NCBI RefSeq assembly: GCF_016745395.1
Contig: NZ_JAERVJ010000004.1
Span: 238,369 to 302,368 of the forward strand
From: Methylocystis sp. Sn-Cys
Lineage (GTDB): Bacteria > Pseudomonadota > Alphaproteobacteria > Rhizobiales > Beijerinckiaceae
Direction of reading: 5' to 3'
Length of the DNA stretch: 64,000 nucleotides
The notes beneath the pieces are model-generated. The model did not search any database. It was not told where the DNA came from and saw nothing but the letters and a program-made list of their open reading frames with translations. Positions 1-64,000 of the stretch are shown one piece after another (position 1 is the first letter of the stretch; every line of letters starts with the position of its first letter). The position numbers were made by a program, and so were the translations under genes.

Positions 1-1
1 C

Positions 2-103
2 GCCAAGGCGGCCCGCAACCTCGGCATCACCCGTGCGACGCTCTACCACAAAATGGCCCGCTTCGGCCTGCGCAGCGACAAGCGGATCATTTCGAAGAGG
101 TGA
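2..103 (+). CDS. mmoR: MmoR, C-terminal end (sigma-54-dependent activator of sMMO), partial
   Basis: Only the last 33 codons are in the window; the gene enters from the left edge and stops with TGA at 101-103. The readable peptide contains NLGITRATLYHKMARFGL, a Fis-type helix-turn-helix, which is the usual C-terminal DNA-binding domain of NtrC-family sigma-54 activators. In type II methanotrophs the activator MmoR lies next to mmoG just upstream of mmoX, and mmoG and a sigma-54 promoter follow here. The identification therefore rests on the HTH plus context, because the AAA+ domain is not visible. The next gene starts four bases after the stop, so the two are probably co-transcribed. Confidence 0.8.
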   Translation, partial: AKAARNLGITRATLYHKMARFGLRSDKRIISKR

Positions 104-107
104 TGCG

Positions 108-443
108 ATGGACCCCGACGACCGCGCGTTTCTGGAAGAGATGGCGCGCACCCTCGACGCGTCGATGCGTGAACTCGAGCAAGAGGCAGAACGACTGACG
201 GAGGTCATCGGCGAGGAGCGCGTCGTCGAGCTCGCGGCTTATCTGCGCAAGGAGTTCGAGCCCGTCGATCTGGAAGAAATGCGCCGCGGTCTCGATTATG
301 ACGACCGACGTCTGCTGTCGATCTGGATACGCCTGGAACGAAATCGCAGCCATCGCGTCGCGGCTGGACGTCGCACGATGATCCTCGACGCCGGACGCGA
401 GGACATCGACATCACATCCTTCGACAAGTCGAAAAACAAATGA
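108..443 (+). CDS. Small acidic protein of unknown function between mmoR and mmoG
   Basis: This 111-residue ORF starts at ATG 108, four bases after the mmoR stop, behind a good ribosome-binding sequence (GAAGAGG at 94-100). A longer in-frame start at 33 lies inside mmoR and is unlikely. The N-terminal half is acidic and helical in character (for example FLEEMARTLDASMRELEQEAERL), suggesting a coiled coil of about residues 8-35. The C-terminal third is basic. There is no signal peptide, membrane segment or recognised motif. I do not recognise the family. Its tight position between the activator and the chaperonin-like gene suggests a role in sMMO regulation or assembly, which is inference only. 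Confidence 0.65.
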   Translation: MDPDDRAFLEEMARTLDASMRELEQEAERLTEVIGEERVVELAAYLRKEFEPVDLEEMRRGLDYDDRRLLSIWIRLERNRSHRVAAGRRTMILDAGREDIDITSFDKSKNK

Positions 444-2174
<1,731 letters not shown>

Positions 2175-2185
2175 CATCCACAGTC

Positions 2186-2209
2186 GCAAAAGCGCAGGTT
2201 TTGCTTTTG
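2186..2209 (+). terminator. Possible weak terminator or operator hairpin after mmoG
   Basis: Twelve bases after the mmoG stop, GCAAAA (2186-2191) is complementary to TTTTGC (2199-2204), and the overlapping pair CAAAAG/CTTTTG extends it to 2209. A short T-rich stretch is embedded. The stem is short and AT-rich, so termination would be weak. The same sequence could equally be protein-bound. Confidence 0.3.
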
Positions 2210-2233
2210 GATCCGATCCAATCGAGCGGATCC
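2209..2233. promoter_or_regulatory. Inverted repeat GGATCCG-N11-CGGATCC, candidate upstream activator site
   Basis: Two perfect 7-base arms (2209-2215 and 2227-2233) lie about 255 bases upstream of the sigma-54 promoter of mmoX. Sigma-54 activators such as MmoR bind dyad sequences upstream of the promoter, so this is a candidate site. Nothing in the sequence proves MmoR binding. Confidence 0.35.
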
Positions 2234-2266
2234 TCGTGTCTCAGGTAAGCGGCGCGCCTGGCTACT

Positions 2267-2284
2267 CCGCAATGTTTGTTGCGG
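2267..2284. promoter_or_regulatory. Inverted repeat CCGCAA-N6-TTGCGG, candidate upstream activator site
   Basis: Perfect 6-base arms at 2267-2272 and 2279-2284 lie about 205 bases upstream of the mmoX -24 element, within the usual range for enhancer sites of sigma-54 activators. It is one of three dyads in the mmoG-mmoX gap, and its function is inferred from position only. Confidence 0.35.
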
Positions 2285-2465
2285 GGCTGCAGCCATGCGC
2301 GCCGCATTTTTTTCCTTTTGTTTGACGACGATGGAGCCTCGACGAAATGCGTCCGCAGATCGTGCGTATGGTTCCTTTACACATGTATCGCTGACCATCT
2401 TCCTGCATCGACGCCATCGCTCATGAAACATTTCGACCTCATCTCGAATCCTTTGCAATAGCTTC

Positions 2466-2477
2466 GATTCATGAATC
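2466..2477. promoter_or_regulatory. 12-base palindrome just upstream of the mmoX -24 element
   Basis: GATTCATGAATC is a perfect palindrome ending eleven bases before the -24 element. The position suits a repressor or modulator site that would interfere with sigma-54 holoenzyme or DNA bending. No known consensus is matched. Confidence 0.3.
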
Positions 2478-2487
2478 TCGCGACGAG

Positions 2488-2503
2488 TGGCATGCGCCTT
2501 GCC
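2488..2503 (+). promoter_or_regulatory. Sigma-54 (-24/-12) promoter of the sMMO operon
   Basis: TGGCAT-GCGCC-TTGCC matches the sigma-54 consensus TGGCAC-N5-TTGC closely, with GG and GC separated by exactly ten bases. It lies about 160 bases upstream of the mmoX start, leaving a long 5' leader. The mmoX promoters of type II methanotrophs are sigma-54 dependent and need MmoR, whose gene end lies upstream here. The 2175-2663 gap otherwise holds only the dyads listed and the mmoX ribosome-binding site AGGAGGA at 2651-2657. Confidence 0.88.
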
Positions 2504-2663
2504 AAACAAGTCAGGTCGCCGCTTGCAGAAGAAACGCAGCGGTGACGTCGAAGGTTTCCTTATTCGAAATTTGTAAGCGAGGCGCCCGAGCCGAAACTGC
2601 GGGGCGTCACGAAAAGCAAAGCCCACGAAGTTGGAAACGATAAGTCAGGTAGGAGGAACAAGC

Positions 2664-4247
2664 ATGGCGATCAGTCTCGCAACCAAGGCGGCGACCGACG
2701 CTCTGAAGGTCAACCGCGCTCCGGTCGGCGTCGAGCCGCAGGAGGTGCACAAGTGGCTGCAGAGCTTCAATTGGGACTTCAAAGAAAACCGCACCAAATA
2801 CGCCACCAAATATCATATGGCGAACCAGACCAAGGAGCAGTTCAAGGTCATCGCCAAGGAATACGCCCGCATGGAGGCGGCCAAGGACGAGCGCCAGTTC
2901 GGCACTCTGCTTGACGGCCTTACGCGTCTCGGCGCCGGCAACAAAGTGCATCCGCGCTGGGGCGAGACCATGAAAGTGATCTCGAACTTCCTCGAGGTCG
3001 GCGAGTATAACGCCATCGCCGCTTCGGCCATGCTGTGGGACTCCGCCACCGCCGCCGAGCAGAAGAACGGCTATCTCGCTCAGGTGCTCGACGAAATTCG
3101 TCACACGCATCAGTGCGCTTTCATCAATCACTATTATTCCAAGCATTATCACGATCCGGCCGGCCACAATGACGCCCGTCGCACCCGTGCGATCGGCCCG
3201 TTGTGGAAGGGCATGAAGCGCGTCTTCGCCGATGGCTTCATCTCCGGCGACGCCGTGGAATGCTCGGTCAATCTGCAGTTGGTCGGCGAAGCCTGCTTCA
3301 CCAATCCGCTGATCGTCGCTGTCACCGAATGGGCTTCGGCCAATGGCGACGAGATCACGCCGACGGTGTTCCTGTCGGTGGAGACCGACGAGCTGCGCCA
3401 TATGGCGAATGGCTATCAGACGGTGGTGTCGATCGCCAATGATCCGGCGGCGGCGAAGTTCCTCAACACCGATCTGAACAACGCCTTCTGGACGCAGCAG
3501 AAGTATTTCACGCCGGCCCTCGGCTATCTGTTCGAATACGGCTCCAAGTTCAAGGTCGAGCCGTGGGTGAAGACCTGGAACCGCTGGGTCTACGAGGATT
3601 GGGGTGGAATCTGGATCGGTCGTCTCGGCAAATATGGCGTGGAGAGCCCCCGCTCGCTGCGCGACGCCAAGACGGACGCCTATTGGGCCCATCACGATCT
3701 CGCCCTCGCGGCCTATGCGCTGTGGCCGCTCGGCTTCGCGCGTCTGGCTCTGCCGGACGAGGAGGACCAGGAGTGGTTCGAGGCGAACTATCCGGGTTGG
3801 GCCGATCATTACGGCAAGATCTACAACGAGTGGAAGAAGCTCGGCTACGAGGATCCCAAGAGCGGATTCATCCCCTACGCCTGGCTGCTGCAGAACGGTC
3901 ACGACGTTTACATCGACCGCGTCTCGCAGGTGCCGTTCATCCCGTCTCTCGCCAAGGGCTCCGGCTCGCTGCGCGTGCACGAGTTCAACGGCAAGAAGCA
4001 TTCGCTCACGGATGAGTGGGGTGAGCGCATGTGGCTGTCGGAGCCGGAGCGCTACGAGTGCCACAACCTCTTCGAGCAATATGAGGGACGCGAATTGTCC
4101 GAGGTGATCGCCGAGGGCCATGGCGTTCGCTCCGACGGCAAGACGCTGATCGCCCAGCCTCACGTGCGCGGCGACAACCTCTGGACGCTCGAGGACATCA
4201 AGCGCGCGGGCTGCGTCTTCCCCGATCCGCTCGCGAAATTCAACTGA
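2664..4247 (+). CDS. mmoX: Soluble methane monooxygenase hydroxylase alpha subunit MmoX
   Basis: This 527-residue protein is the catalytic alpha subunit of the (alpha-beta-gamma)2 hydroxylase that oxidises methane to methanol at a di-iron centre in the cytoplasm. All six iron ligands are at the canonical positions: Glu114, Glu144, His147 (EIRHTH), Glu209, Glu243 and His246 (ETDELRH). Thr213 of the active-site pocket and Cys151 are also present. The start ATG at 2664 follows AGGAGGA, and the N-terminus MAISLATKAATDALK equals that known from Methylosinus; a longer in-frame ATG at 2631 is unlikely. It is the first gene of the operon and the only one directly behind the sigma-54 promoter. Confidence 0.99.
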   Translation: MAISLATKAATDALKVNRAPVGVEPQEVHKWLQSFNWDFKENRTKYATKYHMANQTKEQFKVIAKEYARMEAAKDERQFGTLLDGLTRLGAGNKVHPRWGETMKVISNFLEVGEYNAIAASAMLWDSATAAEQKNGYLAQVLDEIRHTHQCAFINHYYSKHYHDPAGHNDARRTRAIGPLWKGMKRVFADGFISGDAVECSVNLQLVGEACFTNPLIVAVTEWASANGDEITPTVFLSVETDELRHMANGYQTVVSIANDPAAAKFLNTDLNNAFWTQQKYFTPALGYLFEYGSKFKVEPWVKTWNRWVYEDWGGIWIGRLGKYGVESPRSLRDAKTDAYWAHHDLALAAYALWPLGFARLALPDEEDQEWFEANYPGWADHYGKIYNEWKKLGYEDPKSGFIPYAWLLQNGHDVYIDRVSQVPFIPSLAKGSGSLRVHEFNGKKHSLTDEWGERMWLSEPERYECHNLFEQYEGRELSEVIAEGHGVRSDGKTLIAQPHVRGDNLWTLEDIKRAGCVFPDPLAKFN

Positions 4248-4287
4248 TCTCCGGTCGGCGGCGCAGGCTGTCGAAAGAACAAGAATT

Positions 4288-4338
4288 CCCGGCGCGTCTG
4301 GCACGCGCCGGGATCTTGGCGGGCGATGTGCGCCCGCC
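4288..4338 (+). promoter_or_regulatory. Two tandem strong hairpins in the mmoX-mmoY gap
   Basis: The first hairpin has a perfect 10-bp stem (CCCGGCGCGT at 4288-4297, complement at 4303-4312) with a 5-base loop. Five bases later a second has a perfect 8-bp stem (GGCGGGCG at 4318-4325, CGCCCGCC at 4331-4338), again with a 5-base loop. Neither is followed by a T run, so they look like mRNA 3'-end stabilisers or partial attenuators rather than terminators. The 133-base gap is the longest inside the operon, which suits separate control of mmoX mRNA level. Confidence 0.7.
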
Positions 4339-4380
4339 CACTGTGAAGCACGAACAAATCCCTAGTGGAGGACATCTAAA

Positions 4381-5568
4381 ATGTCACAGCCTCAAAGCTC
4401 TCAGGTTACGAAGCGAGGTCTCACTGATCCGGAACGCGCAGCGATTATCGCCGCGGCTGTTCCGGATCACGCGCTGGATACGCAGCGCAAATATCATTAT
4501 TTCATCCAGCCGCGCTGGAAGCGCCTGTCGGAATATGAGCAACTGTCCTGCTACGCGCAGCCCAACCCCGACTGGATCGCCGGCGGCCTCGATTGGGGCG
4601 ATTGGACTCAGAAATTCCACGGCGGCCGTCCGTCCTGGGGCAATGAGAGCACCGAGCTGCGCACGACCGACTGGTATCGCCATCGCGATCCGGCCCGTCG
4701 CTGGCACGCGCCTTATGTGAAGGACAAATCGGAAGAGGCGCGCTACACGCAGCGCTTCCTCGCCGCCTATTCTTCCGAGGGCTCGATCCGCACCATCGAC
4801 GCCTATTGGCGCGATGAAATCCTCAACAAATATTACGGCGCGCTGCTGTACAACGAATATGGCCTGTTCAACGCCCATTCGTCGGTCGGCCGCGACTGTC
4901 TGTCGGACACGATCCGTCAGTCGGCGACCTTCGCCGGTCTCGACAAGGTCGACAATGCGCAGATGATCCAGATGGAACGTCTGTTCATCGCCAAGCTCGT
5001 GCCGGGCTTCGACGCGTCGACAGACGTTCCGAAGAAGATCTGGACCACCGATCCGATCTACGCCGGCGCGCGCGGCGCGGTGGAAGAGATCTGGCAGGGC
5101 ATTCAGGATTGGAACGAGATCCTCTGGGCGGGTCACGCCGTCTATGACGCGACCTTCGGCCAGTTCGCCCGCCGCGAGTTCTTCCAGCGTCTGGCGACGG
5201 TCTATGGCGACACGCTCACGCCCTTCTTCACGGCGCAATCGCAGACCTATTTCCAGACCACGCGCGGCGCGATCGAAGATCTCTTCGTCTACTGCCTCGC
5301 CAATGACCCCGAATTCGGCGCGCACAACCGCACCTTCCTCAACGCCTGGACCGAGCATTATCTCGCGCGTTCGGTCAATGCGCTGAAGGATTTCGTCGGC
5401 ATCTACGCCAAGGTCGAGAAAGTCGCGGGCGCGACCGATCGCGCGGGCGTCTCGGAAGCGCTCCAGCGCGTTTTCGGCGATTGGAAGGTCGATTACGCCG
5501 ACAAGATCGGGTTCAAGATCGACGTCGACCAGAAGGTCGACGCCGTTCTCTCCGGCTACAAGAATTGA
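4381..5568 (+). CDS. mmoY: sMMO hydroxylase beta subunit MmoY
   Basis: This 395-residue protein begins MSQPQSSQVTKRGLTDPERA and contains the long conserved N-terminal stretch of MmoY (around DWGDWTQKFHGGRPSWGNES). It has the ferritin-like helical fold of the alpha subunit but lacks the di-iron ligand set. It packs with MmoX at the hydroxylase dimer core and helps form the docking surface for MmoB and MmoC. Length equals that of known MmoY proteins. ATG 4381 follows GGAGGA (4367-4372). mmoB begins 13 bases after its stop, so the two are translationally close. Confidence 0.98.
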   Translation: MSQPQSSQVTKRGLTDPERAAIIAAAVPDHALDTQRKYHYFIQPRWKRLSEYEQLSCYAQPNPDWIAGGLDWGDWTQKFHGGRPSWGNESTELRTTDWYRHRDPARRWHAPYVKDKSEEARYTQRFLAAYSSEGSIRTIDAYWRDEILNKYYGALLYNEYGLFNAHSSVGRDCLSDTIRQSATFAGLDKVDNAQMIQMERLFIAKLVPGFDASTDVPKKIWTTDPIYAGARGAVEEIWQGIQDWNEILWAGHAVYDATFGQFARREFFQRLATVYGDTLTPFFTAQSQTYFQTTRGAIEDLFVYCLANDPEFGAHNRTFLNAWTEHYLARSVNALKDFVGIYAKVEKVAGATDRAGVSEALQRVFGDWKVDYADKIGFKIDVDQKVDAVLSGYKN

Positions 5569-5581
5569 GAAGGACGCTCAT

Positions 5582-5998
5582 ATGTCTAGCGCACATAACG
5601 CTTATAACGCCGGCATCATGCAGAAGACTGGCAAGGCCTTCGCGGACGAGTTTTTCGCCGAGGAGAACCAGGTCGTCCACGAGTCCAACGCGGTCGTTCT
5701 CGTTCTGATGAAGAGCGACGAAATCGACGCGATTATCGAGGACATCGTGCTCAAGGGCGGCAAAGCGAAGAATCCGTCGATTGTCGTCGAGGACAAGGCG
5801 GGCTTCTGGTGGATCAAGGCCGATGGCGCGATCGAGATCGACGCCGCCGAAGCCTCCGACCTGCTCGGCAAGCCGTTCTCGGTCTACGACCTTCTCGTGA
5901 ATGTGTCGTCGACCGTCGGTCGCGCCTATACGCTCGGCACGAAATTCACCATCACCTCGGAACTCATGGGCCTCGATCGCGCCCTGACCGACATCTGA
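5582..5998 (+). CDS. mmoB: sMMO regulatory (coupling) protein B, MmoB
   Basis: This 138-residue protein is the cofactor-free component B that binds the hydroxylase, opens substrate and oxygen access to the di-iron site and couples electron transfer to hydroxylation. The sequence follows MmoB throughout: a flexible polar N-terminal tail ([18 protein letters not shown]), then the core with [12 protein letters not shown] and the [16 protein letters not shown] segment. The tail needed for full activity is intact. ATG 5582 lies behind AGAAGGA. mmoZ follows after 26 bases, so mmoY-B-Z form a compact block. Confidence 0.98.
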
Positions 5999-6024
5999 TC
6001 GGTCCGATGACAAGGAATGCCACA

Positions 6025-6534
6025 ATGGCGAAAAGAGAACCGATCCACGACAATTCCACTCGCGCAGAGTGGGAAGGCAAGATCAAAAAGCTGAACAGCG
6101 TAGACCAGGCGACGAAGTTCATTCAGGACTTCCGCGTCAGTTACAGCTCGCCGTTCCGCAAGAGCTACGACCTCGATGTCGATTATCAATATATCGAACG
6201 CAAGATCGAGGAGCGTTTGTCGGTGCTCAAGACCGAGAAGCTCCCTGTGGCGGATCTCATCACCAAGGCGACGACCGGAGAGGACGCCGCCGCGGTGGAG
6301 GCCGCATGGATCGCCAAGATGCAAGCGGCCAAGAGCAAATATGAGGCGGAGCGCATTCACATCGAGTTCCGTCAGCTCTACAAGCCGCCGGTTCTGCCGG
6401 TGAATGTGTTCCTGCGCACCGATGCGGCGCTCGGCACCATTCTGATGGAGCTGCGCAACACGGATTATTACGCGACGCCGCTCGAGGGCTTGCGCAAGGA
6501 GCGCGGCGTCAAGGTCCTGCATCTGCAGGCGTGA
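6025..6534 (+). CDS. mmoZ: sMMO hydroxylase gamma subunit MmoZ
   Basis: This 169-residue protein is the small gamma subunit on the outside of the hydroxylase dimer. The start chosen is ATG 6025 ([11 protein letters not shown]), the N-terminus known from Methylosinus, behind AAGGA at 6011-6015. An in-frame ATG at 6007 would add six residues but lacks a ribosome-binding site. Conserved blocks such as [31 protein letters not shown] and [19 protein letters not shown] identify the family. An unusually strong hairpin follows the stop before mmoD. Confidence 0.98.
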
Positions 6535-6561
6535 CGACTTTATCCGCTTCGTAAAGATAGA

Positions 6562-6589
6562 GCGTTCGGGCGGCCGTCCGCCCGAACGC
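6562..6589 (+). promoter_or_regulatory. Strong hairpin in the mmoZ-mmoD gap
   Basis: A perfect 12-bp stem (GCGTTCGGGCGG at 6562-6573, complement at 6578-6589) closes a CCGT tetraloop. No T run follows, so full termination is unlikely. It probably protects the upstream mmoXYBZ message or partly attenuates mmoD-mmoC, which are needed in lower amount. That role is inferred. Confidence 0.7.
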
Positions 6590-6613
6590 CCCCTCTAGAG
6601 AGGAGGAAACGCC

Positions 6614-6949
6614 ATGACGCTTTCGGCGGAACATGCGACGGTCGAGCAAGGGATTCTGATTCACGCGGATTCACGCTACGCCGCCTATACGATGGACCTC
6701 GATTATATGTGGCGCTGGGAAATCCTGCGCGATGGCGAGTTTATCCAGGAAGGATGCTCGCTGTCGCAGGATTCGGCGCGCGAGGCGGTCGCTCATGTGT
6801 TGAGCTACTTCCGACGGCAGGACGATGCCGCCGCGACGCCCGGCGACAATAGCCTGGAGATCAAGCGGCTATTGCGCGCAATCGGCACGCCGGAGCCCAT
6901 CAACGACAAGAACGACAAGACGAAAAACGAACTGGCGCAGCCAGAGTAG
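6614..6949 (+). CDS. mmoD: MmoD, sMMO accessory protein / candidate copper-switch component
   Basis: This 111-residue protein occupies the mmoD position between mmoZ and mmoC and shows the MmoD features: ADSRYAAYTMDLDYMWRWEILRDGEFIQEGCSLS near residues 18-51. MmoD binds the hydroxylase, inhibits it in vitro and has been proposed to take part in the copper switch between sMMO and particulate MMO. The C-terminal 25 residues are charged and low in complexity. The gene has a strong ribosome-binding site (AGAGGAGG just before 6605) and ends 17 bases before mmoC. Confidence 0.94.
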   Translation: MTLSAEHATVEQGILIHADSRYAAYTMDLDYMWRWEILRDGEFIQEGCSLSQDSAREAVAHVLSYFRRQDDAAATPGDNSLEIKRLLRAIGTPEPINDKNDKTKNELAQPE

Positions 6950-6966
6950 CATAGGGCGGGAGACGT

Positions 6967-7998
6967 ATGTATCAGATCGTCATTGAGACAGAGGATGGAG
7001 AAACCTGTTCATTCGAATGCGGACCGAGCGAGGACGTCATCTCTGCGGGCCTTCGTCAGAGCGTGATTCTTCTCGCGTCCTGCCGGGCCGGCGGCTGCGC
7101 GACCTGCAAGGCCGATTGCGCGGACGGCGATTATGAGCTCATCGACGTCAAGGTCCAGGCGCTGCCGCCGGACGAGGAGGAAGATGGGAAGGTTCTGCTG
7201 TGCCGCACCTTTCCGCGCAGCGATCTCCACATCGTTGTGCCTTACACCTATGATCGCATCTCCTTCCAGGCGATCCAGACGAATTGGCTTGCCGAGATCG
7301 CCGAGTGCGACAGGGTGTCGTCGAATGTCGTGCGGCTGGTTCTACAGCCGTTGACGGCCGATGGCGCGGCGCCGATTTCGCTGAACTTCCTGCCGGGACA
7401 ATTCGTCGACATCGAAATTCCCGGCACACATACGCGCCGCTCTTATTCGATGGCCTCGGTCGCCGAGGACGGCCGGCTGGAGTTTTTCATTCGTCTGCTG
7501 CCGGATGGCGCCTTCTCCAACTATCTGCGCACGCAGGCGCACGTCGGCCAACGCGTCGCGCTGCGGGGGCCGGCGGGCTCCTTCTCGCTGCACAAGAGCG
7601 AGCGGCCGCGCTTTTTCGTCGCCGGCGGAACCGGATTATCGCCGGTCCTGTCGATGATCCGGCAGTTGCACAAGGAGAGCGATCCACAGCCCGCGACTTT
7701 GTTCTTCGGCGTCACCAATTATGAAGAGCTTTTCTATGTCGATGAGCTCAAGGCGCTGCAGCATTCGATGCCGAGCCTCGACGTGCAGATTGCTGTCGTG
7801 AATGTTTCCGAGGGCAATGGCGTCGCCAAGGGCACGGTAATCGATTTGCTGCAAGACGAGCTCGGCAGGCGCGCGGAGAAACCGGACATCTATCTCTGCG
7901 GCCCGCCGGGAATGATCGATGCGGCGTTCGCGGCCGCTTCTTCGGCCGGCGTCCCCAAGGAGCAAGTGTATCTCGAGAAATTCCTGGCGAGCGGCTGA
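6967..7998 (+). CDS. mmoC: sMMO reductase MmoC
   Basis: This 343-residue NADH-dependent reductase passes electrons from NADH through FAD and a [2Fe-2S] cluster to the hydroxylase. The N-terminal plant-type ferredoxin domain has its four ligands at Cys39, Cys44, Cys47 and Cys79 (CRAGGCATC...LLC). The FAD-binding motif RRSYS is at 157-161. The NAD-binding parts are VAGGTGLSP at 218-226 and CGPPGM at 311-316. Length and domain order equal known MmoC. It is the last gene of the operon and is followed by a rho-independent terminator 62 bases downstream. Confidence 0.98.
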   Translation: MYQIVIETEDGETCSFECGPSEDVISAGLRQSVILLASCRAGGCATCKADCADGDYELIDVKVQALPPDEEEDGKVLLCRTFPRSDLHIVVPYTYDRISFQAIQTNWLAEIAECDRVSSNVVRLVLQPLTADGAAPISLNFLPGQFVDIEIPGTHTRRSYSMASVAEDGRLEFFIRLLPDGAFSNYLRTQAHVGQRVALRGPAGSFSLHKSERPRFFVAGGTGLSPVLSMIRQLHKESDPQPATLFFGVTNYEELFYVDELKALQHSMPSLDVQIAVVNVSEGNGVAKGTVIDLLQDELGRRAEKPDIYLCGPPGMIDAAFAAASSAGVPKEQVYLEKFLASG

Positions 7999-8059
7999 TC
8001 GGCTCTCTCGCAAAGAATTCCTGTCCGGCTGGCGCTTGCCGGGCAGGGCTCCCCAACTA

Positions 8060-8090
8060 CTGCCCGGGCTACGTCCTGGGCAGGCTTTTT
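8060..8090 (+). terminator. Rho-independent terminator of the sMMO operon
   Basis: CTGCCCGGG (8060-8068) pairs with CCTGGGCAG (8075-8083) with one non-Watson-Crick pair, and a TTTTT run follows at 8086-8090. An upstream GCCGGGCAG segment (about 8038-8046) can pair with the same arm and may form an alternative hairpin. It marks the end of the sMMO transcript. Confidence 0.8.
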
Positions 8091-8257
8091 ATTCTGAGCT
8101 TCCACGTTCCTTTCTCGCCGCCAACCCATTTATAGCCGACGGACGGGCGTCACGCTTGGACGCAACGCCTTCGGCGGGCATCTTTGATTTCCCTTCCGGC
8201 CATATTCCCCGCTACAGCCTTGCACGTAAGCCGTGTCTTTGGCTGTGTCGCTATCTG

Positions 8258-8392
8258 CCTAGCTAGCCAATCCATCTCGTGCGGCGGCAGGCGAAGGCGT
8301 CATTTAGCTTCCCCGTTCATCGGCACGGCTTCAAGCTGAGCCACTTCGGCAGGCTTATCCGTTGACAACGCTAGAGGCCGACCTAGCTAGCC
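8258..8392. repeat. Pair of CCTAGCTAGCC direct repeats upstream of the STAS gene
   Basis: CCTAGCTAGCC occurs at 8258-8268 and again at 8382-8392, 124 bases apart. Each has the perfectly palindromic core CTAGCTAG, and the second copy overlaps the -10 position of the candidate promoter. Paired palindromes like this are typical of operator sites. The protein that would bind is not known. Confidence 0.5.
8362..8389 (+). promoter_or_regulatory. Candidate sigma-70-type promoter for the partner-switching genes
   Basis: A perfect TTGACA (8362-8367) is followed after 16 bases by TAGCTA (8384-8389), a poor -10 element. It lies 30-60 bases before the STAS gene. The good -35 and the position are the only support. 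Confidence 0.35.
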
Positions 8393-8419
8393 ATCTCACC
8401 GCTATGGCGGCCTTTGTCG

Positions 8420-8785
8420 ATGTCCGGATCGACCTCGAACATGCAGCTCGAAACGCAGACCCAGAATGACCGAGCCGTCCTCATCGTGAAGGAGGAGCGT
8501 CTGGACGCGCACAATTCGAGCGAGCTCAAGGAACGCATTTTAAGGACTCTCGAAGAAGGCGGGCGCCGCCTGGTGGTCGATCTGGCGGACGTGAAATTCA
8601 TCGACAGCTCCGGACTTGGCGCATTGCTGTCCGGCTACAAAAACGCAAGTCAGCGCTCTGGGACATTCGTGCTCTCTGGCCTACAGCCCCGCGTGCGCTC
8701 GATGTTCGAGCTGACGCGGCTCAACCGCGTCTTTGAAATCTACCCGCGCCTGCAAGAGGCGATCAGCAGCCAAGGCGTCAGCTAG
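8420..8785 (+). CDS. STAS-domain anti-sigma factor antagonist (RsbV/SpoIIAA type)
   Basis: A protein of about 121 residues with one STAS domain. The key phosphorylation motif is intact (KFIDSSGLGALL, Ser of the DSSG turn). In partner switching the unphosphorylated antagonist binds the RsbW-type kinase and releases its target; phosphorylation by that kinase blocks this. The start is uncertain: ATG 8420 is used, while TTG 8414 and ATG 8441 (MQLETQTQND) are also possible and none has a strong ribosome-binding site. The kinase gene follows after ten bases and a matching PP2C phosphatase is two genes further on. Confidence 0.88.
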   Translation: MSGSTSNMQLETQTQNDRAVLIVKEERLDAHNSSELKERILRTLEEGGRRLVVDLADVKFIDSSGLGALLSGYKNASQRSGTFVLSGLQPRVRSMFELTRLNRVFEIYPRLQEAISSQGVS

Positions 8786-8795
8786 CGATGCAGGC

Positions 8796-9221
8796 ATGTC
8801 CAAGACAAGCATGAGCGTCGACATCGTCGTGCCGAACCAGACCCGCTATCTGCGTGTGATCGGCAATATCGCCGAGCAGATCGCAAAGGAGCTCGAGACG
8901 GATGCGGTCGACCAGGACATGCTCGCCTATCACCTCAATCTCGTTCTCACCGAAGCCGTCGCCAATGCGATGGAATATGCCGACGAGAGGCGCGCGGATC
9001 ATACCGTGAAAATCTGTCTTTCGATCGAGGAGAACGATCTGCGTATCCGGGTTTACGACCATGGTCAGGGTTTCGATATCAGCGCCGTGCCGATGCCGGA
9101 CATCGATGAACTCCAGGAACGGGGGCGGGGCATATTCCTCATTCGTAATCTGATGGACTCGGTCACCTATCAGAAGAGCGAAAGCGGCAATGTTCTCGAA
9201 ATGCACAAGAGCTTGAAGTAA
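8796..9221 (+). CDS. RsbW/SpoIIAB-type serine kinase (anti-sigma factor or switch kinase)
   Basis: This 141-residue protein has a single GHKL ATPase domain. It shows the N box (LTEAVANAMEYA), the G1 box (DHGQGFD) and the G2 box (ERGRGIFLIRNLMD). It would phosphorylate the STAS protein encoded just upstream and sequester a target that is released on switching. The start ATG 8796 lies ten bases after the STAS stop; ATG 8811 is an alternative. No sigma factor gene is next to it, so the target may be a distant sigma factor or an anti-sigma/response regulator such as the PhyR-NepR system. The target is inferred. Confidence 0.9.
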   Translation: MSKTSMSVDIVVPNQTRYLRVIGNIAEQIAKELETDAVDQDMLAYHLNLVLTEAVANAMEYADERRADHTVKICLSIEENDLRIRVYDHGQGFDISAVPMPDIDELQERGRGIFLIRNLMDSVTYQKSESGNVLEMHKSLK

Positions 9222-9263
9222 CGCGCGCCGGCGGCAGCGAGAGAGAAAGAGAAAGCGCTCGCC

Positions 9264-12200
9264 ATGGACGGGGACATTCACCTCCGCAACAATGTGGACG
9301 GAGCGGCGCAGACATCACGCCGCGCGGTGAACGGCGCCGCCGCGGAGTTTCCCGCAGATTATCGCGATCTCGTCGCGCCCCGGCAGCGCATGCGCGATCT
9401 GTTGAAGCTCGGCGAGGTCTTCGCCCCGAGCCGCCACGCCATCGATCTTCGCCGGCTTCGCGACGGGCGTGAGTATGATCTGCGAATCTACGGCGCACAG
9501 CCGCGCCCGCTCGACGATCTCATTCCGATCTTGCACAATCTCGGCCTTTCCGCCGTCGATCAGATTCTGTTTCCCGTGACGCTTTCGGGAGACAGGCGCT
9601 TCATTCGCAGTTTCCGCGTGAGGCCGGTGGACGCCGCGAAGGTTCAGCAATCACGGGCGCAGCTTCTTGCGGCGTTGAACGCATTGCTATCAGGGGAGGC
9701 GGAGGACGATCCCCTCAACAAGCTTGTCCTGCTCGCGGGGTTGAGCGCGAAGGAGATTGGCGTCCTTCGCGCCTACTGCTGCTATTATCTGCAACTTGGC
9801 GTGCGTGTGGACCGCTCGCGCTTGTATGAGGCGCTCATCGGTGGCGTCGAGGTCACGCGCCTGCTTTTCTCCTATTTCGAGACCAGGTTTTGTCCCGATC
9901 ATGCAGGCCAAGGCTCGCTCGACGCGCTCGCCGAGATCAGGCAGCGTCTGATCGCCGCCTTCGACGAAATCTCCAATCTCACGGACGATCGCATTTTTCG
10001 CGATCTCTTCAACCTCATCGATGCGACGCTGCGCACGAATTTCTATCTGAACGACGAAAGCCAATCGAAGGCGCTGGCGCTCAAGATCAACAGTCTCGGC
10101 GTGATCGGCGCGCCGCCTCCCAAGCCGATGTTCGAAATCTTCGTCCATGCGCGCGCGATGACGGGCATACATCTGCGCGGCGCCAAGGTCGCGCGCGGCG
10201 GCATACGCTGGTCGGATCGCGCGCACGATTTGCGAACTGAAATTCTCGATCTCATGCAGACGCAGATGATCAAGAACGCCTTGATCGTTCCGCAGGGCGC
10301 CAAGGGCGGTTTCGCTTTGAAAACCCCGAGTTCCGACCCGTCCGGACGCGAAGCGGCGGGGAAGTCCGCCTATCGCGCATTTATCGGCGCGCTGCTGGAA
10401 TTGACGGATAATCTCGATCCCGAGAAGCCTGGGCCAGCAGAGCGCATCTGCTACGATGAACCCGATCCCTATCTTGTCGTCGCGGCCGACAAGGGCACAG
10501 GCGCTTGGTCGGATATTGCCAATGAGATGTCACAGGCGCGCGGATTCTGGCTCGACGACGCCTTCGCCACCGGCGGATCGAACGGCTACAGCCACAAGCG
10601 CCTCGGCATAACCTCGCGGGGCGCCTGGGTCTGCGTGCGGCGTCATTTTCGCGAGATCGGTCGAAACATCGACGACCAGGGATTTTCCGTCGTCGGCGTC
10701 GGTTCGATGGATGGCGACGTCTTCGGAAACGGGATGTTGGAGGCGCACACCATCAGGCTGTTGGGGGCGTTCAGCGGCGAACATATCTTCATCGACCCCA
10801 ACCCCGATCCGCTGATCTCTTACGATGAACGCCGGCGGCTTTTCGAGAAGCCGCGATCCTCCTGGGCGGATTACGACCCGGCCAAGATTTCGCGCGGCGG
10901 CGGCGTCTATCGCCGCGATGCGAAGGACATCGAGCTGAGCCCCGAGGCGCGGTCGTGGCTGCAAGCCAGAAACCGCTTGGTCGACGGCGAGGGGCTGATC
11001 CGTCTCCTGCTGGCGGCGCCTGTGGATTTGCTTTGGATGGGCGGCGTCGGCTCCTATGTGAAGGCAAGCGCGGAGACGGACGAGAGCGTTGGCGATCGGG
11101 CCAATGACGGCGCGCGGATCGACGCCAATCAGCTCCGCGCCAAAGTCGTCGGCGAAGGCGCGAATCTTGGTTTCACCCAAAGAGCGCGCGTCGAATATGC
11201 TTTGAATGGCGGCCGGATCAATACGGACGCCGTCGACAACTCGGCGGGCGTCGATCTGTCGGATCACGAGGTGAATCTCAAGATTTTGTTGCGCGGCCCG
11301 CATGGGGCGCAATTCGCTGCATCGAGCGAAATTCATCGTCTTCTGGAGAGCTTGACCGACGAAGTCTGCGCCGCGGTCCTGGACGACAATTATCATCAGA
11401 GCCTGTGCATCTCTCTCGAGCGGGAACGCGCCCTCGCCGATCTCGAACCATATATGGACGTCGCCGATCGGCTCGAGGCGGCGGCGCAGCTCGATCGTGA
11501 AAATAACGCTTTTCCAAATCGGCGGGAGCTTTTGGCGCGCGCGGAAGGGGGGCTGACGCGGCCGGAGCTGAGCATCCTCATGGCCGAGTCGAAATTGGCG
11601 TTGAAGCGGGCGCTTCTCGACGCGCCGGGATTTCTCGATTCCAAATGGAGCGAGGCGTTTCTCGCCGCCTATTTCCCGTCATCGCTGCGATCGGAAGACG
11701 CTTCCAGGATCGACGCGCATCCGCTTGCGCGCGAGATTGCTGCGACGGTCATCTGCAACAGGATCATCGATCAGGCCGGCGCGAGATTTCTTCTTTTCGG
11801 AGACCCGCTCGCGCCGACTCTGCTGACCGACGCCGTCGGCCTCTATCTTGCCTTCGACGAGATACTCGGAGGCGAGCGTTGGCGTAGCGCGGTCCGGAGC
11901 CTGGACGGCAGAATGAGCGCCGGGCGGCAATATGAATATCTGCTGCAACTCGAAGACGCTTTGGCCTATTTGTGCCGCTGGGCGCTGCAGGGCGGCCGCC
12001 GGCTCCAGCCGCAGACGCGCGAGGTCGCCGAATGGCGCGCCTATCTCGAAAAATATCTCGCCTATTTTTCGCAAAGCGCGGAAGCGTCGATCCTCGACGC
12101 CAATGCGCCGGAGGCGTCCCGCGAGATGTTCCTCAACAGGCTGAGGGATTTTCCATTTCTCGTAGCGCTTGCCGAGCAGGGCGGCAAGGACGTCGCGGTG

Positions 12201-12551
12201 GCGGCGCGGTTTTTCGACGAGGTTGGAGGAAGCCTCGGCGTGCGCCAGATCGCTGCATTGGCCGGCGAGCTTACGGCGCGGGACGCGTGGGAGGGGAAGC
12301 TGCAGACGGCGGTCGGGGAACGACTGCGCGCCGCGACCGCGCGCATTGCGGGTGTCGCCTTGAGGGCTGGCGTCGAGGAGCCGGCCGCCATTTTCCGGCT
12401 CGCCGACCTCGCGCCGAAGCTGACGGAACTGCGCAAGCTACGCGCCGAGATCGTCGAAAGCGCGCCGAAAACCGTTGCGCCCTTTGCGCTCTTTGCCTCC
12501 GAGCTCGACGCCTTGGTCGAAGCCTGTAATTCCGCCCGGCGCGCGGCGTGA
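9264..12551 (+). CDS. Large-type NAD-specific glutamate dehydrogenase, compact (1095-residue) form
   Basis: This protein oxidatively deaminates glutamate to 2-oxoglutarate with NAD+. Catalytic-domain signatures are clear: GGIRWSDRAHDLRTEILDL near 312-330, the lysine-containing KNALIVPQGAKGGF near 335-348, GGSNGYSHKRLGIT near 436-449 and VGSMDGDVFGNGML. Bacterial relatives (GDH180 type) are usually about 1600 residues with a long N-terminal regulatory part carrying ACT-like domains. This one has only some 300 residues before the catalytic core and resembles the 115-kDa class in length. ATG 9264 follows a GA-rich stretch. It sits between the switch kinase and the PP2C phosphatase, suggesting co-expression. 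Confidence 0.87.
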   Translation: MDGDIHLRNNVDGAAQTSRRAVNGAAAEFPADYRDLVAPRQRMRDLLKLGEVFAPSRHAIDLRRLRDGREYDLRIYGAQPRPLDDLIPILHNLGLSAVDQILFPVTLSGDRRFIRSFRVRPVDAAKVQQSRAQLLAALNALLSGEAEDDPLNKLVLLAGLSAKEIGVLRAYCCYYLQLGVRVDRSRLYEALIGGVEVTRLLFSYFETRFCPDHAGQGSLDALAEIRQRLIAAFDEISNLTDDRIFRDLFNLIDATLRTNFYLNDESQSKALALKINSLGVIGAPPPKPMFEIFVHARAMTGIHLRGAKVARGGIRWSDRAHDLRTEILDLMQTQMIKNALIVPQGAKGGFALKTPSSDPSGREAAGKSAYRAFIGALLELTDNLDPEKPGPAERICYDEPDPYLVVAADKGTGAWSDIANEMSQARGFWLDDAFATGGSNGYSHKRLGITSRGAWVCVRRHFREIGRNIDDQGFSVVGVGSMDGDVFGNGMLEAHTIRLLGAFSGEHIFIDPNPDPLISYDERRRLFEKPRSSWADYDPAKISRGGGVYRRDAKDIELSPEARSWLQARNRLVDGEGLIRLLLAAPVDLLWMGGVGSYVKASAETDESVGDRANDGARIDANQLRAKVVGEGANLGFTQRARVEYALNGGRINTDAVDNSAGVDLSDHEVNLKILLRGPHGAQFAASSEIHRLLESLTDEVCAAVLDDNYHQSLCISLERERALADLEPYMDVADRLEAAAQLDRENNAFPNRRELLARAEGGLTRPELSILMAESKLALKRALLDAPGFLDSKWSEAFLAAYFPSSLRSEDASRIDAHPLAREIAATVICNRIIDQAGARFLLFGDPLAPTLLTDAVGLYLAFDEILGGERWRSAVRSLDGRMSAGRQYEYLLQLEDALAYLCRWALQGGRRLQPQTREVAEWRAYLEKYLAYFSQSAEASILDANAPEASREMFLNRLRDFPFLVALAEQGGKDVAVAARFFDEVGGSLGVRQIAALAGELTARDAWEGKLQTAVGERLRAATARIAGVALRAGVEEPAAIFRLADLAPKLTELRKLRAEIVESAPKTVAPFALFASELDALVEACNSARRAA

Positions 12552-12569
12552 TGCGAGGAGGACGAGCCC

Positions 12570-15152
12570 GTGGAAGAAGAGCCGCTCACGCATCTGCTTC
12601 TTGAAGCCAGCAACGAGGCTGCGTGTTTGCTGGACTCGTCCGGTCTCGTGCTGGCGTTGAACAGCCGCGCCCGGCAACTCATCGGATACAAGGAAAGCGA
12701 GCTGGTCGGACGCCCATTCCCGGGCAGGCCGAAGATTGCGATGGCGGGGGCCAAAGACGGGCCGCTTTCATGGTTGATGGCGCCCGCCCGGCAGTGGATC
12801 GACGTGCGGATCAAGCGGAAGGACGAAAAGGAGATCGACGCGAGTTGCGAGGTTTATCGGCTCGGAACGAAAGGTCTCGCTGGGCTACTACTGAAACTGA
12901 AGGCCGAAGAAACCTCGACGGCGGCGCTCGAGGATATGAAAATCAAGCTCGATGCGATCTTCGGGGGAATGGCCGACGGTCTGGTCGTCATCGACGAGTT
13001 CGGAAAGATCCTGTTCTTCAGTGCAGGCGCCGAGAAGCTCTTTGGCTATCGCGCCGAAGAAGTGATGGGCGCAAATGTGAAATTGCTGATGCCGTCACCC
13101 TACAAGGAGGAGCACGACAGTTATCTTGCGGCCTATCGCGACACCGGAATACGCAAGATCATCGGAATCGGACGCGATGTTTCGGGACGGCGCAGGGACG
13201 GCGCGATTTTCCCGATGTATCTTTCCATCGGCGAAATATGGCTCGAGGGTCGTCGCTACTTCGTCGGCGTCACCCACGATCTGACGAAGACGAAACGCGC
13301 CGAAAGCCGCCTGTGGATGCTGACGGCGGCCATCGAGCAAAGTCCTGTCGCGGTGATGATCTCCGATAGAAACGGCCTCATCGAATATGTGAACGACTAT
13401 TTCACGAAGCTCACAGGATACAGCGAAGCGGAGGTCATCGGACAAAACCCTCGAATCCTTCATTCCCCGCACACGCCGAGAGACCAGCATCTGCGCTTGT
13501 GGCGCACGATCGAAAGCGGCGCGGAGTGGCGCGGAGAAATTCAGGACCGGCGAAAAGACGGCGCGCTTTATTGGGCCTATGAGATCATCGCGCCCTTGCG
13601 CGACGAGGATGGGCAGGTCAGGCACTATCTCGCCATTCAGCAGGACGTCACCGAGCAAAGGCGCGACAAAGAGGCGCTGGCGGAAAGCGAGGAGCGCTTT
13701 CGCAAGGTCGCGGAGATGGTCGGCGAGTGGCTTTGGGAGCAGGACGCAGAGGGCCGCTACACTTATAGCAGCGACGCCGTAAGGGAAATTCTCGGGCTCG
13801 AGCCTTCCGATCTATTGGGTAAGAGTTATCTCAGCATTCTCCAGCCCGAAGGCGACGGTTCGCCGCTTGCTGGTAAACTGCCGACTCCTACACCATTCCA
13901 TCGCATCGTCAATTGCTACTTGCGCGGCGATGGGCGGCGGGTTTTCACCGAGTCCAGCGGCGCCCCGATATTCGACGAGAACGGACGTTTGGCGAAGTGG
14001 CGCGGCGTCGATCGTGATATTACCGAGCGAAAGGAATATGAGGACGCCTTGCGCGTGCGTAATCGCGCGATGGAGGCGGTGCATGTCGGCATTGTGATCT
14101 GCGACGCGCGCGCGCGCGGAAATCCGAATATCTACGTCAATCCCGCGCTCGCCGATATGACCGGCTATTCGCAGGAGGAGCTGCTACGGGGCGGCATGCA
14201 TATCCTGCAGGGGCCGGGGACCGATCCGGCGGCTGTCGCCAAGATTCGGCATGCCCTGCAAACGGGCGAGGGCTGCGAAGTCACCTTGCAAAACTACCGC
14301 AAGAATGGCGAGGCCTTCTGGAACGAATTGCTTATTTCTCCCGTCCCTGACGAGACCGGGGCGATCACGCATTACATCGGCATTCAGACCGACGTCACCG
14401 AAAAGCGGCGCGCCGAGGAAAGCCGCCGTGACCTCGAAATCGCCAAGCAGATTCAGTTGTCACTCCTGCCCGACAAGCCGTTACGCTTGCCGCATGCCGA
14501 GATCGCGGGCGTGTGTTTGCCGGCGACCCATGTCGGCGGGGATTATTTCGATTATTTCGAGAATGGCCAGAATCTGGATTTCGTCGTCGCCGACGTGTCG
14601 GGTCATAGCGTCGGCGCCGCGCTGATCATGACGGAAGTCAGAAGCATGGTCCGCGCTCAATCCCGGCCAGCGGCGGCCGCCCATCCCGCTCACATGCTGC
14701 GCGAGCTCAACGATCTGCTCTACGAGGATCTCGACCGGTCGGAACTGTTCATCACCATGTTTTTCTGCCGATATGAATCCGCCACTGGACGGCTGAAATA
14801 TGCGAATGCAGGCCATAATCCCGGGCTGCTGTTGCGATCGGGACGCCAAGACTGCATGGAGCTCGATAGCGACGGGCTCGTGCTGGGCGCCATGCGCGTG
14901 GTCGATTTCCAGGAACGCAGCGTGCTTTTATCGCAGGGCGACAAGCTTCTCTTTTACACCGACGGCGTCGTCGAGGCCCAGGACGCCTCCGGCGCATTCT
15001 TCGGGCTGGAGCGCCTGTGCCGGCGCTTTGCCGCCAATCGAGAATTTGCGCCCGAGGTCATCGTGCGGAAACTTTTGCGCGAGGTGCGGGATTTTTGCGC
15101 GCCGGCGATGATGGGCGACGATGCGGCTTTGGTTGTTTTGGAAGTGAGCTAG
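12570..15152 (+). CDS. Multi-PAS PP2C phosphatase (RsbU/SpoIIE type) with FixL-like and LOV-like sensor domains
   Basis: This 860-residue protein starts at GTG 12570. About five PAS domains (roughly 5-110, 125-240, 248-365, 372-488, 492-612) precede a PP2C SpoIIE phosphatase (about 640-860) with metal-binding GGDYFDYF (656-663), FYTDGVVEA and MGDDAALVVLEV. PAS 2 follows FixL closely (HDSYLAAYRDTG, IIGIGRDVSGRRRDG), keeping the equivalents of the haem-ligating His200 (His182) and the oxygen-gating Arg220 (Arg202). PAS 5 is LOV-like, with flavin-contacting Asn575, Asn585 and Gln606, but Met543 replaces the photoactive Cys. There are no membrane segments. It would dephosphorylate the STAS antagonist encoded upstream when its signal is present. 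Confidence 0.9.
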   Translation: MEEEPLTHLLLEASNEAACLLDSSGLVLALNSRARQLIGYKESELVGRPFPGRPKIAMAGAKDGPLSWLMAPARQWIDVRIKRKDEKEIDASCEVYRLGTKGLAGLLLKLKAEETSTAALEDMKIKLDAIFGGMADGLVVIDEFGKILFFSAGAEKLFGYRAEEVMGANVKLLMPSPYKEEHDSYLAAYRDTGIRKIIGIGRDVSGRRRDGAIFPMYLSIGEIWLEGRRYFVGVTHDLTKTKRAESRLWMLTAAIEQSPVAVMISDRNGLIEYVNDYFTKLTGYSEAEVIGQNPRILHSPHTPRDQHLRLWRTIESGAEWRGEIQDRRKDGALYWAYEIIAPLRDEDGQVRHYLAIQQDVTEQRRDKEALAESEERFRKVAEMVGEWLWEQDAEGRYTYSSDAVREILGLEPSDLLGKSYLSILQPEGDGSPLAGKLPTPTPFHRIVNCYLRGDGRRVFTESSGAPIFDENGRLAKWRGVDRDITERKEYEDALRVRNRAMEAVHVGIVICDARARGNPNIYVNPALADMTGYSQEELLRGGMHILQGPGTDPAAVAKIRHALQTGEGCEVTLQNYRKNGEAFWNELLISPVPDETGAITHYIGIQTDVTEKRRAEESRRDLEIAKQIQLSLLPDKPLRLPHAEIAGVCLPATHVGGDYFDYFENGQNLDFVVADVSGHSVGAALIMTEVRSMVRAQSRPAAAAHPAHMLRELNDLLYEDLDRSELFITMFFCRYESATGRLKYANAGHNPGLLLRSGRQDCMELDSDGLVLGAMRVVDFQERSVLLSQGDKLLFYTDGVVEAQDASGAFFGLERLCRRFAANREFAPEVIVRKLLREVRDFCAPAMMGDDAALVVLEVS

Positions 15153-15208
15153 CGCGGGGAAGGCGACGGGCCTCTCGCTCCATCTCTCTTTCTTGGAGAA
15201 AAGCCTGA

Positions 15209-16159
15209 ATGGCCGCGGCGATCGGCAACCCCTTCGGGCGACGCAAGATCGGCCTTGCGCTGAGCAGCGGCGTCGCGAGGGGATGGGCGCATATCGGCGC
15301 AATCAACGCGCTGACGAAGCTCGGCGTTCCGTTCGACATCGTCGCTGGATCATCCGCAGGCGCATTGGTCGGGGCCTGCTATCTCGCCAAGGAATTAGAT
15401 GAGCTGGAGCGGTGGGCTTTGTCGCTCACCAAGCGACGGATTCTCGGCTACATCGACTTGCATTTCGGGCGCGGAAGCCTGCTCAGCGGCAATCGGATCA
15501 TCGACGAGGTAAGCCGGCTGCTGGGCGCGCGCAGGGTCGAAGATTTGCAAAACTCGTTCGTCGCCGTCGCGACGGATCTGACGACCGGCCACGAGATTTG
15601 GCTTCAACATGGGGGGCTCGTCGACGCCGTCCGGGCTTCCATAGCGCTTCCCGGCCTTCTGCCGCCGATCGAATCGGGCAATCGCGTTCTGGCGGACGGC
15701 GCGCTCGTCGACCCTTTGCCGGTCGCGCCCTGCCGCGCCTTGGGAGCGGACCTTGTGATCGCGATCAATCTCAACACTGACGTCATCGGGAAGATGCGGC
15801 GTAGCGAAACGTCGCCGCGGACCTCGATCGGCTTCGATCCGCTGGTGCTCGGCGTCCATGACGTTGCGTCGGCGCGCCAGGCGAGCGCGACCCGCGCCTT
15901 CGTCCAGCAGGGAGGCGATCTCCCGAGCCTCTTCGGCGTGTTGACCACTTCGCTCGGCATTATGCAGGACCGGCTGACGCGGTCCCGCCTCGCCGGCGAT
16001 CCGCCCGACGTGCACATCACGCCGCGCGTGGGACACATCGGATTGCTCGAGTTCGAGCGCGCCAAGGAGGCGATCTGGGAGGGCGAGCAATCGGTCGAGC
16101 GCAAGCGCGGGGAGGTGATAGATTTGCTGCGCGCAGCCGGAATCGATTTCCCCGTTTGA
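15209..16159 (+). CDS. Patatin-like phospholipase, RssA type
   Basis: This 316-residue patatin-domain serine hydrolase has the glycine-rich oxyanion segment (ALSSGVARGWAHIGA), the nucleophile motif GSSAG near residue 49 and the second dyad member in ADGALVDPLPV. The family cleaves acyl esters of phospholipids; the substrate of RssA-type proteins is not established. No signal peptide is visible, so it is cytoplasmic or peripheral. ATG 15209 follows TTGGAGAAAAG. It comes 56 bases after the phosphatase stop and may be the last gene of that unit. Confidence 0.88.
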   Translation: MAAAIGNPFGRRKIGLALSSGVARGWAHIGAINALTKLGVPFDIVAGSSAGALVGACYLAKELDELERWALSLTKRRILGYIDLHFGRGSLLSGNRIIDEVSRLLGARRVEDLQNSFVAVATDLTTGHEIWLQHGGLVDAVRASIALPGLLPPIESGNRVLADGALVDPLPVAPCRALGADLVIAINLNTDVIGKMRRSETSPRTSIGFDPLVLGVHDVASARQASATRAFVQQGGDLPSLFGVLTTSLGIMQDRLTRSRLAGDPPDVHITPRVGHIGLLEFERAKEAIWEGEQSVERKRGEVIDLLRAAGIDFPV

Positions 16160-16163
16160 GGTT

Positions 16164-16469
16164 TTAGCGGTTCTGCCCCTCGCGCTTCATTTGTCCGACT
16201 CGCGTTGCAATATCCACAAACGAGAGGCTCGGCTCCTCGGACGTCGCATGAATGGCTTGCCGTAGGAAGCGCGCCGGGAAACAGATCGCTTCGACGTTGG
16301 AGCCGCGCATGTCTTCCGACCGGTTCGGATCCTCGCTCAACGCGGCCTCGACTTTGGCGAGCAGCCCGTCGATTTCCTCTCGCTTGAAAACGCCTTTCTC
16401 GCACAATGCGCCGAGGAGGGCGGCGAGGATGACATAAATGCCTTCGAGTTGGAGATTGGCGGTATTCAT
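16164..16469 (-). CDS. Conserved hypothetical protein, about 101 residues
   Basis: Start ATG 16469 (MNTANLQLEGIYVILAALLG) lies behind AGAGGTG; the ORF can be extended upstream but without a better start. Residues 9-22 are hydrophobic, then KREEIDGLLAKVEAALSED looks helical. There is no recognised motif or signal peptide. It converges with the patatin gene, whose stop is five bases away. I do not recognise the family. Confidence 0.6.
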   Translation of the reverse strand: MNTANLQLEGIYVILAALLGALCEKGVFKREEIDGLLAKVEAALSEDPNRSEDMRGSNVEAICFPARFLRQAIHATSEEPSLSFVDIATRVGQMKREGQNR

Positions 16470-16684
16470 GGCGCACCTCTGCCTGGAAACATCGGCCCCT
16501 ACGCCTGGTTGCGTCTGGCGCGCGTCATAAAGCCTGCGCGTTTCGAGCCCTCTGCGGCGTAGGCGCCGAAGGGTCATGTAGGGCGGCGCCGGGTCAGAAC
16601 CGAGTGGGCTAAGGTAGCGCGGGAACTCTGAGCAAGAGGCCCGGCCGCCGATCGGGCGGCGGGGCGCTTTGTTGAGGTCTCTGC

Positions 16685-16903
16685 TCAGCACACCCATTTC
16701 CAAAGGAGCTCGGAGTCGCTCCACTGCCAACAGACGCCGGGATTGAGAGGACGCCCTGGCGCGCTCCAATCGCGGTGCTGGTAGCGCCAGTGGCCGCCGT
16801 AAGCCTGGATGTTGCCGTCAGAAGGAAAGGGTCCGGCGCTCTGCGCATGGGCCGAGCCGCCGGCCGTCAGAAGCGCGGCGATCGTCAAAAGCGTGAGTTT
16901 CAT
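16685..16903 (-). CDS. Small secreted protein, 72 residues
   Basis: Start ATG 16903 (MKLTLLTIAALLTAGGSAHAQS) has GGGAGGCAGC just upstream. The first 20 residues form a clear signal peptide with an AHA-Q cleavage site. The mature part is about 52 residues, rich in Trp and Gly (GGHWRYQHRDW, CWQWSDSELLWKWVC) with two cysteines that could form a disulphide. The function is unknown; the periplasm is the likely location. Confidence 0.65.
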   Translation of the reverse strand: MKLTLLTIAALLTAGGSAHAQSAGPFPSDGNIQAYGGHWRYQHRDWSAPGRPLNPGVCWQWSDSELLWKWVC

Positions 16904-17091
16904 TGCTGCCTCCCGCAGTGAGGGAGGAACATTTAGGGCGCTTCGTCGGCGTCTCAACTCTTCAAAGGAACCACCGCGGTGGCAGGAGTGCGCCTGGTCG
17001 CCAGTCCACTTTAGGTTCGGTTGGGCGTCATGGCTGCTGCGAGGAACCGATTCCCGGCCAGCCAGGAACATGGTTTGTCATTTGCTGCGGG

Positions 17092-17784
17092 TCACAACTC
17101 CACCGAGCCGCCGGTGTTGAGAGGAGGAACCCCGCCCACTTCTTCGTAATATGCGAGAAGCTGCTTCGCGAGCATTCCGCTCAGCAAGCCCTCCATATTG
17201 CTCAGGTCGATCCGTCCCTCTTTGTAAGCGTCATCTGCAGCATCAAGCGCCGCAAAGTAGCCGCTCCGGTCAGCTTGGATCTGGTCGGGAATCGTCGGCT
17301 TGCCAGGCAGAACAGCGCCCGATTTGGCAAGCAGGACCAGATAAGAGGCTATGCGAGATGTTCTCCCATTGCCATCGGCAAAAGGGTGAATCCAGTTTAG
17401 GCGCCACATGACGTAGGCCGCCAAGTGAAGCGCGCTTGCCGTGTTCCAAGCGCCATTCACGTAGTCGCATAGATCTTCCACTAACTCCGGGACTAAATGA
17501 GCGTCCGGCGGAACGTGTCGGCTTTTTCTGATTTCGACTGGACCGGGGCGGAAGTTTCCTGCGTACATGCTGATATTGCGCAGCGCCTCGCGGTGTAACG
17601 CGAGAATTGTGGAGGGTCGAAGCCGAAACGCACAGCGGTCTATTGCTTCTTGAGCAAGGGCAATGCCAGCGTCGTACTGGCGGAAGCCGTTCCTAACTTC
17701 CGCTTCTGCCCTTTCCTTTGGGTCTTTAATTAGCTCCGGGTCTTGCGCGAGGCTATCCCGGCGAGCATCAGCCTCGTTGGTCAT
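17092..17784 (-). CDS. Fic-domain protein (probable AMPylating toxin)
   Basis: This 230-residue protein carries the complete Fic motif HPFADGNGRT, with the catalytic His, the phosphate-binding Asn and the Arg all present. Such proteins transfer AMP (or another nucleotide part) to Ser, Thr or Tyr of target proteins. An N-terminal helical segment (LAQEAIDRCAFRLRPSTILALHREALRNI) fits the Fic fold. ATG 17784 is behind AGGAG and overlaps the end of the upstream small gene by 17 bases, so the pair is translationally coupled. The inhibitory motif is carried by that partner, as in class I Fic systems. Target unknown. Confidence 0.88.
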   Translation of the reverse strand: MTNEADARRDSLAQDPELIKDPKERAEAEVRNGFRQYDAGIALAQEAIDRCAFRLRPSTILALHREALRNISMYAGNFRPGPVEIRKSRHVPPDAHLVPELVEDLCDYVNGAWNTASALHLAAYVMWRLNWIHPFADGNGRTSRIASYLVLLAKSGAVLPGKPTIPDQIQADRSGYFAALDAADDAYKEGRIDLSNMEGLLSGMLAKQLLAYYEEVGGVPPLNTGGSVEL

Positions 17785-17956
17785 GGCGCTCCTGAGCGAC
17801 GACCACTGCTTGCTGCTCGACCATCTCGCGAGTGATAAGCTCGTTCTCAAAAGCGGTGTTGCCGTAAACGAACGACTTGCGCTGTTCCTCGCGGTGTTCT
17901 GGGGAGGGCGCCGCCCGTTTTGCAGCCTCTATCAGAATCTCTAGATCGCGCGGCAT
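17768..17956 (-). CDS. Fic antitoxin (VbhA/FicA type)
   Basis: This 62-residue protein starts at ATG 17956 behind GAGGAGAG. The segment SFVYGNTAFENELITREMVEQ resembles the inhibitory helix of class I Fic antitoxins, whose Glu blocks the ATP gamma-phosphate position in the Fic pocket; the likely Glu here is in AFEN. Overlap with the Fic gene and matching strand support a two-gene toxin-antitoxin module. No separate DNA-binding domain is visible. Confidence 0.8.
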   Translation of the reverse strand: MPRDLEILIEAAKRAAPSPEHREEQRKSFVYGNTAFENELITREMVEQQAVVVAQERHDQRG

Positions 17957-18283
17957 AGCTTCTCTCCTCTGGCCCTGGGAGCCTTATTTGTTATCTTTGA
18001 AGCTGGTTTACAGCTGGTGCGCGTCGAGTGGCAATCATCGTGCCTATCGCTGACCTTTTTATGCCCCCCAAATATGGCTCAGGAAAAGCGAACAACAAAG
18101 CTTCAATCTCTGCGTCATCTCGACCATTCGGCCGCCCGGCAAAGCGGTCACAGCATCGGCGCACGGGATGCTGAGGCGAGGGGCTAGTGCGGGGGCGGAA
18201 GCAGCCGTGTTAGGAATGGCGTTATGAGGGCGCACGACCATGCGAGCGAACGCTCGCTAAATCAGTTGGTTCAGCAGTGCGAT
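17957..18283. other. Non-coding stretch between the Fic module and tRNA-Asn
   Basis: About 330 bases without a credible gene. It must hold the promoter of the Fic module near 17960-18060. A short dyad GAGCG-AA-CGCTC occurs near 18243-18254. I searched for a copy of the tRNA 3' end as an integration scar and saw none. Confidence 0.4.
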
Positions 18284-18359
18284 TGGCTCCCCGAGTAGGA
18301 CTCGAACCTACGACCTAGCGATTAACAGTCGCGTGCTCTACCAGCTGAGCTATCGGGGA
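18284..18359 (-). tRNA. tRNA-Asn (anticodon GTT), CCA encoded
   Basis: On the minus strand the acceptor TCCCCGA (from 18359) pairs with TCGGGGA at the 3' end. The D-stem/loop AGCTCAGCTGGTAGAGC, anticodon arm GCGACTGTTAATCGC (GTT) and T-arm GTAGGTTCGAGTCCTAC are all canonical. The genomic sequence continues with CCA (18284-18286). Confidence 0.97.
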
Positions 18360-18434
18360 ACGACGTGGTGGAGGGCGTATACAAGGCCCCGTCGGGTTTG
18401 CCAAGCCCTTTCGCGCAGCCTGTTGATAACTCCC

Positions 18435-19346
18435 TCAGACCTGGGCTTCCGCAGCCGCGGTCTCGCTGAATTCGGCGAGCGCTTTCGCAACGTCCTCGCG
18501 GGCGGGCAGGCCGGCTTCATTGCCGAGGTGCTGGACCTTATGCGCCGAAGCCGCGCGCGCGAATTCGAAATGCGCGCGCCAGCCCGCCTCGGGCCGTTCG
18601 AGAAAAGAGGCGCAATAGGCGCCGTGAAAGACGTCGCCGGCGCCGGAGGTGTCGATGACCCGCTCGGAGGGCACGTGCAGCGAGGGCAAATGCTGCTGCA
18701 CGCCGTCCTCGCCACACCAGAAGGTGCCTTTCTCGCCCACCGTGACGGCGGCGATTCGGCAGCCCTTGGATTTCAGCCAGGCGAGCATCTCCGATTCGGA
18801 GAAGGACATCTGCTTGCAGAGCTGTTTCGAGACCACGGCGACGTCGACAAAGTCGATCAGCTCCTCGAGGCGGGGACGCATCGCGCCGCCGTCGAGGGAG
18901 ACCAGCACGCCGCGCTCGCGCGCCGCCTTGGCGTAATGGATGGCGGCGTCGGCCATATGGCCGTCGAGATGCAGCACGCGCGCGCTCGAAATATCGAGGC
19001 GTAGGAAGGGCTGCAGATAGTGATCGTCGCGCGCGCGCAGAATGGCGCGCTTGCCGTCGTTGGGCAGCACGAAGGAGAGCGAGGAGCGCGCCACCTTGCG
19101 CGGATGCAGGCGGATTCCATAAGCGTCGGCCATTTCCGCAAACATATGGCCGAGCCAGTCGCGCGCCTGCGTCGTCAGCATATGCACGTCGTGACCAAGC
19201 TTGGCGCAGGCGAAGCCGGCGGTGACGGCGTTGCCGCCGAAGCTCACGGCGTAATCGCGGGCGACCATCTTCTCGTCGCCGGCCGGCATTTCGTCAGTGA
19301 GCATGGTGACGTCGATATAGGCGTGGCCGAGGAAAAGCGCTTCCAA
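18435..19346 (-). CDS. PfkB-family carbohydrate kinase
   Basis: This 303-residue ribokinase-fold kinase has the N-terminal GGNAVTAGFACAKLG signature and the C-terminal catalytic motif DTSGAGDVFHGAY near 237-249, where Asp of GAGD is the general base. It phosphorylates a sugar or related compound with ATP; the substrate cannot be told from sequence. It is preceded on the same strand by the A-type iron-sulphur carrier gene, with a long palindromic repeat between them. Confidence 0.9.
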   Translation of the reverse strand: MEALFLGHAYIDVTMLTDEMPAGDEKMVARDYAVSFGGNAVTAGFACAKLGHDVHMLTTQARDWLGHMFAEMADAYGIRLHPRKVARSSLSFVLPNDGKRAILRARDDHYLQPFLRLDISSARVLHLDGHMADAAIHYAKAARERGVLVSLDGGAMRPRLEELIDFVDVAVVSKQLCKQMSFSESEMLAWLKSKGCRIAAVTVGEKGTFWCGEDGVQQHLPSLHVPSERVIDTSGAGDVFHGAYCASFLERPEAGWRAHFEFARAASAHKVQHLGNEAGLPAREDVAKALAEFSETAAAEAQV

Positions 19347-19414
19347 GAATCAGGCTCCGCAATGGTGGGGCGGCTTGTCACCGTCGCCGGTTTCGATGGC
19401 GCCCGAGTGTCACT

Positions 19415-19470
19415 GGACCGCGAGCCTTCAGGCTCGCACTTTTCTAAGCGAGCCTGAAGGCTCGCGGTCC
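19415..19470. repeat. REP-like palindromic element, copy 1
   Basis: Two perfectly complementary 23-base arms (19415-19437 and 19448-19470) enclose a 10-base spacer. Each arm also contains an 18-base unit, GCGAGCCT-TC-AGGCTCGC or its GA version, which folds on itself. Related elements occur at 31984-32065 and 46824-46879. On the minus strand it follows the iron-sulphur carrier gene and may act as its terminator. Confidence 0.85.
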
Positions 19471-19471
19471 T

Positions 19472-19813
19472 TTAAAGCGCGAAGCTCGTGCCGCAACCGC
19501 AGGAAGAGACGGCGTTCGGGTTCTCGATTCGGAAGGACTGTCCCATCAGATCGTCCACGAAGTCGACCTTCGCCCCCGTAAGGAAGCCCAGCGACGCGGG
19601 ATCGATCGCCACTCGGGCGCCGTCCTGCTCCAAAAGCGCGTCGTCGGCGGCGGGCGCGGGGTCCACGACGAATTTATATTGGAAGCCGGAGCAGCCGCCG
19701 CCCTCGACGGCGACGCGGAAGACCGCGCCCGGGGCTTCATTGGCGAGAATCGCCGCAATACGCTTCGCCGCCTGTTCTGTGAGCGCCACGTCGCGCGACA
19801 GGGTCGCTGTCAT
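19472..19813 (-). CDS. erpA: A-type iron-sulphur carrier (ErpA/IscA family)
   Basis: This 113-residue HesB/IscA-fold protein has the three conserved cysteines, one in [11 protein letters not shown] and two in SSCGCGTSF near the C-terminus. It carries [2Fe-2S] or [4Fe-4S] clusters to apoproteins in the cytoplasm. The position divergent from the dGTPase-like gene is conserved in many Rhizobiales. The choice between ErpA and IscA is based on this context and is less certain than the family. Confidence 0.88.
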
Positions 19814-19910
19814 GCCTCTCCCCTTTGGATTCTTGCTTATGCCGTCGATTGCGGGCTATGGCGGCAACATAGGTCCGAACTTCCGGCCTTTCAATGACTG
19901 GAGCCCGACC

Positions 19911-21077
19911 GTGGCGCTGCGCCAGCCCCTCGCGCCTTATGCCTGCGACGCCACAAATTCGCGCGGGCGCCTCTACGCCGTCGCGCCGTCGCCGACTCGC
20001 AGCGAATTTCAGCGCGACCGCGACCGCATCATCCATTCCACGGCCTTCCGGCGCCTCGCGCATAAGACGCAGGTCTTCGTGCCGCTCGACGGCGACCATT
20101 TCCGCACGCGGCTGACCCATACGATCGAAGTCGGGCAGATCGCCCGCGCAATCGCCCGGGCGCTGAGGGTCGACGAGGACCTCGCGGAGGCGGTGGCGCT
20201 GGCGCATGATCTCGGCCACACGCCTTTCGGCCATGCCGGGGAGGAGGCGCTGGAAGCCTGCATGAAGCCCTATGGCGGTTTCGACCACAATTCCCAGGCG
20301 CTACGCGTCGTGACGTTGCTGGAGCGTCGTTACGCCGATTACGACGGGCTCGACCTCACATGGGAGGCGCTCGAAGGCATTGTGAAGCACAATGGGCCGC
20401 TCGCGGGGCCGAAAGCATTAAGACCCCCATCGCGTTATATTTGCGAATTCGACGCCGGCTATCCGCTGGAGCTCTCCTCCTTCGCGGGCGTGGAGGCGCA
20501 GGCGGCGGCGCTCGCCGACGACATCGCCTATATCGGCCACGACATGGATGACGGCCTGCGCGCCAATCTCTTCACGCTGGAGGACATTGCAGGAGCCGTG
20601 TCCTTCGTCGCCGGATTGCTGGAGGAAATCGCGCGCAAGCATCCCGGCCTCGAACGCGGCCGCGTCATCCATGAGCTGGTGCGCCGGGTGATCACGCGCT
20701 TCGTCGAGGATGCGATCGGGACGGCGCAGGCGCGTCTCGAGCAGCATTCTCCTCGCTCGGCCGAAGAGGTCCGCGGGGCAGGGGAGGCGATGGTCGCGCT
20801 CTCCGACGCGATGCGCGCGGCCGAGCGCGACATCAAGCGCTTCCTCTTCGCCAATATGTATCGGCACGAGCGGGTGATGGGCGTCTGGACCCGCGCCGAG
20901 GACGCGATCTCGCGCCTTTTCCCGGCGTTTTTCGAGCAGCCGTCGCTCATGCCGGCCGAATGGGCGACGCTGGCGGCGGCGCGCGACGGCGCCGCGAGAG
21001 CGGTGGTGGTGGCGGATTACATCGCCGGGATGACCGACAGATATGCGCTGCGCGAGGTGAAACGGCTTTTCGGGTAA
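19911..21077 (+). CDS. dgt: Deoxyguanosinetriphosphate triphosphohydrolase-like protein (HD superfamily)
   Basis: This protein of about 388 residues has metal-binding HD motifs in [13 protein letters not shown] and [15 protein letters not shown]. The family removes triphosphate from dNTPs. GTG 19911 is chosen because GGAG lies eight bases upstream and the protein then begins [14 protein letters not shown], as in relatives. In-frame ATGs at 19839 and 19812 would add residues unlike the family, and 19812 overlaps the divergent iron-sulphur carrier start. In many Rhizobiales argS follows directly; here a multicopper oxidase lies between. Confidence 0.9.
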
Positions 21078-21221
21078 ACTATTGCAGGGGAAATACGCTT
21101 GCGCTACGCAGGGTTAGCGCTCGAAGGCAATTGGCTGAAGAGGGCGTGCGTGGCCGCACATTTCATTGCGGCGACGTCGCACATGCTTTTCGAGGGCTGA
21201 TTTTTCAGGAGGGACTTAGTG

Positions 21222-23459
21222 ATGGCTTTGAGCTTCGAAAACCATTTGCCGCTTGGTGCGCTCGACATCGTTACGACGGGGCAGACGAGCGTATGGGGCT
21301 GCCTCACATTCACCGTCGAAGCGCGTAACGTGAAGTTCATCGACGCGGTCGATCCCAACAACCCGCCCGACCCGAAGAATCCGAACGCGTGGTGCTATAT
21401 TCGGAGCGGCTCGCCGCAGGAGCGGGCGGCGACGCTGGAAAATTATCTTGGGCCCGTGATCAACGTCCAGCGCGGCCAGCCGCTGAAGACGGTCTGGATC
21501 AATAAGCTGCCCTCCATGGGCGCGGCGAAAGCAGGCGAAGCGCGCCCGCTCGCCATGCCGCCGATCAATCCTGCCGATATGGAGATGGGCAAGGACATTC
21601 CCCAGTTCCGCTCCATGAATTACGCGCTCGGCGTCGTCACCCATCTGCATGGCGGCAAAGTATTGCCGACCTCGGACGGCTGGCCGCTGCATCCGGCGAG
21701 CTACGAAGGCAATCCCTTCCACATGCCCTCGCATCGGACCTATTTCTACCCGAATGATCAGCGGGCCACGATGCTGTGGTTCCACGACCATTCGATGGAC
21801 AATACCGCGCAGCAGGTGCACGCGGGCCTGGCCGGCCTTTATTTCATCCGCGACCATTCCGACGCCGAGATTTTTCATCTGATCGGCGGCGAAGCGCAGG
21901 AAATCCCGCTCGTCATCCAGGACCGCTGCTTCGCGTCGAAGGGCCAGGATGGCCTCGAGGTGGATTACACACGCATCGACTATAAGAAGGGCGTGCCCCT
22001 CCTTAAGACCTTGGACCGCACCGCCCGGCCGGAGTTTCTCGGCGACACGATTTTCGTCAATGGGCGTCCGTGGCCGCATGTTCACGCCGATCGAAAGATT
22101 TATCGGCTGCGCGTGCTCAACGGCTCGAACGCCCGCACTTATGCGCTCACATTGGCCGATCCCACTGGAACGGACAATGGCAAGGTTTGGTACGGGGATC
22201 GGCTGACGGCGATCGGCAATGAAGCGGGCTTGCTCGGCAAGAGCGTCACGCTGCAGGACAAGCATTATTTGCTGCTGGCGCCGGGCGAACGTCTGGACCT
22301 TTTGGTCGACTTCACGGGGGTGAAGCCGGAGGTCAACGCGCTCATCCTCGTCAATTTGGCGCTTGCGGGGTACAAGCCCGGAGCCCCGGACGACGAACCA
22401 ATTTTCCAGTTTGACGGAAATTCGGTGATGCCGCCGGACAGCAACAAGGCGCTCGCCGCCATTGGCGCCGCCAATCAACCTAATCCGGACCCCTATCTTC
22501 CGCTCGCCAATTTGCTCCAGTTTAGATTTGCTGCGGCCGGGCACGTCCATCATGGCATGAGCGACAGCGCGGCTTCGGCGCTCGACACCTGCACGCTGGA
22601 TAAAATTCTGCGCCGCCACGCTGACGACGAGAGCTTCCATTGGGTCCCTGGCACATCGCCTGAGCTCGCGCCGAGCCCGGCAAATGCGCCGATCGCTCAC
22701 AATCGTTTCATCGTCTTGATGAACGATACGCGCAAGCTGGCGCAAAATGGCGAAAACGCGCCTTACACCGGCGACACGCCGTGGCGCGATACGCAAATCT
22801 GGGAGCTTCGTCCGGCGACCGCGCCGTCAGGCGATCCGACCGTTTTCCCTGTGCCTTTCGACGCGAAGCTCAACGATCCGACGCAACAAGGCGCGCCGGC
22901 TGCGGCCGTGTCCTATCAGGTGGCGCGGGCCTTCTTCTTCGAGCCAGAGGAGCCAATGCCGCCGCACGCGGCCACCCATAAGGATCAGCTCTGGGGGCTT
23001 GCGACGCAGAACAGCAATCCGGCGGGATTTCCGCCGATCTACCGCTACCCCCACCTCTATCGGATCAATCCGTCGCAGGGCCGTCAGGTGATCCAGCCGG
23101 TGGAGGGGACCTATGAGCGGTGGTACGTCGCGAATATCGGCAATGACCCGACGAACCTCGCCGGGGGCGCGCCGGATATGCACCCCTTCCACCTGCATCT
23201 GGTGAATTTCGTGGTCACCCGGCGTTGGGCGCTGAACAGCGCGAACCAATTCGTGGAGACGACGGGAAACCGCCCGCTCGATTTCGACAAGGTCGCGCGC
23301 CATGACACCGTGCGCATCCAGTCGAATGAGCTTGTGGAGCTGCTGGTGCATTTCCCGAAGGGTTATACCGGCCGCTACCCCTATCACTGCCACCTCGTCG
23401 AGCACGAGGACATGGGGATGATGCTGCATTTCGACGTCCAGGCCCGGCAAGGCGCCTGA
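21222..23459 (+). CDS. Multicopper oxidase (CotA/bilirubin-oxidase-like), no signal peptide
   Basis: This 745-residue protein has the four copper-binding regions: HLHGGKVLPTSDGWP near 140, WFHDHSMDNT near 185, HPFHLHLVNF near 653 and HCHLVEHEDMGMML near 720. The last includes the T1 cysteine between T3 histidines and a Met axial ligand, so T1 and trinuclear sites are complete. It would oxidise a metal ion or phenolic substrate with reduction of O2 to water. The N-terminus (MALSFENHLPLGALD) shows neither a Sec nor a Tat signal, unusual for periplasmic oxidases. ATG 21222 follows CAGGAGGGA. It interrupts the common dgt-argS order and looks like an insertion. Confidence 0.9.
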   Translation: MALSFENHLPLGALDIVTTGQTSVWGCLTFTVEARNVKFIDAVDPNNPPDPKNPNAWCYIRSGSPQERAATLENYLGPVINVQRGQPLKTVWINKLPSMGAAKAGEARPLAMPPINPADMEMGKDIPQFRSMNYALGVVTHLHGGKVLPTSDGWPLHPASYEGNPFHMPSHRTYFYPNDQRATMLWFHDHSMDNTAQQVHAGLAGLYFIRDHSDAEIFHLIGGEAQEIPLVIQDRCFASKGQDGLEVDYTRIDYKKGVPLLKTLDRTARPEFLGDTIFVNGRPWPHVHADRKIYRLRVLNGSNARTYALTLADPTGTDNGKVWYGDRLTAIGNEAGLLGKSVTLQDKHYLLLAPGERLDLLVDFTGVKPEVNALILVNLALAGYKPGAPDDEPIFQFDGNSVMPPDSNKALAAIGAANQPNPDPYLPLANLLQFRFAAAGHVHHGMSDSAASALDTCTLDKILRRHADDESFHWVPGTSPELAPSPANAPIAHNRFIVLMNDTRKLAQNGENAPYTGDTPWRDTQIWELRPATAPSGDPTVFPVPFDAKLNDPTQQGAPAAAVSYQVARAFFFEPEEPMPPHAATHKDQLWGLATQNSNPAGFPPIYRYPHLYRINPSQGRQVIQPVEGTYERWYVANIGNDPTNLAGGAPDMHPFHLHLVNFVVTRRWALNSANQFVETTGNRPLDFDKVARHDTVRIQSNELVELLVHFPKGYTGRYPYHCHLVEHEDMGMMLHFDVQARQGA

Positions 23460-23544
23460 GGGGCCTGACGGGCCGGTCGCCGGAGATGCATTCGCGCGCG
23501 GGGTCTGCTAGACCCGCGCGCGAAATCCCTTGATCCGGACCGCC

Positions 23545-25326
23545 ATGAACATTTTCGACATCTTCCACGCCCGCATCGCTTCGATCCTCGACCAGCTCCA
23601 GGCAGACGGCCGCCTACCGGCGCTCGATCACGCGCGCTTCGTCGTCGAGCCGCCGAAGGATGCGGCGCTGGGCGATCTCGCCTGCAACGCCGCCATGGTC
23701 TTCGCCAAGGAGGCCAAGCCCTCTTTCGCCAATCCGCGCGAGCTGGCCGTGGCGATCTGCTACGCTTTGGCCGAATCCGAGGGCGTGGCGACGGCCGAGG
23801 TGGCCGGCCCGGGCTTCATCAACATCCGTCTGAAGCCTGAAATCTTTTCGCAGGTGCTGCGCGCCGCTCTAAACGATCCCGAAAACTTCGGCCGAGTCGA
23901 GAAGGGCCGGGCAGGGGCGCTGCAGGGCAAGGTCAACGTCGAATATGTCTCCGCCAACCCCACTGGCCCGATGCATGTCGGCCATGGACGTGGCGCGGTC
24001 TTCGGCGACGCGCTCGCTAATCTCCTGGCCTTCTCCGGCTGCGAGGTGACGCGCGAATATTACATCAACGACGCGGGCGCCCAGGTCGATGTGCTCGCCC
24101 GCTCCGCCTTCATGCGCTACCGCGAGGCGCTGGGCGAAACCATCACCATTCCGGAGGGGCTTTATCCCGGCGATTATCTCGTGCCGGTGGGCCAGGCGCT
24201 CGCCGAGGCGCATGGCAAGGCGCTTTTGGACAAGTCCGAGAGTGAATGGCTGCCGGTCGTCAAGAATGCGGCCATCGACGCCATGATGGACATGATCCGC
24301 GACGATCTCGCCGCGCTCAATATCCGCCATGAGGTCTTCTTCTCCGAGCGCACGCTGCACGACAGCTCGAACGGCCCGTCGAAGATCGATGCAGCGATCG
24401 AGTGGCTGCGCGAGAAGGGGCTTGTGTACGAGGGCCGCCTGCCACCGCCCAAGGGCCAGCTTCCCGACGATTGGGAGGATCGCGAGCAGACGCTCTTCCG
24501 CTCGACCGACTTCGGCGACGATGTGGATCGCGCGCTGAAAAAATCGGACGGCTCGCCGACCTATTTCGCCGCCGACATCGCCTATCACAAGGACAAGATC
24601 GACCGGGGCTTCGATACGCTGGTCGACGTCTGGGGCGCCGATCACGGCGGCTATGTGAAGCGGATGGGCGCCGCCGTCGCGGCGCTCTCCGACAGGAAGG
24701 TCACGCTCGACGTGAAGCTTTGCCAGCTCGTCAAGCTGATGCGCAATGGCGAGCCGGTGAAGATGTCGAAGCGCGCCGGCGATTTCGTCACGCTGCGCGA
24801 AGTGGTCGATGAAGTCGGCTTGGACGCCGTGCGCTTCATGATGCTCTATCGCAAGAATGACGCGCCGCTCGATTTCGACCTCGCCAAGGTCATCGAGCAA
24901 TCGAAGGACAACGCCGTCTTCTATGTGCAATACGCCCATGCGCGGGCCAAATCGGCGGTGCGTCAGGCGCTCGCGGCCTTTCCCGACCTCGACGTTTCCT
25001 TGCCGGCGCTGGCGGGCGCAAAGCTCGAGCTGCTTACGGATGAAGGTGAATTGCAGCTTGCCCGCGTGATCGCCCAATATCCGCGCGCCATAGAGGCGGC
25101 CGCCGCCGCCCATGAGCCGCATCGGGTCGCGTTTTACCTCTATGAGATCGCAAGCGTGTTCCATGCCCACTGGAACCGCGGCAAAGATCAGCCACAATTA
25201 CGCTTTGTTAATGCCAAGGAGAGAGATTTAACGAGCGCCCGGGTCGCGTTGGTTTTATCCTTAACAATCGTCCTGGGGTCGGGCTTGAGGCTTCTCGGCG
25301 TGAGCGCCCCCGACGAAATGCGTTGA
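23545..25326 (+). CDS. argS: Arginyl-tRNA synthetase
   Basis: This 593-residue class I synthetase charges tRNA-Arg. It shows the N-terminal ArgRS-specific domain, the HIGH-type motif as MHVGHGRG near residue 143 and the KMSK-type loop as KMSKRAG near 407. The C-terminal anticodon-binding domain ends with the usual hydrophobic helix ([17 protein letters not shown]). ATG 23545 (MNIFDIF) is preferred to a TTG five codons upstream. The SPOR protein gene follows after 75 bases. Confidence 0.96.
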
Positions 25327-25401
25327 CGCGCGACCTTCGGCCTTAGCCCGCGCGACGCCTGACGATAAGCTCCGCGAGTGGGAAGAGGATCGAGGTAGAT
25401 C

Positions 25402-26766
25402 ATGCGTGAATCGTCCGTTAGAGGCCCAGCGATCGACCTCTCGGAATTCGAGCGGCGCATGCGGGCGGCGGAGACGCCGCAGGTCGCCCCGCCGAAGACC
25501 AACCCTCTGAGCGAGCTCGCCCGGCTGATGCAGGGCGAGAGCGCGCCAGCCGATCCCCTCAACAAAATCCTGCCCGATCCGCGCGCGGCGCGCGCGGCTC
25601 CCCCGCCGCCGCCGCAACAGCCGCAGTGGGACGCGCCTTTGCGCGGCTCCCTGGACGCCGCGCCGCCGGTGCAGCCCGAGCCGCGCCATTACGAAGAGGC
25701 GCATCCGCATTACGCGCAGCATCAGGGCCATGAACATCAGGGCCATGATCAGGGCTACGAGCAGCATCAGGGCTATGACGCGCACGCCTACGCCCATGGC
25801 CAGCAGCCCGACCAGCATTATGACGCGGCCTATCACGGCGGGGCCGAGGGCGGCTGGCCGGATGACGCGGAATATCTCGACTATGGCGCCGAGGAGTCTC
25901 CCGAGACGGCGCGCGGCGGCGTCGGCAAATATCTGCGTCCCTGGCATGCGGTCGCGGCGATCTCCGTCATCGCCGTCGCCAGCATCGGCTGGGGCTTTCT
26001 GCATCGCGGCGGCGCAGGCGGCTCCAAGGAGATCGCCGTCATCAACGCGCCGGAAGGCCCGGTGAAGGTGAAGCCCTCGGCCGAGACGGAGCAGGAGACC
26101 GCGAGCGACAACGGGGCGGCTGTGCTCGACCGCAAGGATTCGACGCCCGTCAAGCAGGTGGTGACGCATCAGGAGCAGGCGATCGATCCGACGGTGGCGC
26201 CGAAGGCGGTGACGCTAGGCAATGGTCCCGTCGACGCGCCGCATGAGCCGGCGCTCGGCTCGCAGCCCCATAAGGTGAAGACCGTCACCGTGCGCCCCGA
26301 CGGCAGCCGTGTCGATGAGGCCAGCGTGCCGCCGGCTGTCGCCAAGAGCGCCAATCCCGTCGTCGTGCCGTTGGATCCGTTCCAGACCAAGGGCGCGACG
26401 CCGAAGCCCGAGACCAAGACCGCGACGACGCCGGCTCCGAAGCCCAAGCCGGCCCCCAAGCCGGCCCCCAAGGTCGCCGCTGAGGAGCCCCCGGCCGACG
26501 CCGGGGAGACCGCCGCCGCCGCGCCCGCGACGACGAGCGGCGGCTACGCCGTGCAGTTCGGCGCCGCCAATACGGAGGAGGAGGCCCGCACGCTTCTCAA
26601 GACCGTTTCGGCCAAGTATGGCGTGCGGCCGACGTTCAAACCCGCCAAGGTCGGCGACAAGACGGTCTATCGCGTCCGCGTCGCCGGCGTGAGCAAGGAG
26701 TCCGCCAACGCCATCTGCAACAAGGTCAAGGCGTCGGGCGGCAACTGCTTCGTCGCGGGGAACTGA
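25402..26766 (+). CDS. SPOR-domain membrane protein with a histidine-rich cytoplasmic region
   Basis: This 454-residue protein has a soluble N-terminal part, one membrane segment (about 187-204, HAVAAISVIAVASIGWGFL), a Pro/Ala/Lys-rich linker and a C-terminal SPOR domain (about 378-454, GGYAVQFGAANTEEEARTLL). SPOR domains bind peptidoglycan stripped of stem peptides at division sites. Residues 96-150 are very rich in His, Gln, Tyr and Gly (for example HPHYAQHQGHEHQGHDQGY), possibly metal-binding and not typical of the family. Position between argS and nagZ is conserved in Rhizobiales and suits a cell-wall role. Confidence 0.88.
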   Translation: MRESSVRGPAIDLSEFERRMRAAETPQVAPPKTNPLSELARLMQGESAPADPLNKILPDPRAARAAPPPPPQQPQWDAPLRGSLDAAPPVQPEPRHYEEAHPHYAQHQGHEHQGHDQGYEQHQGYDAHAYAHGQQPDQHYDAAYHGGAEGGWPDDAEYLDYGAEESPETARGGVGKYLRPWHAVAAISVIAVASIGWGFLHRGGAGGSKEIAVINAPEGPVKVKPSAETEQETASDNGAAVLDRKDSTPVKQVVTHQEQAIDPTVAPKAVTLGNGPVDAPHEPALGSQPHKVKTVTVRPDGSRVDEASVPPAVAKSANPVVVPLDPFQTKGATPKPETKTATTPAPKPKPAPKPAPKVAAEEPPADAGETAAAAPATTSGGYAVQFGAANTEEEARTLLKTVSAKYGVRPTFKPAKVGDKTVYRVRVAGVSKESANAICNKVKASGGNCFVAGN

Positions 26767-26772
26767 CAAACC

Positions 26773-26848
26773 GTCATGGCCGGGCTTGTCCCGGCCATCC
26801 ACGCCTTGCCGAATCGCGTGGATGCCCGCGACAAGCGCGAGCATGACG
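26773..26848. repeat. Dispersed palindromic repeat, GTCATGGCCGGGC family, copy A
   Basis: It begins GTCATGGCCGGGCTTGTCCC and ends in a near-complement (GCATGACG), with a GGCCGGG...CCCGGCC inner palindrome. Related copies are at 34634-34741, 57641-57748, 58151-58255 and 58299-58405. This copy is the shortest. Confidence 0.75.
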
Positions 26849-26874
26849 TGCGGTTGTGATTCCGGAACTTTCCC

Positions 26875-27885
26875 ATGCGCGCTTTCATCTGCGGCCTCAA
26901 AGGCCTCTCCCTCGACGCCGATGAGCGCGCCTTTCTGCGCGAGGCCAGCCCCTGGGGCGTCATCCTCTTTCGCCGCAACGTCGAGAGCCGCGAGCAGGTC
27001 GCGCGCCTGACGGCGGAACTGCGTGACGCGCTCGGCCGTCACGCGCCGGTGCTGGTCGATCAGGAAGGCGGCCGGGTGCAACGGCTCAATACGCCCCATT
27101 GGCGCGCCTATCCGAGCGCCGCACGCTTCGAGCAGGCCGGCGCCGACGCCCTGCAGGCCGAGCGGCTTGCCTGGCTAGGGGCGCGGCTGATGGCGCATGA
27201 TTTGCGCGAAGTCGGCATCGACGTCGACTGTTTGCCGGTGCTGGACGTTCCAGCCGAAAGCTCTCACGCCATCATCAGCGATCGCGCCTACAGCCGTGAC
27301 CCTGCGCGCGCCGCGAAGCTCGGCCGCGCCGCCGCCGAGGGGCTGATGGCGGGCGGCGTCGCGCCGGTGATGAAACATATCCCCGGCCACGGCCGCGCCC
27401 AGGCCGACAGCCATCTGGAGCTGCCGGCGGTCGAGGCGAGCCGCGCCGAGCTGGAGGCGGTGGACTTCGAGCCCTTCAAGGCCAACGCCGACCTGCCCAT
27501 GGCGATGAGCGCCCATGTGGTCTACACGGCGATCGACCCGAACGCGCCGGGCACGCAATCGAAGACGATTGTGCAGGACATCATCCGCGGCGTGATCGGC
27601 TTCGACGGCCTGCTGATGACCGACGATCTTTCCATGAAGGCGCTGACCGGGAATTTCCGCGAACGCGCCGAGCGCGCCATCGCCGCGGGGTGCGACATGG
27701 TTCTGCATTGCAATGGCGACCTCGCCGAGGCTCTCCCGGTGGCCGAAGGCGCGCCGGCGTTGGCGGGCAAGGCGCTGGAGCGGGCGGAGAAGGCGCTTGC
27801 GTGCGTGCGTGCGGTCGAGGCCTTCGACCTCGCCGCTGGCGTTGCGGCGTTCGAGGCGGCGATAGGGGCGGGGGCGCGAGTTTGA
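26875..27885 (+). CDS. nagZ: Beta-N-acetylhexosaminidase NagZ (GH3)
   Basis: This 336-residue GH3 enzyme removes GlcNAc from GlcNAc-anhydroMurNAc peptides in cytoplasmic peptidoglycan recycling. The GH3 signature KHIPGHGRAQADSH near 164-177 includes the His-Gly-His loop with the acid/base histidine. The nucleophile Asp lies in LLMTDDLSMKAL near 246. DQEGGRVQRL near 62 is also typical. ATG 26875 is used. A strong terminator follows. It belongs to the conserved argS-SPOR-nagZ-scpAB order. Confidence 0.94.
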   Translation: MRAFICGLKGLSLDADERAFLREASPWGVILFRRNVESREQVARLTAELRDALGRHAPVLVDQEGGRVQRLNTPHWRAYPSAARFEQAGADALQAERLAWLGARLMAHDLREVGIDVDCLPVLDVPAESSHAIISDRAYSRDPARAAKLGRAAAEGLMAGGVAPVMKHIPGHGRAQADSHLELPAVEASRAELEAVDFEPFKANADLPMAMSAHVVYTAIDPNAPGTQSKTIVQDIIRGVIGFDGLLMTDDLSMKALTGNFRERAERAIAAGCDMVLHCNGDLAEALPVAEGAPALAGKALERAEKALACVRAVEAFDLAAGVAAFEAAIGAGARV

Positions 27886-27930
27886 AGGTCGCTTCAGGCC
27901 CGCTGCCTATTCAGTCGCCTACACAAACAA

Positions 27931-27967
27931 ACGCCCCGACCGTCGATGTCACGGTCGGGGCGTTTTT
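27931..27967. terminator. Strong rho-independent terminator, probably bidirectional
   Basis: ACGCCCCGACCGT (27931-27943) pairs perfectly with 27951-27963 across a 7-base loop and runs into TTTTT. On the opposite strand the stem is followed by an interrupted T run (complement of ACAAACAA), so it can also serve the convergent small gene that ends at 27991. Confidence 0.88.
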
Positions 27968-27990
27968 GTCTCAGGCCTAATCTCGCAAGC

Positions 27991-28233
27991 TTAGTGACAC
28001 TTGCCAGTCCAGTGGCGGATGCCTTTGGTGACTTCTGCCGGGGAATAGGAAACGAAGCAGTCGGGCCGAGCATTCGTCTGGGGCGCGTCGGCCAAGAGAT
28101 CGTCGCCGGTCTCCGTAGCGCGCGCATAGAAATCCTGAGGATGCGCGCGTTTGTGCTTCTCGGCCGCGAGCGCTCCCGAGGCCAGGCTGGTTCCCACTAA
28201 AAGCAGGGTCAAAAAAAGCCGATTACGGATCAT
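27991..28233 (-). CDS. Small secreted protein, 80 residues
   Basis: ATG 28233 (MIRNRLFLTLLLVGTSLASG) lies behind AAGGGGGAA. A signal peptide of about 24 residues ends ALAA-E. The mature protein has about 56 residues with two cysteines (RPDCF and the C-terminal GKCH) and a basic start (EKHKRAH). Function and family are not recognised; the periplasm is likely. It converges on nagZ and shares the terminator. Confidence 0.62.
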   Translation of the reverse strand: MIRNRLFLTLLLVGTSLASGALAAEKHKRAHPQDFYARATETGDDLLADAPQTNARPDCFVSYSPAEVTKGIRHWTGKCH

Positions 28234-28672
28234 GGATATTTCCCCCTTAAGTCGATGCATTCTTGCATCTTGTGCCTATTAACAAGGCAAATAATCGTCC
28301 ATATATTAGGCAATATGACGATTATCTAGTCATATAGACTACATTTCAATCATCTGTTCACAAAGAGCCACGCGGGACGATTTTCGTTGGTCCACTCCCG
28401 GTGGAAGGGAGGAAGGAAAGCCGGTGAAAGCGTGTTTTCTTTTGATAAGTTATTGAGTATATTGATAAATGTCTATGTTCTCGATTGGCCTGCTCGAGAA
28501 GCTGCGCGCGTGGCTTAGGCCTTTAGAGCGTCACACAGGGAGCGATGGGCGGCAGCGCGGGCGTCTTCGCTCGCACCTGATTCGCGGGGCTCACGCTCGT
28601 TCGGCGAGACGACCTGGGCGTGGTCCGATTCGACGAGTGGCGCGGGCGGCCCGGCCGCGCTATCCTCGCTTC
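28234..28672. other. AT-rich gene-free stretch upstream of the small secreted protein and the Uma2 gene
   Basis: Bases 28261-28350 are clearly more AT-rich than the rest of the window and contain short dyads such as CATATATTAGGCAATATG and GACGATTATCTAGTC. A second AT-rich patch lies at about 28430-28475. The region must contain the promoter of the minus-strand gene. A reading frame from 28469 joins the Uma2 gene, but its first 68 codons look unlike coding sequence and were left out. Confidence 0.5.
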
Positions 28673-29230
28673 ATGTCCGCCGCCGCCGTTCCGAAAGAGC
28701 GCATGAGCGCCGAAGAATTCATCGCCTGGTCGCAGACTCAGGCGGGGCGCTACGAACTCGCCGGCGGCGAGGTTTTCGCCCAGGCGTCGGAGCGCGTCGC
28801 GCATGCGAAGATCAAAGGCCGGGTCTATATGGCCCTGCACAACGCCCTCCGCGCCAAGGGCCTGCCTTGCCATTCTTTGCCCGACGGCATGGCCATTCGT
28901 ATTGCCGCTGATACGGTCTTCGAGCCCGATGCGCAGGTCTATTGCGGGCCGGAGCTGCCGCCCGATACGATCGTCGTCGAAAACCCCATCATCGTGGTCG
29001 AGGTTCTGTCGCCGTCGACCGGGAAGAACGATTCTCTTGGCAAGCTCGCGGCCTATTTCCGGCTGCCGAGCGTCGCGCATTACTTGATTGTCTCGCCGGA
29101 TGCGCGGCTCATCTTCCACCACGCGCGCGGGGAGGGGGAGACGATCCTGACGCGGATCATCCGCGAGGGCTCTGTCACGCTCGACCCGCCGGGGCTGGAA
29201 ATCGCGCTTACGGACATCTACGGGGAGTAG
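28673..29230 (+). CDS. Uma2-family (DUF820) putative restriction-endonuclease-fold protein
   Basis: This 185-residue protein from ATG 28673 shows the family pattern: RMSAEEFIAWSQ and GRYELAGGEVF at the start, FEPDAQVYCG and PIIVVEVLSPST in the core. The Asp and Glu of these blocks form a PD-(D/E)XK-like nuclease site. Uma2 proteins are abundant in cyanobacteria and some proteobacteria, often in many copies, and their role is unknown. It lies in an accessory insertion between nagZ and scpA. Confidence 0.8.
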   Translation: MSAAAVPKERMSAEEFIAWSQTQAGRYELAGGEVFAQASERVAHAKIKGRVYMALHNALRAKGLPCHSLPDGMAIRIAADTVFEPDAQVYCGPELPPDTIVVENPIIVVEVLSPSTGKNDSLGKLAAYFRLPSVAHYLIVSPDARLIFHHARGEGETILTRIIREGSVTLDPPGLEIALTDIYGE

Positions 29231-29287
29231 CGCCTGTTTGCGCCCCGTCTAGTCGTCACGGAACTTCGCTGGCGTCGCTGCGAAAGA

Positions 29288-29311
29288 GCCGGCGGCGCGT
29301 GCGCCGCCGGC
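29288..29311 (-). terminator. Possible terminator hairpin of the PhoX-like gene
   Basis: GCCGGCGGCGC (29288-29298) is complementary to 29301-29311, giving a very GC-rich stem just past the stop of the minus-strand gene. Only TCTTT follows on that strand, so efficiency is doubtful. Confidence 0.4.
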
Positions 29312-29319
29312 GGCCGGGA

Positions 29320-30951
29320 TCAGCGGCCGATCTTGTAGAACTCGTAGACCTGGTTCAAGCCGTGCTGCTGGGTAAAGAAGCCGCGCGCGTGCTCGAGGCT
29401 TCCTTCCATGCCGACCATCTCGCCCTTGGCGGGGCTGCCGTTGGAAATGACGACGCCGGTCGGTTCATTGTCATCCTTGCCGACGGGCGCGGCCAGCGTG
29501 TCGGCGCCCAAAGCGACGAAGCGCGCCGCCCGGCCGTTGCGCACATTATACGCCCAGATCGAGTCGTATTTTTGCAGTTGGTCATGCAGCTTGTCGCCCC
29601 GGTCTTCGGCCGCGAGAAGCTGCTCGCGGTTGGCGAAGAAGATATTATCGAAGGCGGCATGATCCTGGTCGCCGAGAACGAAGACAGAGACGCTGCCATC
29701 TCCGCTGGCGCGAGCGCCGTGATGCTCCTCGTGCTCTTCGTGCTCCTCGTACTCTTCGTTCTCGCGGAGGTCGACACGGATGATGGCGCCCCAGGCGCCA
29801 CGGGCCGCAAGCTGCGGCACCTGGCCCGTCGGGGCGTCGGTGTCGCCGGTCGCGGTGAAGTAGAAAGTGCGGAAATGCGAGTCGGGCAGCCAGGTCATGT
29901 TTTCCGGACGCTTGAACGGCGTCGCGCCCGCGGCTTTCGCCGCTTCGGTGGCGCTGAACGGCGTCGTGTCATCCTTGTGCGACTCGTGGATGGTCACCCA
30001 CTTGAACGGCAAACGCAGGCCCGGCGTGTAGAGCTGCTTTTGCGCCGGCGAGATGATGTCGCCGATCACGTCGTTCGCATGGAAGGTGACCGGCGCGCCA
30101 TCGACATAAACCTGGAGCGACTGCAGTTTGCCGCCGTCCTGCAGGCGCTTCGGGTTGTTCGGCACGAAGCGGTAGACGAAGGAGTTGGGCTGACGCGCCG
30201 ACTTCAGCGGCACATTCGCCACCCCGTCGACAGTGGCGGTCGTGCCGGAAGGCGCGGTTTTTCCGCCGATGTCCTCAACCAGATAGATGTTGCCCTTGCC
30301 GTCGGGATGAATACCCTCGAAGCCGCCCGTGCCGATGAACGCCTCGAGAGAGACGCGCTGCGCCGGCCAGTCGAGACTGACCTCGTGGACATTGCCCGTG
30401 CCGTTGAGCGTGGCGGAATTGTCGTTCTCTTCCGCAAAGAGCAGCTTCTGGGTGAAGGGGTTGTAGCTTGAGCCGTCGATGCGGTTGAGGCCCGTTTTGC
30501 CGCTCGCCGAATCGACGGGCGTCAGCAGGGTGATGCGGTGCGCCGGGTCGGCGACGTCGAGATTGATGCGGGTGATATAGGCCATATCCCCGCCGTTCTC
30601 ATGGCCCTGATAAAGGAAGCGGCGGCCGTAGTCATAGCCCGGCGTCGGACCGCCGGGATTTCTGGGCAGCACGAGATAGGTGTGGATGTCCGGCACCGTA
30701 TCGGCGCCCGTCGCCAGCTTGCCGAAGGTGACGATGTCTCCGCTCGGATTTTCCAACAGGTCGGGCGTCGACGCGAGCAGACGCAGGCTGAAATTGTCGC
30801 TCACCAGTGTCGCCTGCGGATTGCCGGTCGGAGACACGGCGTTGGGAACGCTGAAGGTGATCGGCCCGACGCCCTTCGGGGAATCGGCCAGCGCCGTTGT
30901 CGCCGCGGCGAGCGCCGCGAGGGCGACCGTGTATTTGAGCTTGAGATACAT
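29320..30951 (-). CDS. Secreted PhoX-like (DUF839) protein
   Basis: This 543-residue protein has a Sec signal peptide (MYLKLKYTVALAALAAATTALA-D). The mature part has features of the PhoX/DUF839 beta-propeller group: YQGHENGGD, FEGIHPDGKGNIYLVEDIG and RPENMTWLPDS. PhoX enzymes are Ca/Fe-dependent alkaline phosphatases, but they usually carry Tat signals and I could not confirm all metal ligands, so activity is uncertain. A run of Glu and His (EEYEEHEEHEEHH) near residue 405 is an unusual insertion. It sits alone, opposite to its neighbours, between nagZ and scpA. Confidence 0.75.
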   Translation of the reverse strand: MYLKLKYTVALAALAAATTALADSPKGVGPITFSVPNAVSPTGNPQATLVSDNFSLRLLASTPDLLENPSGDIVTFGKLATGADTVPDIHTYLVLPRNPGGPTPGYDYGRRFLYQGHENGGDMAYITRINLDVADPAHRITLLTPVDSASGKTGLNRIDGSSYNPFTQKLLFAEENDNSATLNGTGNVHEVSLDWPAQRVSLEAFIGTGGFEGIHPDGKGNIYLVEDIGGKTAPSGTTATVDGVANVPLKSARQPNSFVYRFVPNNPKRLQDGGKLQSLQVYVDGAPVTFHANDVIGDIISPAQKQLYTPGLRLPFKWVTIHESHKDDTTPFSATEAAKAAGATPFKRPENMTWLPDSHFRTFYFTATGDTDAPTGQVPQLAARGAWGAIIRVDLRENEEYEEHEEHEEHHGARASGDGSVSVFVLGDQDHAAFDNIFFANREQLLAAEDRGDKLHDQLQKYDSIWAYNVRNGRAARFVALGADTLAAPVGKDDNEPTGVVISNGSPAKGEMVGMEGSLEHARGFFTQQHGLNQVYEFYKIGR

Positions 30952-31195
30952 CGACTAATTTCCCCATCCGTTGAAACGCTTGCGCGGAACCAAGCTCGGC
31001 TGCGCAATCGGCGGGACATATCGCAGCGCCGCTTGAAACATTTGAGACAGGAATGTGTCGGGCCGCTCCCGCCGGGCGGGCGGTCATTTCATGTGGATGG
31101 CGTTCCCGGACCGCGCGCCGCGCTTGCGGGCGCGCCGTGAAGTTGCCAATCTCCGGCCTGAAAGTCGCGTAATTGTCGCATAGCTGGAAAGTCGA

Positions 31196-32011
31196 TTGGC
31201 CCAGGACCTCTCATTCGATCTGTCCGATGAACCGCGCGCGGAAGGCGAGGCCTTTCTCGTCGACGTCGACGGATTCGAGGGGCCGCTCGATCTGTTGCTG
31301 GAGCTTGCCCGGCGCCAGAAAGTGGACCTGTCCCGCATCTCCATTCTGGCGCTCGCCGAGCAATATCTCGCCTTCATCGAGGCGGCGCGGCGGGTGCGGC
31401 TGGAGCTGGCGGCAGATTATCTGGTCATGGCCGCCTGGCTCGCCTTTTTGAAGTCGCGCCTGCTGCTTCCCGAGCCCCCCAAGAACAGCGACGAGCCCTC
31501 GGCGGCGGAGCTTGCCGCCGCGCTCGCCGAACGCCTCAAGCGGCTGGAGCTGATCCGGCTCGCCGCCGACAAGCTGACCCAGCGGGGGCGGCTCGGACGC
31601 GACATGTTCCTGCGCGGCGGGCCGGAGGGATTGGAGACCATCTCGCAGCCGAATTATCAGGCGAGCCTCTTCGATCTCCTCTCCGCCTATTCCCGCCAGC
31701 GCCAGAAGACCGCCGCCGTCCATGTGGTGCTGAAACAGCGCACGGTCTGGTCGCTCGCCGAGGCGCGCGAGGCGCTGGAGCGGCTCGCCGGCGTCTCCGC
31801 GGAATGGACCGTGCTGGACGATTATCTGCTGCAATATTGCGCCGACCTGCAGACGGCGCGCACCGTCCGCGCCTCGTCCTTTTCGGCGTCGCTCGAAATG
31901 GTGCGCGAAGGCCTGTTCGACATCCGGCAGGACCGGCCCTTCGCGCCGCTCTGGCTGCGCCGCCGCGCGCCGCAGCCATTATTGGACCGCGAGCCTTTGG
32001 GCTCGCTCTAG
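31196..32011 (+). CDS. scpA: Segregation and condensation protein A, ScpA
   Basis: This 271-residue kleisin bridges SMC heads and binds ScpB in the chromosome condensation complex. VDGFEGPLDLLLELARRQKVDL at the N-terminus is the family hallmark, and SASLEMVREGLFDIRQDRPF lies in the C-terminal winged helix. The start is TTG 31196 behind GGAAAG. The last seven residues (DREPLGS then L) are encoded by the left arm of a REP-like element, so the C-terminus appears reshaped by the repeat. scpB follows 72 bases later. Confidence 0.94.
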   Translation: MAQDLSFDLSDEPRAEGEAFLVDVDGFEGPLDLLLELARRQKVDLSRISILALAEQYLAFIEAARRVRLELAADYLVMAAWLAFLKSRLLLPEPPKNSDEPSAAELAAALAERLKRLELIRLAADKLTQRGRLGRDMFLRGGPEGLETISQPNYQASLFDLLSAYSRQRQKTAAVHVVLKQRTVWSLAEAREALERLAGVSAEWTVLDDYLLQYCADLQTARTVRASSFSASLEMVREGLFDIRQDRPFAPLWLRRRAPQPLLDREPLGSL

Positions 32012-32065
32012 TCCTGCGAGCCCGAAAGCTCGCTTTGATTCTGCGAGCCTGAAGGCTCGCGGTCC
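31984..32065. repeat. REP-like palindromic element, copy 2 (three units), overlapping the end of scpA
   Basis: Outer arms at 31984-32006 and 32043-32065 match those of copy 1 apart from a few changes. A third 18-base unit, GCGAGCCC-GA-AAGCTCGC, lies between them at 32016-32033. The left arm is inside the scpA coding region, and the element fills almost all of the scpA-scpB gap. Confidence 0.85.
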
Positions 32066-32083
32066 AGCATTTGGAGGAGCGCA

Positions 32084-32833
32084 TTGGCGCAGCCCGCGGA
32101 AAAAATCGAACTCTTCGACGTCAACAGCGACGAGGCGCTGGCCCGCCACGAGGTCGCCTTGCGCGAGGCGGAGCGCGTCGTCGAAGCGATGCTCTTCGCC
32201 TCTGCCGAGCCGCTCGATGAAGCCGAAATGGCCCGGCGCGTCGATGACAAGGTCGAGCTCGCCCAGGTGCTGGAGCGGCTGCGCAACCATTACGCCAATC
32301 GCGGCGTGAACCTCACCCGCGTCGGCAAGAGGTGGTTCTTCCGCACGGCAGGGGATCTCAACTGGATTCTCGCCCGCGAGCAGGTGGAGGAAAAGAAGCT
32401 CTCCCGCGCCGCGCTGGAGACGCTCGCCATCATCGCCTATCACCAGCCGGCGACCCGCGCCGAGATCGAGGAGATTCGCGGCGTCGCCATTTCCAAAGGC
32501 ACGCTCGACACGCTGATGGAAACCGGCTGGGTCCGCCTGCGCGGCCGCCGCAAGGCCCCCGGGCGCCCAATCACCTATGGCACGACCGACGCTTTCCTGA
32601 TGCATTTCGGCCTGGAGCAGATCAGCGATCTGCCCGGCCTCGACGAGCTCAAGGCGGCGGGCCTCTTCGACGGCCGTCTCCCAAAGGGCTTCGGCGTGCC
32701 GCAGCCCTCCGACGACTCGGCGCTGCGCGATGACGAGGAGCCGCTGGAGGACGACGCCCCGCAGGCGCTGGAGATGGACTTTCCCGAGGAGCCGGAGCCG
32801 ATCGACGCGCCGGACGCGCTCAACGACGATTGA
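32084..32833 (+). CDS. scpB: Segregation and condensation protein B, ScpB
   Basis: This 249-residue protein has two winged-helix domains. Diagnostic segments are VVEAMLFASAEPLDEAEMARRV, ALETLAIIAYHQPATRAEIEEIRG and RRKAPGRPITYGTTDAFLMHFGL. It dimerises and regulates the ScpA-SMC complex. The start is TTG 32084 behind GGAGGAG. The C-terminal 45 residues are acidic and low in complexity. A Tat cluster follows on the same strand. Confidence 0.95.
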   Translation: MAQPAEKIELFDVNSDEALARHEVALREAERVVEAMLFASAEPLDEAEMARRVDDKVELAQVLERLRNHYANRGVNLTRVGKRWFFRTAGDLNWILAREQVEEKKLSRAALETLAIIAYHQPATRAEIEEIRGVAISKGTLDTLMETGWVRLRGRRKAPGRPITYGTTDAFLMHFGLEQISDLPGLDELKAAGLFDGRLPKGFGVPQPSDDSALRDDEEPLEDDAPQALEMDFPEEPEPIDAPDALNDD

Positions 32834-32980
32834 CGCCGTTCTCCCCTCATTGCGAGCTAAGCGCCCGTTAAAAACCTATCATTTCGCTAGCCTGTCGCCT
32901 TGTTTTTGAGCCGCGGGCCGCATAGGTTCCCGTGAGTTTGGTCGGCGATCCCGGCCTGTTTCCCACTGGAGGTTTCCGCC

Positions 32981-33211
32981 ATGGGCGGTTTCTCGATCTG
33001 GCACTGGATCATCGTCGGCGGCGTGGCGTTCATTTTGTTCGGCGGAAAATTCAAAATTTCCGACGTGATGGGCGACGTCGCCAAGGGCATTAAAGCCTTC
33101 AAGAAGGGCATGGCCGAGGATGAGACCGCCGAGGCGGCGAAGCCGGTGGGAGAACGCGTCGAGCCACGGGCCATCGAGGCGAATAAATCGGCGAGCGGCG
33201 ACAAGGTCTAA
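32981..33211 (+). CDS. tatA: Twin-arginine translocase subunit TatA
   Basis: This 76-residue protein has one N-terminal membrane helix ([15 protein letters not shown]) followed by an amphipathic helix ([20 protein letters not shown]) and a polar tail, the complete TatA layout. TatA oligomerises to form the passage for folded proteins. The usual FGxxKLP is FGGKFKI here. The ribosome-binding site ACTGGAGG precedes ATG 32981. A repeat element separates it from tatB. Confidence 0.95.
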
Positions 33212-33229
33212 CGGAGTAGGGGCGGTAAG

Positions 33230-33346
33230 CCCCCTCCCCAACCCTCCCCCGCTTCGCGGGAGAGGGGGCAGACTGCGGCTTGAATCAGCGACGCTGATCG
33301 CGAGCGTCCCCTCTCCCGCGGAGCGGGGGAGGGACAGGGAGGGGGC
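33230..33346. repeat. Dispersed CCCTCTCCCGC repeat between tatA and tatB
   Basis: A GC-rich imperfect palindrome runs from CCCCCTCCCC to its near-complement GGGAGGGGGC, with inner CTCCCCCGC...GCGGGAG hairpins. A copy in inverted orientation lies at 41136-41252, and a looser relative is at 36221-36347. Confidence 0.8.
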
Positions 33347-33373
33347 GCCTCCCATCATCTTCTCGGACTGGAA

Positions 33374-33787
33374 ATGTTCGATCTCGACCCCGGAAAGCTC
33401 CTCGTCATCGGCATTGTCGCGCTCATCGCGATTCCGTCGAAGGATTTGCCGCGCGTGCTGCGCACTTTGGGCCAGGCAACGGGCCGCATGCGACGCATGG
33501 CCAATGAATTCCAGGACCAGTTCATGGCGGCCATGCGCGAGGCCGAGCTCGACGATCTGAAAAAGCAGATCGAGGAGACGAACAGCGCCATCATGGCCGG
33601 CGCGAGTCTCAACGGCGCCTTCGATCCGATGGCGGAGGCCCGCAAGCAGATCGTCAGCGCGATCGAGGACGGCGACAAAAAATCCCCGCAGGAACGCCTG
33701 ACTGAGGAGCCGCAAAGCGGCGTCTCGACGGAGGGGCAGCCTGCCACGGACGCAGCTCCTCAGGACGCGCAAAAGGCGGATAAATGA
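33374..33787 (+). CDS. tatB: Sec-independent translocase subunit TatB
   Basis: This 137-residue protein has an N-terminal membrane helix (KLLVIGIVALIAI), an amphipathic helix with the TatB pattern (PSKDLPRVLRTLGQATGRMRRM) and a charged tail. With TatC it forms the receptor for twin-arginine signals. Its stop overlaps the tatC start (ATGA at 33784-33787), so the two are coupled. The REP-like gap to tatA is larger than usual for this operon. Confidence 0.94.
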   Translation: MFDLDPGKLLVIGIVALIAIPSKDLPRVLRTLGQATGRMRRMANEFQDQFMAAMREAELDDLKKQIEETNSAIMAGASLNGAFDPMAEARKQIVSAIEDGDKKSPQERLTEEPQSGVSTEGQPATDAAPQDAQKADK

Positions 33788-34572
33788 CCGAGGCCGACGA
33801 AGCCGAAATCGAAGCCTCCAAGGCGCCGCTGATCGAACATCTGATGGAATTGCGCGAGCGGCTCATCAAGGCGCTGCTCGCCTTTCTGGCGACGTTCATC
33901 CTGGCCTTCTTTTTCGCCAAGGACATCTACAACATTCTCGTCATCCCCTACACGCAAGTGGCGGGGCCCGAGGCGCGGCTGATCTACACCGCGCCGCAGG
34001 AATATTTCTTTACCCAGATCAAGGTCGCGCTCTTTATGGCGGCCTTCCTGTCCTGCCCGATCGTGCTCTCGCAGCTTTACGCCTTCGTCGCGCCCGGACT
34101 CTACCGGAACGAGCGCGCGGCCTTCCGGCCCTATCTTTTCGCGACGCCGGTCTTCTTCGCCGTCGGCGCGCTGGTTGTTTACTTCCTCGTGATGCCCAAT
34201 CTGCTGCGCTTCTTCATCGGCATGCAGCAGGCGAACGAGCCGGGGAAGGCGCAGATCGAACTGCTGCCGCGCGTCTCGGAATATCTCTCGCTCATCATGA
34301 CGCTGGTGCTCGCTTTCGGCGTCGTCTTCCAGATGCCGGTGATTCTCACGCTTCTGGGGCAGGTGGGCATCGTCTCTTCCGATTTCCTGAAAGAGAAGCG
34401 CCGCTACGCCATCGTCATCGTCTTCGTGATCGCCGCGGTCCTGACGCCGCCGGACGTTTTCTCTCAGCTCGCGCTCGCGGTGCCGGGGATGCTGCTTTAC
34501 GAGGCGTCGATTTATTCGGTGCGGATGGTCGAGAAGAAGCGCGCCGAGCAGGAAGCGGCGGCGCAGGAATAG
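33784..34572 (+). CDS. tatC: Sec-independent translocase subunit TatC
   Basis: This 262-residue protein has the expected six membrane helices. Near the N-terminus is LIEHLMELRERLIKAL, containing the conserved HLxELRxR motif with the Glu and Arg that contact twin-arginine signals. The FFTQIKVALFMA segment is also diagnostic. It starts inside the tatB stop. Substrates in the window are unclear, since the redox proteins here lack obvious Tat signals. Confidence 0.96.
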   Translation: MTEADEAEIEASKAPLIEHLMELRERLIKALLAFLATFILAFFFAKDIYNILVIPYTQVAGPEARLIYTAPQEYFFTQIKVALFMAAFLSCPIVLSQLYAFVAPGLYRNERAAFRPYLFATPVFFAVGALVVYFLVMPNLLRFFIGMQQANEPGKAQIELLPRVSEYLSLIMTLVLAFGVVFQMPVILTLLGQVGIVSSDFLKEKRRYAIVIVFVIAAVLTPPDVFSQLALAVPGMLLYEASIYSVRMVEKKRAEQEAAAQE

Positions 34573-34633
34573 CGGCAGCGCGCCGCTTGACCGCATTACG
34601 CGCCTGCGGGAGAAGGCCCTAAGTTTTTCCAGC

Positions 34634-34741
34634 GTCATGGCCGGGCTTGTCCCGGCCATCCACGCCGAGACGTCGCGGCCTTGCTGGGAGCACTGCCGCA
34701 GCGGCGCGGCGTGGATGCCCGGCACAAGGCCGGGCATGACG
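34634..34741. repeat. Dispersed palindromic repeat, GTCATGGCCGGGC family, copy B
   Basis: It begins GTCATGGCCGGGCTTGTCCC and ends with the near-complement GGCCGGGCATGACG. It fills most of the tatC-serS gap. Confidence 0.8.
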
Positions 34742-34777
34742 CGGTTACATTCTCATCTGACACCAAACGCCCGGTAG

Positions 34778-36199
<1,422 letters not shown>

Positions 36200-36220
36200 G
36201 CAACATCGACGGCGCCAATA

Positions 36221-36347
36221 CCTCCCCTTTACGGGGAGGTCGGCGGCCAAAGGCCGCCGGGTGGGGCTCGCGCCGTTACGACTCGGGTTGGGGCGGACCC
36301 CACCCGACCCCGCTTGCGCGGGGCCACCCTCCCCGTAAAGGGGAGGG
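36221..36347. repeat. Large GC-rich palindromic repeat between serS and an SH3-like gene
   Basis: CCTCCCCTTTACGGGGAGG at the left is mirrored by CCTCCCCGTAAAGGGGAGGG at the right. Inner pairs such as GTGGGG/CCCCAC and GGCGGCC/GGCCGCC add further stems. It resembles intergenic repeats common in Rhizobiales. It could terminate serS and the convergent gene. Confidence 0.8.
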
Positions 36348-36373
36348 ATTTGCTCACGATCAGCGCTTTGGTG

Positions 36374-36751
36374 TCAGCGCAGAACGCTGACGCCGGCGTC
36401 GACGATTTGCCCGGCGGCCATCACCGGCGCGGAGACGATGGCGACGCCCAGCTCTGCCGGGCCGCCATCCTGATAGCCGGCGACGCCGCCGCGCGGGCCG
36501 TATACCGTCCCGTCGAGGACACGCGGCATGTAGATGAAGCCGGCGTGCGGGCCGTGACTCACGGCGCACCAGCTATGGTTGCACTGGTCGATGTTGACGA
36601 CGTCGCCGGCGGCGAGCGTCATCAGATGCGGGCCATTGGGGTGCGCGTGAAGCATGAAGTTTCCGCCGAGCATGGCCTCGAAGGCGGAAGCGCTCGAAAC
36701 CGAGCCGACGAGAGCGACAGCAGCGATCAGTGAATAGCAAAGCGTACGCAT
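36374..36751 (-). CDS. Secreted SH3-like protein (first of two)
   Basis: This 125-residue protein starts at ATG 36751 behind GGGGAGG. A signal peptide (MRTLCYSLIAAVALVGSVSS) ends near ASA-F. The mature part has an SH3-like segment (LHAHPNGPHLMTLAAGDVVNIDQCNHSWCAVSHGPHAGFIYMPRVL) with two cysteines, followed by a Gly-rich tail. Bacterial SH3 domains often bind the cell wall. The adjacent gene on the same strand has the same layout, so they are probable paralogues. Confidence 0.72.
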   Translation of the reverse strand: MRTLCYSLIAAVALVGSVSSASAFEAMLGGNFMLHAHPNGPHLMTLAAGDVVNIDQCNHSWCAVSHGPHAGFIYMPRVLDGTVYGPRGGVAGYQDGGPAELGVAIVSAPVMAAGQIVDAGVSVLR

Positions 36752-36928
36752 GATTGCCTCCCCACTTAAGATGCAGGCACGCAAAAATATGGCGCGCCGG
36801 AGCGGGAGGCCTATGCCCGAGGCCGTGTTTTTCTCGGGCTTCCCTAAAAACGGGTCAAAAGTCTGCGAAGGATTCGACGAAGCCATCCGGGGGAGAAAAA
36901 GCTCCTCCGGATTGCTTCGCTCACTGCT

Positions 36929-37339
36929 TCAATAGCCCGCGACGACCGGCGGTTGCATCGGCGCCGCCTGCCCATATACGTCCGCCCCGCCCGCGCCGAA
37001 GATGTCGCCAGCGGCTTCGAACGGGGCGCCCAACAAGCCGAACGGGCCGGCGTCGGCATAGCCGGCCGAACCGTAGTAGCCGGGCGCGCCCGCGCTGGCG
37101 GTCAGAAGCGGCGATGGGACGAAGCCCACGGCCGGGCCATATTGAACGCGGCACCAGGCGCGGCAGGGGCCGGCCTGGACCGCCGCTCCGGCGGGTATAG
37201 TGGCGACGATGGCGCTGCGCATGCCGGGGCGGGCGCGTAAGGCGGTGTCCGCCGACACAATGGCGGGGACGGCGGCCGCCGAGGCCACCGAAGCGGCGAG
37301 CCCCATGGCGACAAACAGAGGCGTAAGTTTCGAACGCAT
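36929..37339 (-). CDS. Secreted SH3-like protein (second of two)
   Basis: This 136-residue protein has a signal peptide (MRSKLTPLFVAMGLAASVAS) and an SH3-like mature segment (TALRARPGMRSAIVATIPAGAAVQAGPCRAWCRVQYGPAVGFVPS) with a C-x3-C pair placed like the Cys pair of its neighbour. The C-terminal 60 residues are rich in Gly, Ala and Tyr. It lies upstream of and on the same strand as the other SH3-like gene, and both interrupt the serS-surE order. Confidence 0.75.
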   Translation of the reverse strand: MRSKLTPLFVAMGLAASVASAAAVPAIVSADTALRARPGMRSAIVATIPAGAAVQAGPCRAWCRVQYGPAVGFVPSPLLTASAGAPGYYGSAGYADAGPFGLLGAPFEAAGDIFGAGGADVYGQAAPMQPPVVAGY

Positions 37340-37452
37340 GGCGCACTCCCTGCGCTTTACCCAGACCCCCGAACCATGTAGGGCGTGCGTGGGCGCGAGC
37401 CGTGAAATTTGCGCTCAAAACATCCCCACTTCCTCACGGTCACGCCCGAGCG

Positions 37453-38238
37453 ATGCGAATTCTCATCACCAATGACGATGGCGTTCACGCGCCCGGCCTC
37501 GAAGTCGCCGAAAAGATCGCACGGGCGATCTCCGACGACATTTTTATCGTTGCGCCGGAGACCGAGCAGTCGGGCGTCGCTCATTCGCTTTCGCTCAATG
37601 ATCCGCTGCGGCTACGCGAAATCTCGCCGCGCCATTTCGCGCTGAAGGGCACGCCGACCGATTGCGTCATCATGGCCGTTCGCAAGCTGATGCTCGATAA
37701 CCCGCCCGATCTCGTGATCTCCGGCGTCAACAGCGGACAGAATCTCGCCGAGGATGTGACGTACTCGGGCACGATCGCGGGCGCCATGGAGGCGACGATT
37801 CTCGGGATTCCGGCGATCGCGCTTTCGCAGTGCTATGATTTCTTCGCCGGCCGGCGCAAGATCCATTGGGAATGCGCCGAGGCCCACGGCGCGGCGATCG
37901 TGCGCAAGCTGCTGGCGACGGGCATCCCGGGCAATGTGCTGATGAACGTCAACTTCCCGGCTTGCGCCCCCGGCGCGGTCGCGGGCGTCGCCGTCACCAT
38001 GCAGGGCCGGCGCAGCAACGATCTCATGCGCATCGAGGACCGTCAGGACGGGCGCGGCAATCCCTATCATTGGATTTCCTTCCAGCGCGGCAGCTTCACG
38101 CCGGGGCAGGGAACCGATCTGCTGGCGGTCGACGAAAACAAAATTTCCGTGACGCCGCTTCAGCTCGATCTCACCGACCATCCGACAGTGACGCGACTCG
38201 CGCGCGCTTTCGAGGAAGGCCCGAAGGCGACCATATGA
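37453..38238 (+). CDS. surE: 5'-nucleotidase / stationary-phase survival protein SurE
   Basis: This 261-residue metal-dependent phosphatase acts on nucleoside 5'- and 3'-monophosphates. The N-terminus MRILITNDDGVHAPGLE holds the two Asp metal ligands, followed by APETEQSGVAHS and SGVNSGQNLAEDVTYSGTIAGA. ATG 37453 is chosen because SurE begins directly with MRILITNDDG; an in-frame ATG at 37402 adds unrelated residues. It overlaps pcm by four bases (ATGA). Confidence 0.96.
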   Translation: MRILITNDDGVHAPGLEVAEKIARAISDDIFIVAPETEQSGVAHSLSLNDPLRLREISPRHFALKGTPTDCVIMAVRKLMLDNPPDLVISGVNSGQNLAEDVTYSGTIAGAMEATILGIPAIALSQCYDFFAGRRKIHWECAEAHGAAIVRKLLATGIPGNVLMNVNFPACAPGAVAGVAVTMQGRRSNDLMRIEDRQDGRGNPYHWISFQRGSFTPGQGTDLLAVDENKISVTPLQLDLTDHPTVTRLARAFEEGPKATI

Positions 38239-38912
38239 GCGATCCCGCCGCCAAGGCTGCCGTCGAGGAGCGCGCGGCCTTGCTCCTCGCCGTGCGTCGG
38301 GCGGGGGTGCGGGATATTTCGGTCATGCGCGCCATCGAGACCGTCCCGCGCGAGGCTTTCGCGCCTTACAAGTTCCGCGATCTCGCCAACCGCAATCTGG
38401 CGCTGCCGCTCGGCTGCGGGCAGACCATGTCGCGCCCCGCCGATGTCGGCCGGCGCATAGAGGCGCTACGCATCGGCAAGGGACATCGCGTGCTGGAGGT
38501 TGGGACCGGCTCCGGTTACGGGACGGCGATCCTCGCGCGCCTCGCCTGGGAGGTGGTGTCGCTGGAGCGTTTCGAGACGCTCGCCATCGAAGCCGCGCCG
38601 CGGCTCGCCGCCTTGGAGATCGCGAACGCTGCTGTGCTGCATGCGGACGGCCTCGCGCCGGAGGCGACGCTCGGCGAATTCGACCGCATCCTCGTCGAGG
38701 CCGCGCTCGACTCGCCGCCCACCGCGCTGATCTCCATGCTGTCGCCGGGCGGGACGCTCGTGTACGCCCGCCGTGAGCCGCAAACGGGCGAGAAGCGCGC
38801 CCGTCAACGATTGATTAAGGTTGATCGCACGGAAAGCGGCGAGCCGCACGAGACCGATCTCGGGCCCCACAGCCTCGGCCCGGCGGCGAGCGGCGTTGCA
38901 AAAGCCTTGTGA
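38235..38912 (+). CDS. pcm: Protein-L-isoaspartate O-methyltransferase
   Basis: This 225-residue SAM-dependent enzyme methylates isoaspartyl residues to start repair of damaged proteins. The SAM-binding motif I is VLEVGTGSGYGTAILARL near 86-103, and the N-terminal PREAFAPYKFRDLANRNLALPLGCGQTMSRP carries the family pattern. The start codon overlaps the surE stop, so translation is coupled. surE-pcm-nlpD is a conserved stress and wall cluster. Confidence 0.95.
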   Translation: MSDPAAKAAVEERAALLLAVRRAGVRDISVMRAIETVPREAFAPYKFRDLANRNLALPLGCGQTMSRPADVGRRIEALRIGKGHRVLEVGTGSGYGTAILARLAWEVVSLERFETLAIEAAPRLAALEIANAAVLHADGLAPEATLGEFDRILVEAALDSPPTALISMLSPGGTLVYARREPQTGEKRARQRLIKVDRTESGEPHETDLGPHSLGPAASGVAKAL

Positions 38913-39038
38913 ATCGAGACTTTGCTTATGATGAAGATTTTCATGAACCCGCTCATCGGAGATTCATCTTAAACGCCTCCTTAACCGACACGCGCATACA
39001 ACTAACACGTTGTTGGTGCGTGCGAGTGGGTCGGCGTC

Positions 39039-40670
39039 ATGGCTAAAGAGCGTCAAATTTCCAATTCGCGGGCCGCGCTGCGGCTCATGATGGCCGTCGG
39101 GGCGGCCGCTCTGATGTCGGGTTGCTCCGACGCCACGCGTTTTTCCGACCCCTTCTCCGATCCTTTCAGCGGCTCGGGAGCCGCCGCCCAGCGAAGCGCG
39201 TCCGTTCGCGGCGTCGACCGGGCGCCGACGGGCGCGATCGCCAATCCGGCGCCCGCCCGTGTCGAATCGCGCCCGCTGGCGCCGCCGACCGCCGCTCCAG
39301 CTCCCAGCGCCGCCGCCGCTGCGCCCCGCACGCCTGTCGCCGCCGCTGCGCCAACTTCGGCGGGGCCCGCCGCGGCCCATTGGACCGCAGATGGCGGCAC
39401 GCCCGTCACTGTCGCGCCGGGCGAGAGCGCGGCCATGCTGGCCACCCGCTACGGCGTCCCGCCGGATGCGCTGCTGCATGCCAATGGCTATAGCAGCGCC
39501 GCGCAGGTGCAGCCGGGCTCTCGTCTGATCATCCCGGTCTATCGCGCCGGCGCGGTCGCCCGTTCTGCGGCGCCCGCCGCGGCTCCTGCGCCGGCCCCTG
39601 CGCCCGCAAAGGTCGCCGCCGCCGAGCCGAAACCCGATCCGAAGGCCGAAGCCGCCGCCGCCCGCGCGGAGCAGCGCAAGGCGGAGGCCGCCGCCAAGGC
39701 CGCCCGTGAGGAGCAGGCGAGAGCCGAGCGCGCCGCCAAGGTCGCCCGCGAGGAAGAGGCCAAGGCCAGAAAGGCTGAAGCCGCCGCCCACGAGCAGGAC
39801 GCCAAGCGTCTGAAGAAGGCCGAGGCCGATAAGGCTGCGGAGACGGCGCGCCTCGCCAAGATCGAGGCACAGAAAGCGGCCGCCGATAAGGCGGCCGAGG
39901 CCAAGAAGCTCGCCGAGGCGAAGAAGCTCGAAGCCAAGAAGCTGGCGGAGGCCAAGGCCGCCGACGCCAAAGTCGCGGCTGAGAAGGCCAAGCTCGCCAA
40001 GGCTGAGGCTTTGAAGTCCAAGACCGACGCCTCGAAGTCCAAGGCCGACGCCCTGGCCAAGGCTGAAGCCGCGAAGGCGGCGGCGGAGGCGAAGCTCGCC
40101 AAGGCCGAGGCCGACAAGGCGGCCAAGGCGGAGCGTCTCGCGAAAGTCGCCGCCGAACGCGAGCAGGCTGCTGAAAAGCAGGCCAAGGTCGCCAGCGCCG
40201 AGACGACTCCCGCCGCCAGGCAAGTCGATCGGGGAACGCCGACCGCTTCCATCCCGGCCGCCGAGGAGACCACGACCAAGGTCTCGGCGACGGAAAGCGA
40301 TCGTCCTGAGTTTCGCTGGCCGGCGCGCGGCCGCATCATTCAGGGCTTCTCGTCCGGCGGCAATGACGGCATCAACATCGCCGTGCCCGAGGGCACGCCG
40401 GTGAAGGCCGCCGAAGGCGGGCAGGTGGCCTATGCCGGCAGCGAGCTGAAGGGCTATGGCAATCTGGTGCTGATCCGTCACCCCAACGGCTTCGTGACCG
40501 CCTACGCCCACAATGGCGAGCTCGACGTCAAGCGCGGCGACACGGTGAAGCGCGGCCAGACCATCGCCCGCTCCGGGCAGTCCGGCAATGTCGGCTCGCC
40601 GCAGCTCCACTTCGAGCTGCGCAAGGGCTCGACGCCGGTCGATCCGACGAATTACCTCGCGGGTCTCTGA
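39039..40670 (+). CDS. nlpD: NlpD-like lipoprotein: LysM plus M23 peptidase domain with a long Ala/Lys coiled coil
   Basis: This 543-residue envelope protein has a lipobox-like LMSG-C near residue 29. A LysM domain (VTVAPGESAAMLATRYGVPPDALLHANGY) lies near 128-170. A very long Ala/Lys/Glu-rich helical stretch covers about 190-395, and a C-terminal M23 LytM domain follows (FRWPARGRIIQGF...GNDGINIAVPEGTPVKAAEGG). The LytM part lacks some classical metal ligands (HxH is HFE, first site INI), so it is probably an amidase activator like NlpD/EnvC rather than a peptidase. It follows surE-pcm. Confidence 0.88.
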   Translation: MAKERQISNSRAALRLMMAVGAAALMSGCSDATRFSDPFSDPFSGSGAAAQRSASVRGVDRAPTGAIANPAPARVESRPLAPPTAAPAPSAAAAAPRTPVAAAAPTSAGPAAAHWTADGGTPVTVAPGESAAMLATRYGVPPDALLHANGYSSAAQVQPGSRLIIPVYRAGAVARSAAPAAAPAPAPAPAKVAAAEPKPDPKAEAAAARAEQRKAEAAAKAAREEQARAERAAKVAREEEAKARKAEAAAHEQDAKRLKKAEADKAAETARLAKIEAQKAAADKAAEAKKLAEAKKLEAKKLAEAKAADAKVAAEKAKLAKAEALKSKTDASKSKADALAKAEAAKAAAEAKLAKAEADKAAKAERLAKVAAEREQAAEKQAKVASAETTPAARQVDRGTPTASIPAAEETTTKVSATESDRPEFRWPARGRIIQGFSSGGNDGINIAVPEGTPVKAAEGGQVAYAGSELKGYGNLVLIRHPNGFVTAYAHNGELDVKRGDTVKRGQTIARSGQSGNVGSPQLHFELRKGSTPVDPTNYLAGL

Positions 40671-40723
40671 CAAGCGGGAAAGAATTCTCCGGCGTCCGCG
40701 AGACACTGGCGGCGGAGATAGCG

Positions 40724-40755
40724 AGGCGGCGGGTCCCAAGAAAGGCCCGCCGCCT
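40724..40755 (+). terminator. Hairpin after nlpD, likely terminator
   Basis: AGGCGGCGGG (40724-40733) pairs perfectly with 40746-40755 across a 12-base loop and is followed by GATTTCGTTTCT. The T content is only moderate. Confidence 0.55.
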
Positions 40756-40765
40756 GATTTCGTTT

Positions 40766-41077
40766 CTATATCGATAATTCAGCCAGCCCATAAGCCGCCC
40801 GCGCCTGTCGGCATTTATCGTCCCCGGGCTCGACTGATCTGCAAGGGGAAGGGCGCGCGTCATAGACGGCGCAGCGCGTCTCCCGGCCGATCTCGCCGCT
40901 CAGCGCCGCGCAGCGCGGATGTCGGCAATTCGTCCCGATCATATGCGCCATGGTCGCGTTGAGCGGCGCGTAGAGCGCCTCCGGCAACCCGCGCTCGGGC
41001 GCCTCCGCCCAATAGAAGGACACCCGAAAATTGGCGCAGCAGGCGCCGCAGGCTGTGCAGGGATTGGTTTGTTCCAT
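40766..41077 (-). CDS. YkgJ-family cysteine cluster protein
   Basis: This 103-residue protein from ATG 41077 has the N-terminal CTACGACC cluster and further cysteines in NCRHPRCAAL, TRCAVYDARPSPCRSV and DKCRQ. The family (UPF0153) is thought to bind zinc or an iron-sulphur cluster through these residues; no role is established. It is convergent with nlpD. Confidence 0.85.
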   Translation of the reverse strand: MEQTNPCTACGACCANFRVSFYWAEAPERGLPEALYAPLNATMAHMIGTNCRHPRCAALSGEIGRETRCAVYDARPSPCRSVEPGDDKCRQARAAYGLAELSI

Positions 41078-41135
41078 GAGCCGTAGGCCGAGCAGGGAGC
41101 AGTCCTTTTGTTGGACGAATCTTAAGAACCGCAAG

Positions 41136-41252
41136 GCCCCCTCCCTGTCCCTCCCCCGCTTTGCGGGAGAGGGGACGCTCGCGATCAACATTTTGGATGA
41201 AGGCCACGCTCTGCCCCCTCTCCCGCGAAGCGGGGGAGGGTTGGGGAGGGGG
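41136..41252. repeat. Dispersed CCCTCTCCCGC repeat, inverted orientation
   Basis: GCCCCCTCCCTGTCCCTCCC at the left and its near-complement GGGAGGGTTGGGGAGGGGG at the right frame a short AT-richer centre. Relative to the copy at 33230-33346 the sequence is inverted; both contain the GACGCTCGCGATCA stretch or its complement. Confidence 0.8.
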
Positions 41253-41268
41253 TAAATGCTGGGCTTCG

Positions 41269-43062
41269 TCAGGCGGCGCTTGCGGCTTTCTCGGATCGAA
41301 TCTCTCGCGCTTCAAGCGCAACGTCCTCGCGCGCGGCGAGCCATCGTTCAAATTCATGCGCCGGCATCGGCCGCGCGAAGAGAAACCCCTGCATCATGTC
41401 GCAACCGGCGAGGCGCAGGAAGGCGGCCTGTTCGTCGGTCTCTATGCCTTCGGCGATCGTCGCGTGGCCCAGCGCATGCGCCATATTGATCGTCGCGCGA
41501 ACGATCGCCTGCGCTTTGGGATCGACGCTCACCGCCTCGGTGAGCGAGCGGTCGATTTTCAGGAAATTGACCGGAAGTTTCGCGAGCTGGGAGAGGTTCG
41601 AAAAACCGACGCCGAAATCGTCGACGGAAATCCTCAAGCCGGCATCGCGCAGGGCGGCGACGCGCGCGGCGGCGGCGTCGAAATCGGTCATCACCATGGT
41701 CTCGGTGATTTCGACCTCGATCAGACTGGGATCGACGCCGTGCTGTGTCAGCAGCGCGATGAGATTTGGCGCGAAAAGCGGGTCGTCGAATTGCGCCGGA
41801 GAGACATTGACCGCGATTGGAATTTGCTTCCCTTGATCCACCCATGCCCGGCATTGCCGCAGCGCCAGAGTCAGAACGGCGGCGCCGAGCTCCGGCATCA
41901 GTCCGGCGTGCTCGGCGATGGGGATGAATTTGCCGGGCGGCACCATGCCACGAATTGGATGGCTCCAGCGCAGCAGGGCCTCGACGCCCGAAAGCGATAG
42001 GCCCGCCGACTCGACTTTCGGCTGGAAATGCAGGGACAAGGCGTCCGAGTGAATGGCTTTGCGAAGCTCGTATTCGAGCTCGTTTCGCTCGACCGCCGTC
42101 GCGCGCAGCCCCGGCTCGAAAAGAACGAAATTATTCTTGCCCCTTTGCTTTGCGGCGTACATCGCAATATCGGCGAGGCGGAGCAGCTCATGCGGGTTCG
42201 TCGCATCCTGCGGCGCCCGGGCGACGCCAACACTGGCCCCGACCTGAATCCTCTGTCCCTTGATCTCGAAAGGCTCCTCGAGCGAGGCCACGATCGCCCG
42301 CGCGATCTCCTCGACCTGTGACGGGTCGTTCACCTCTGGAACGAGCGCCACAAATTCGTCTCCGGCGAAACGCGCAAAAACGATGTCCTGGGGGCAGGCG
42401 TCGCAAAGCTCTCCAAAGGCCGTCGTGCAGGTGGCGAGCTCCTCGAAGCGCCGTTGGAACGCGTTGCTGGCGACGCGCCGGCTGACCGCCTTCAAAAGCG
42501 CGTCGCCAATCTGATGGCCGAAGGCGTCATTGATCGACTTGAAGCCGTCGAGGTCGATGAAGAACAGGGCGCCAAAGCAGTCGCCCGGCGCGTCGCTCCG
42601 CTTCGCCCCGAGGGACAAGACGTGGTTGATGGCGGCGCGGTTGGGCAAGCCGGTGACGGCGTCGCTATGCGCCAGCGCATTCATCCGCCGGATATTGGCG
42701 TTGAGGCGCTCGACCATTTTGTGGAAGCTTTTGGCCAGGCCGCCCACCTCGCAGGCGCATTCGACGTCTATCGGGCTGTTGACGTCGCCGGCCGCGATAG
42801 CGTCGGCGCTCTTGCGAAGCGCGACAATGGATCCGGCCAGCCGATGCGCCGCCGCATAGGTGACCATCGCGGGCAAAGCGGCGGTGAAAAGAACGGCCAA
42901 GCCTATGATCCGCCAATCCGGCCCCCCCTCCATGGCGTAGAGCAGGAGATAGGTCAGGCCCAAGGCGCAGGCGCCCGAGAGGGTCATGCTCATCAGACAG
43001 AAACGGACCGGAATGCTGTTCAACCCCCGTCCGAAGGCGGCGTCTCTGTCCTGGTCGATCAT
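41269..43062 (-). CDS. Membrane-bound GGDEF-EAL cyclic-di-GMP enzyme
   Basis: This protein of about 597 residues has two N-terminal membrane helices around a short loop and a HAMP-like segment, then a GGDEF domain with the active site AGDEF near 233 and an EAL domain ([47 protein letters not shown]). Both active-site signatures look intact, so it may make or degrade c-di-GMP. No inhibitory RxxD site is obvious before AGDEF. ATG 43062 is used; GTG 43137 would add 25 residues and neither has a strong ribosome-binding site. Confidence 0.92.
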
Positions 43063-43318
43063 GCGGCTTTCGGTTGTTACGCGCCCGGCTGAGGGCGCTC
43101 GAGGTTGCGTTTGCAGCTTCGACGCCTTGCGTATCACCTAAGTTAAACTGGGAGTTGTGTTTTTAGAAAAGCTTTGTGGAGGGTATGCGCTTTATTGAGC
43201 GCGGCCTCGGGCGTTAACCTTCGCTGAAGCACGTTTCGGTTTCTGGCAAAGCGCGCTCGAGCGCATTCCGCAAAAGTTGGACTTTTCCGAAAAGAATGCG
43301 CTCCAGCTTTTTAAAGCT

Positions 43319-43366
43319 GCGCGCTTTCTCGTCGCTCGCATGATTCCATGCGAGCGGAAAGCGCGC
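43319..43366. repeat. Two-part palindrome in the gap upstream of a small secreted gene
   Basis: GCGCGCTTT (43319-43327) pairs with AAAGCGCGC (43358-43366), enclosing CGCTCGCAT-GATTCC-ATGCGAGCG (43333-43356). The two stems make a long hairpin. The gap 43143-43438 holds no gene; another dyad, GCATTCC...GGACTTTTCC, lies at about 43262-43287. It is probably a dispersed repeat. Confidence 0.6.
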
Positions 43367-43438
43367 TAAGGCAGATGGCAGGGACGCGCTCGGCGGGAAG
43401 CGCCCGCGGAACCGCAACTCGTAAAGGAGCCTCGATCT

Positions 43439-43732
43439 GTGAAATATCGTCTTGCCTGCCTGTTCGTTTTCGCGGTCACGCCCGCGCTCGCCGTCGATCC
43501 CACCGGCATCCCTGAATGCGACGCCTTGCTGAAGCGTTACGAGGCTTGCTCGTCGCAGCTCTCGCGCAAGCAGGTGCATGCCGCGCAGAAGGAGCTGCTC
43601 GACGGGGCCATGGGGATGCGGGCGGTCGCCAACGATCCGGCGAAGCGCGCCGATCTCGCGCGCTATTGCACGGATACGTTCGAGCAGATGAAGAAGGCGA
43701 GCGACATCAAGGACTGCATGTCGAAGCCGTAA
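43439..43732 (+). CDS. Small secreted protein with four cysteines
   Basis: This 97-residue protein starts at GTG 43439 behind AAAGGAG. A signal peptide (MKYRLACLFVFAVTPALA-V) is followed by a helical mature part with the C-x7-to-x8 spaced cysteines ECDALLKRYEACS and RYCTDTFEQ...KDCMSKP, likely two disulphides in a helical hairpin. The family is not recognised with certainty. Its 3' end overlaps the convergent zapE by 26 bases. Confidence 0.68.
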   Translation: MKYRLACLFVFAVTPALAVDPTGIPECDALLKRYEACSSQLSRKQVHAAQKELLDGAMGMRAVANDPAKRADLARYCTDTFEQMKKASDIKDCMSKP

Positions 43733-44888
43733 GGCTTCGTGCGCCGCCCGACGCTCTTGCCGCCAGCGCCTTTCCGGCGACGCAATGATCGAGATAGGCG
43801 CTGGCGCGCATTTCGGCGAGACGGGAGACGGCGCGCTGAAACTCGCGCGCCTCGTCGCCATGCGGGGCGTCGTACAGCAGCTCGGGCGCGGCGGCGGCGG
43901 AGATCGCCAGCAGCACATGCGCCTCGTAGAGCACGTCGACGAGCGTAATGAGCCGCCGCGCCTCGTTGCGTTGCTCCGGCGCGAGAATGGGCGCGTCATC
44001 CATAAGAATGGCGTCGAAGCGCCGCGCGATTTCCATATAGTCCGAGGCCGCGAGCGGCCGTCCGCAAAGATCCGCAAAGCTCAGCCGGGCGACGCGCCCC
44101 GCTGTCTGCGGAATGAAAATCGTGCGCCGTTTTACTTCCAAGGTCGCCGGCGCGCCGCGCCGCACGCCGGCAAGGGCGAGAAAGAGCGCGTCCATGGCGG
44201 CATGGGCGGTGTCGTCCACGGGCGCGAAATAAACCTCGCCCGTGCAGTCGTGCCGCGCGCGATAGTCGATCGGCGCAGCGAGGCGCAGCACGTCCATGCG
44301 CGATTGCAGGAGCGCGATGAAGGGCAGGAACAAATCGCGGTTGCGCCCGCCGTCATAGAGGCGCGACGGTTCGACATTGGATGTCGCGACGACCACGACG
44401 CCCTGCGCGAGAAGCGTCACAAAGAGCCGCGCGAGAATGGTGGCGTCGGCGATGTCGGTCACCGCGAATTCATCGAAGCACAGCAGGCGCGTCTCGGCGG
44501 CGATCTCTTGCGCAACGAGCGTCACCGGATCGGCGACGCCGGCCGCCGCCTCGCGCCGAAGCCGGTGCAGCCGATCGTGCACGTCGAACATGAAGCCATG
44601 GAAATGGACCCGGCGCTTCTTCTCGACCGGCGCCATGCCGAAGAAGAGATCCATCAACATGGTTTTGCCGCGACCGACCGGCCCCCAAAGATAGAGGCCG
44701 CGCGGCTGCTCTTCCGGTTTGAGCAGGCGCCAGACGCGCGCGAGCGGCCCGGCCGGCTTCTTCTTGGGCTTGGCCAGCGTGTCGATCAGCGCCTGCAGCC
44801 GCTTCACCGCCTCGCGCTGCGAAACATCGGGATGAAGCCCGCGCTCGACGACGAGCGCGTCATAGCGTTCGACCAAGTGACGTTTCAT
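43707..44888 (-). CDS. zapE: ZapE (AFG1-family) cell-division ATPase
   Basis: This 393-residue P-loop ATPase has Walker A GPVGRGKTMLMDLFF near 70-84, RRVHFHGFMFDVHDRLH, Walker B LLCFDEFAVTDIADA and the sensor region VVATSNVEPSRLYDGG. ZapE/AFG1 proteins act at the division ring under low oxygen or, in mitochondria, in protein turnover. ATG 44888 overlaps the stop of the upstream GNAT gene (TGATG), so the two are coupled. Confidence 0.93.
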   Translation of the reverse strand: MKRHLVERYDALVVERGLHPDVSQREAVKRLQALIDTLAKPKKKPAGPLARVWRLLKPEEQPRGLYLWGPVGRGKTMLMDLFFGMAPVEKKRRVHFHGFMFDVHDRLHRLRREAAAGVADPVTLVAQEIAAETRLLCFDEFAVTDIADATILARLFVTLLAQGVVVVATSNVEPSRLYDGGRNRDLFLPFIALLQSRMDVLRLAAPIDYRARHDCTGEVYFAPVDDTAHAAMDALFLALAGVRRGAPATLEVKRRTIFIPQTAGRVARLSFADLCGRPLAASDYMEIARRFDAILMDDAPILAPEQRNEARRLITLVDVLYEAHVLLAISAAAAPELLYDAPHGDEAREFQRAVSRLAEMRASAYLDHCVAGKALAARASGGARSLTASTCSP

Positions 44889-45385
44889 CAGGCGCGCCGC
44901 ATCCGGCCGCTGGCGGCCTCGAAAGCGCCGGGACGCAATTCGCAATAGAGCACGCGGTCCGGGTCGACGGGGCCGGGCATGACGAACTTGTCGCGCGGCG
45001 CGCGGGCGAAGCCGACCCTGGAATAATAATCGAGATCGCCGACGAGCAGCACCAGCCCATGGCCCGCGGCGCGCGCGGCGTCGAGCGAATGCTTCATCAG
45101 CTTCTCCCCGACGCCCTGCGAGCGGAAAGCGGGTTCGACGGTGAGCGGGCCGAGCAGAAGGGCGGGGGTCTCGCCGACGAGAATATGCGTCATGCGATTG
45201 GCGCCGACGAGCAGCGTGCCGACGCGCGCGACGAAGGAGAGAGACAGATCAGGCGCGACGCCTTCGCGCAGGCGATAGGCCGTGCGGGCGTAGCGGCCAG
45301 GGCCGAAGGCGCGCTCGTCGAGTTTCTCGATCTGCGCCTCATCGGCGGCCGTCATGGGGAAGAATTGGATGACAAGGTCGATCAT
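44888..45385 (-). CDS. GNAT-family N-acetyltransferase
   Basis: This 165-residue protein has the acetyl-CoA-binding region LLLGPLTVEPAFRSQGVGEKLMKHSLDAARAAGHGLVLLVGD, with the Q/RxxGxG/A motif as RSQGVG. The C-terminal YYSRVGFARAPRDKFVMPGP fits the YhbS-like subgroup. The substrate is unknown. ATG 45385 (MIDLVIQFFPMT) is used; ATG 45403 is possible. Stop and zapE start overlap. Confidence 0.88.
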   Translation of the reverse strand: MIDLVIQFFPMTAADEAQIEKLDERAFGPGRYARTAYRLREGVAPDLSLSFVARVGTLLVGANRMTHILVGETPALLLGPLTVEPAFRSQGVGEKLMKHSLDAARAAGHGLVLLVGDLDYYSRVGFARAPRDKFVMPGPVDPDRVLYCELRPGAFEAASGRMRRA

Positions 45386-45436
45386 GAGCCGGAGCGAGGC
45401 CATAGCACGCGGCGCGCGCCGGAGGCAAAACCGCCG

Positions 45437-45916
45437 CTAGAGACTATGCAACAATTGCCGCACGAAGGGCGCGCGCCTGAAGGCGGCGAGGTCGATCTTC
45501 ATGTCGTCCCCATCCTTCGGCTTGCCGCCAACGGCCTTTCGCGCGTCGCCGAGCACGCCGGCGCGATATTCCTCGAGCGAGAGCGCGCCGGATTTGCTTT
45601 TGTTCCAACGCTTGAAGATCTTGTATTTCGCAAGGTCGTAGGCGTCCGAGCGGCCTTCCTCCGCAGCGAGATCGGCGAGGCCGAAGCTGAAGCGCATCCA
45701 GGCGTCGCGGGAGATGGCGCCCGTATGCTTCATGTCCATCTCGGCGAAGGTCTTGTCGATGAAGTGGTTGGCCTCGGTCGTCGTGATGACGCCGTCGCGG
45801 TTCTCGTCGAATGTCTGGAACATCGCATCGAGCATATGCACGGCGTCGCTTTGCGCGCGGGCGGGCAGGGGGCTGATCGCGACGAGGAGGGCGAGCGCGG
45901 TAAGAAAGCGGTTCAT
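45437..45916 (-). CDS. Secreted EF-hand protein
   Basis: This 159-residue protein has a signal peptide (MNRFLTALALLVAISPLPARA-Q). A canonical EF-hand loop, DENRDGVITTTE, lies near 37-48 and a degenerate one, NKSKSGALSLEE, near 105-116. Calcium binding by the first loop is likely. No catalytic domain is present. It may be a periplasmic calcium sensor or buffer; this is inference. Confidence 0.8.
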   Translation of the reverse strand: MNRFLTALALLVAISPLPARAQSDAVHMLDAMFQTFDENRDGVITTTEANHFIDKTFAEMDMKHTGAISRDAWMRFSFGLADLAAEEGRSDAYDLAKYKIFKRWNKSKSGALSLEEYRAGVLGDARKAVGGKPKDGDDMKIDLAAFRRAPFVRQLLHSL

Positions 45917-45992
45917 CTATAATCCCGAAAAGACGACAGCAGGCCCCAATTCTGGACATGCGCGCAATTATGAGGGCTTCGGCATGCTACAA

Positions 45993-46202
45993 TCAGCCTG
46001 CCTGTTGTTTGCGGTAGTCGGTGGTGAGCATTCCGGCGAAGCCCCAATTGTCCTCGTCGATTTCGTCGATCACGATGTGAATGTGCTCCGGCCGCTTGTG
46101 CAGAATCTCGACGAGCAGTTGGTTGATGCCTGCGACGAGAGCAGCTTTTTTCTCACGGGTCACGTCGGGGCCTCGGGTGATTTTGACGTTCACATAGGGC
46201 AC
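45993..46202 (-). CDS. 4-oxalocrotonate tautomerase family protein
   Basis: This 69-residue protein begins MPYVNVKITRGPDVTREKK, so processing exposes the catalytic Pro1 of the tautomerase superfamily. The length is that of the small homohexameric members. Residues HIHIVIDEIDEDNWGFAG follow the 4-OT pattern. The natural substrate cannot be assigned; no catechol meta-cleavage genes are nearby. Confidence 0.88.
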   Translation of the reverse strand: MPYVNVKITRGPDVTREKKAALVAGINQLLVEILHKRPEHIHIVIDEIDEDNWGFAGMLTTDYRKQQAG

Positions 46203-46249
46203 TGCCGAACTCCTTGGATTTGGCGGCGACAGCGCCGTCGCCGGTCAAA

Positions 46250-46765
46250 TCACCAATAGGGCGAGACCGGCTCTCCCGCCACGACTTCGGCGATCCGCGC
46301 CCGGGTGGCGGGCGTCGCGTCCGGGGGCAGGGCGCCGAGCGGGAAGAAGCCGGCCTCGGCGATTTCGTGGTTTGGCGCGCGCGGGCCGTCGAAATGGAAG
46401 TGCCGCACCACGTAAAGCGCCACATGATCGCGGGCCGAGACGCGGCGGTTGAGATAAACGCCATGCAGCGCCGGCGCGCCCAGAATATGCACGCCGCCCT
46501 CTTCCTCCAGCTCGCGGGTCAGCGCCTGCAGCATGGTCTCGCCGCTCTCGACGCCGCCGCCCGGCAGATAGAAGCCCGGAACATAGGTGTGGCGCACGAG
46601 CAGCACGCGATCGTCGGCGTCGATGACAAGGCCGCGCACGCCGAGCGTCATGGGCCGTTGGAACAGCGCGCCAAAGGTGATGATCCGCGAGACGAGCCGC
46701 GCCTGAAACGTCGGCTGCGGCGACGCCTCGACCGGCGCAGTTTTCGTGGGCGGCTGGTGTCTCAT
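46250..46765 (-). CDS. Nudix hydrolase
   Basis: This 171-residue protein contains a full Nudix box, GGGVESGETMLQALTRELEEEGG near 78-100, with the Glu residues that bind Mg2+. It would cleave a nucleoside diphosphate derivative. ATG 46765 (MRHQPPTKTAP) is used because the upstream extension of the frame runs through a REP-like element at 46824-46879 and is not protein-like. It precedes the tautomerase gene on the same strand. Confidence 0.88.
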   Translation of the reverse strand: MRHQPPTKTAPVEASPQPTFQARLVSRIITFGALFQRPMTLGVRGLVIDADDRVLLVRHTYVPGFYLPGGGVESGETMLQALTRELEEEGGVHILGAPALHGVYLNRRVSARDHVALYVVRHFHFDGPRAPNHEIAEAGFFPLGALPPDATPATRARIAEVVAGEPVSPYW

Positions 46766-46823
46766 GTTTCGACTATGGCAAATGGCGCGGGAAGGCTCTA
46801 GGACTATTCTTGTTGACGGTGGA

Positions 46824-46879
46824 GACCGCGAGCCTTCAGGCTCGCTCTTAAAAAATGCGCGCCTGAAGGCGCGCGGTCC
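46824..46879. repeat. REP-like palindromic element, copy 3, with paired changes
   Basis: The left unit GCGAGCCT-TC-AGGCTCGC is the same as in copy 1. The right unit reads GCGCGCCT-GA-AGGCGCGC, where both halves changed together so that the unit still folds on itself. Outer bases GACC/GGTCC still pair. It lies between the divergent Nudix and phosphoesterase genes. Confidence 0.85.
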
Positions 46880-46931
46880 GAAAGGCGCCCGACACCGTCT
46901 CTCCAACAAAGGTCACGAATAAAGGTTGAAT

Positions 46932-47828
46932 GTGAGCTTCCTACTCGCCCATCTCTCCGACGCCCATATCGGGCCGATCCCGCGCCCCAATCTCGCCGAG
47001 CTCCTCGGGAAACGCGTCACAGGCTATGTGAACTGGCTCTATAAGCGCGCCGGCCAACACGATATGGGCGTGCTCGCGCGGCTGGTCGCGGATATGCGCG
47101 CGCAGGGGCCCGACCATGTGCTGATGACGGGCGACATTGTGAATATCGGCCTGCCGGCGGAGATCGCGCTCGCCAAGGACTGGCTCGCCACGCTCGGCGC
47201 GGCGCAGGAGGTGAGCTTCACGCCCGGCAATCATGACGCCTATATGCCCGACGTGACGAAGCTCGTGCACGAGGTCTTCGAACCTTGGACGACCAGCGAA
47301 TTGCCGGCGCCGGGCTTTCCCTATCTGCGCCGCCGTGCGGGCGTGGCGTTGATCGGGCTCGATTCCGGCGTGCCGACCGCGCCATTCGTCGCCTCGGGAC
47401 GGCTCGGCGAGAAACAGCTCGCCGCGCTCGGCGCGCTTCTGGACGAGACGCGCGCGGAGGGCCTCACCCGCGTCGTGTTCCTGCATCATCCGCCCCATGT
47501 CGGCGGCGCCCGCCTGCTGCGCGGGCTGGACGACGCAGCGGCGTTCGAGGCGGTGATCGCCAAGCATGGCGCGGAGCTCGTGCTGCACGGCCACAACCAC
47601 AAGCCGAGCGTCGCTTATATCGCCAGCCCCAAGAGCCAGACGCCCGTCGTCGGCGTCGCCTCCGCCTCGGCGCGGCCGGGCGGGCATTATCCGGCGGCGG
47701 CCTATAATCTCTACGCCATAGAGCGGGCGGGCGACGCTTTGCGCATCAAGCTGCGTCGCCGGGAATTGAACGAAGCGGGCGAAGTCGTCGAGGCGAGCGC
47801 CGAGGAGCTGGTTCAGCCGGCGACATAG
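46932..47828 (+). CDS. Metallophosphoesterase (CpdA/calcineurin-like)
   Basis: This 298-residue protein has all five metallophosphoesterase blocks: HLSDAHIG, TGDIVNIG, PGNHDAY, FLHHPPHV and LHGHNHKPS. These hold the ligands of a binuclear metal centre. The closest named group is the cyclic-nucleotide phosphodiesterase CpdA, but the substrate is uncertain. GTG 46932 sits six bases after AAAGG; TTG 46926 is a two-codon longer alternative. The 3' end overlaps the next, convergent gene. Confidence 0.88.
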   Translation: MSFLLAHLSDAHIGPIPRPNLAELLGKRVTGYVNWLYKRAGQHDMGVLARLVADMRAQGPDHVLMTGDIVNIGLPAEIALAKDWLATLGAAQEVSFTPGNHDAYMPDVTKLVHEVFEPWTTSELPAPGFPYLRRRAGVALIGLDSGVPTAPFVASGRLGEKQLAALGALLDETRAEGLTRVVFLHHPPHVGGARLLRGLDDAAAFEAVIAKHGAELVLHGHNHKPSVAYIASPKSQTPVVGVASASARPGGHYPAAAYNLYAIERAGDALRIKLRRRELNEAGEVVEASAEELVQPAT

Positions 47829-48562
47829 GTTTTATAGGCCCAGGCCGCAATGACCGCGAGAAGGCCGAAGAAGGCCGCGGAGCCAAGAAACTCGACCAGA
47901 TAGAGGAAGAGACGGAAAGCCTTGCCGTCGAGGGCGCCGACTTTCTCTTTCTCTTGCTCTTTCACGGCAGCCGGCGGTCCGCTGCGCAGCGCGCGGGCGG
48001 CGCCGCCGCTGGCGTAATCGACCGCCAGCGCTTTCTCCCGCTCGATCAGCCGGTGCGCGATATAATCCGTCACCGCGTCGACAGCTTCGCCGATGTCCGC
48101 GGTTTCGCGCAGCGTGATGCGGCCGTGACGCGTATCCTGCAGAAAACGATAGGTCCGCCGGTCGCGGTCCATCTCCACGAAGCCGATCTGGTCGATGAAC
48201 AGGCGCGGGCGCTCGCCGGGCGCGACGGCGATGTCGAAGATATCGCAGTCGGGCGGCACCTGCGCCAGCACGGGGGCGAGCGCGTCGCAGAGGATGTCGA
48301 GCCGCGCCACTTCGGCGGCGCGTAGATCGGCGAGGGCGGCGGAATGCTCGGCATTTTCGACCCGCGCGCGACGCAAGGCGCTCGCGAGACTGGCCATGCG
48401 CTGTTCGAGCGGCGCTTGGCCCGGCTTTTCCGCGACCCCAGCCTTTCCGACGCCGCTTTCGCCGCCGACTATGGGCGAAATACGGTCGGTCGCGGCGGGC
48501 GCCGGCTTTTTGAGGGCTGTCGAGCGGCCGTTGTCGGGTCTTGCAGGCAAAGGATCTTCCAT
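47813..48562 (-). CDS. Conserved hypothetical protein with a C-terminal membrane anchor
   Basis: This 249-residue protein from ATG 48562 has a disordered N-terminal third, a helical segment (SLASALRRARVENAEHSAALADLRAAEVARLDILCDAL) and a globular middle. One C-terminal membrane helix (FFGLLAVIAAWAYKTYV) anchors it with most of the protein in the cytoplasm. The family is not recognised. It is divergent from the large GH94 gene and ends 16 bases inside the convergent phosphoesterase. Confidence 0.7.
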   Translation of the reverse strand: MEDPLPARPDNGRSTALKKPAPAATDRISPIVGGESGVGKAGVAEKPGQAPLEQRMASLASALRRARVENAEHSAALADLRAAEVARLDILCDALAPVLAQVPPDCDIFDIAVAPGERPRLFIDQIGFVEMDRDRRTYRFLQDTRHGRITLRETADIGEAVDAVTDYIAHRLIEREKALAVDYASGGAARALRSGPPAAVKEQEKEKVGALDGKAFRLFLYLVEFLGSAAFFGLLAVIAAWAYKTYVAG

Positions 48563-48771
48563 GTCGCTCACTCGCTTCGCCCTCGGCCGGCGTGTGCAAC
48601 TTAAGAGTTCTTTTACTATAGCGGCTTGGGCGGGAGTTGCGAAGCGCCGCAAGGGCGTAGCTGAGGCGGGGAGTCGACTTTTCCCCCATGCTCCGGCTAG
48701 GGAATCGTCAGGCTGCCGGTGATTCCGGCAATTAACCAGCAAACGCGGCGAAATACGCGCGGAGGACCCCC

Positions 48772-51700
48772 ATGGCGAACGCCCATGGCGAATCGGAAAC
48801 TGGCGTGGCTCTGGTCGAGCGCGTTCTTTTCGGCCTCGTCTTCGCCGCCGTTGCGGCTCTGGAAGCTTCCGGCGGGCCGACCCATTTGCTCATCGCCGGC
48901 TTTTTTGCCGCCGCTTCGCTCTATCTCCTGCGCCCGGCGAGCGACGCGAACCGGCAGGCGGCCAATTTCGCGATCGATTTCGTCGCCGTGGGCGTCTTCG
49001 CGGCGCTCTGCGACCGTTCCGGCGTGCTCTGGCGGGCGCCCGAGACGCTGGAGCAGCTCTTCCGCTTCTCGCCTGTGGGCGCCGGCGTCGCGACGGTCGC
49101 TTACATTGGCGGCGCGGTTGCGCTGACGGCGCGCTCGCGCATGCGGCTGCGCGGCGCGCTGTTTCTTCTGCCCTTCCTGTTCAGCCTGTTTATCGCCTTT
49201 GGCGCGCCGCCCATGACGCAAATCGGCGCGGCTTTGTTCCTGGGCCTCGACGTTCCCGAGTCAGTGGCGAAAATCTCGGCGCGGACGCTGGCGCTATTTC
49301 TGCTGAACGAGGCCGTCGTCATCGGCGTGCCGCTGGCGCTGGGCCGTTTCCTGCCGCGGCAATGGCGCCCGCACGGCATTCTCTTCGCTTCCGCCTTCAT
49401 CGCGTCGCTGACGCCCTTCATGGCGACGGCGGTTTCCCAATTCGTCACGCCTTACATGCCGGCCCCGATCGCCGCCATTGCCGCGGCCGTCGCCGAGGGG
49501 CTGGCGCAGGCCGGTCTCTGGGGCGAGACCTATCTCGTCACCCAGGCGATCGCCGGCCTGCTGCGGGCGACGCCGTCGCTCTCCGTCGTCGTCTATCAGG
49601 ATTGGAAGACCGGCGCGGAGAAGGGCGCGGTCTACGGCTTCACCTTCATGGGCTTGCTGTTGGTCGCCGGGCTCGTCGTCTCTTTCCCGCCGGCGGCGGC
49701 CGCCATCGCCTATTCCGGCCCCTTCGGCGGCGCCATCATCGGCGCGGCGCTTTATCCGCTCGCGCGCACGATCGTGGAGAGCACGGATTCGACGCCGCCC
49801 TTTTTCGGGCGCCTGCAAGAGGCCTATCGGCGTCGGGCGAATTTCGCGCGCGGGGCCGTCGCGGGCGCAGCCGTGGCGATCGGATTGATGATCGATCTCC
49901 CCTCGCAGAGCGGAAGCAACCGGTTCCTCTTCGGCGCCGCCGCCGGCGTTCTTATTTATGCCGGCGTCGACCTGGCGTTCGACCTCGCCGCGCTCATGCG
50001 CGATCGCCGCCAGCATTTCAGAAGCTGGCGCGTCTATATGCTGGCCGCGCTGCTCGGCGCATCGGTCGCAGGCGCCATTGCCTGGTATTTCGACGCGGAC
50101 CAGCTCGGCACGGTCGTGCGGAAGTTCTTCGATTATGTTTCGCTCGACTACGCCGCCGATGGGCGGCCGCTGAACGCCTATATTGTCCGGCCGCTGTTCT
50201 CGAAATGGGGCGCGACCAATCTCGGCGTCGTCGACGGCGGCGTGCGGCTTCTCTACGACGAGTCGCTTTCCGGCGTCATTCAGTGGGTCTTCGCGGCGCC
50301 GCTCTTCTCGATCAATCTCTTCTTCCTGACCGCGCTGGTGAGGCGCAGCCTCCAGCCGCTCAAGCAGCTCGCGAGCTGGGAAGGTCTCGACATGCTCGTC
50401 GAGAACGCCGTGCGCGTGCTGCGCTGGGGTCTGTGGATGGCGCCGGTCATCTACTCCTTCCTCAAGGCCACGCCCGATCCGACCTGGTACAATCAGGACG
50501 GTCTGATCCGCACCGGCGTCGCGACCTGGATGAGCTACGTCCTGCCGGACAATGAGTTCCGCTCCTGGAGCCTCGACATTTTCACGGCGCTCCTCGCCTA
50601 TGACGTCATCCGCGTGCTGATCTGGTTCGATCACATGGGCCTGCGCGTCGCGACGCTCGTGAACCTCTCTTTCGTCGGCGGCGACGCTTTGGACGAGCGG
50701 GCGGCGCGTTTCGTTGGCAAGCAGCAGGTGAGCCGCGCCATTCCCGAAGGCATCCGCCGCTTCGGCACCTGGGCGCCGCTGTTGCTGCCCTTCTACATCC
50801 CGCGCGGCGCCGAATGGGACAAAGCCTGGAGCGCCGCCGAGCAGATGGCCGGCTCGCGTCCGCCGTCCTACACCTATCTCGTGGGCGGCTATCTCGCCTA
50901 TGCGGGCTTCATCGCTCTGGGGCTGGTGCTCTTCCTGCTCGGGCGGCTGGCGCAGGCGCAGAAGATACCGCTCGAGGGCATCACCGGCGCCGGCGGCGCG
51001 CCCGGCTCGCGGCCCTTGAAGCTCACCAACGGCCTGATGACCAGCGAATGGTTCCAGGACGGGCAGGGCGCGATCCGCATCGAGGGCGTCGCGCGCGGCG
51101 GCCCCGCGATCGATCTCACCCGACGCCCCGACGATCACGCCCATCCGCGCGGGCGGTTCCTGTTCCTGCGCGAGGACGGCGGCGAACTCTGGTCGGTGGG
51201 CGAGGCGCCGACGCGCTGCCCGGGCGCCTGCGCGCAACTGACCGACGCGGGCGAAAACTGCCTCTTCTTCATCGCCGAGCAGAACGGCTTCGCCGTCGAG
51301 GCGCGCGTCTCGCTCGCCCCCGACGAGGCGGTGGAGATCCAGCATATCAAGGTCGTCAATCTCGAGCAGCGGCCCCGCAAGCTCACGCTCGCTTCGCTAC
51401 GCGAATGGGTGCTGAACGAAACCGCGGTCGAGCTGCGCGACGCGGCCTATAACGCCATCCATGTCGGCACGTGGTACGTGCAGTCGCTGAACGCCATTTT
51501 CGCGCAGAACCGCCTGCTGAAGGGCGGCGCTCGGCGTCAGGCCGACCGCCGTCTCTCGCCTGAGATCGGCTTCCACGCCATCGCCGCCGGTCCGGACACG
51601 AAGATGACGATCCTCGGCTATGAGGACGTGAAGTCGCGCTTCTACGGCATGGGGCCGACCAACGCGCCTGACAGCCTCAATGGCCTGGGCGAAGCGCCGC

Positions 51701-54243
51701 GCAGCCCCGAGGACGAAGGGCTTCTCTACGGTTTCGAACCCTGCGCGAGCCTGCGCGTCGAGATCGACATCGCGCCTGCCGGCACGGCCGAGCTTATCGT
51801 CGTCGACGGCTGGGCGAAGGACATGGGCCGCGCGACGGCCTCGGTCACGCGCCACCTCGGCCTTGCGCCGATTGCGCCCGACGTTCTGGACAAGGCGCTG
51901 ACGCGCCGCCGCGCGCTCGTCATGCCGCCGACGCCGGCGCAGCATCGCTACGCCTTCACGGAAGACGGCCGCAGCCTCACGCTTGCGCCAGGCACGCCGC
52001 GTCCCTTCGCCCATGTCATCGCCAACGCCGTGGGCCAGGGCTGCGTGCTGACGAATGACGGCGACATCTTCTCCTTCTCCAGCAACTCACGCCTCAACAG
52101 CTTCACGCCCTTCCGCATGGGCGAGGGCCGCGCGGCGCCGCCCGGACAGATGATCTATGTCTATGATCTCGCCCGAACGGACCCGCACAGCCCGACCTTC
52201 GTGCCGCTACGCCAGCGCGACGCGCGCTATGAGGTGACATTCGCGCCGGGCTCGGCGGTTTTCCGCTCCGAGCGCGACAATCTCGAGCTGGAGATGACGG
52301 TCTTCGTCAGCCCTACGGAGCCGATTGAATTCCGCCTGCTCAAAATCCGCAACAAGGCGGATCACGAGCGGCTGCTGCAGATCGTGCCGGCGATGGAGGT
52401 TATTCTCGCCGAGATTCCCAACGAGAGCCTCGGGGTCGTGGAATCCGTCATCGACGACGACGTGCGCTCGATCTACTTCCGCAATCCTCAGAATAATTTC
52501 GTGAAGGGCTGGGCCTTCGTCACGACCTCGATCCCGGCCGAATTCGCCGAGACGTCGCGCCGCCGCTTCCTCGGCCACGAGAGCCGCAATCCCTATCTTC
52601 CCTACATGGTCGAGCACGGCCATCCAGACGCCGGCGCGCCCGAGCACGAGCGCAAGGTGGCGGCTTTCTCCGGCTCGATCGACGTGGCGGCTGGCGGGGA
52701 GGCGACCGTCGTCGTCGCGCTCGGCCAGACGACGTCGCTAGACGAGGCGAAGCGCCTCGCCTCTCTCGCCCACGATCCGGTTTACGCGCAGGCGCAGCTC
52801 GCGGCGAGCGACGCGGCGTGGGGCGCGCAGCTCTCGGTGCTGCGCATCAAGACCAACCGCCCGGACGTCGATCGTCTCGTCAACGACTGGCTGCCCTATC
52901 AGCTTTTGGCCTCGCGCCTGTGGGGCCGCACCGGACCGGCGCAACGCTCCGGCGCAACGGGCTATCGCGATCAGTTGCAGGACGTCATTCCGCTCGTGCA
53001 TCTCGCGCCGGAGCGCGCCCGTGCGCAGATCTTGCTGCACGCCAGACATCAATATCTCGAAGGCGACGCCTGCAAATGGTGGCACCGCGCTCCCAATGGC
53101 GGAACGGGACTCGCCGACCGCACCCATTCCTCAGATCCGCATCTTTGGCTGCCCTATGTCACGATCCGCTATGTGAAGGGCACGGGGGATGCGGCGATCC
53201 TCGACGCGGTCGAGAGCTTCCTCGAAGCCAATCCGGTGCCGATGGATCAGGAGGGCGAAGCGACCGTCCCGCTCAATTCGCGCGACAAGGACACGCTGCT
53301 CGGCCATTGCGCCCGCGCCATCGACTACACGCTCGACCGTTTCGGCGCCCATGGCCTGCCGCTCGTCGGCTCCGGCGATTGGGACGACGGCATGCATCTC
53401 GTCGGCGCGCAGGGGCGCGGCGAGAGCGTGTGGCTCGGCTTCTTCCTGCATGGCATTCTGGTCGATATCGCGCCCTTCTTCGAGGCGAAGGGCGACGGCG
53501 CCCGCGCGGCGCGCTATCTCGCGCGCGCCGAGAAACTGCGCGCAGCGCTCGCCGAGTGTTGGCGCGGCGATCGCTATGTGCGCGACTTCGCCGATGACGG
53601 CCGCGAGCTTTCTCCGATGAGCGCCATGACCGCCCATTGGCCGACGCTCACCCATGCCGTGGATGCGGCGCGCGGCCGCGAGGCGATCGAGAAGGCGCTC
53701 GCCGTGCTCGGCCGCTCCAACCGCATCCTGCTCGTCACGCCGCCCTTCGACGAACATTCCGATCCCTATCCCGGCCGCAGCGCCGAATATCCGCCGGGCG
53801 TGCGCGAAAACGGCGGGCAATATTCGCATGGCGTCTCCTGGTTCGTGGACGCGCTGGCCAAGCTCGGCGGAGAGGCCAAAGCGGCGGGCGACGAGAAAGC
53901 CGCGCAGGAACTCTTCGCCCTGGCGTTCGAGAGCTGGATCGCCATCTCGCCGATCTCCAAGCTACGCACGCCGGCCGAGGCGGATGTTTACGGCTTGCCG
54001 CCGCATCAACAGCCGGCCGACGTCTATGAGGGCGAGGGCTATGCGGGCCGCGGCGGATGGAGCTGGTACACGGGCGCGGCGGCGCGCATGATTTCCGCCG
54101 CCTACGCCATGCTTGGCCTGGAGTTCGAGAATGGCGAGCTGCGCCTGCGCGCCGACGCCTTCGATCGCAAGGGCGGGGTGCAGTTGGAAGAGGTCTCCTA
54201 CAAAGGCAAAGCTTTCACAAAAGAGAACAAGTCAGGGGTATAA
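48772..54243 (+). CDS. Very large membrane protein with a C-terminal GH94 phosphorylase module (partial NdvB-like)
   Basis: This 1823-residue protein has about twelve membrane helices within residues 1-730, a beta-sandwich region, and a GH94 module with GYRDQLQDVIPL, SGDWDDGMHLVG near 1535 (acid Asp), RENGGQYSHGVSW and YEGEGYAGRGGWSWYTG. In NdvB/ChvB cyclic beta-1,2-glucan synthases the same module follows GT84 domains and controls chain length by phosphorolysis. Here no GT84 glycosyltransferase motifs were seen, and a polytopic membrane region takes that place. It may process a beta-glucan at the membrane; the substrate is unknown. ATG 48772 follows CGGAGGACC. It appears to be a single gene. 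Confidence 0.85.
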   Translation: MANAHGESETGVALVERVLFGLVFAAVAALEASGGPTHLLIAGFFAAASLYLLRPASDANRQAANFAIDFVAVGVFAALCDRSGVLWRAPETLEQLFRFSPVGAGVATVAYIGGAVALTARSRMRLRGALFLLPFLFSLFIAFGAPPMTQIGAALFLGLDVPESVAKISARTLALFLLNEAVVIGVPLALGRFLPRQWRPHGILFASAFIASLTPFMATAVSQFVTPYMPAPIAAIAAAVAEGLAQAGLWGETYLVTQAIAGLLRATPSLSVVVYQDWKTGAEKGAVYGFTFMGLLLVAGLVVSFPPAAAAIAYSGPFGGAIIGAALYPLARTIVESTDSTPPFFGRLQEAYRRRANFARGAVAGAAVAIGLMIDLPSQSGSNRFLFGAAAGVLIYAGVDLAFDLAALMRDRRQHFRSWRVYMLAALLGASVAGAIAWYFDADQLGTVVRKFFDYVSLDYAADGRPLNAYIVRPLFSKWGATNLGVVDGGVRLLYDESLSGVIQWVFAAPLFSINLFFLTALVRRSLQPLKQLASWEGLDMLVENAVRVLRWGLWMAPVIYSFLKATPDPTWYNQDGLIRTGVATWMSYVLPDNEFRSWSLDIFTALLAYDVIRVLIWFDHMGLRVATLVNLSFVGGDALDERAARFVGKQQVSRAIPEGIRRFGTWAPLLLPFYIPRGAEWDKAWSAAEQMAGSRPPSYTYLVGGYLAYAGFIALGLVLFLLGRLAQAQKIPLEGITGAGGAPGSRPLKLTNGLMTSEWFQDGQGAIRIEGVARGGPAIDLTRRPDDHAHPRGRFLFLREDGGELWSVGEAPTRCPGACAQLTDAGENCLFFIAEQNGFAVEARVSLAPDEAVEIQHIKVVNLEQRPRKLTLASLREWVLNETAVELRDAAYNAIHVGTWYVQSLNAIFAQNRLLKGGARRQADRRLSPEIGFHAIAAGPDTKMTILGYEDVKSRFYGMGPTNAPDSLNGLGEAPRSPEDEGLLYGFEPCASLRVEIDIAPAGTAELIVVDGWAKDMGRATASVTRHLGLAPIAPDVLDKALTRRRALVMPPTPAQHRYAFTEDGRSLTLAPGTPRPFAHVIANAVGQGCVLTNDGDIFSFSSNSRLNSFTPFRMGEGRAAPPGQMIYVYDLARTDPHSPTFVPLRQRDARYEVTFAPGSAVFRSERDNLELEMTVFVSPTEPIEFRLLKIRNKADHERLLQIVPAMEVILAEIPNESLGVVESVIDDDVRSIYFRNPQNNFVKGWAFVTTSIPAEFAETSRRRFLGHESRNPYLPYMVEHGHPDAGAPEHERKVAAFSGSIDVAAGGEATVVVALGQTTSLDEAKRLASLAHDPVYAQAQLAASDAAWGAQLSVLRIKTNRPDVDRLVNDWLPYQLLASRLWGRTGPAQRSGATGYRDQLQDVIPLVHLAPERARAQILLHARHQYLEGDACKWWHRAPNGGTGLADRTHSSDPHLWLPYVTIRYVKGTGDAAILDAVESFLEANPVPMDQEGEATVPLNSRDKDTLLGHCARAIDYTLDRFGAHGLPLVGSGDWDDGMHLVGAQGRGESVWLGFFLHGILVDIAPFFEAKGDGARAARYLARAEKLRAALAECWRGDRYVRDFADDGRELSPMSAMTAHWPTLTHAVDAARGREAIEKALAVLGRSNRILLVTPPFDEHSDPYPGRSAEYPPGVRENGGQYSHGVSWFVDALAKLGGEAKAAGDEKAAQELFALAFESWIAISPISKLRTPAEADVYGLPPHQQPADVYEGEGYAGRGGWSWYTGAAARMISAAYAMLGLEFENGELRLRADAFDRKGGVQLEEVSYKGKAFTKENKSGV

Positions 54244-54349
54244 GTAGAACGGCCTGAAGAGGTTTAAATTCCAATTGTCACGCGCGCGGCGTTTACTGTA
54301 GCGTCAATGTCAACAGGCGTCGTTTGGGCGCCTGTATTGGCGTGCTCTC

Positions 54350-55201
54350 ATGCGTGCGTCGGCGTTATTTTTTATTTTTATTTATCTACTTAGCCCTGTC
54401 GCGGCACGGGCGGGCGCCTGGCTTTACCCGGAAGGTCACGGGCAGCTTATCCTCACAACCGCCTTCGCCGACGCGCGAGGCGCCTTCGACTCCAGCGGCC
54501 GGCTGGCGCAGACGCCGTCCTATCGAAAATTCGAAGACCGTTTCTACCTCGAACATGGCGTGACCGATTGGCTGACCTTCGTCGCCGAGGGAAGCGCGAT
54601 GAGCTTTCACGGCGGCGGCGAGTCGGCGCGGCTCACACAACTCGAAGCGCTGATCGCGCAAGCAAAGGGCGGCTTGCCGCTCATCCTGCCGGCGGAAAAG
54701 GGCATAAAATTTCAGGGGCTCGGCCTCGGCGCCGCTGGCGCGCGTCTGCAGCTTTACGCTGACGCCGACTATGTGGTTTCGGTCGAAACGAGTCTGCGCG
54801 CGGCGTCGAGCGCGGCGCGTTGCTTCCTCGATATGCGCGGTCCGACGCAATTCGACGCGCGCCTCCTGATGGGGCGCTCTGTGAGCCTGTTCGGCTTCAC
54901 GGGTTTCCTCGATGCGCAGATCGGCTATCGAACGCGCGGACAGAATGGCGATGAAATCCGCCTGGATCTAACCGCGGGGCTTCGGCCGATCGACCGCCTC
55001 ATGGTGATGGCGCAAAGCTTCTCGGCGCTCGCGCCGCGCGGCGGGCTCTCGACCTTCATGGCCGCGCAGAAATTTCAACTGAGCGCGGTCTATGAGGCGA
55101 CGCCCGCCATATCGCTGCAGATCGGGGCCGTCACTGCGCTCAATGGCGTCAATGCGCCGGCCGAGCACGGCCTGATCGGCGGAGTCTGGTGGCGCTATTG
55201 A
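54350..55201 (+). CDS. Outer-membrane beta-barrel protein of unknown function
   Basis: This 283-residue protein has a signal peptide (MRASALFFIFIYLLSPVAARA-G). The mature part alternates polar and hydrophobic residues in repeated strands (for example RLQLYADADYVVSVETSLRA, GFTGFLDAQIGYRTRG) and ends in the aromatic residue Tyr (GGVWWRY), as outer-membrane barrels do. I do not recognise a named family. It lies about 100 bases after the GH94 gene on the same strand and could act in the same pathway, which is inference. Confidence 0.72.
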   Translation: MRASALFFIFIYLLSPVAARAGAWLYPEGHGQLILTTAFADARGAFDSSGRLAQTPSYRKFEDRFYLEHGVTDWLTFVAEGSAMSFHGGGESARLTQLEALIAQAKGGLPLILPAEKGIKFQGLGLGAAGARLQLYADADYVVSVETSLRAASSAARCFLDMRGPTQFDARLLMGRSVSLFGFTGFLDAQIGYRTRGQNGDEIRLDLTAGLRPIDRLMVMAQSFSALAPRGGLSTFMAAQKFQLSAVYEATPAISLQIGAVTALNGVNAPAEHGLIGGVWWRY

Positions 55202-55207
55202 AACGGT

Positions 55208-55558
55208 TTATTGCGCCTCGGCGATGGCCGAGACGGGTTCGACCTTCACATGGGCGACGCCGGCCGAGCGGAACCCCAGCGCGTCTGCGGCCGTCGCAGA
55301 GACGTCGATCACGCGGCCGCCTCTAAAGGGTCCGCGGTCGTTGATGGTGACGACGACGGATCGATTGTTCACCAGATTGGTGACCCGCACCCTCGATCCA
55401 AAGGGCAGTGTGCGGTGGGCCGCCGTATAGGCGCCGACATGGCCGCCGCTCGCGGTGCGTCCGCCGAGTTTGTAATAGGAAGCCTTACCGACCCAATCTG
55501 CTTGGGCGCCGCCGGGAAACGCAACCAGCGCGACGGCTCCAATCAATATTTTCCTCAA
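55208..55558 (-). CDS. rlpA: RlpA-like septal ring lytic transglycosylase / double-psi beta-barrel protein
   Basis: This 116-residue protein has the RlpA core ([59 protein letters not shown]) with the His and Asp residues of the active site. It acts on peptidoglycan. The start is TTG 55558, seven bases after GAGGAGGAG. The protein then opens with a signal peptide ([20 protein letters not shown]). Longer in-frame ATG starts have no such site. There is no SPOR domain and no lipobox, so it is a short form. Confidence 0.88.
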
Positions 55559-55992
55559 CAGCAGTCTCCTCCTCGCACATGCGTGCTTGCGGCGGTTTGC
55601 GCCGGCGATCATTGCGCCAGCGTGGCTGCTGTCAGTAGAGAGGCGTTCAGGCAAAATAAAGGTAGGAACAAGACGCACTAGAGATAGGAACGTCCAGAAG
55701 TGTGGTGATTCACTATAAATTGTGCGGCGCAAACAACGCGCGGACAGTCTCTCATAATAGAAAGAAAATAGTCGGTTATACGATACATATCAGATATTGC
55801 GGAGCATGCGTCGTTGCATAATAGCAACACGGCGAAAAAATCATCCGGGCGCTAGCCTGGCGGCAGGGCAGGCGCGTGTTGCTTGATTTGCCTATTGGCG
55901 GCCGCATCTAGCGGCTTCTGGCGGCGTTGCGGCAGAAGACGCGCGCCCACGCTTTTCTTCGCTGAGCGCCGCCTTTCGGCAAGGAGGCGGAG
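55559..55992. other. Gene-free region upstream of rlpA and the Gly-rich gene
   Basis: No credible gene in about 430 bases. Bases 55700-55840 are AT-rich relative to the window and probably hold promoters for one or both divergent genes. The stretch just before 55993 contains AAGGAGGCGGAG, the ribosome-binding site of the Gly-rich gene. Confidence 0.5.
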
Positions 55993-56856
55993 ATGGTTAC
56001 CCGGAAATTCTACGCCGCTCTAGCAAGCGCGGCGTTGGCGGCGGCTCTGTTCGCGCAGACCGGAGCGGCCGACGCACAAATGCGCGTCGGCGGCGGCGCG
56101 CCGGCCGGCGGCGGCTTCGCCCATGGCGGGGTCGGCGGCCTCGGCGGCGGTGGGCTTGGCGGCGGCGGGCTCGGGGGCGGCGGCCTCGGGGGCGGCGGCC
56201 TCGGCGCAGGCATGGGCGGCGGGGGATTTGCTCACGGACCGGTTGGAGGGCTCGGCGGGGGCGGGTTTGGCCACGGCGGATTCGCCGGCGGCGGAATGGC
56301 GCGCCCCTTCGGCGGGTTTGGTGGCGGCGGCGCGATGTTCGGACCGGGACGCCTTGGCGGGGCCCCCGTCGCGGGCGTTTTCGGCGGCGGTCACCGCTGG
56401 GGCGCGTTCGGCGGCGGTTGGGCCGGGCGCCCTTACGGCATGTGGGGCGGGCGCCACCTCGGCTGGGGCGGGCGTAACCTCGCCTGGGGTGGGCATTGGG
56501 CGCGCCCATGGGGTGGCTTCGGCTACCGTCGCGCGGCGTTTGGCTGGGGAGGCTGGGGCTGGCGGCGGCCTTGGTGGCGCCACCGGGGTTATTATGCGGG
56601 CGGCTGGCCGCTGTATGGCGCAGGCCTCCTTGGCGGCGGCTGGGGGTGGGGCGGCTATGGCTGGCCCTATTGGGACGATTATGGAAGCTGCTGGCGGCCC
56701 CGAGTCATTCGCACTTACTGGGGTTGGCGGCGCCGCTGGGTGAATGTCTGCAGCACCTGGGGTTATCCCTCCGGGGGCTATCCCTCCTGGGGCTATGGCG
56801 GCTGGGGCGGGCCCGGGGTCTTGAGCGTCGGCTGGGGACCAGGCTGGCTCTGGTGA
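55993..56856 (+). CDS. Secreted glycine- and tryptophan-rich protein
   Basis: This 287-residue protein has a signal peptide (about 1-29, ending ADAQ). About 40 residues of tandem GGGGLG repeats follow, then a long Gly/Trp/Arg-rich tract (for example GWGGWGWRRPWWRHRGYYAGG). The C-terminal part has two cysteines (SCWRP, NVCSTWG). Such proteins are usually extracellular or envelope-associated, but the function is unknown. A strong terminator follows the stop. Confidence 0.72.
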   Translation: MVTRKFYAALASAALAAALFAQTGAADAQMRVGGGAPAGGGFAHGGVGGLGGGGLGGGGLGGGGLGGGGLGAGMGGGGFAHGPVGGLGGGGFGHGGFAGGGMARPFGGFGGGGAMFGPGRLGGAPVAGVFGGGHRWGAFGGGWAGRPYGMWGGRHLGWGGRNLAWGGHWARPWGGFGYRRAAFGWGGWGWRRPWWRHRGYYAGGWPLYGAGLLGGGWGWGGYGWPYWDDYGSCWRPRVIRTYWGWRRRWVNVCSTWGYPSGGYPSWGYGGWGGPGVLSVGWGPGWLW

Positions 56857-56865
56857 TGAAACATC

Positions 56866-56899
56866 CCTCCCTCGCCGATGCGCGGGGGAGGTTTTTTTT
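56866..56899 (+). terminator. Rho-independent terminator after the Gly-rich gene
   Basis: CCTCCC (56866-56871) pairs with GGGAGG (56886-56891) and eight T residues follow (56892-56899). The T run touches the stop codon of the convergent gene. Confidence 0.82.
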
Positions 56900-57474
56900 C
56901 AGGCGGCGGCCGAGCGGGCATGAACGTCGTGCCCGCCGTTTTTCTGCATGACGTCGATGGCGATCTTCTCCTTCGCCTCGTCCCAGGCGCGCGCCCAGAG
57001 CAGCATGCCGCCATGGGCCATCTGCGCCTTCACCCAGGTCGCCTCCGCTGAGCCCAGGAGCTGGGCGAGAGTCGCGCCGATGATGCCGCCGCCCCCGCCG
57101 AGCGCCAGCGCCGCCGCGATCGCCGCGCCCAGCGTTCCGCCTGCGGCCAGCGCCATGCCGGCGCCGCCGACCGCGCCGATGTAAAAAAGTGCGCCGATCA
57201 GGCCCGCCTTGGCCTCGTTGCGGGCCTCCGGGTCGATATAAGCGCCGTGCGGCGCCGCCGCGCTGCCGCCGAGCTTTTCCGCCGAAAGGCTAGAGTCGCC
57301 GAGCGCCTCGCGCACGACAGCCTGCGGCGCCAGAACGCTGATCGTCGCCTGGTCGAAGCCGTCGACGAGGAGATCGTCGATGGCCGATTGCATCTGGTCG
57401 AGATTGTCGAACACGCCGACGACCTCGCGCAGCTCGCCACGTTGCTCGGGCGTAAGAGCTTTTTGCGTTTCCAT
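56899..57474 (-). CDS. Glycine-zipper membrane protein of unknown function
   Basis: This 191-residue protein has an N-terminal soluble domain (VVGVFDNLDQMQSAIDDLLVDGFDQATISVLA), resembling the YflT/general-stress-17M fold. A Gly/Ala-rich membrane region follows (about 88-140, LIGALFYIGAVGGAGMALAAGGTLGAAIAAALALGGGGGIIG). A short soluble tail follows with WDEAKEKIAIDVMQKNGGHDVHAR. Stress-related membrane association is plausible but inferred. Confidence 0.7.
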   Translation of the reverse strand: METQKALTPEQRGELREVVGVFDNLDQMQSAIDDLLVDGFDQATISVLAPQAVVREALGDSSLSAEKLGGSAAAPHGAYIDPEARNEAKAGLIGALFYIGAVGGAGMALAAGGTLGAAIAAALALGGGGGIIGATLAQLLGSAEATWVKAQMAHGGMLLWARAWDEAKEKIAIDVMQKNGGHDVHARSAAA

Positions 57475-57834
57475 TCCCGTGCTCCCCGAGCGCGGCGCGA
57501 CGAAGCCGCCTGAACCAACCGCGCTCTCGCTTTGTTAAAGGGAGCGGAGAGGGCAGGGTGGCAAGGTTCGGGCGGGGGATTTTGGGGTGGATGCGAAAGG
57601 GGCGCATGCACGTTTCCACATGAGCCGCAAACCTCTCCGCGTCATGCCCGCGCTTGTCGCGGGCATCCACGCCGCGCCGCTGTGCGCGCCTTGGAGCGTT
57701 TGTGCAGCCCCTCGGCGTGGATGGCCGGGACGGAGCCCGGCCATGACGGTTAATGGGCTGTCGCGCTGCTTCTCCCCGACCATGAAACAGCACGCGGGGC
57801 TTGAGCGGCATAGCCTTGGCGATATCATCGCAAG
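57475..57834. other. Gene-free gap between the Gly-zipper gene and the GIY-YIG gene
   Basis: About 360 bases without a credible gene. The central third is repeat copy C (57641-57748). The part next to the minus-strand gene must hold its promoter. Nothing else is recognisable. Confidence 0.5.
57641..57748. repeat. Dispersed palindromic repeat, GTCATGCCCGCGC version, copy C
   Basis: It begins GTCATGCCCGCGCTTGTCGC and ends GAGCCCGGCCATGACG, with GGCGTGGATGG in the right half complementary to CCATCCACGCC-type sequence in the left. It lies left of the GIY-YIG gene, with copies D and E to the right. Confidence 0.82.
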
Positions 57835-58125
57835 ATGCGCGGCGGCTGGGTTTACATCGTGACCAATCGGCCAAACGGAACGCTTTATCTGGGCGTGACG
57901 AGCAATCTTGCGCGCCGGGGTTGGGAGCACCGGGAAGGCGTCTTAGACGGCTTCACGAAGCAATATGGCCTGAAGCGGCTGGTTTGGTACGAGCCGTTCG
58001 AGGACATTCGCACGGCCATTCAGCGCGAAAAGACAATGAAACACTGGCCGCGCGCTTGGAAGGTGCGGCTCATTCTGGACCTGAACCCCGAGTGGCGCGA
58101 TTTGTACGAAGACTTGGCGAACTGA
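57835..58125 (+). CDS. Small GIY-YIG nuclease family protein
   Basis: This 96-residue single-domain protein has the GIY-YIG pattern as WVYIVTNRPNGTLYLGVTSNL, then the Arg/His/Glu of the active site (RRGWEHREG, REKTMKHW). Such stand-alone nucleases are frequent in alphaproteobacteria and their role is unknown. The gene is bracketed by repeat copies C on the left and D and E on the right, all of one family, with about 90 and 25 bases between. This suggests that gene and repeats belong together or moved together. Confidence 0.88.
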   Translation: MRGGWVYIVTNRPNGTLYLGVTSNLARRGWEHREGVLDGFTKQYGLKRLVWYEPFEDIRTAIQREKTMKHWPRAWKVRLILDLNPEWRDLYEDLAN

Positions 58126-58150
58126 GTGTGTGAGCGGCAACTTCTCGGCC

Positions 58151-58255
58151 GTCATGCCCGCGCTTGTCGCGGGCATCCACGCCGCGCCTGTGCGCGCCTT
58201 GTTGCGTTTGCGGAGCCTCTCGGCGTGGATGGCCGGGACGAGCCCGGCCGTGACG
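58151..58255. repeat. Dispersed palindromic repeat, copy D
   Basis: It begins GTCATGCCCGCGCTTGTCGC and ends GAGCCCGGCCGTGACG. The sequence matches copy C closely over its whole length. Confidence 0.82.
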
Positions 58256-58298
58256 GCTGAGAGGGCTCTTGAAGCCTTTGAAAAGAGCCTCACCCAAC

Positions 58299-58405
58299 GT
58301 CATGCCCGCGCTTGTCGCGGGCATCCACGCCGCGCCGCTGTGCGGGCCTTGGAGCGTTTGTGCAGCCTCTCGGCGTGGATGGTCGGCACAAGGCCGGCCA
58401 TGACG
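58299..58405. repeat. Dispersed palindromic repeat, copy E
   Basis: It matches copies C and D in the left half and ends CACAAGGCCGGCCATGACGG. It is in the same orientation as copy D, 43 bases away. Confidence 0.82.
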
Positions 58406-58446
58406 GTTGAGAGGTTACGCACGCACACGCACGCGTTCAGCTTCGG

Positions 58447-61400
58447 TCAGCTACACCCCGTCGTACTTCCGCACGTCTCGCACTTCAAGCACGTCCCATT
58501 GCGCACCAAGGTGAAATTCGCGCACTCCGGGCAAGCCTCGCCGACATAGCCCTTCATTCGCGCTTCGGCGCGTTTTTCCGCCATGCCCTGCACCGATTTC
58601 GTCGGCTCCGTCCAGCCGAGCTGCGAGAGCGGCTCGCTGGCTTCCTCGCGCGTCACTTCCGGCGTTTCGCGCAGCGCCACGGCGCCGCCGTGCACCACCA
58701 TCAGCTTGTCGGTCTTGGAGCGCAACAGGCCGCGCGAGACGATGGCGCTCGTCTCTGTGGCCTTGCCTTCGTGCTCGCCTTTGCCCAGCACGTCGTGGCC
58801 GATGTCGTCGGGCGAGACATGCGCGAGATCGCTGCGGCCGAGATAGGAGACGGCAAGCTCGCGGAACACATAGTCGAGGATCGACGTCGCGTTCTTGATC
58901 GCGTCATTGCCCTGCACCGGGCCCGCGGGCTCGAAGCGGGTGAAGGTGAAGGCGTCGACATATTCTTCGAGCGGCACGCCATATTGCAGGCCGAGCGAGA
59001 TGGCGATGGCGAAGTTATTCATCAAGCTGCGGAAGGCCGCGCCTTCCTTGTGCATGTCGATGAAGATTTCGCCCAGACGCCCATCGGCATATTCGCCGGT
59101 CCGCAGATAGACCTTGTGGCCGCCCACCGCCGCCTTTTGCGTATAGCCCTTGCGGCGATCGGGAAGCTTCTCGCGCTCGCGCACCAGTTGGTGAATGACG
59201 CGCTCGACGATGCGCTCCGCGACATTGGCGGCGCGCGCCGGCATGTTTTGCGCGATGAGCTCCTCGACCTTGTCGTCCTCTTCGTCCTCGCCTTGGATGA
59301 GCTGGGCCGACAAGGGCTGCGAGAGCTTGGAGCCGTCGCGATACAGCGCATTGGCCTTGAGGCCGAGACGCCAGGAGAGCAAGTAAGCCTGCTCGCAATC
59401 CTCGATCGTCGCGTCATTCGGCATGTTGATGGTCTTGGAGATCGCGCCCGAGATGAAGGGCTGCGCCGCCGCCATCATGCGGATATGCGAGTCGACCGAG
59501 AGATAGCGCTTGCCCGTGCGCCCGCACGGATTGGCGCAATCGAAGACGGCGTAATGTTCGCCTTTCAGGAAGGGCGCGCCCTCCAACGTCATGGCGCCGC
59601 AGGCGTGAATATTCGCCGCCTCGATCTCCTGTTTGGAGAAACCGAGATGCGTCAGCAGATCGAAATTCTTGTCGTCGAGCTGCTCAGGGCTCACCTTCAA
59701 CACGCCGGTGAGGAAGTCCGGCCCGAGCGTCCATTTGTTGAAGACGAATTTGATGTCGAAGGCGCTCGGCAAAGCGGCTTCGACTGCCGCGATCTTCTCG
59801 TCGGTGAAGCCGCGCGCGCGCAGCGACGCCGTGTTGATCGCCGGCGCATTGGCGAGCGAGGCGTGGCCGACGGCATAGGCCTCGATCTCGGCGATTTCGC
59901 TCTCGCGATAGCCGAGCGCGCGCAGACCTTCCGGCACGGCGCGGTTGACGATCTTGAGATAGCCGCCGCCGGCAAGCTTCTTGAATTTCACCAGCGCAAA
60001 GTCGGGTTCGATGCCGGTCGTGTCGCAATCCATCACGAGGCCGATCGTGCCCGTGGGCGCGACGACGCTGACTTGCGCATTGCGATAGCCGTAGAGCTCG
60101 CCCTGCGCGAGCGCCTTGTCCCAGGCCGCCGCCGCATGTTCGGCGAGCCGCGCGTCGGCGCAGGCGGCGACGTCGAGCGGCACCGGATTGACGGAGAGGC
60201 CCTCATAGCCCGCGCGCTCGCCACGCGCCGCGCGGCGATGATTGCGGATGACGCGCAGCATCGCCTCGCGGTTTTCCATGAAGCGCACGAAGGGGCCGCG
60301 CTCCTTCGCCATTTCGGCGGAGGTCGCGTAGCAGACGCCGGTCATGATCGCCGAGAGCGCGCCGGTGATGGCGCGACCAGCCTCGCTGTCGTAAGCGACG
60401 CCCGAGGACATCAGCAGGCCGCCGATATTGGCGAAGCCGAGGCCCAGCGTGCGATATTCATAGGAAAGCTGCGCGATCTCCTTGGAGGGGAATTGCGCCA
60501 TCAGCACGGAGATTTCGAGCACCACGGTCCACAGGCGCACGGCGTGCTCGTAAGACTCGACGTCGATGCGCTTGGTCGTCGGATCGCGGAACTGCAGCAG
60601 GTTCAGCGAGGCGAGGTTACAGGCCGTGTCGTCGAGGAACATATATTCCGAGCACGGATTGGAGGCGCGGATGTCGCCGCCGGCCGGGCAGGTGTGCCAG
60701 TCGTTGATCGTGGTGTGGAACTGAATGCCCGGATCGGCCGACGCCCAGGCGGCGTAGCCGATCTTCTCCCACAGATCGCGGGCGCGCAGCGTCTTCGCAA
60801 CCTTGCCGTCGAGACGCTTGATGAGGCTCCACTCGCCGTCGTTCTCGACGGCGTGCAGGAACTCATCCGTCACGCGCACGGAGTTGTTGGAGTTCTGGCC
60901 GGAGACGGTCAGATAGGCCTCGCTGTCCCAATCCGTGTCATAGGTGTCGAAGGAAATATCCTTGTAGCCCTGCTTGGCGAATTGGATGACGCGCTTGATG
61001 TAATTGTCCGCCACGTCGTTCTTGCGGGCGAGCTTGATCTCGCGCTTCAACGCCGGGTTCTTCTCCGGATTGAAGCAATCGTCGCCCGAGCCCTCGCAAT
61101 TCACGCAGGCGCGCAGAATGGCCTTGAGATGTTTCTTGACGATCTTGGAGCCGGTGACGAGCGAGGCGACCTTCTCCTCCTCCTTCACCTTCCAATCGAC
61201 GAAGGCCTCGATGTCGGGATGGTCGACGTCGACGACGACCATCTTCGCCGCGCGGCGCGTGGTGCCGCCGGATTTGATCGCGCCCGCGGCGCGGTCGCCG
61301 ATCTTGAGGAAGGACATGAGGCCCGAGGAGGAGCCGCCGCCCGAGAGCTTCTCCTTCTCGCCGCGCAGCTTGGAGAAATTGGTGCCCGTGCCGGAGCCAT

Positions 61401-62079
61401 ATTTGAACAGGCGCGCCTCGCGCACCCAGAGATCCATAATGCCGCCGTCGTTGACGAGATCGTCCTCGATCGACTGGATGAAGCAGGCGTGCGGCTGCGG
61501 ATGCTCATAGGCCGACTTCGACTTCACCATCTTGCCATTGGCGAAGTCGACGTAGAAATGCCCCTGGCTCGGCCCGTCTATGCCATAGGCCCAGTGCAGG
61601 CCGGTGTTGAACCATTGCGGCGAATTGGGCGCCGCCATCTGCATGGCGAGCATGTAGCGCAGCTCGTCCATGAAAGCCTGGGCGTCTTCCTCGGCGTCGA
61701 AATAGCCGCCCTTCCAGCCCCAATAAGCCCAGGCGCCGGCGAGCCGGTCGAAGACCTGCTTGGCGGAGATTTCGGAGACGTAGCGCTGATCCTTGGGGAG
61801 CGCGGCGAGGGCTTCCGTGTCGGCGACGCAGCGCCACAGGAAGGAGGGGATGGAGGTCTCCTCGATCTTCTTCAGCTGCGCGGGCACGCCCGCCTTACGG
61901 AAATATTTTTGCGCGAGCACGTCTGAGGCGACTTGGCTCCATTGGGCCGGCACTTCGATGCCGTCGAGCGAAAACACCACGGATCCGTCGGGATTACGGA
62001 TCTCGCTCTTGGCCGTGCGGAACTCGATAGACGCGTATGGAGACTCGCCCGCCGTGGTGTAACGCCGCTCGATTTTCAT
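58447..62079 (-). CDS. nrdJ: Adenosylcobalamin-dependent (class II) ribonucleotide reductase NrdJ
   Basis: This 1210-residue enzyme reduces ribonucleotides to deoxyribonucleotides, using adenosylcobalamin as radical source and so working with or without oxygen. Signatures include [67 protein letters not shown] (near 690) and a C-terminal zinc-ribbon-like [27 protein letters not shown]. Length fits the long NrdJ type. ATG 62079 ([13 protein letters not shown]) is preferred, nine bases after AAGGAG; TTG 62088 is too close to that site. No cobalamin riboswitch was found upstream. Confidence 0.95.
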
Positions 62080-62553
62080 GCCCTTCAATCTCCTTCAGGC
62101 GCGAGGCCGCGCTCGCGCGCAGCCGTTCGCCGGCCCGCGACGCAAATGTCCGCAATACGAACTCGGTTAGAGGCGCGCCGTCGCCCGCGGCCGAATCTGC
62201 TCGCGAGGTTGGAACGCCGGATACGAGGATTACGCTCAAGTAAAATGACGACCTCCGGCGGAAGCCGGACACAGCCAGACGTTGCGAAGAACGCTCGCCG
62301 TGACGTCATGATCTTGTGCCTCCACACTGCGCGAGTCTGAAGATGTCGTCAAGATATTGTGGCGGATATTAACAGGGAGACAACATGTGGACAAATCGGT
62401 GAATTCTGGGGATAAATCCAGAGGCAAGGCCAGAAAAGGTCGGCGCTACCCCGTCATTGCGAGCGAAGCGAAGCAATCCGGGGCAGCGGAATGGCTGTGG
62501 ATTGCTTCGTCGCTTCGCTCCTCGCAATGACGGGCGCCACTGAGGCTTGCAGG
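62080..62553. other. Non-coding region upstream of nrdJ
   Basis: About 470 bases without a credible gene. They contain the nrdJ ribosome-binding site (CTGAAGGAGATTG on the minus strand), an AT-rich part near 62345-62420 that probably includes the promoter, and a palindromic repeat at 62451-62534. A loosely NrdR-box-like CAAGATATTGTGG lies at about 62350-62362 but is a poor match to the consensus. Confidence 0.45.
62451..62534. repeat. CGTCATTGCGAGCGAAGCG dispersed palindrome
   Basis: The left half CCGTCATTGCGAGCGAAGCG is answered on the right by CTTCGCTCCTCGCAATGACGG, with AAGCAATCC/GGATTGCTT as an inner pair. This type of repeat is common between genes in Rhizobiales. It is the only copy in this window. 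Confidence 0.8.
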
Positions 62554-63111
62554 CTATTTACAGCTCGCCGCCGGCGCGGGCTTCAGCAGAAAAGCGTGGT
62601 TCTCGGCGTTGGCGGGGCTGAGATAGAGGTAGCTTCCGCGCGCCTCGGGGCCCGGAAGCTCCAGCCGCTCGCGGATCGTGAGCATCAATCCTTCGGGCTT
62701 TTGCTCCAGCGTAAAAGAGCCCGAGTCATTGAACGACACGCGGCAGGCGCGCACGCCGTCTTCCTTGCTCTTGCAGCGCTCGGTTTCCTGTGCGGAGAGC
62801 GCGGCGTTGCAGACGAGGCCGGTCCGCTCCCAAAAACAGGCGCCGATCGTGCTGAAGGCGGTCTTGCCCGACCACATCGCGAGCATGGCGTCGGCGAGGA
62901 TGCGCTGCTTTTCGCCGGGCGTTTCGGGGACGGAGGTCTTGGCGACCGAAAGGGCGACCTTGCGCACGATCTGCCCGCGATGCGCCTGGAGCCAGGCGGC
63001 GTCGTAGACGCGTTCGTAGCAGCCCGCGAGCGGGACGATCTCCTCCGCGCAGGCCGGCCCCGTGAGCGCGATCGCCGCCGTCAGGAAAAGCGCCTGCCGC
63101 CCAAAAATCAT
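62554..63111 (-). CDS. Secreted protein of unknown function, 185 residues
   Basis: ATG 63111 (MIFGRQALFLTAAIALTGPACAEE) follows CCGGAGG. A signal peptide is clear, with cleavage near ACA-EE. The mature part has several cysteines (AGCYE, GACFWE, LVCNAAL, RCKSKEDGVRACR, C-terminal ASCK), suggesting disulphides. No family was recognised. The periplasm is likely. Confidence 0.7.
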   Translation of the reverse strand: MIFGRQALFLTAAIALTGPACAEEIVPLAGCYERVYDAAWLQAHRGQIVRKVALSVAKTSVPETPGEKQRILADAMLAMWSGKTAFSTIGACFWERTGLVCNAALSAQETERCKSKEDGVRACRVSFNDSGSFTLEQKPEGLMLTIRERLELPGPEARGSYLYLSPANAENHAFLLKPAPAASCK

Positions 63112-63239
63112 GCTTTGCCTCCGGAAGTTCGCGGGCAAAACTAGAGCCTGGCGGGGCTTGTGTCACCAATCGGCGCGTCACAAAAGCTTTGTGGAATCGT
63201 GATGAAAAAATTTCTGTAATCGCGGGGGAATTATCGCGG

Positions 63240-64000
63240 ATGTGGACCAGCCACGCGGATATTGGGCGGACGATCGCCGCTCTGACAAATCTTCAGCCGC
63301 CTTCGCCGCAGAACAAGACCATTGTTGAAACGCTTGGCCGCATGGGCTCGCTCGAGGCGCGGCTCGCGCGTCGCAAGGGCGAGATCCGCAAAGCGCAGCG
63401 CCTGCGTTACGAGGTCTTCTATAAGGAAGGCGGCGCGATCCCGGACGCCAAGACCGCCTTCACGCGCCGCGACGCCGACAAGTTCGACAAATATTGCGAC
63501 CATCTGATCGTCATCGATCATGCGTGGACGAATAAGCGCGGCAAGGTGAAGCCGAAGATCGTCGGCGCCTATCGGCTGCTGCGCGGCGACATGGCGCAGA
63601 AGGCCGGCGGTTTTTACTCTGCCGGTGAATATGACATCGCGCCCTTGCTCGCGCGTCATGCCGGCAAGCGGATTCTCGAGCTCGGCCGCTCTTGCGTGCT
63701 GGAGTCGCATCGCAGCAAGCGCACGATCGAGCTGCTGTGGCGCGGCCTGCTCGCCTATATCCGCGCGCATCAGATCGACGTGATGATCGGCTGCGCGAGC
63801 TTTCCGGGCGTGAGCCCACTCGCCCACGCCCAGGCGCTGAGCTATCTCGCCCATTACGCCGGCGCGCAGGGCGAGTGGCGGGTGAAGGCGAAGACCGATC
63901 TTTATGTGCCCATGGCCATGGCGCCGAAGGACAGCCTCGACGCCAAGGCGGCGCGCGAGGCGCTCTCGCCGCTCATCAAGGGCTATCTGCGCCTCGGCGC
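63240..64000 (+). CDS. OlsB-like acyltransferase (GNAT fold, ornithine lipid synthesis), partial at the 3' end
   Basis: An open frame from ATG 63240 continues past the right edge with at least 253 codons and no stop. The segments RLARRKGEIRKAQRLRYEVFYKEG, FDKYCDHLIVID, IVGAYRLLRGDMA, GGFYSAGEYDI, ILELGRSCVLESHR and LWRGLLAYI follow the OlsB/hemolysin-like acyltransferase family. OlsB transfers a 3-hydroxyacyl chain from acyl-ACP to ornithine as the first step of ornithine lipid synthesis. The partner olsA is not in the window, and relatives acting on other amines exist. Confidence 0.85.
   Translation, partial: MWTSHADIGRTIAALTNLQPPSPQNKTIVETLGRMGSLEARLARRKGEIRKAQRLRYEVFYKEGGAIPDAKTAFTRRDADKFDKYCDHLIVIDHAWTNKRGKVKPKIVGAYRLLRGDMAQKAGGFYSAGEYDIAPLLARHAGKRILELGRSCVLESHRSKRTIELLWRGLLAYIRAHQIDVMIGCASFPGVSPLAHAQALSYLAHYAGAQGEWRVKAKTDLYVPMAMAPKDSLDAKAAREALSPLIKGYLRLG

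Follow-up and report, generated by a model that had tools for sequence, protein, structure and literature searches.

A Five-PAS SpoIIE-Type Phosphatase with a FixL-Type PAS Domain as Putative Oxygen and Redox Input of a Partner Switch in Methylocystis

Introduction

Partner switches are widespread, and the signals that enter them are rarely known. The 64,000-nucleotide stretch of the Methylocystis sp. Sn-Cys genome analysed here (the window) raises this question anew, as it encodes a SpoIIE-type phosphatase with five PAS domains beside partner-switch genes and in the neighbourhood of sMMO genes. Methane oxidisers depend on O2 as a substrate and are often found near the limit of its supply. The question is what such a phosphatase senses and what it controls. 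The reading favoured below, and considered reasonably probable, is that the haem-O2 state of the second PAS domain (PAS2), together with flavin redox inputs, sets the SpoIIE phosphatase that drives the adjacent STAS/RsbW-like partner switch. Because the candidate cofactor states (oxy- or deoxyhaem, flavin redox) can be read in a spectrophotometer, the input signal of a SpoIIE phosphatase would become directly testable. The glutamate dehydrogenase of the locus, the cofactor types of PAS3 and PAS5, the substitution at the Arg206 position of BjFixL and the spread to gammaproteobacterial methanotrophs, all treated below, were absent from the first-pass annotation of this DNA.

Domain Architecture

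The features of the locus are collected in Table 1. The C-terminal end of the phosphatase is a SpoIIE domain by Pfam (PF07228, 6.5e-49, residues 666–859), and PAS models were matched as well. A full-length AlphaFold2 model, made from 20 sequences (mean pLDDT 78, pTM 0.37), predicts five PAS folds linked by helices at residues 118–131, 239–257, 361–384 and 485–503, with a further helix (610–631) preceding the phosphatase domain; at this pTM the mutual placement of the domains is not given by the model. In the 37-row genus set, which comprises the window and 36 loci of the genus, the mean share of the majority residue is 0.535 in PAS1 and 0.72–0.80 in the other domains.

Table 1. Positions in the window of the phosphatase, its domains and key residues, and the neighbouring features
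Feature	Coordinates	Strand	Basis or remark
Terminator-like hairpin between mmoC and STAS gene	8060..8083	+	1 found; shuffles average 1.0, weak
STAS (anti-anti-sigma type) protein, presumed substrate	8414..8785	+	DSSG motif, Ser65/66
RsbW/SpoIIAB-like serine kinase (HATPase_c_2), 142 aa	8793..9221	+	Profile match; intact boxes
NAD-glutamate dehydrogenase, 1095 aa	9264..12551	+	PF05088, 2.8e-205; N-terminal part of long form missing
Five-PAS SpoIIE-type (PPM/PP2C) phosphatase	12570..15152	+	860 aa, GTG start
PAS1	12582..12905	+	About residues 5–112; least conserved domain
PAS2, FixL-type haem PAS by sequence	12942..13295	+	Residues 125–242; PDB, Foldseek, tree
His182, proximal haem-ligand position (BjFixL His200)	13113..13115	+	Alignment; predicted helix 179–192
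Ala188, position of BjFixL propionate arginine Arg206	13131..13133	+	PDB alignment
Arg202, O2-gating arginine position (BjFixL Arg220)	13173..13175	+	Alignment
PAS3, MmoS/NifL-type PAS, possible FAD site	13317..13667	+	Residues 250–366; PDB match
PAS4	13692..14039	+	Residues 375–490; co-occurs with SpoIIE in homologues
PAS5, LOV-type PAS without adduct Cys	14052..14420	+	Met543 in place of Cys
SpoIIE/PPM phosphatase domain	14565..15146	+	Pfam match 666–859; invariant Asp columns

Kinship of PAS2 with FixL

The first-pass annotation had assigned PAS2 to the FixL haem domains through the motifs HDSY, YRDTG and IIGIGR-VSG-RRDG, all of which are present, and the assignment is borne out by the PDB, Foldseek and tree comparisons. 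Against the PDB, residues 121–245 retrieved 18 sequences past 1e-3, the first seven being FixL (2.3e-32 to 6.1e-30) and the next DosP (best 4.3e-16); identity with BjFixL extends to 57 of 116 aligned residues, and the likeness of the sequences to FixL is far above chance. A Foldseek search with an AlphaFold2 model of the PAS2 domain (mean pLDDT 80, 24 sequences) placed FixL crystal structures at ranks 1–20 and DosP after them. Similarly, in a midpoint-rooted tree of 104 PAS rows and 118 columns, in which the program flagged long branches, the PAS2 sequences of alpha- and gammaproteobacterial methanotrophs form one clade (95/81) that is nested, with BjFixL and kinase-borne PAS domains of the order, in a FixL-type clade of 56 rows (99/89), the remaining PAS rows falling outside the latter. 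By sequence, tree and fold, PAS2 is a FixL-type haem PAS.

The protein as a whole is not a FixL, since it scores 207 bits with the NCBIfam FixL model (cut-off 850) and its output is SpoIIE. FixL domains were also said to act normally on histidine kinases, and this agrees with the order sample, where 28 of 29 FixL-type PAS loci show two or more of the three kinase motifs downstream of the domain, the other has only 19 residues after it, and none has a SpoIIE motif. No second FixL-type PAS was found in the Sn-Cys genome, the next best match scoring 86 bits vs 231; several other genomes of the genus have a second match below 1e-30. As a control, another PAS of the same genome with His and Arg at both key positions matches FixL at only 1.9e-15 (60 bits), so the two residues alone are not diagnostic of the FixL type. 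His alone, or His with Arg, was rejected as proof of a haem type, since other PAS domains of this genome and of Methylobacter proteins share them.

Residues of the Putative Haem Pocket

In the BjFixL numbering, His200 is taken here to be the ligand histidine, Arg220 the gating arginine and Arg206 a haem-propionate contact. The earlier proposal that His182 and Arg202 match the ligand and the gating arginine holds up in the alignment, where the two residues face their BjFixL counterparts at the same spacing of 20 residues. Across the genus set, His182 is found in 36 of 37 rows, with Tyr only in L068 (L and G numbers denote loci and genomes), a paralogue without the cassette described below; position 202 is Arg in 30 rows, Gln in six (L060, L062, L075, L077, L081 and L082) and Met in one (L069, a distant protein). 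A second alignment (A2), composed of the window and 23 named loci of two proteobacterial classes, with L092 and L114 omitted as identical in PAS2 to L091, has His182 in all 24 rows and Arg (21) or Gln (3) at position 202, with Tyr185 and IIG invariant along with the His.

The position of BjFixL Arg206 is occupied in the genus set by Ala (28 rows), Ser (5), Asn (3) or Thr (1), and in A2 it is Arg only in Methylococcus capsulatus L109 and His in L123. The order's other genomes supplied 29 complete FixL-type rows (six partial hits excluded), each with the ligand His and the gating Arg, and the Arg206 position holds Arg in 24 and His, Lys, Ala, Ser or Asn in the others; arginine is thus usual, yet not universal, at this position in the FixL-type PAS of the order. 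Position 196 is Lys or Arg in 37 of 37 genus-set rows, a residue that may stand in for the propionate contact of BjFixL Arg206. In the predicted model, His182 lies within its helix and Arg202 opens a strand (202–207); the FG loop has pLDDT below 50 at residues 193–199 of the full model without haem and at 197–199 of the domain model, so that the PAS2 pocket is not resolved by AlphaFold2.

The substitution can be compared with variants of SmFixL. According to the available part of PMC10765370, the R200A protein still forms an oxy complex, whose Soret band at 418 nm is accompanied by a shoulder from oxidised haem, and R200 variants autoxidise in air. SmFixL His194 is named in the available part of PMC3183031, and Arg200 follows it by six residues, as Arg206 follows His200 in BjFixL; from the oxy complex of R200A and the equivalence of the positions, it follows that Ala188 does not forbid O2 binding. 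Judged by its residues, PAS2 seems capable of O2 binding, though it may autoxidise more.

Alternatively, the PAS2 haem might serve as a sensor of redox state, NO/CO or haem level, or might discriminate O2 weakly, in which case the switch would track redox and not O2. Such a role would suit Ala188 at the Arg206 position, Gln202 in 6 of 37 rows, the nearby flavin-type PAS domains and the autoxidation of the SmFixL variants in the available text of PMC10765370; however, Arg202 is retained in 30 of 37 rows, and the Lys/Arg196 of all 37 may replace the propionate contact, and the alternative is regarded as unlikely.

The Other PAS Domains

PAS3 has its best PDB match in 3ewk (1.1e-35 over two matched stretches, 2.6e-21 for the best stretch), followed by NifL 2gj3 (2.3e-19). 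The former is taken to be MmoS, the sMMO regulator of Methylococcus, and both MmoS and NifL are assumed to be FAD-binding PAS proteins; they are the nearest to PAS3, but here the domain is one part of a phosphatase and its flavin is putative. PAS5 is best matched by 9vf7 (6.6e-31), named a histidine kinase and carrying a Cys motif in the alignment, and also matches the blue-light photoreceptor 4gcz (6.7e-29); with the NCBIfam YtvA model it reaches 245 bits (cut-off 250). PAS5 aligns along the whole LOV domain with photoreceptors such as YtvA, but differs from them at the photoactive Cys, which presumably sits in the motif GRNCRFLQ: Met543 takes its place in the window, and no adduct Cys was found in any of the 37 genus-set rows or in the listed homologue rows above 100 bits. 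A blue-light photoreceptor acting by adduct chemistry was rejected on account of Met543.

Among the best 80 of 572 named homologues, PAS4 occurs with SpoIIE in 70, and a FixL-type PAS2 above 150 bits in 25, although contig ends truncate some of the rest; many Methylobacter-type homologues among the matches listed have no FixL-type PAS and carry other PAS domains before SpoIIE. On this comparison, the phosphatase is modular and the haem PAS an optional input among several. The same variation would also suit a PAS2 that has become an apo relic or takes a different ligand, leaving PAS4, PAS5 or partner proteins to govern the phosphatase, given that many gammaproteobacterial homologues keep PAS4 and SpoIIE while replacing or dropping the FixL-type PAS and that L068 has Tyr for His. 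However, no other domain of the phosphatase is conserved as well as PAS2 in the genus set (0.80), and the invariance of His, Tyr185 and IIG across two proteobacterial classes, with Arg in 21 of 24 rows, makes such a reading quite improbable.

The Partner Switch and a Proposed Signal Path

That a SpoIIE-type output acts on a partner switch, as the first-pass annotation proposed, is supported by both the enzyme and its neighbours. Asp658 (just before the Pfam match), Asp675, Asp798 and Asp850/851, which we take to be the metal-binding aspartates of SpoIIE, fall in invariant columns, and the DSSG-bearing STAS gene and the RsbW-like kinase gene are adjacent; a PPM phosphatase, a GHKL kinase and a STAS protein that carries the phospho-Ser motif are all encoded in one place. 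The STAS motif is degenerate in L067. Genome-wide, SpoIIE has one match over the cut-off and one below; STAS has three, the strongest being the cassette protein, which alone has a short frame, the other two lying in frames of 395 and 531 aa; and HATPase_c_2 matches elsewhere score far lower and belong to longer frames. The unit accordingly looks like the sole partner switch of its type in this genome, and, judging by gene content, the phosphatase, the RsbW-like kinase and the STAS protein most likely act together.

The favoured reading, in which the five-PAS protein is the input phosphatase of this switch, rests on sequence, that is, on domain order, homology, kept residues and the cassette, from which we infer haem and flavin binding, control by O2, the direction of the O2 effect and the output or target. 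PAS2 would bind haem b via His182, and Arg202 would hold O2 on the ferrous haem; the change between the O2-bound and unbound states would shift the helices that join the PAS domains and so alter the activity of the C-terminal SpoIIE domain. The phosphatase would strip the phosphate from the Ser of the STAS DSSG motif, opposing the RsbW-like kinase, and the unphosphorylated STAS protein would capture this kinase away from its target. PAS3, of MmoS/NifL type, and PAS5, as a LOV domain without its Cys, probably bind flavin and would contribute a redox input, so that O2 and electron supply may be read jointly by one phosphatase. By analogy with FixL and Vibrio RsbR, the deoxy form is guessed to be active. 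Several observations were counted against this explanation: three PAS domains separate PAS2 from the phosphatase domain, His at the ligand position is common in other PAS domains of uncertain cofactor, Arg202 can be Gln and Arg206 is replaced by Ala, L068 has Tyr for His, many gammaproteobacterial homologues have the phosphatase but no FixL-type PAS, and the models give low confidence to the FG loop and to domain placement; nor did a sigma factor or other target emerge when the neighbours of 27 loci were compared.

Comparison with Known Systems

With FixL, the O2-sensing histidine kinase of Bradyrhizobium and Sinorhizobium, the phosphatase shares the haem PAS in sequence, fold and tree position, the His and the gating Arg, but it differs in its SpoIIE output in place of a kinase, in Ala188 for Arg206 and in the three further PAS domains between. 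The RsbP/RsbU and RsbV/RsbW proteins of Bacillus subtilis offer the same arrangement, in which a PPM phosphatase (with a PAS in RsbP) and an RsbW-like kinase oppose each other on a STAS protein. RsbP, unlike the present protein with its five PAS domains and cassette glutamate dehydrogenase, has a single PAS, for which no cofactor was found according to the available part of PMC3183031; the same text gives Cys at the FixL His position of RsbP and His in two homologues. The RsbR stressosome of Vibrio brasiliensis likewise couples a haem that senses O2 to a pathway with an RsbU-type phosphatase, and O2 lowers its activity, but, as the available portion of PMC4976288 describes it, the haem resides in the stressosome protein RsbR and not in a FixL PAS fused to the phosphatase, and RsbV/RsbW were not found. 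Both the coupling of a haem O2 sensor to an RsbU-type phosphatase further down the pathway and PAS-PPM phosphatases are therefore already known, as far as the available parts of PMC4976288 and PMC3183031 go. A FixL-type PAS within a phosphatase itself was not found in the open-licence papers searched. The O2-sensing stressosome is reportedly also the theme of a V. vulnificus study. No open-licence paper was found on a partner switch in Methylocystis or on glutamate dehydrogenase with STAS or anti-sigma proteins in methanotrophs, and the available part of PMC6956133 holds nothing on such a phosphatase.

The Glutamate Dehydrogenase Cassette

Between the kinase and the phosphatase lies the gene of an NAD-glutamate dehydrogenase, the sole match of its kind in the genome, which Pfam models cover from ACT3 on only; by the usual naming of short and long NAD-glutamate dehydrogenase classes, it is a short form. 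The open frame in Methylomonas L128 has 1569 aa; cassettes are thus not confined to the short form. The order STAS, RsbW-like kinase, glutamate dehydrogenase, phosphatase is kept in 32 of 37 genus loci, the exceptions being L068, L069, L070, L071 and L085; the contig of L070 starts just 0.6 kb ahead of the phosphatase. All four genes lie near one another in 24 of the best 80 of 572 named loci, namely 17 of Methylocystis type and seven gammaproteobacterial; the remaining 56 include many short contigs or partial gene sets. Methylococcus capsulatus L109 has the gammaproteobacterial cassette in the same order, and the phosphatase runs in the opposite direction in L128, L131, L133, L145, L148 and L149 (the last cut by its contig). 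In L102, L103 and L123, for example, the FixL-type phosphatase is retained, but none of its three cassette partners occurs in the stretch covered. When the neighbours of 27 loci were clustered, a patatin-like gene appeared in six, and no other non-cassette gene in more than four.

Glutamate dehydrogenase has kept its place next to kinase and phosphatase in two classes and, besides a putative sigma factor, is the likeliest linked output, whether the switch acts on it directly or the enzyme is merely regulated in parallel; to our knowledge, sigma-B is not to be expected in this Methylocystis. Such an output would be a first lead to the partner-switch regulation of an enzyme, NAD-glutamate dehydrogenase.

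The sMMO Neighbourhood

NCBIfam names MmoD, MmoC and a GroEL-like protein in the window, in keeping with a methanotroph genome, and the other mmo genes are presumptively named by gene order and sequence. The first-pass annotation drew a link between the phosphatase and this operon, which did not survive the comparison of loci: sMMO genes lie directly upstream in 3 of 37 genus loci (the window, L050 and L051, the latter two in G006 and G022), and the cassette is kept without them. The stretch checked before the STAS gene was mostly 7–8 kb (5.7 kb in L078, 3.7 kb in L083), and in L070, L071 and L083 only 0.6–4 kb before the first cassette gene was checked. Regulation of the adjoining sMMO operon by the unit, which the upstream sMMO genes of the window, G006 and G022 would favour, is very improbable, as no sMMO gene turned up in the examined stretch of the other 34 loci and the STAS gene starts 415 bp past mmoC with the weak terminator-like hairpin between. 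sMMO regulation was thus rejected as the reason for a neighbourhood that looks incidental.

Distribution and Transfer between Methanotroph Classes

The phosphatase is present in 31 of 39 genomes of the genus and in 28 of the 30 of good quality. In the family sample it was detected in 22 of 298 genomes, all of the genus Methylocystis and in no other of 43 genera, and in the class and phylum samples in 1/385 and 2/398, again of the same genus (cut-off 1e-120); the kinase was likewise found in 2/398 genomes of the phylum sample, in the same genus (cut-off 1e-25). These sampled searches scored few candidates per genome with strict cut-offs. The named loci came from a search with two peptide patterns, of which the best 80 of 572 relatives were used with a bias to close kin, and it was solely through this search that the gammaproteobacterial methanotrophs were found. 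The nearest named relatives of the phosphatase among the matches listed are from Methylocystis. Since the named loci overlap the genus genomes (L087, for example, is the contig of G017), the two counts are not independent.

In the PAS tree, the Methylocystis PAS2 rows are nested inside the gammaproteobacterial ones. Taken with the genus-limited spread in the Alphaproteobacteria and the gammaproteobacterial loci, this nesting points to a transfer of the unit between gamma- and alphaproteobacterial methanotrophs, an inference that leans on an alignment of few columns and on a search seeded with peptide patterns. The unit would then be a candidate regulator common to methane oxidisers of two proteobacterial classes. 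A bolder version of the favoured reading, which is doubtful at present, would make the unit a methanotroph-specific, class-crossing O2/redox computer of haem, FAD and Cys-less LOV domains, whose kinase and STAS protein act directly on glutamate dehydrogenase with no sigma factor, and whose cassette moved between the gamma- and alphaproteobacteria; if such direct action were true, nitrogen and carbon flux would be tied to O2 and electron supply. Among the same best 80 of 572 named loci, the organism names of L087, L094, L096, L099, L121, L102, L115 and L151 are uninformative or doubtful, and three others (L156, L161 and L162) are named as Geobacteraceae, Geobacter or Deltaproteobacteria.

PAS domains of the phosphatase and its relatives

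The photoactive cysteine that typifies LOV domains is absent from PAS5 in all 37 rows of the genus alignment (the window and 36 genus loci), and none was found in the PAS5-like rows of the named database homologues, among the matches listed; judged from sequence, PAS5 and its relatives are a natural Cys-less LOV-type family borne on phosphatases.

In PAS2, the gating Arg202 is replaced by Gln in a Methylocystis group made up of the genus loci L060, L062, L075, L077, L081 and L082 and the named loci L091, L092, L100, L105 (M. silviterrae FS) and L114 (M. rosea SV97), and this Gln-bearing group represents a natural counterpart of the FixL Arg220 variants. Two phosphatase paralogues, L068 (G003:C4) and L069 (G003:C2), occur without the cassette, and in L068 Tyr replaces the haem-ligand His. 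In related phosphatases of Methylobacter and its relatives (L138, L139, L150, L152-L155, L157-L160, L163 and L164) there are two additional PAS domains in which His occupies the position of the FixL ligand; these domains fall outside the FixL-type clade.

Neighbouring genes

An NAD-glutamate dehydrogenase gene of differing length accompanies the kinase and phosphatase in both alpha- and gammaproteobacterial methanotrophs. A patatin-like gene comes after the phosphatase in the window, and likewise in several Methylocystis loci. The DYIL01 assembled genome, labelled Methyloversatilis universalis (L102, L115 and L151), is probably mislabelled or mixed, because L102 has neighbour genes in common with Methylocaldum L103.

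Coordinates of the features in the window and in the Methylomonas locus L128
Feature	Position	Strand	Remark
PAS5, LOV-type	14052-14420	+	Met543 codon (14196-14198) at photoactive Cys position
NAD-glutamate dehydrogenase gene, window	9264-12551	+	1095 aa
NAD-glutamate dehydrogenase gene, L128	14736-19445		open frame, 1569 aa
Patatin-like (RssA-type) gene, window	15209-16159
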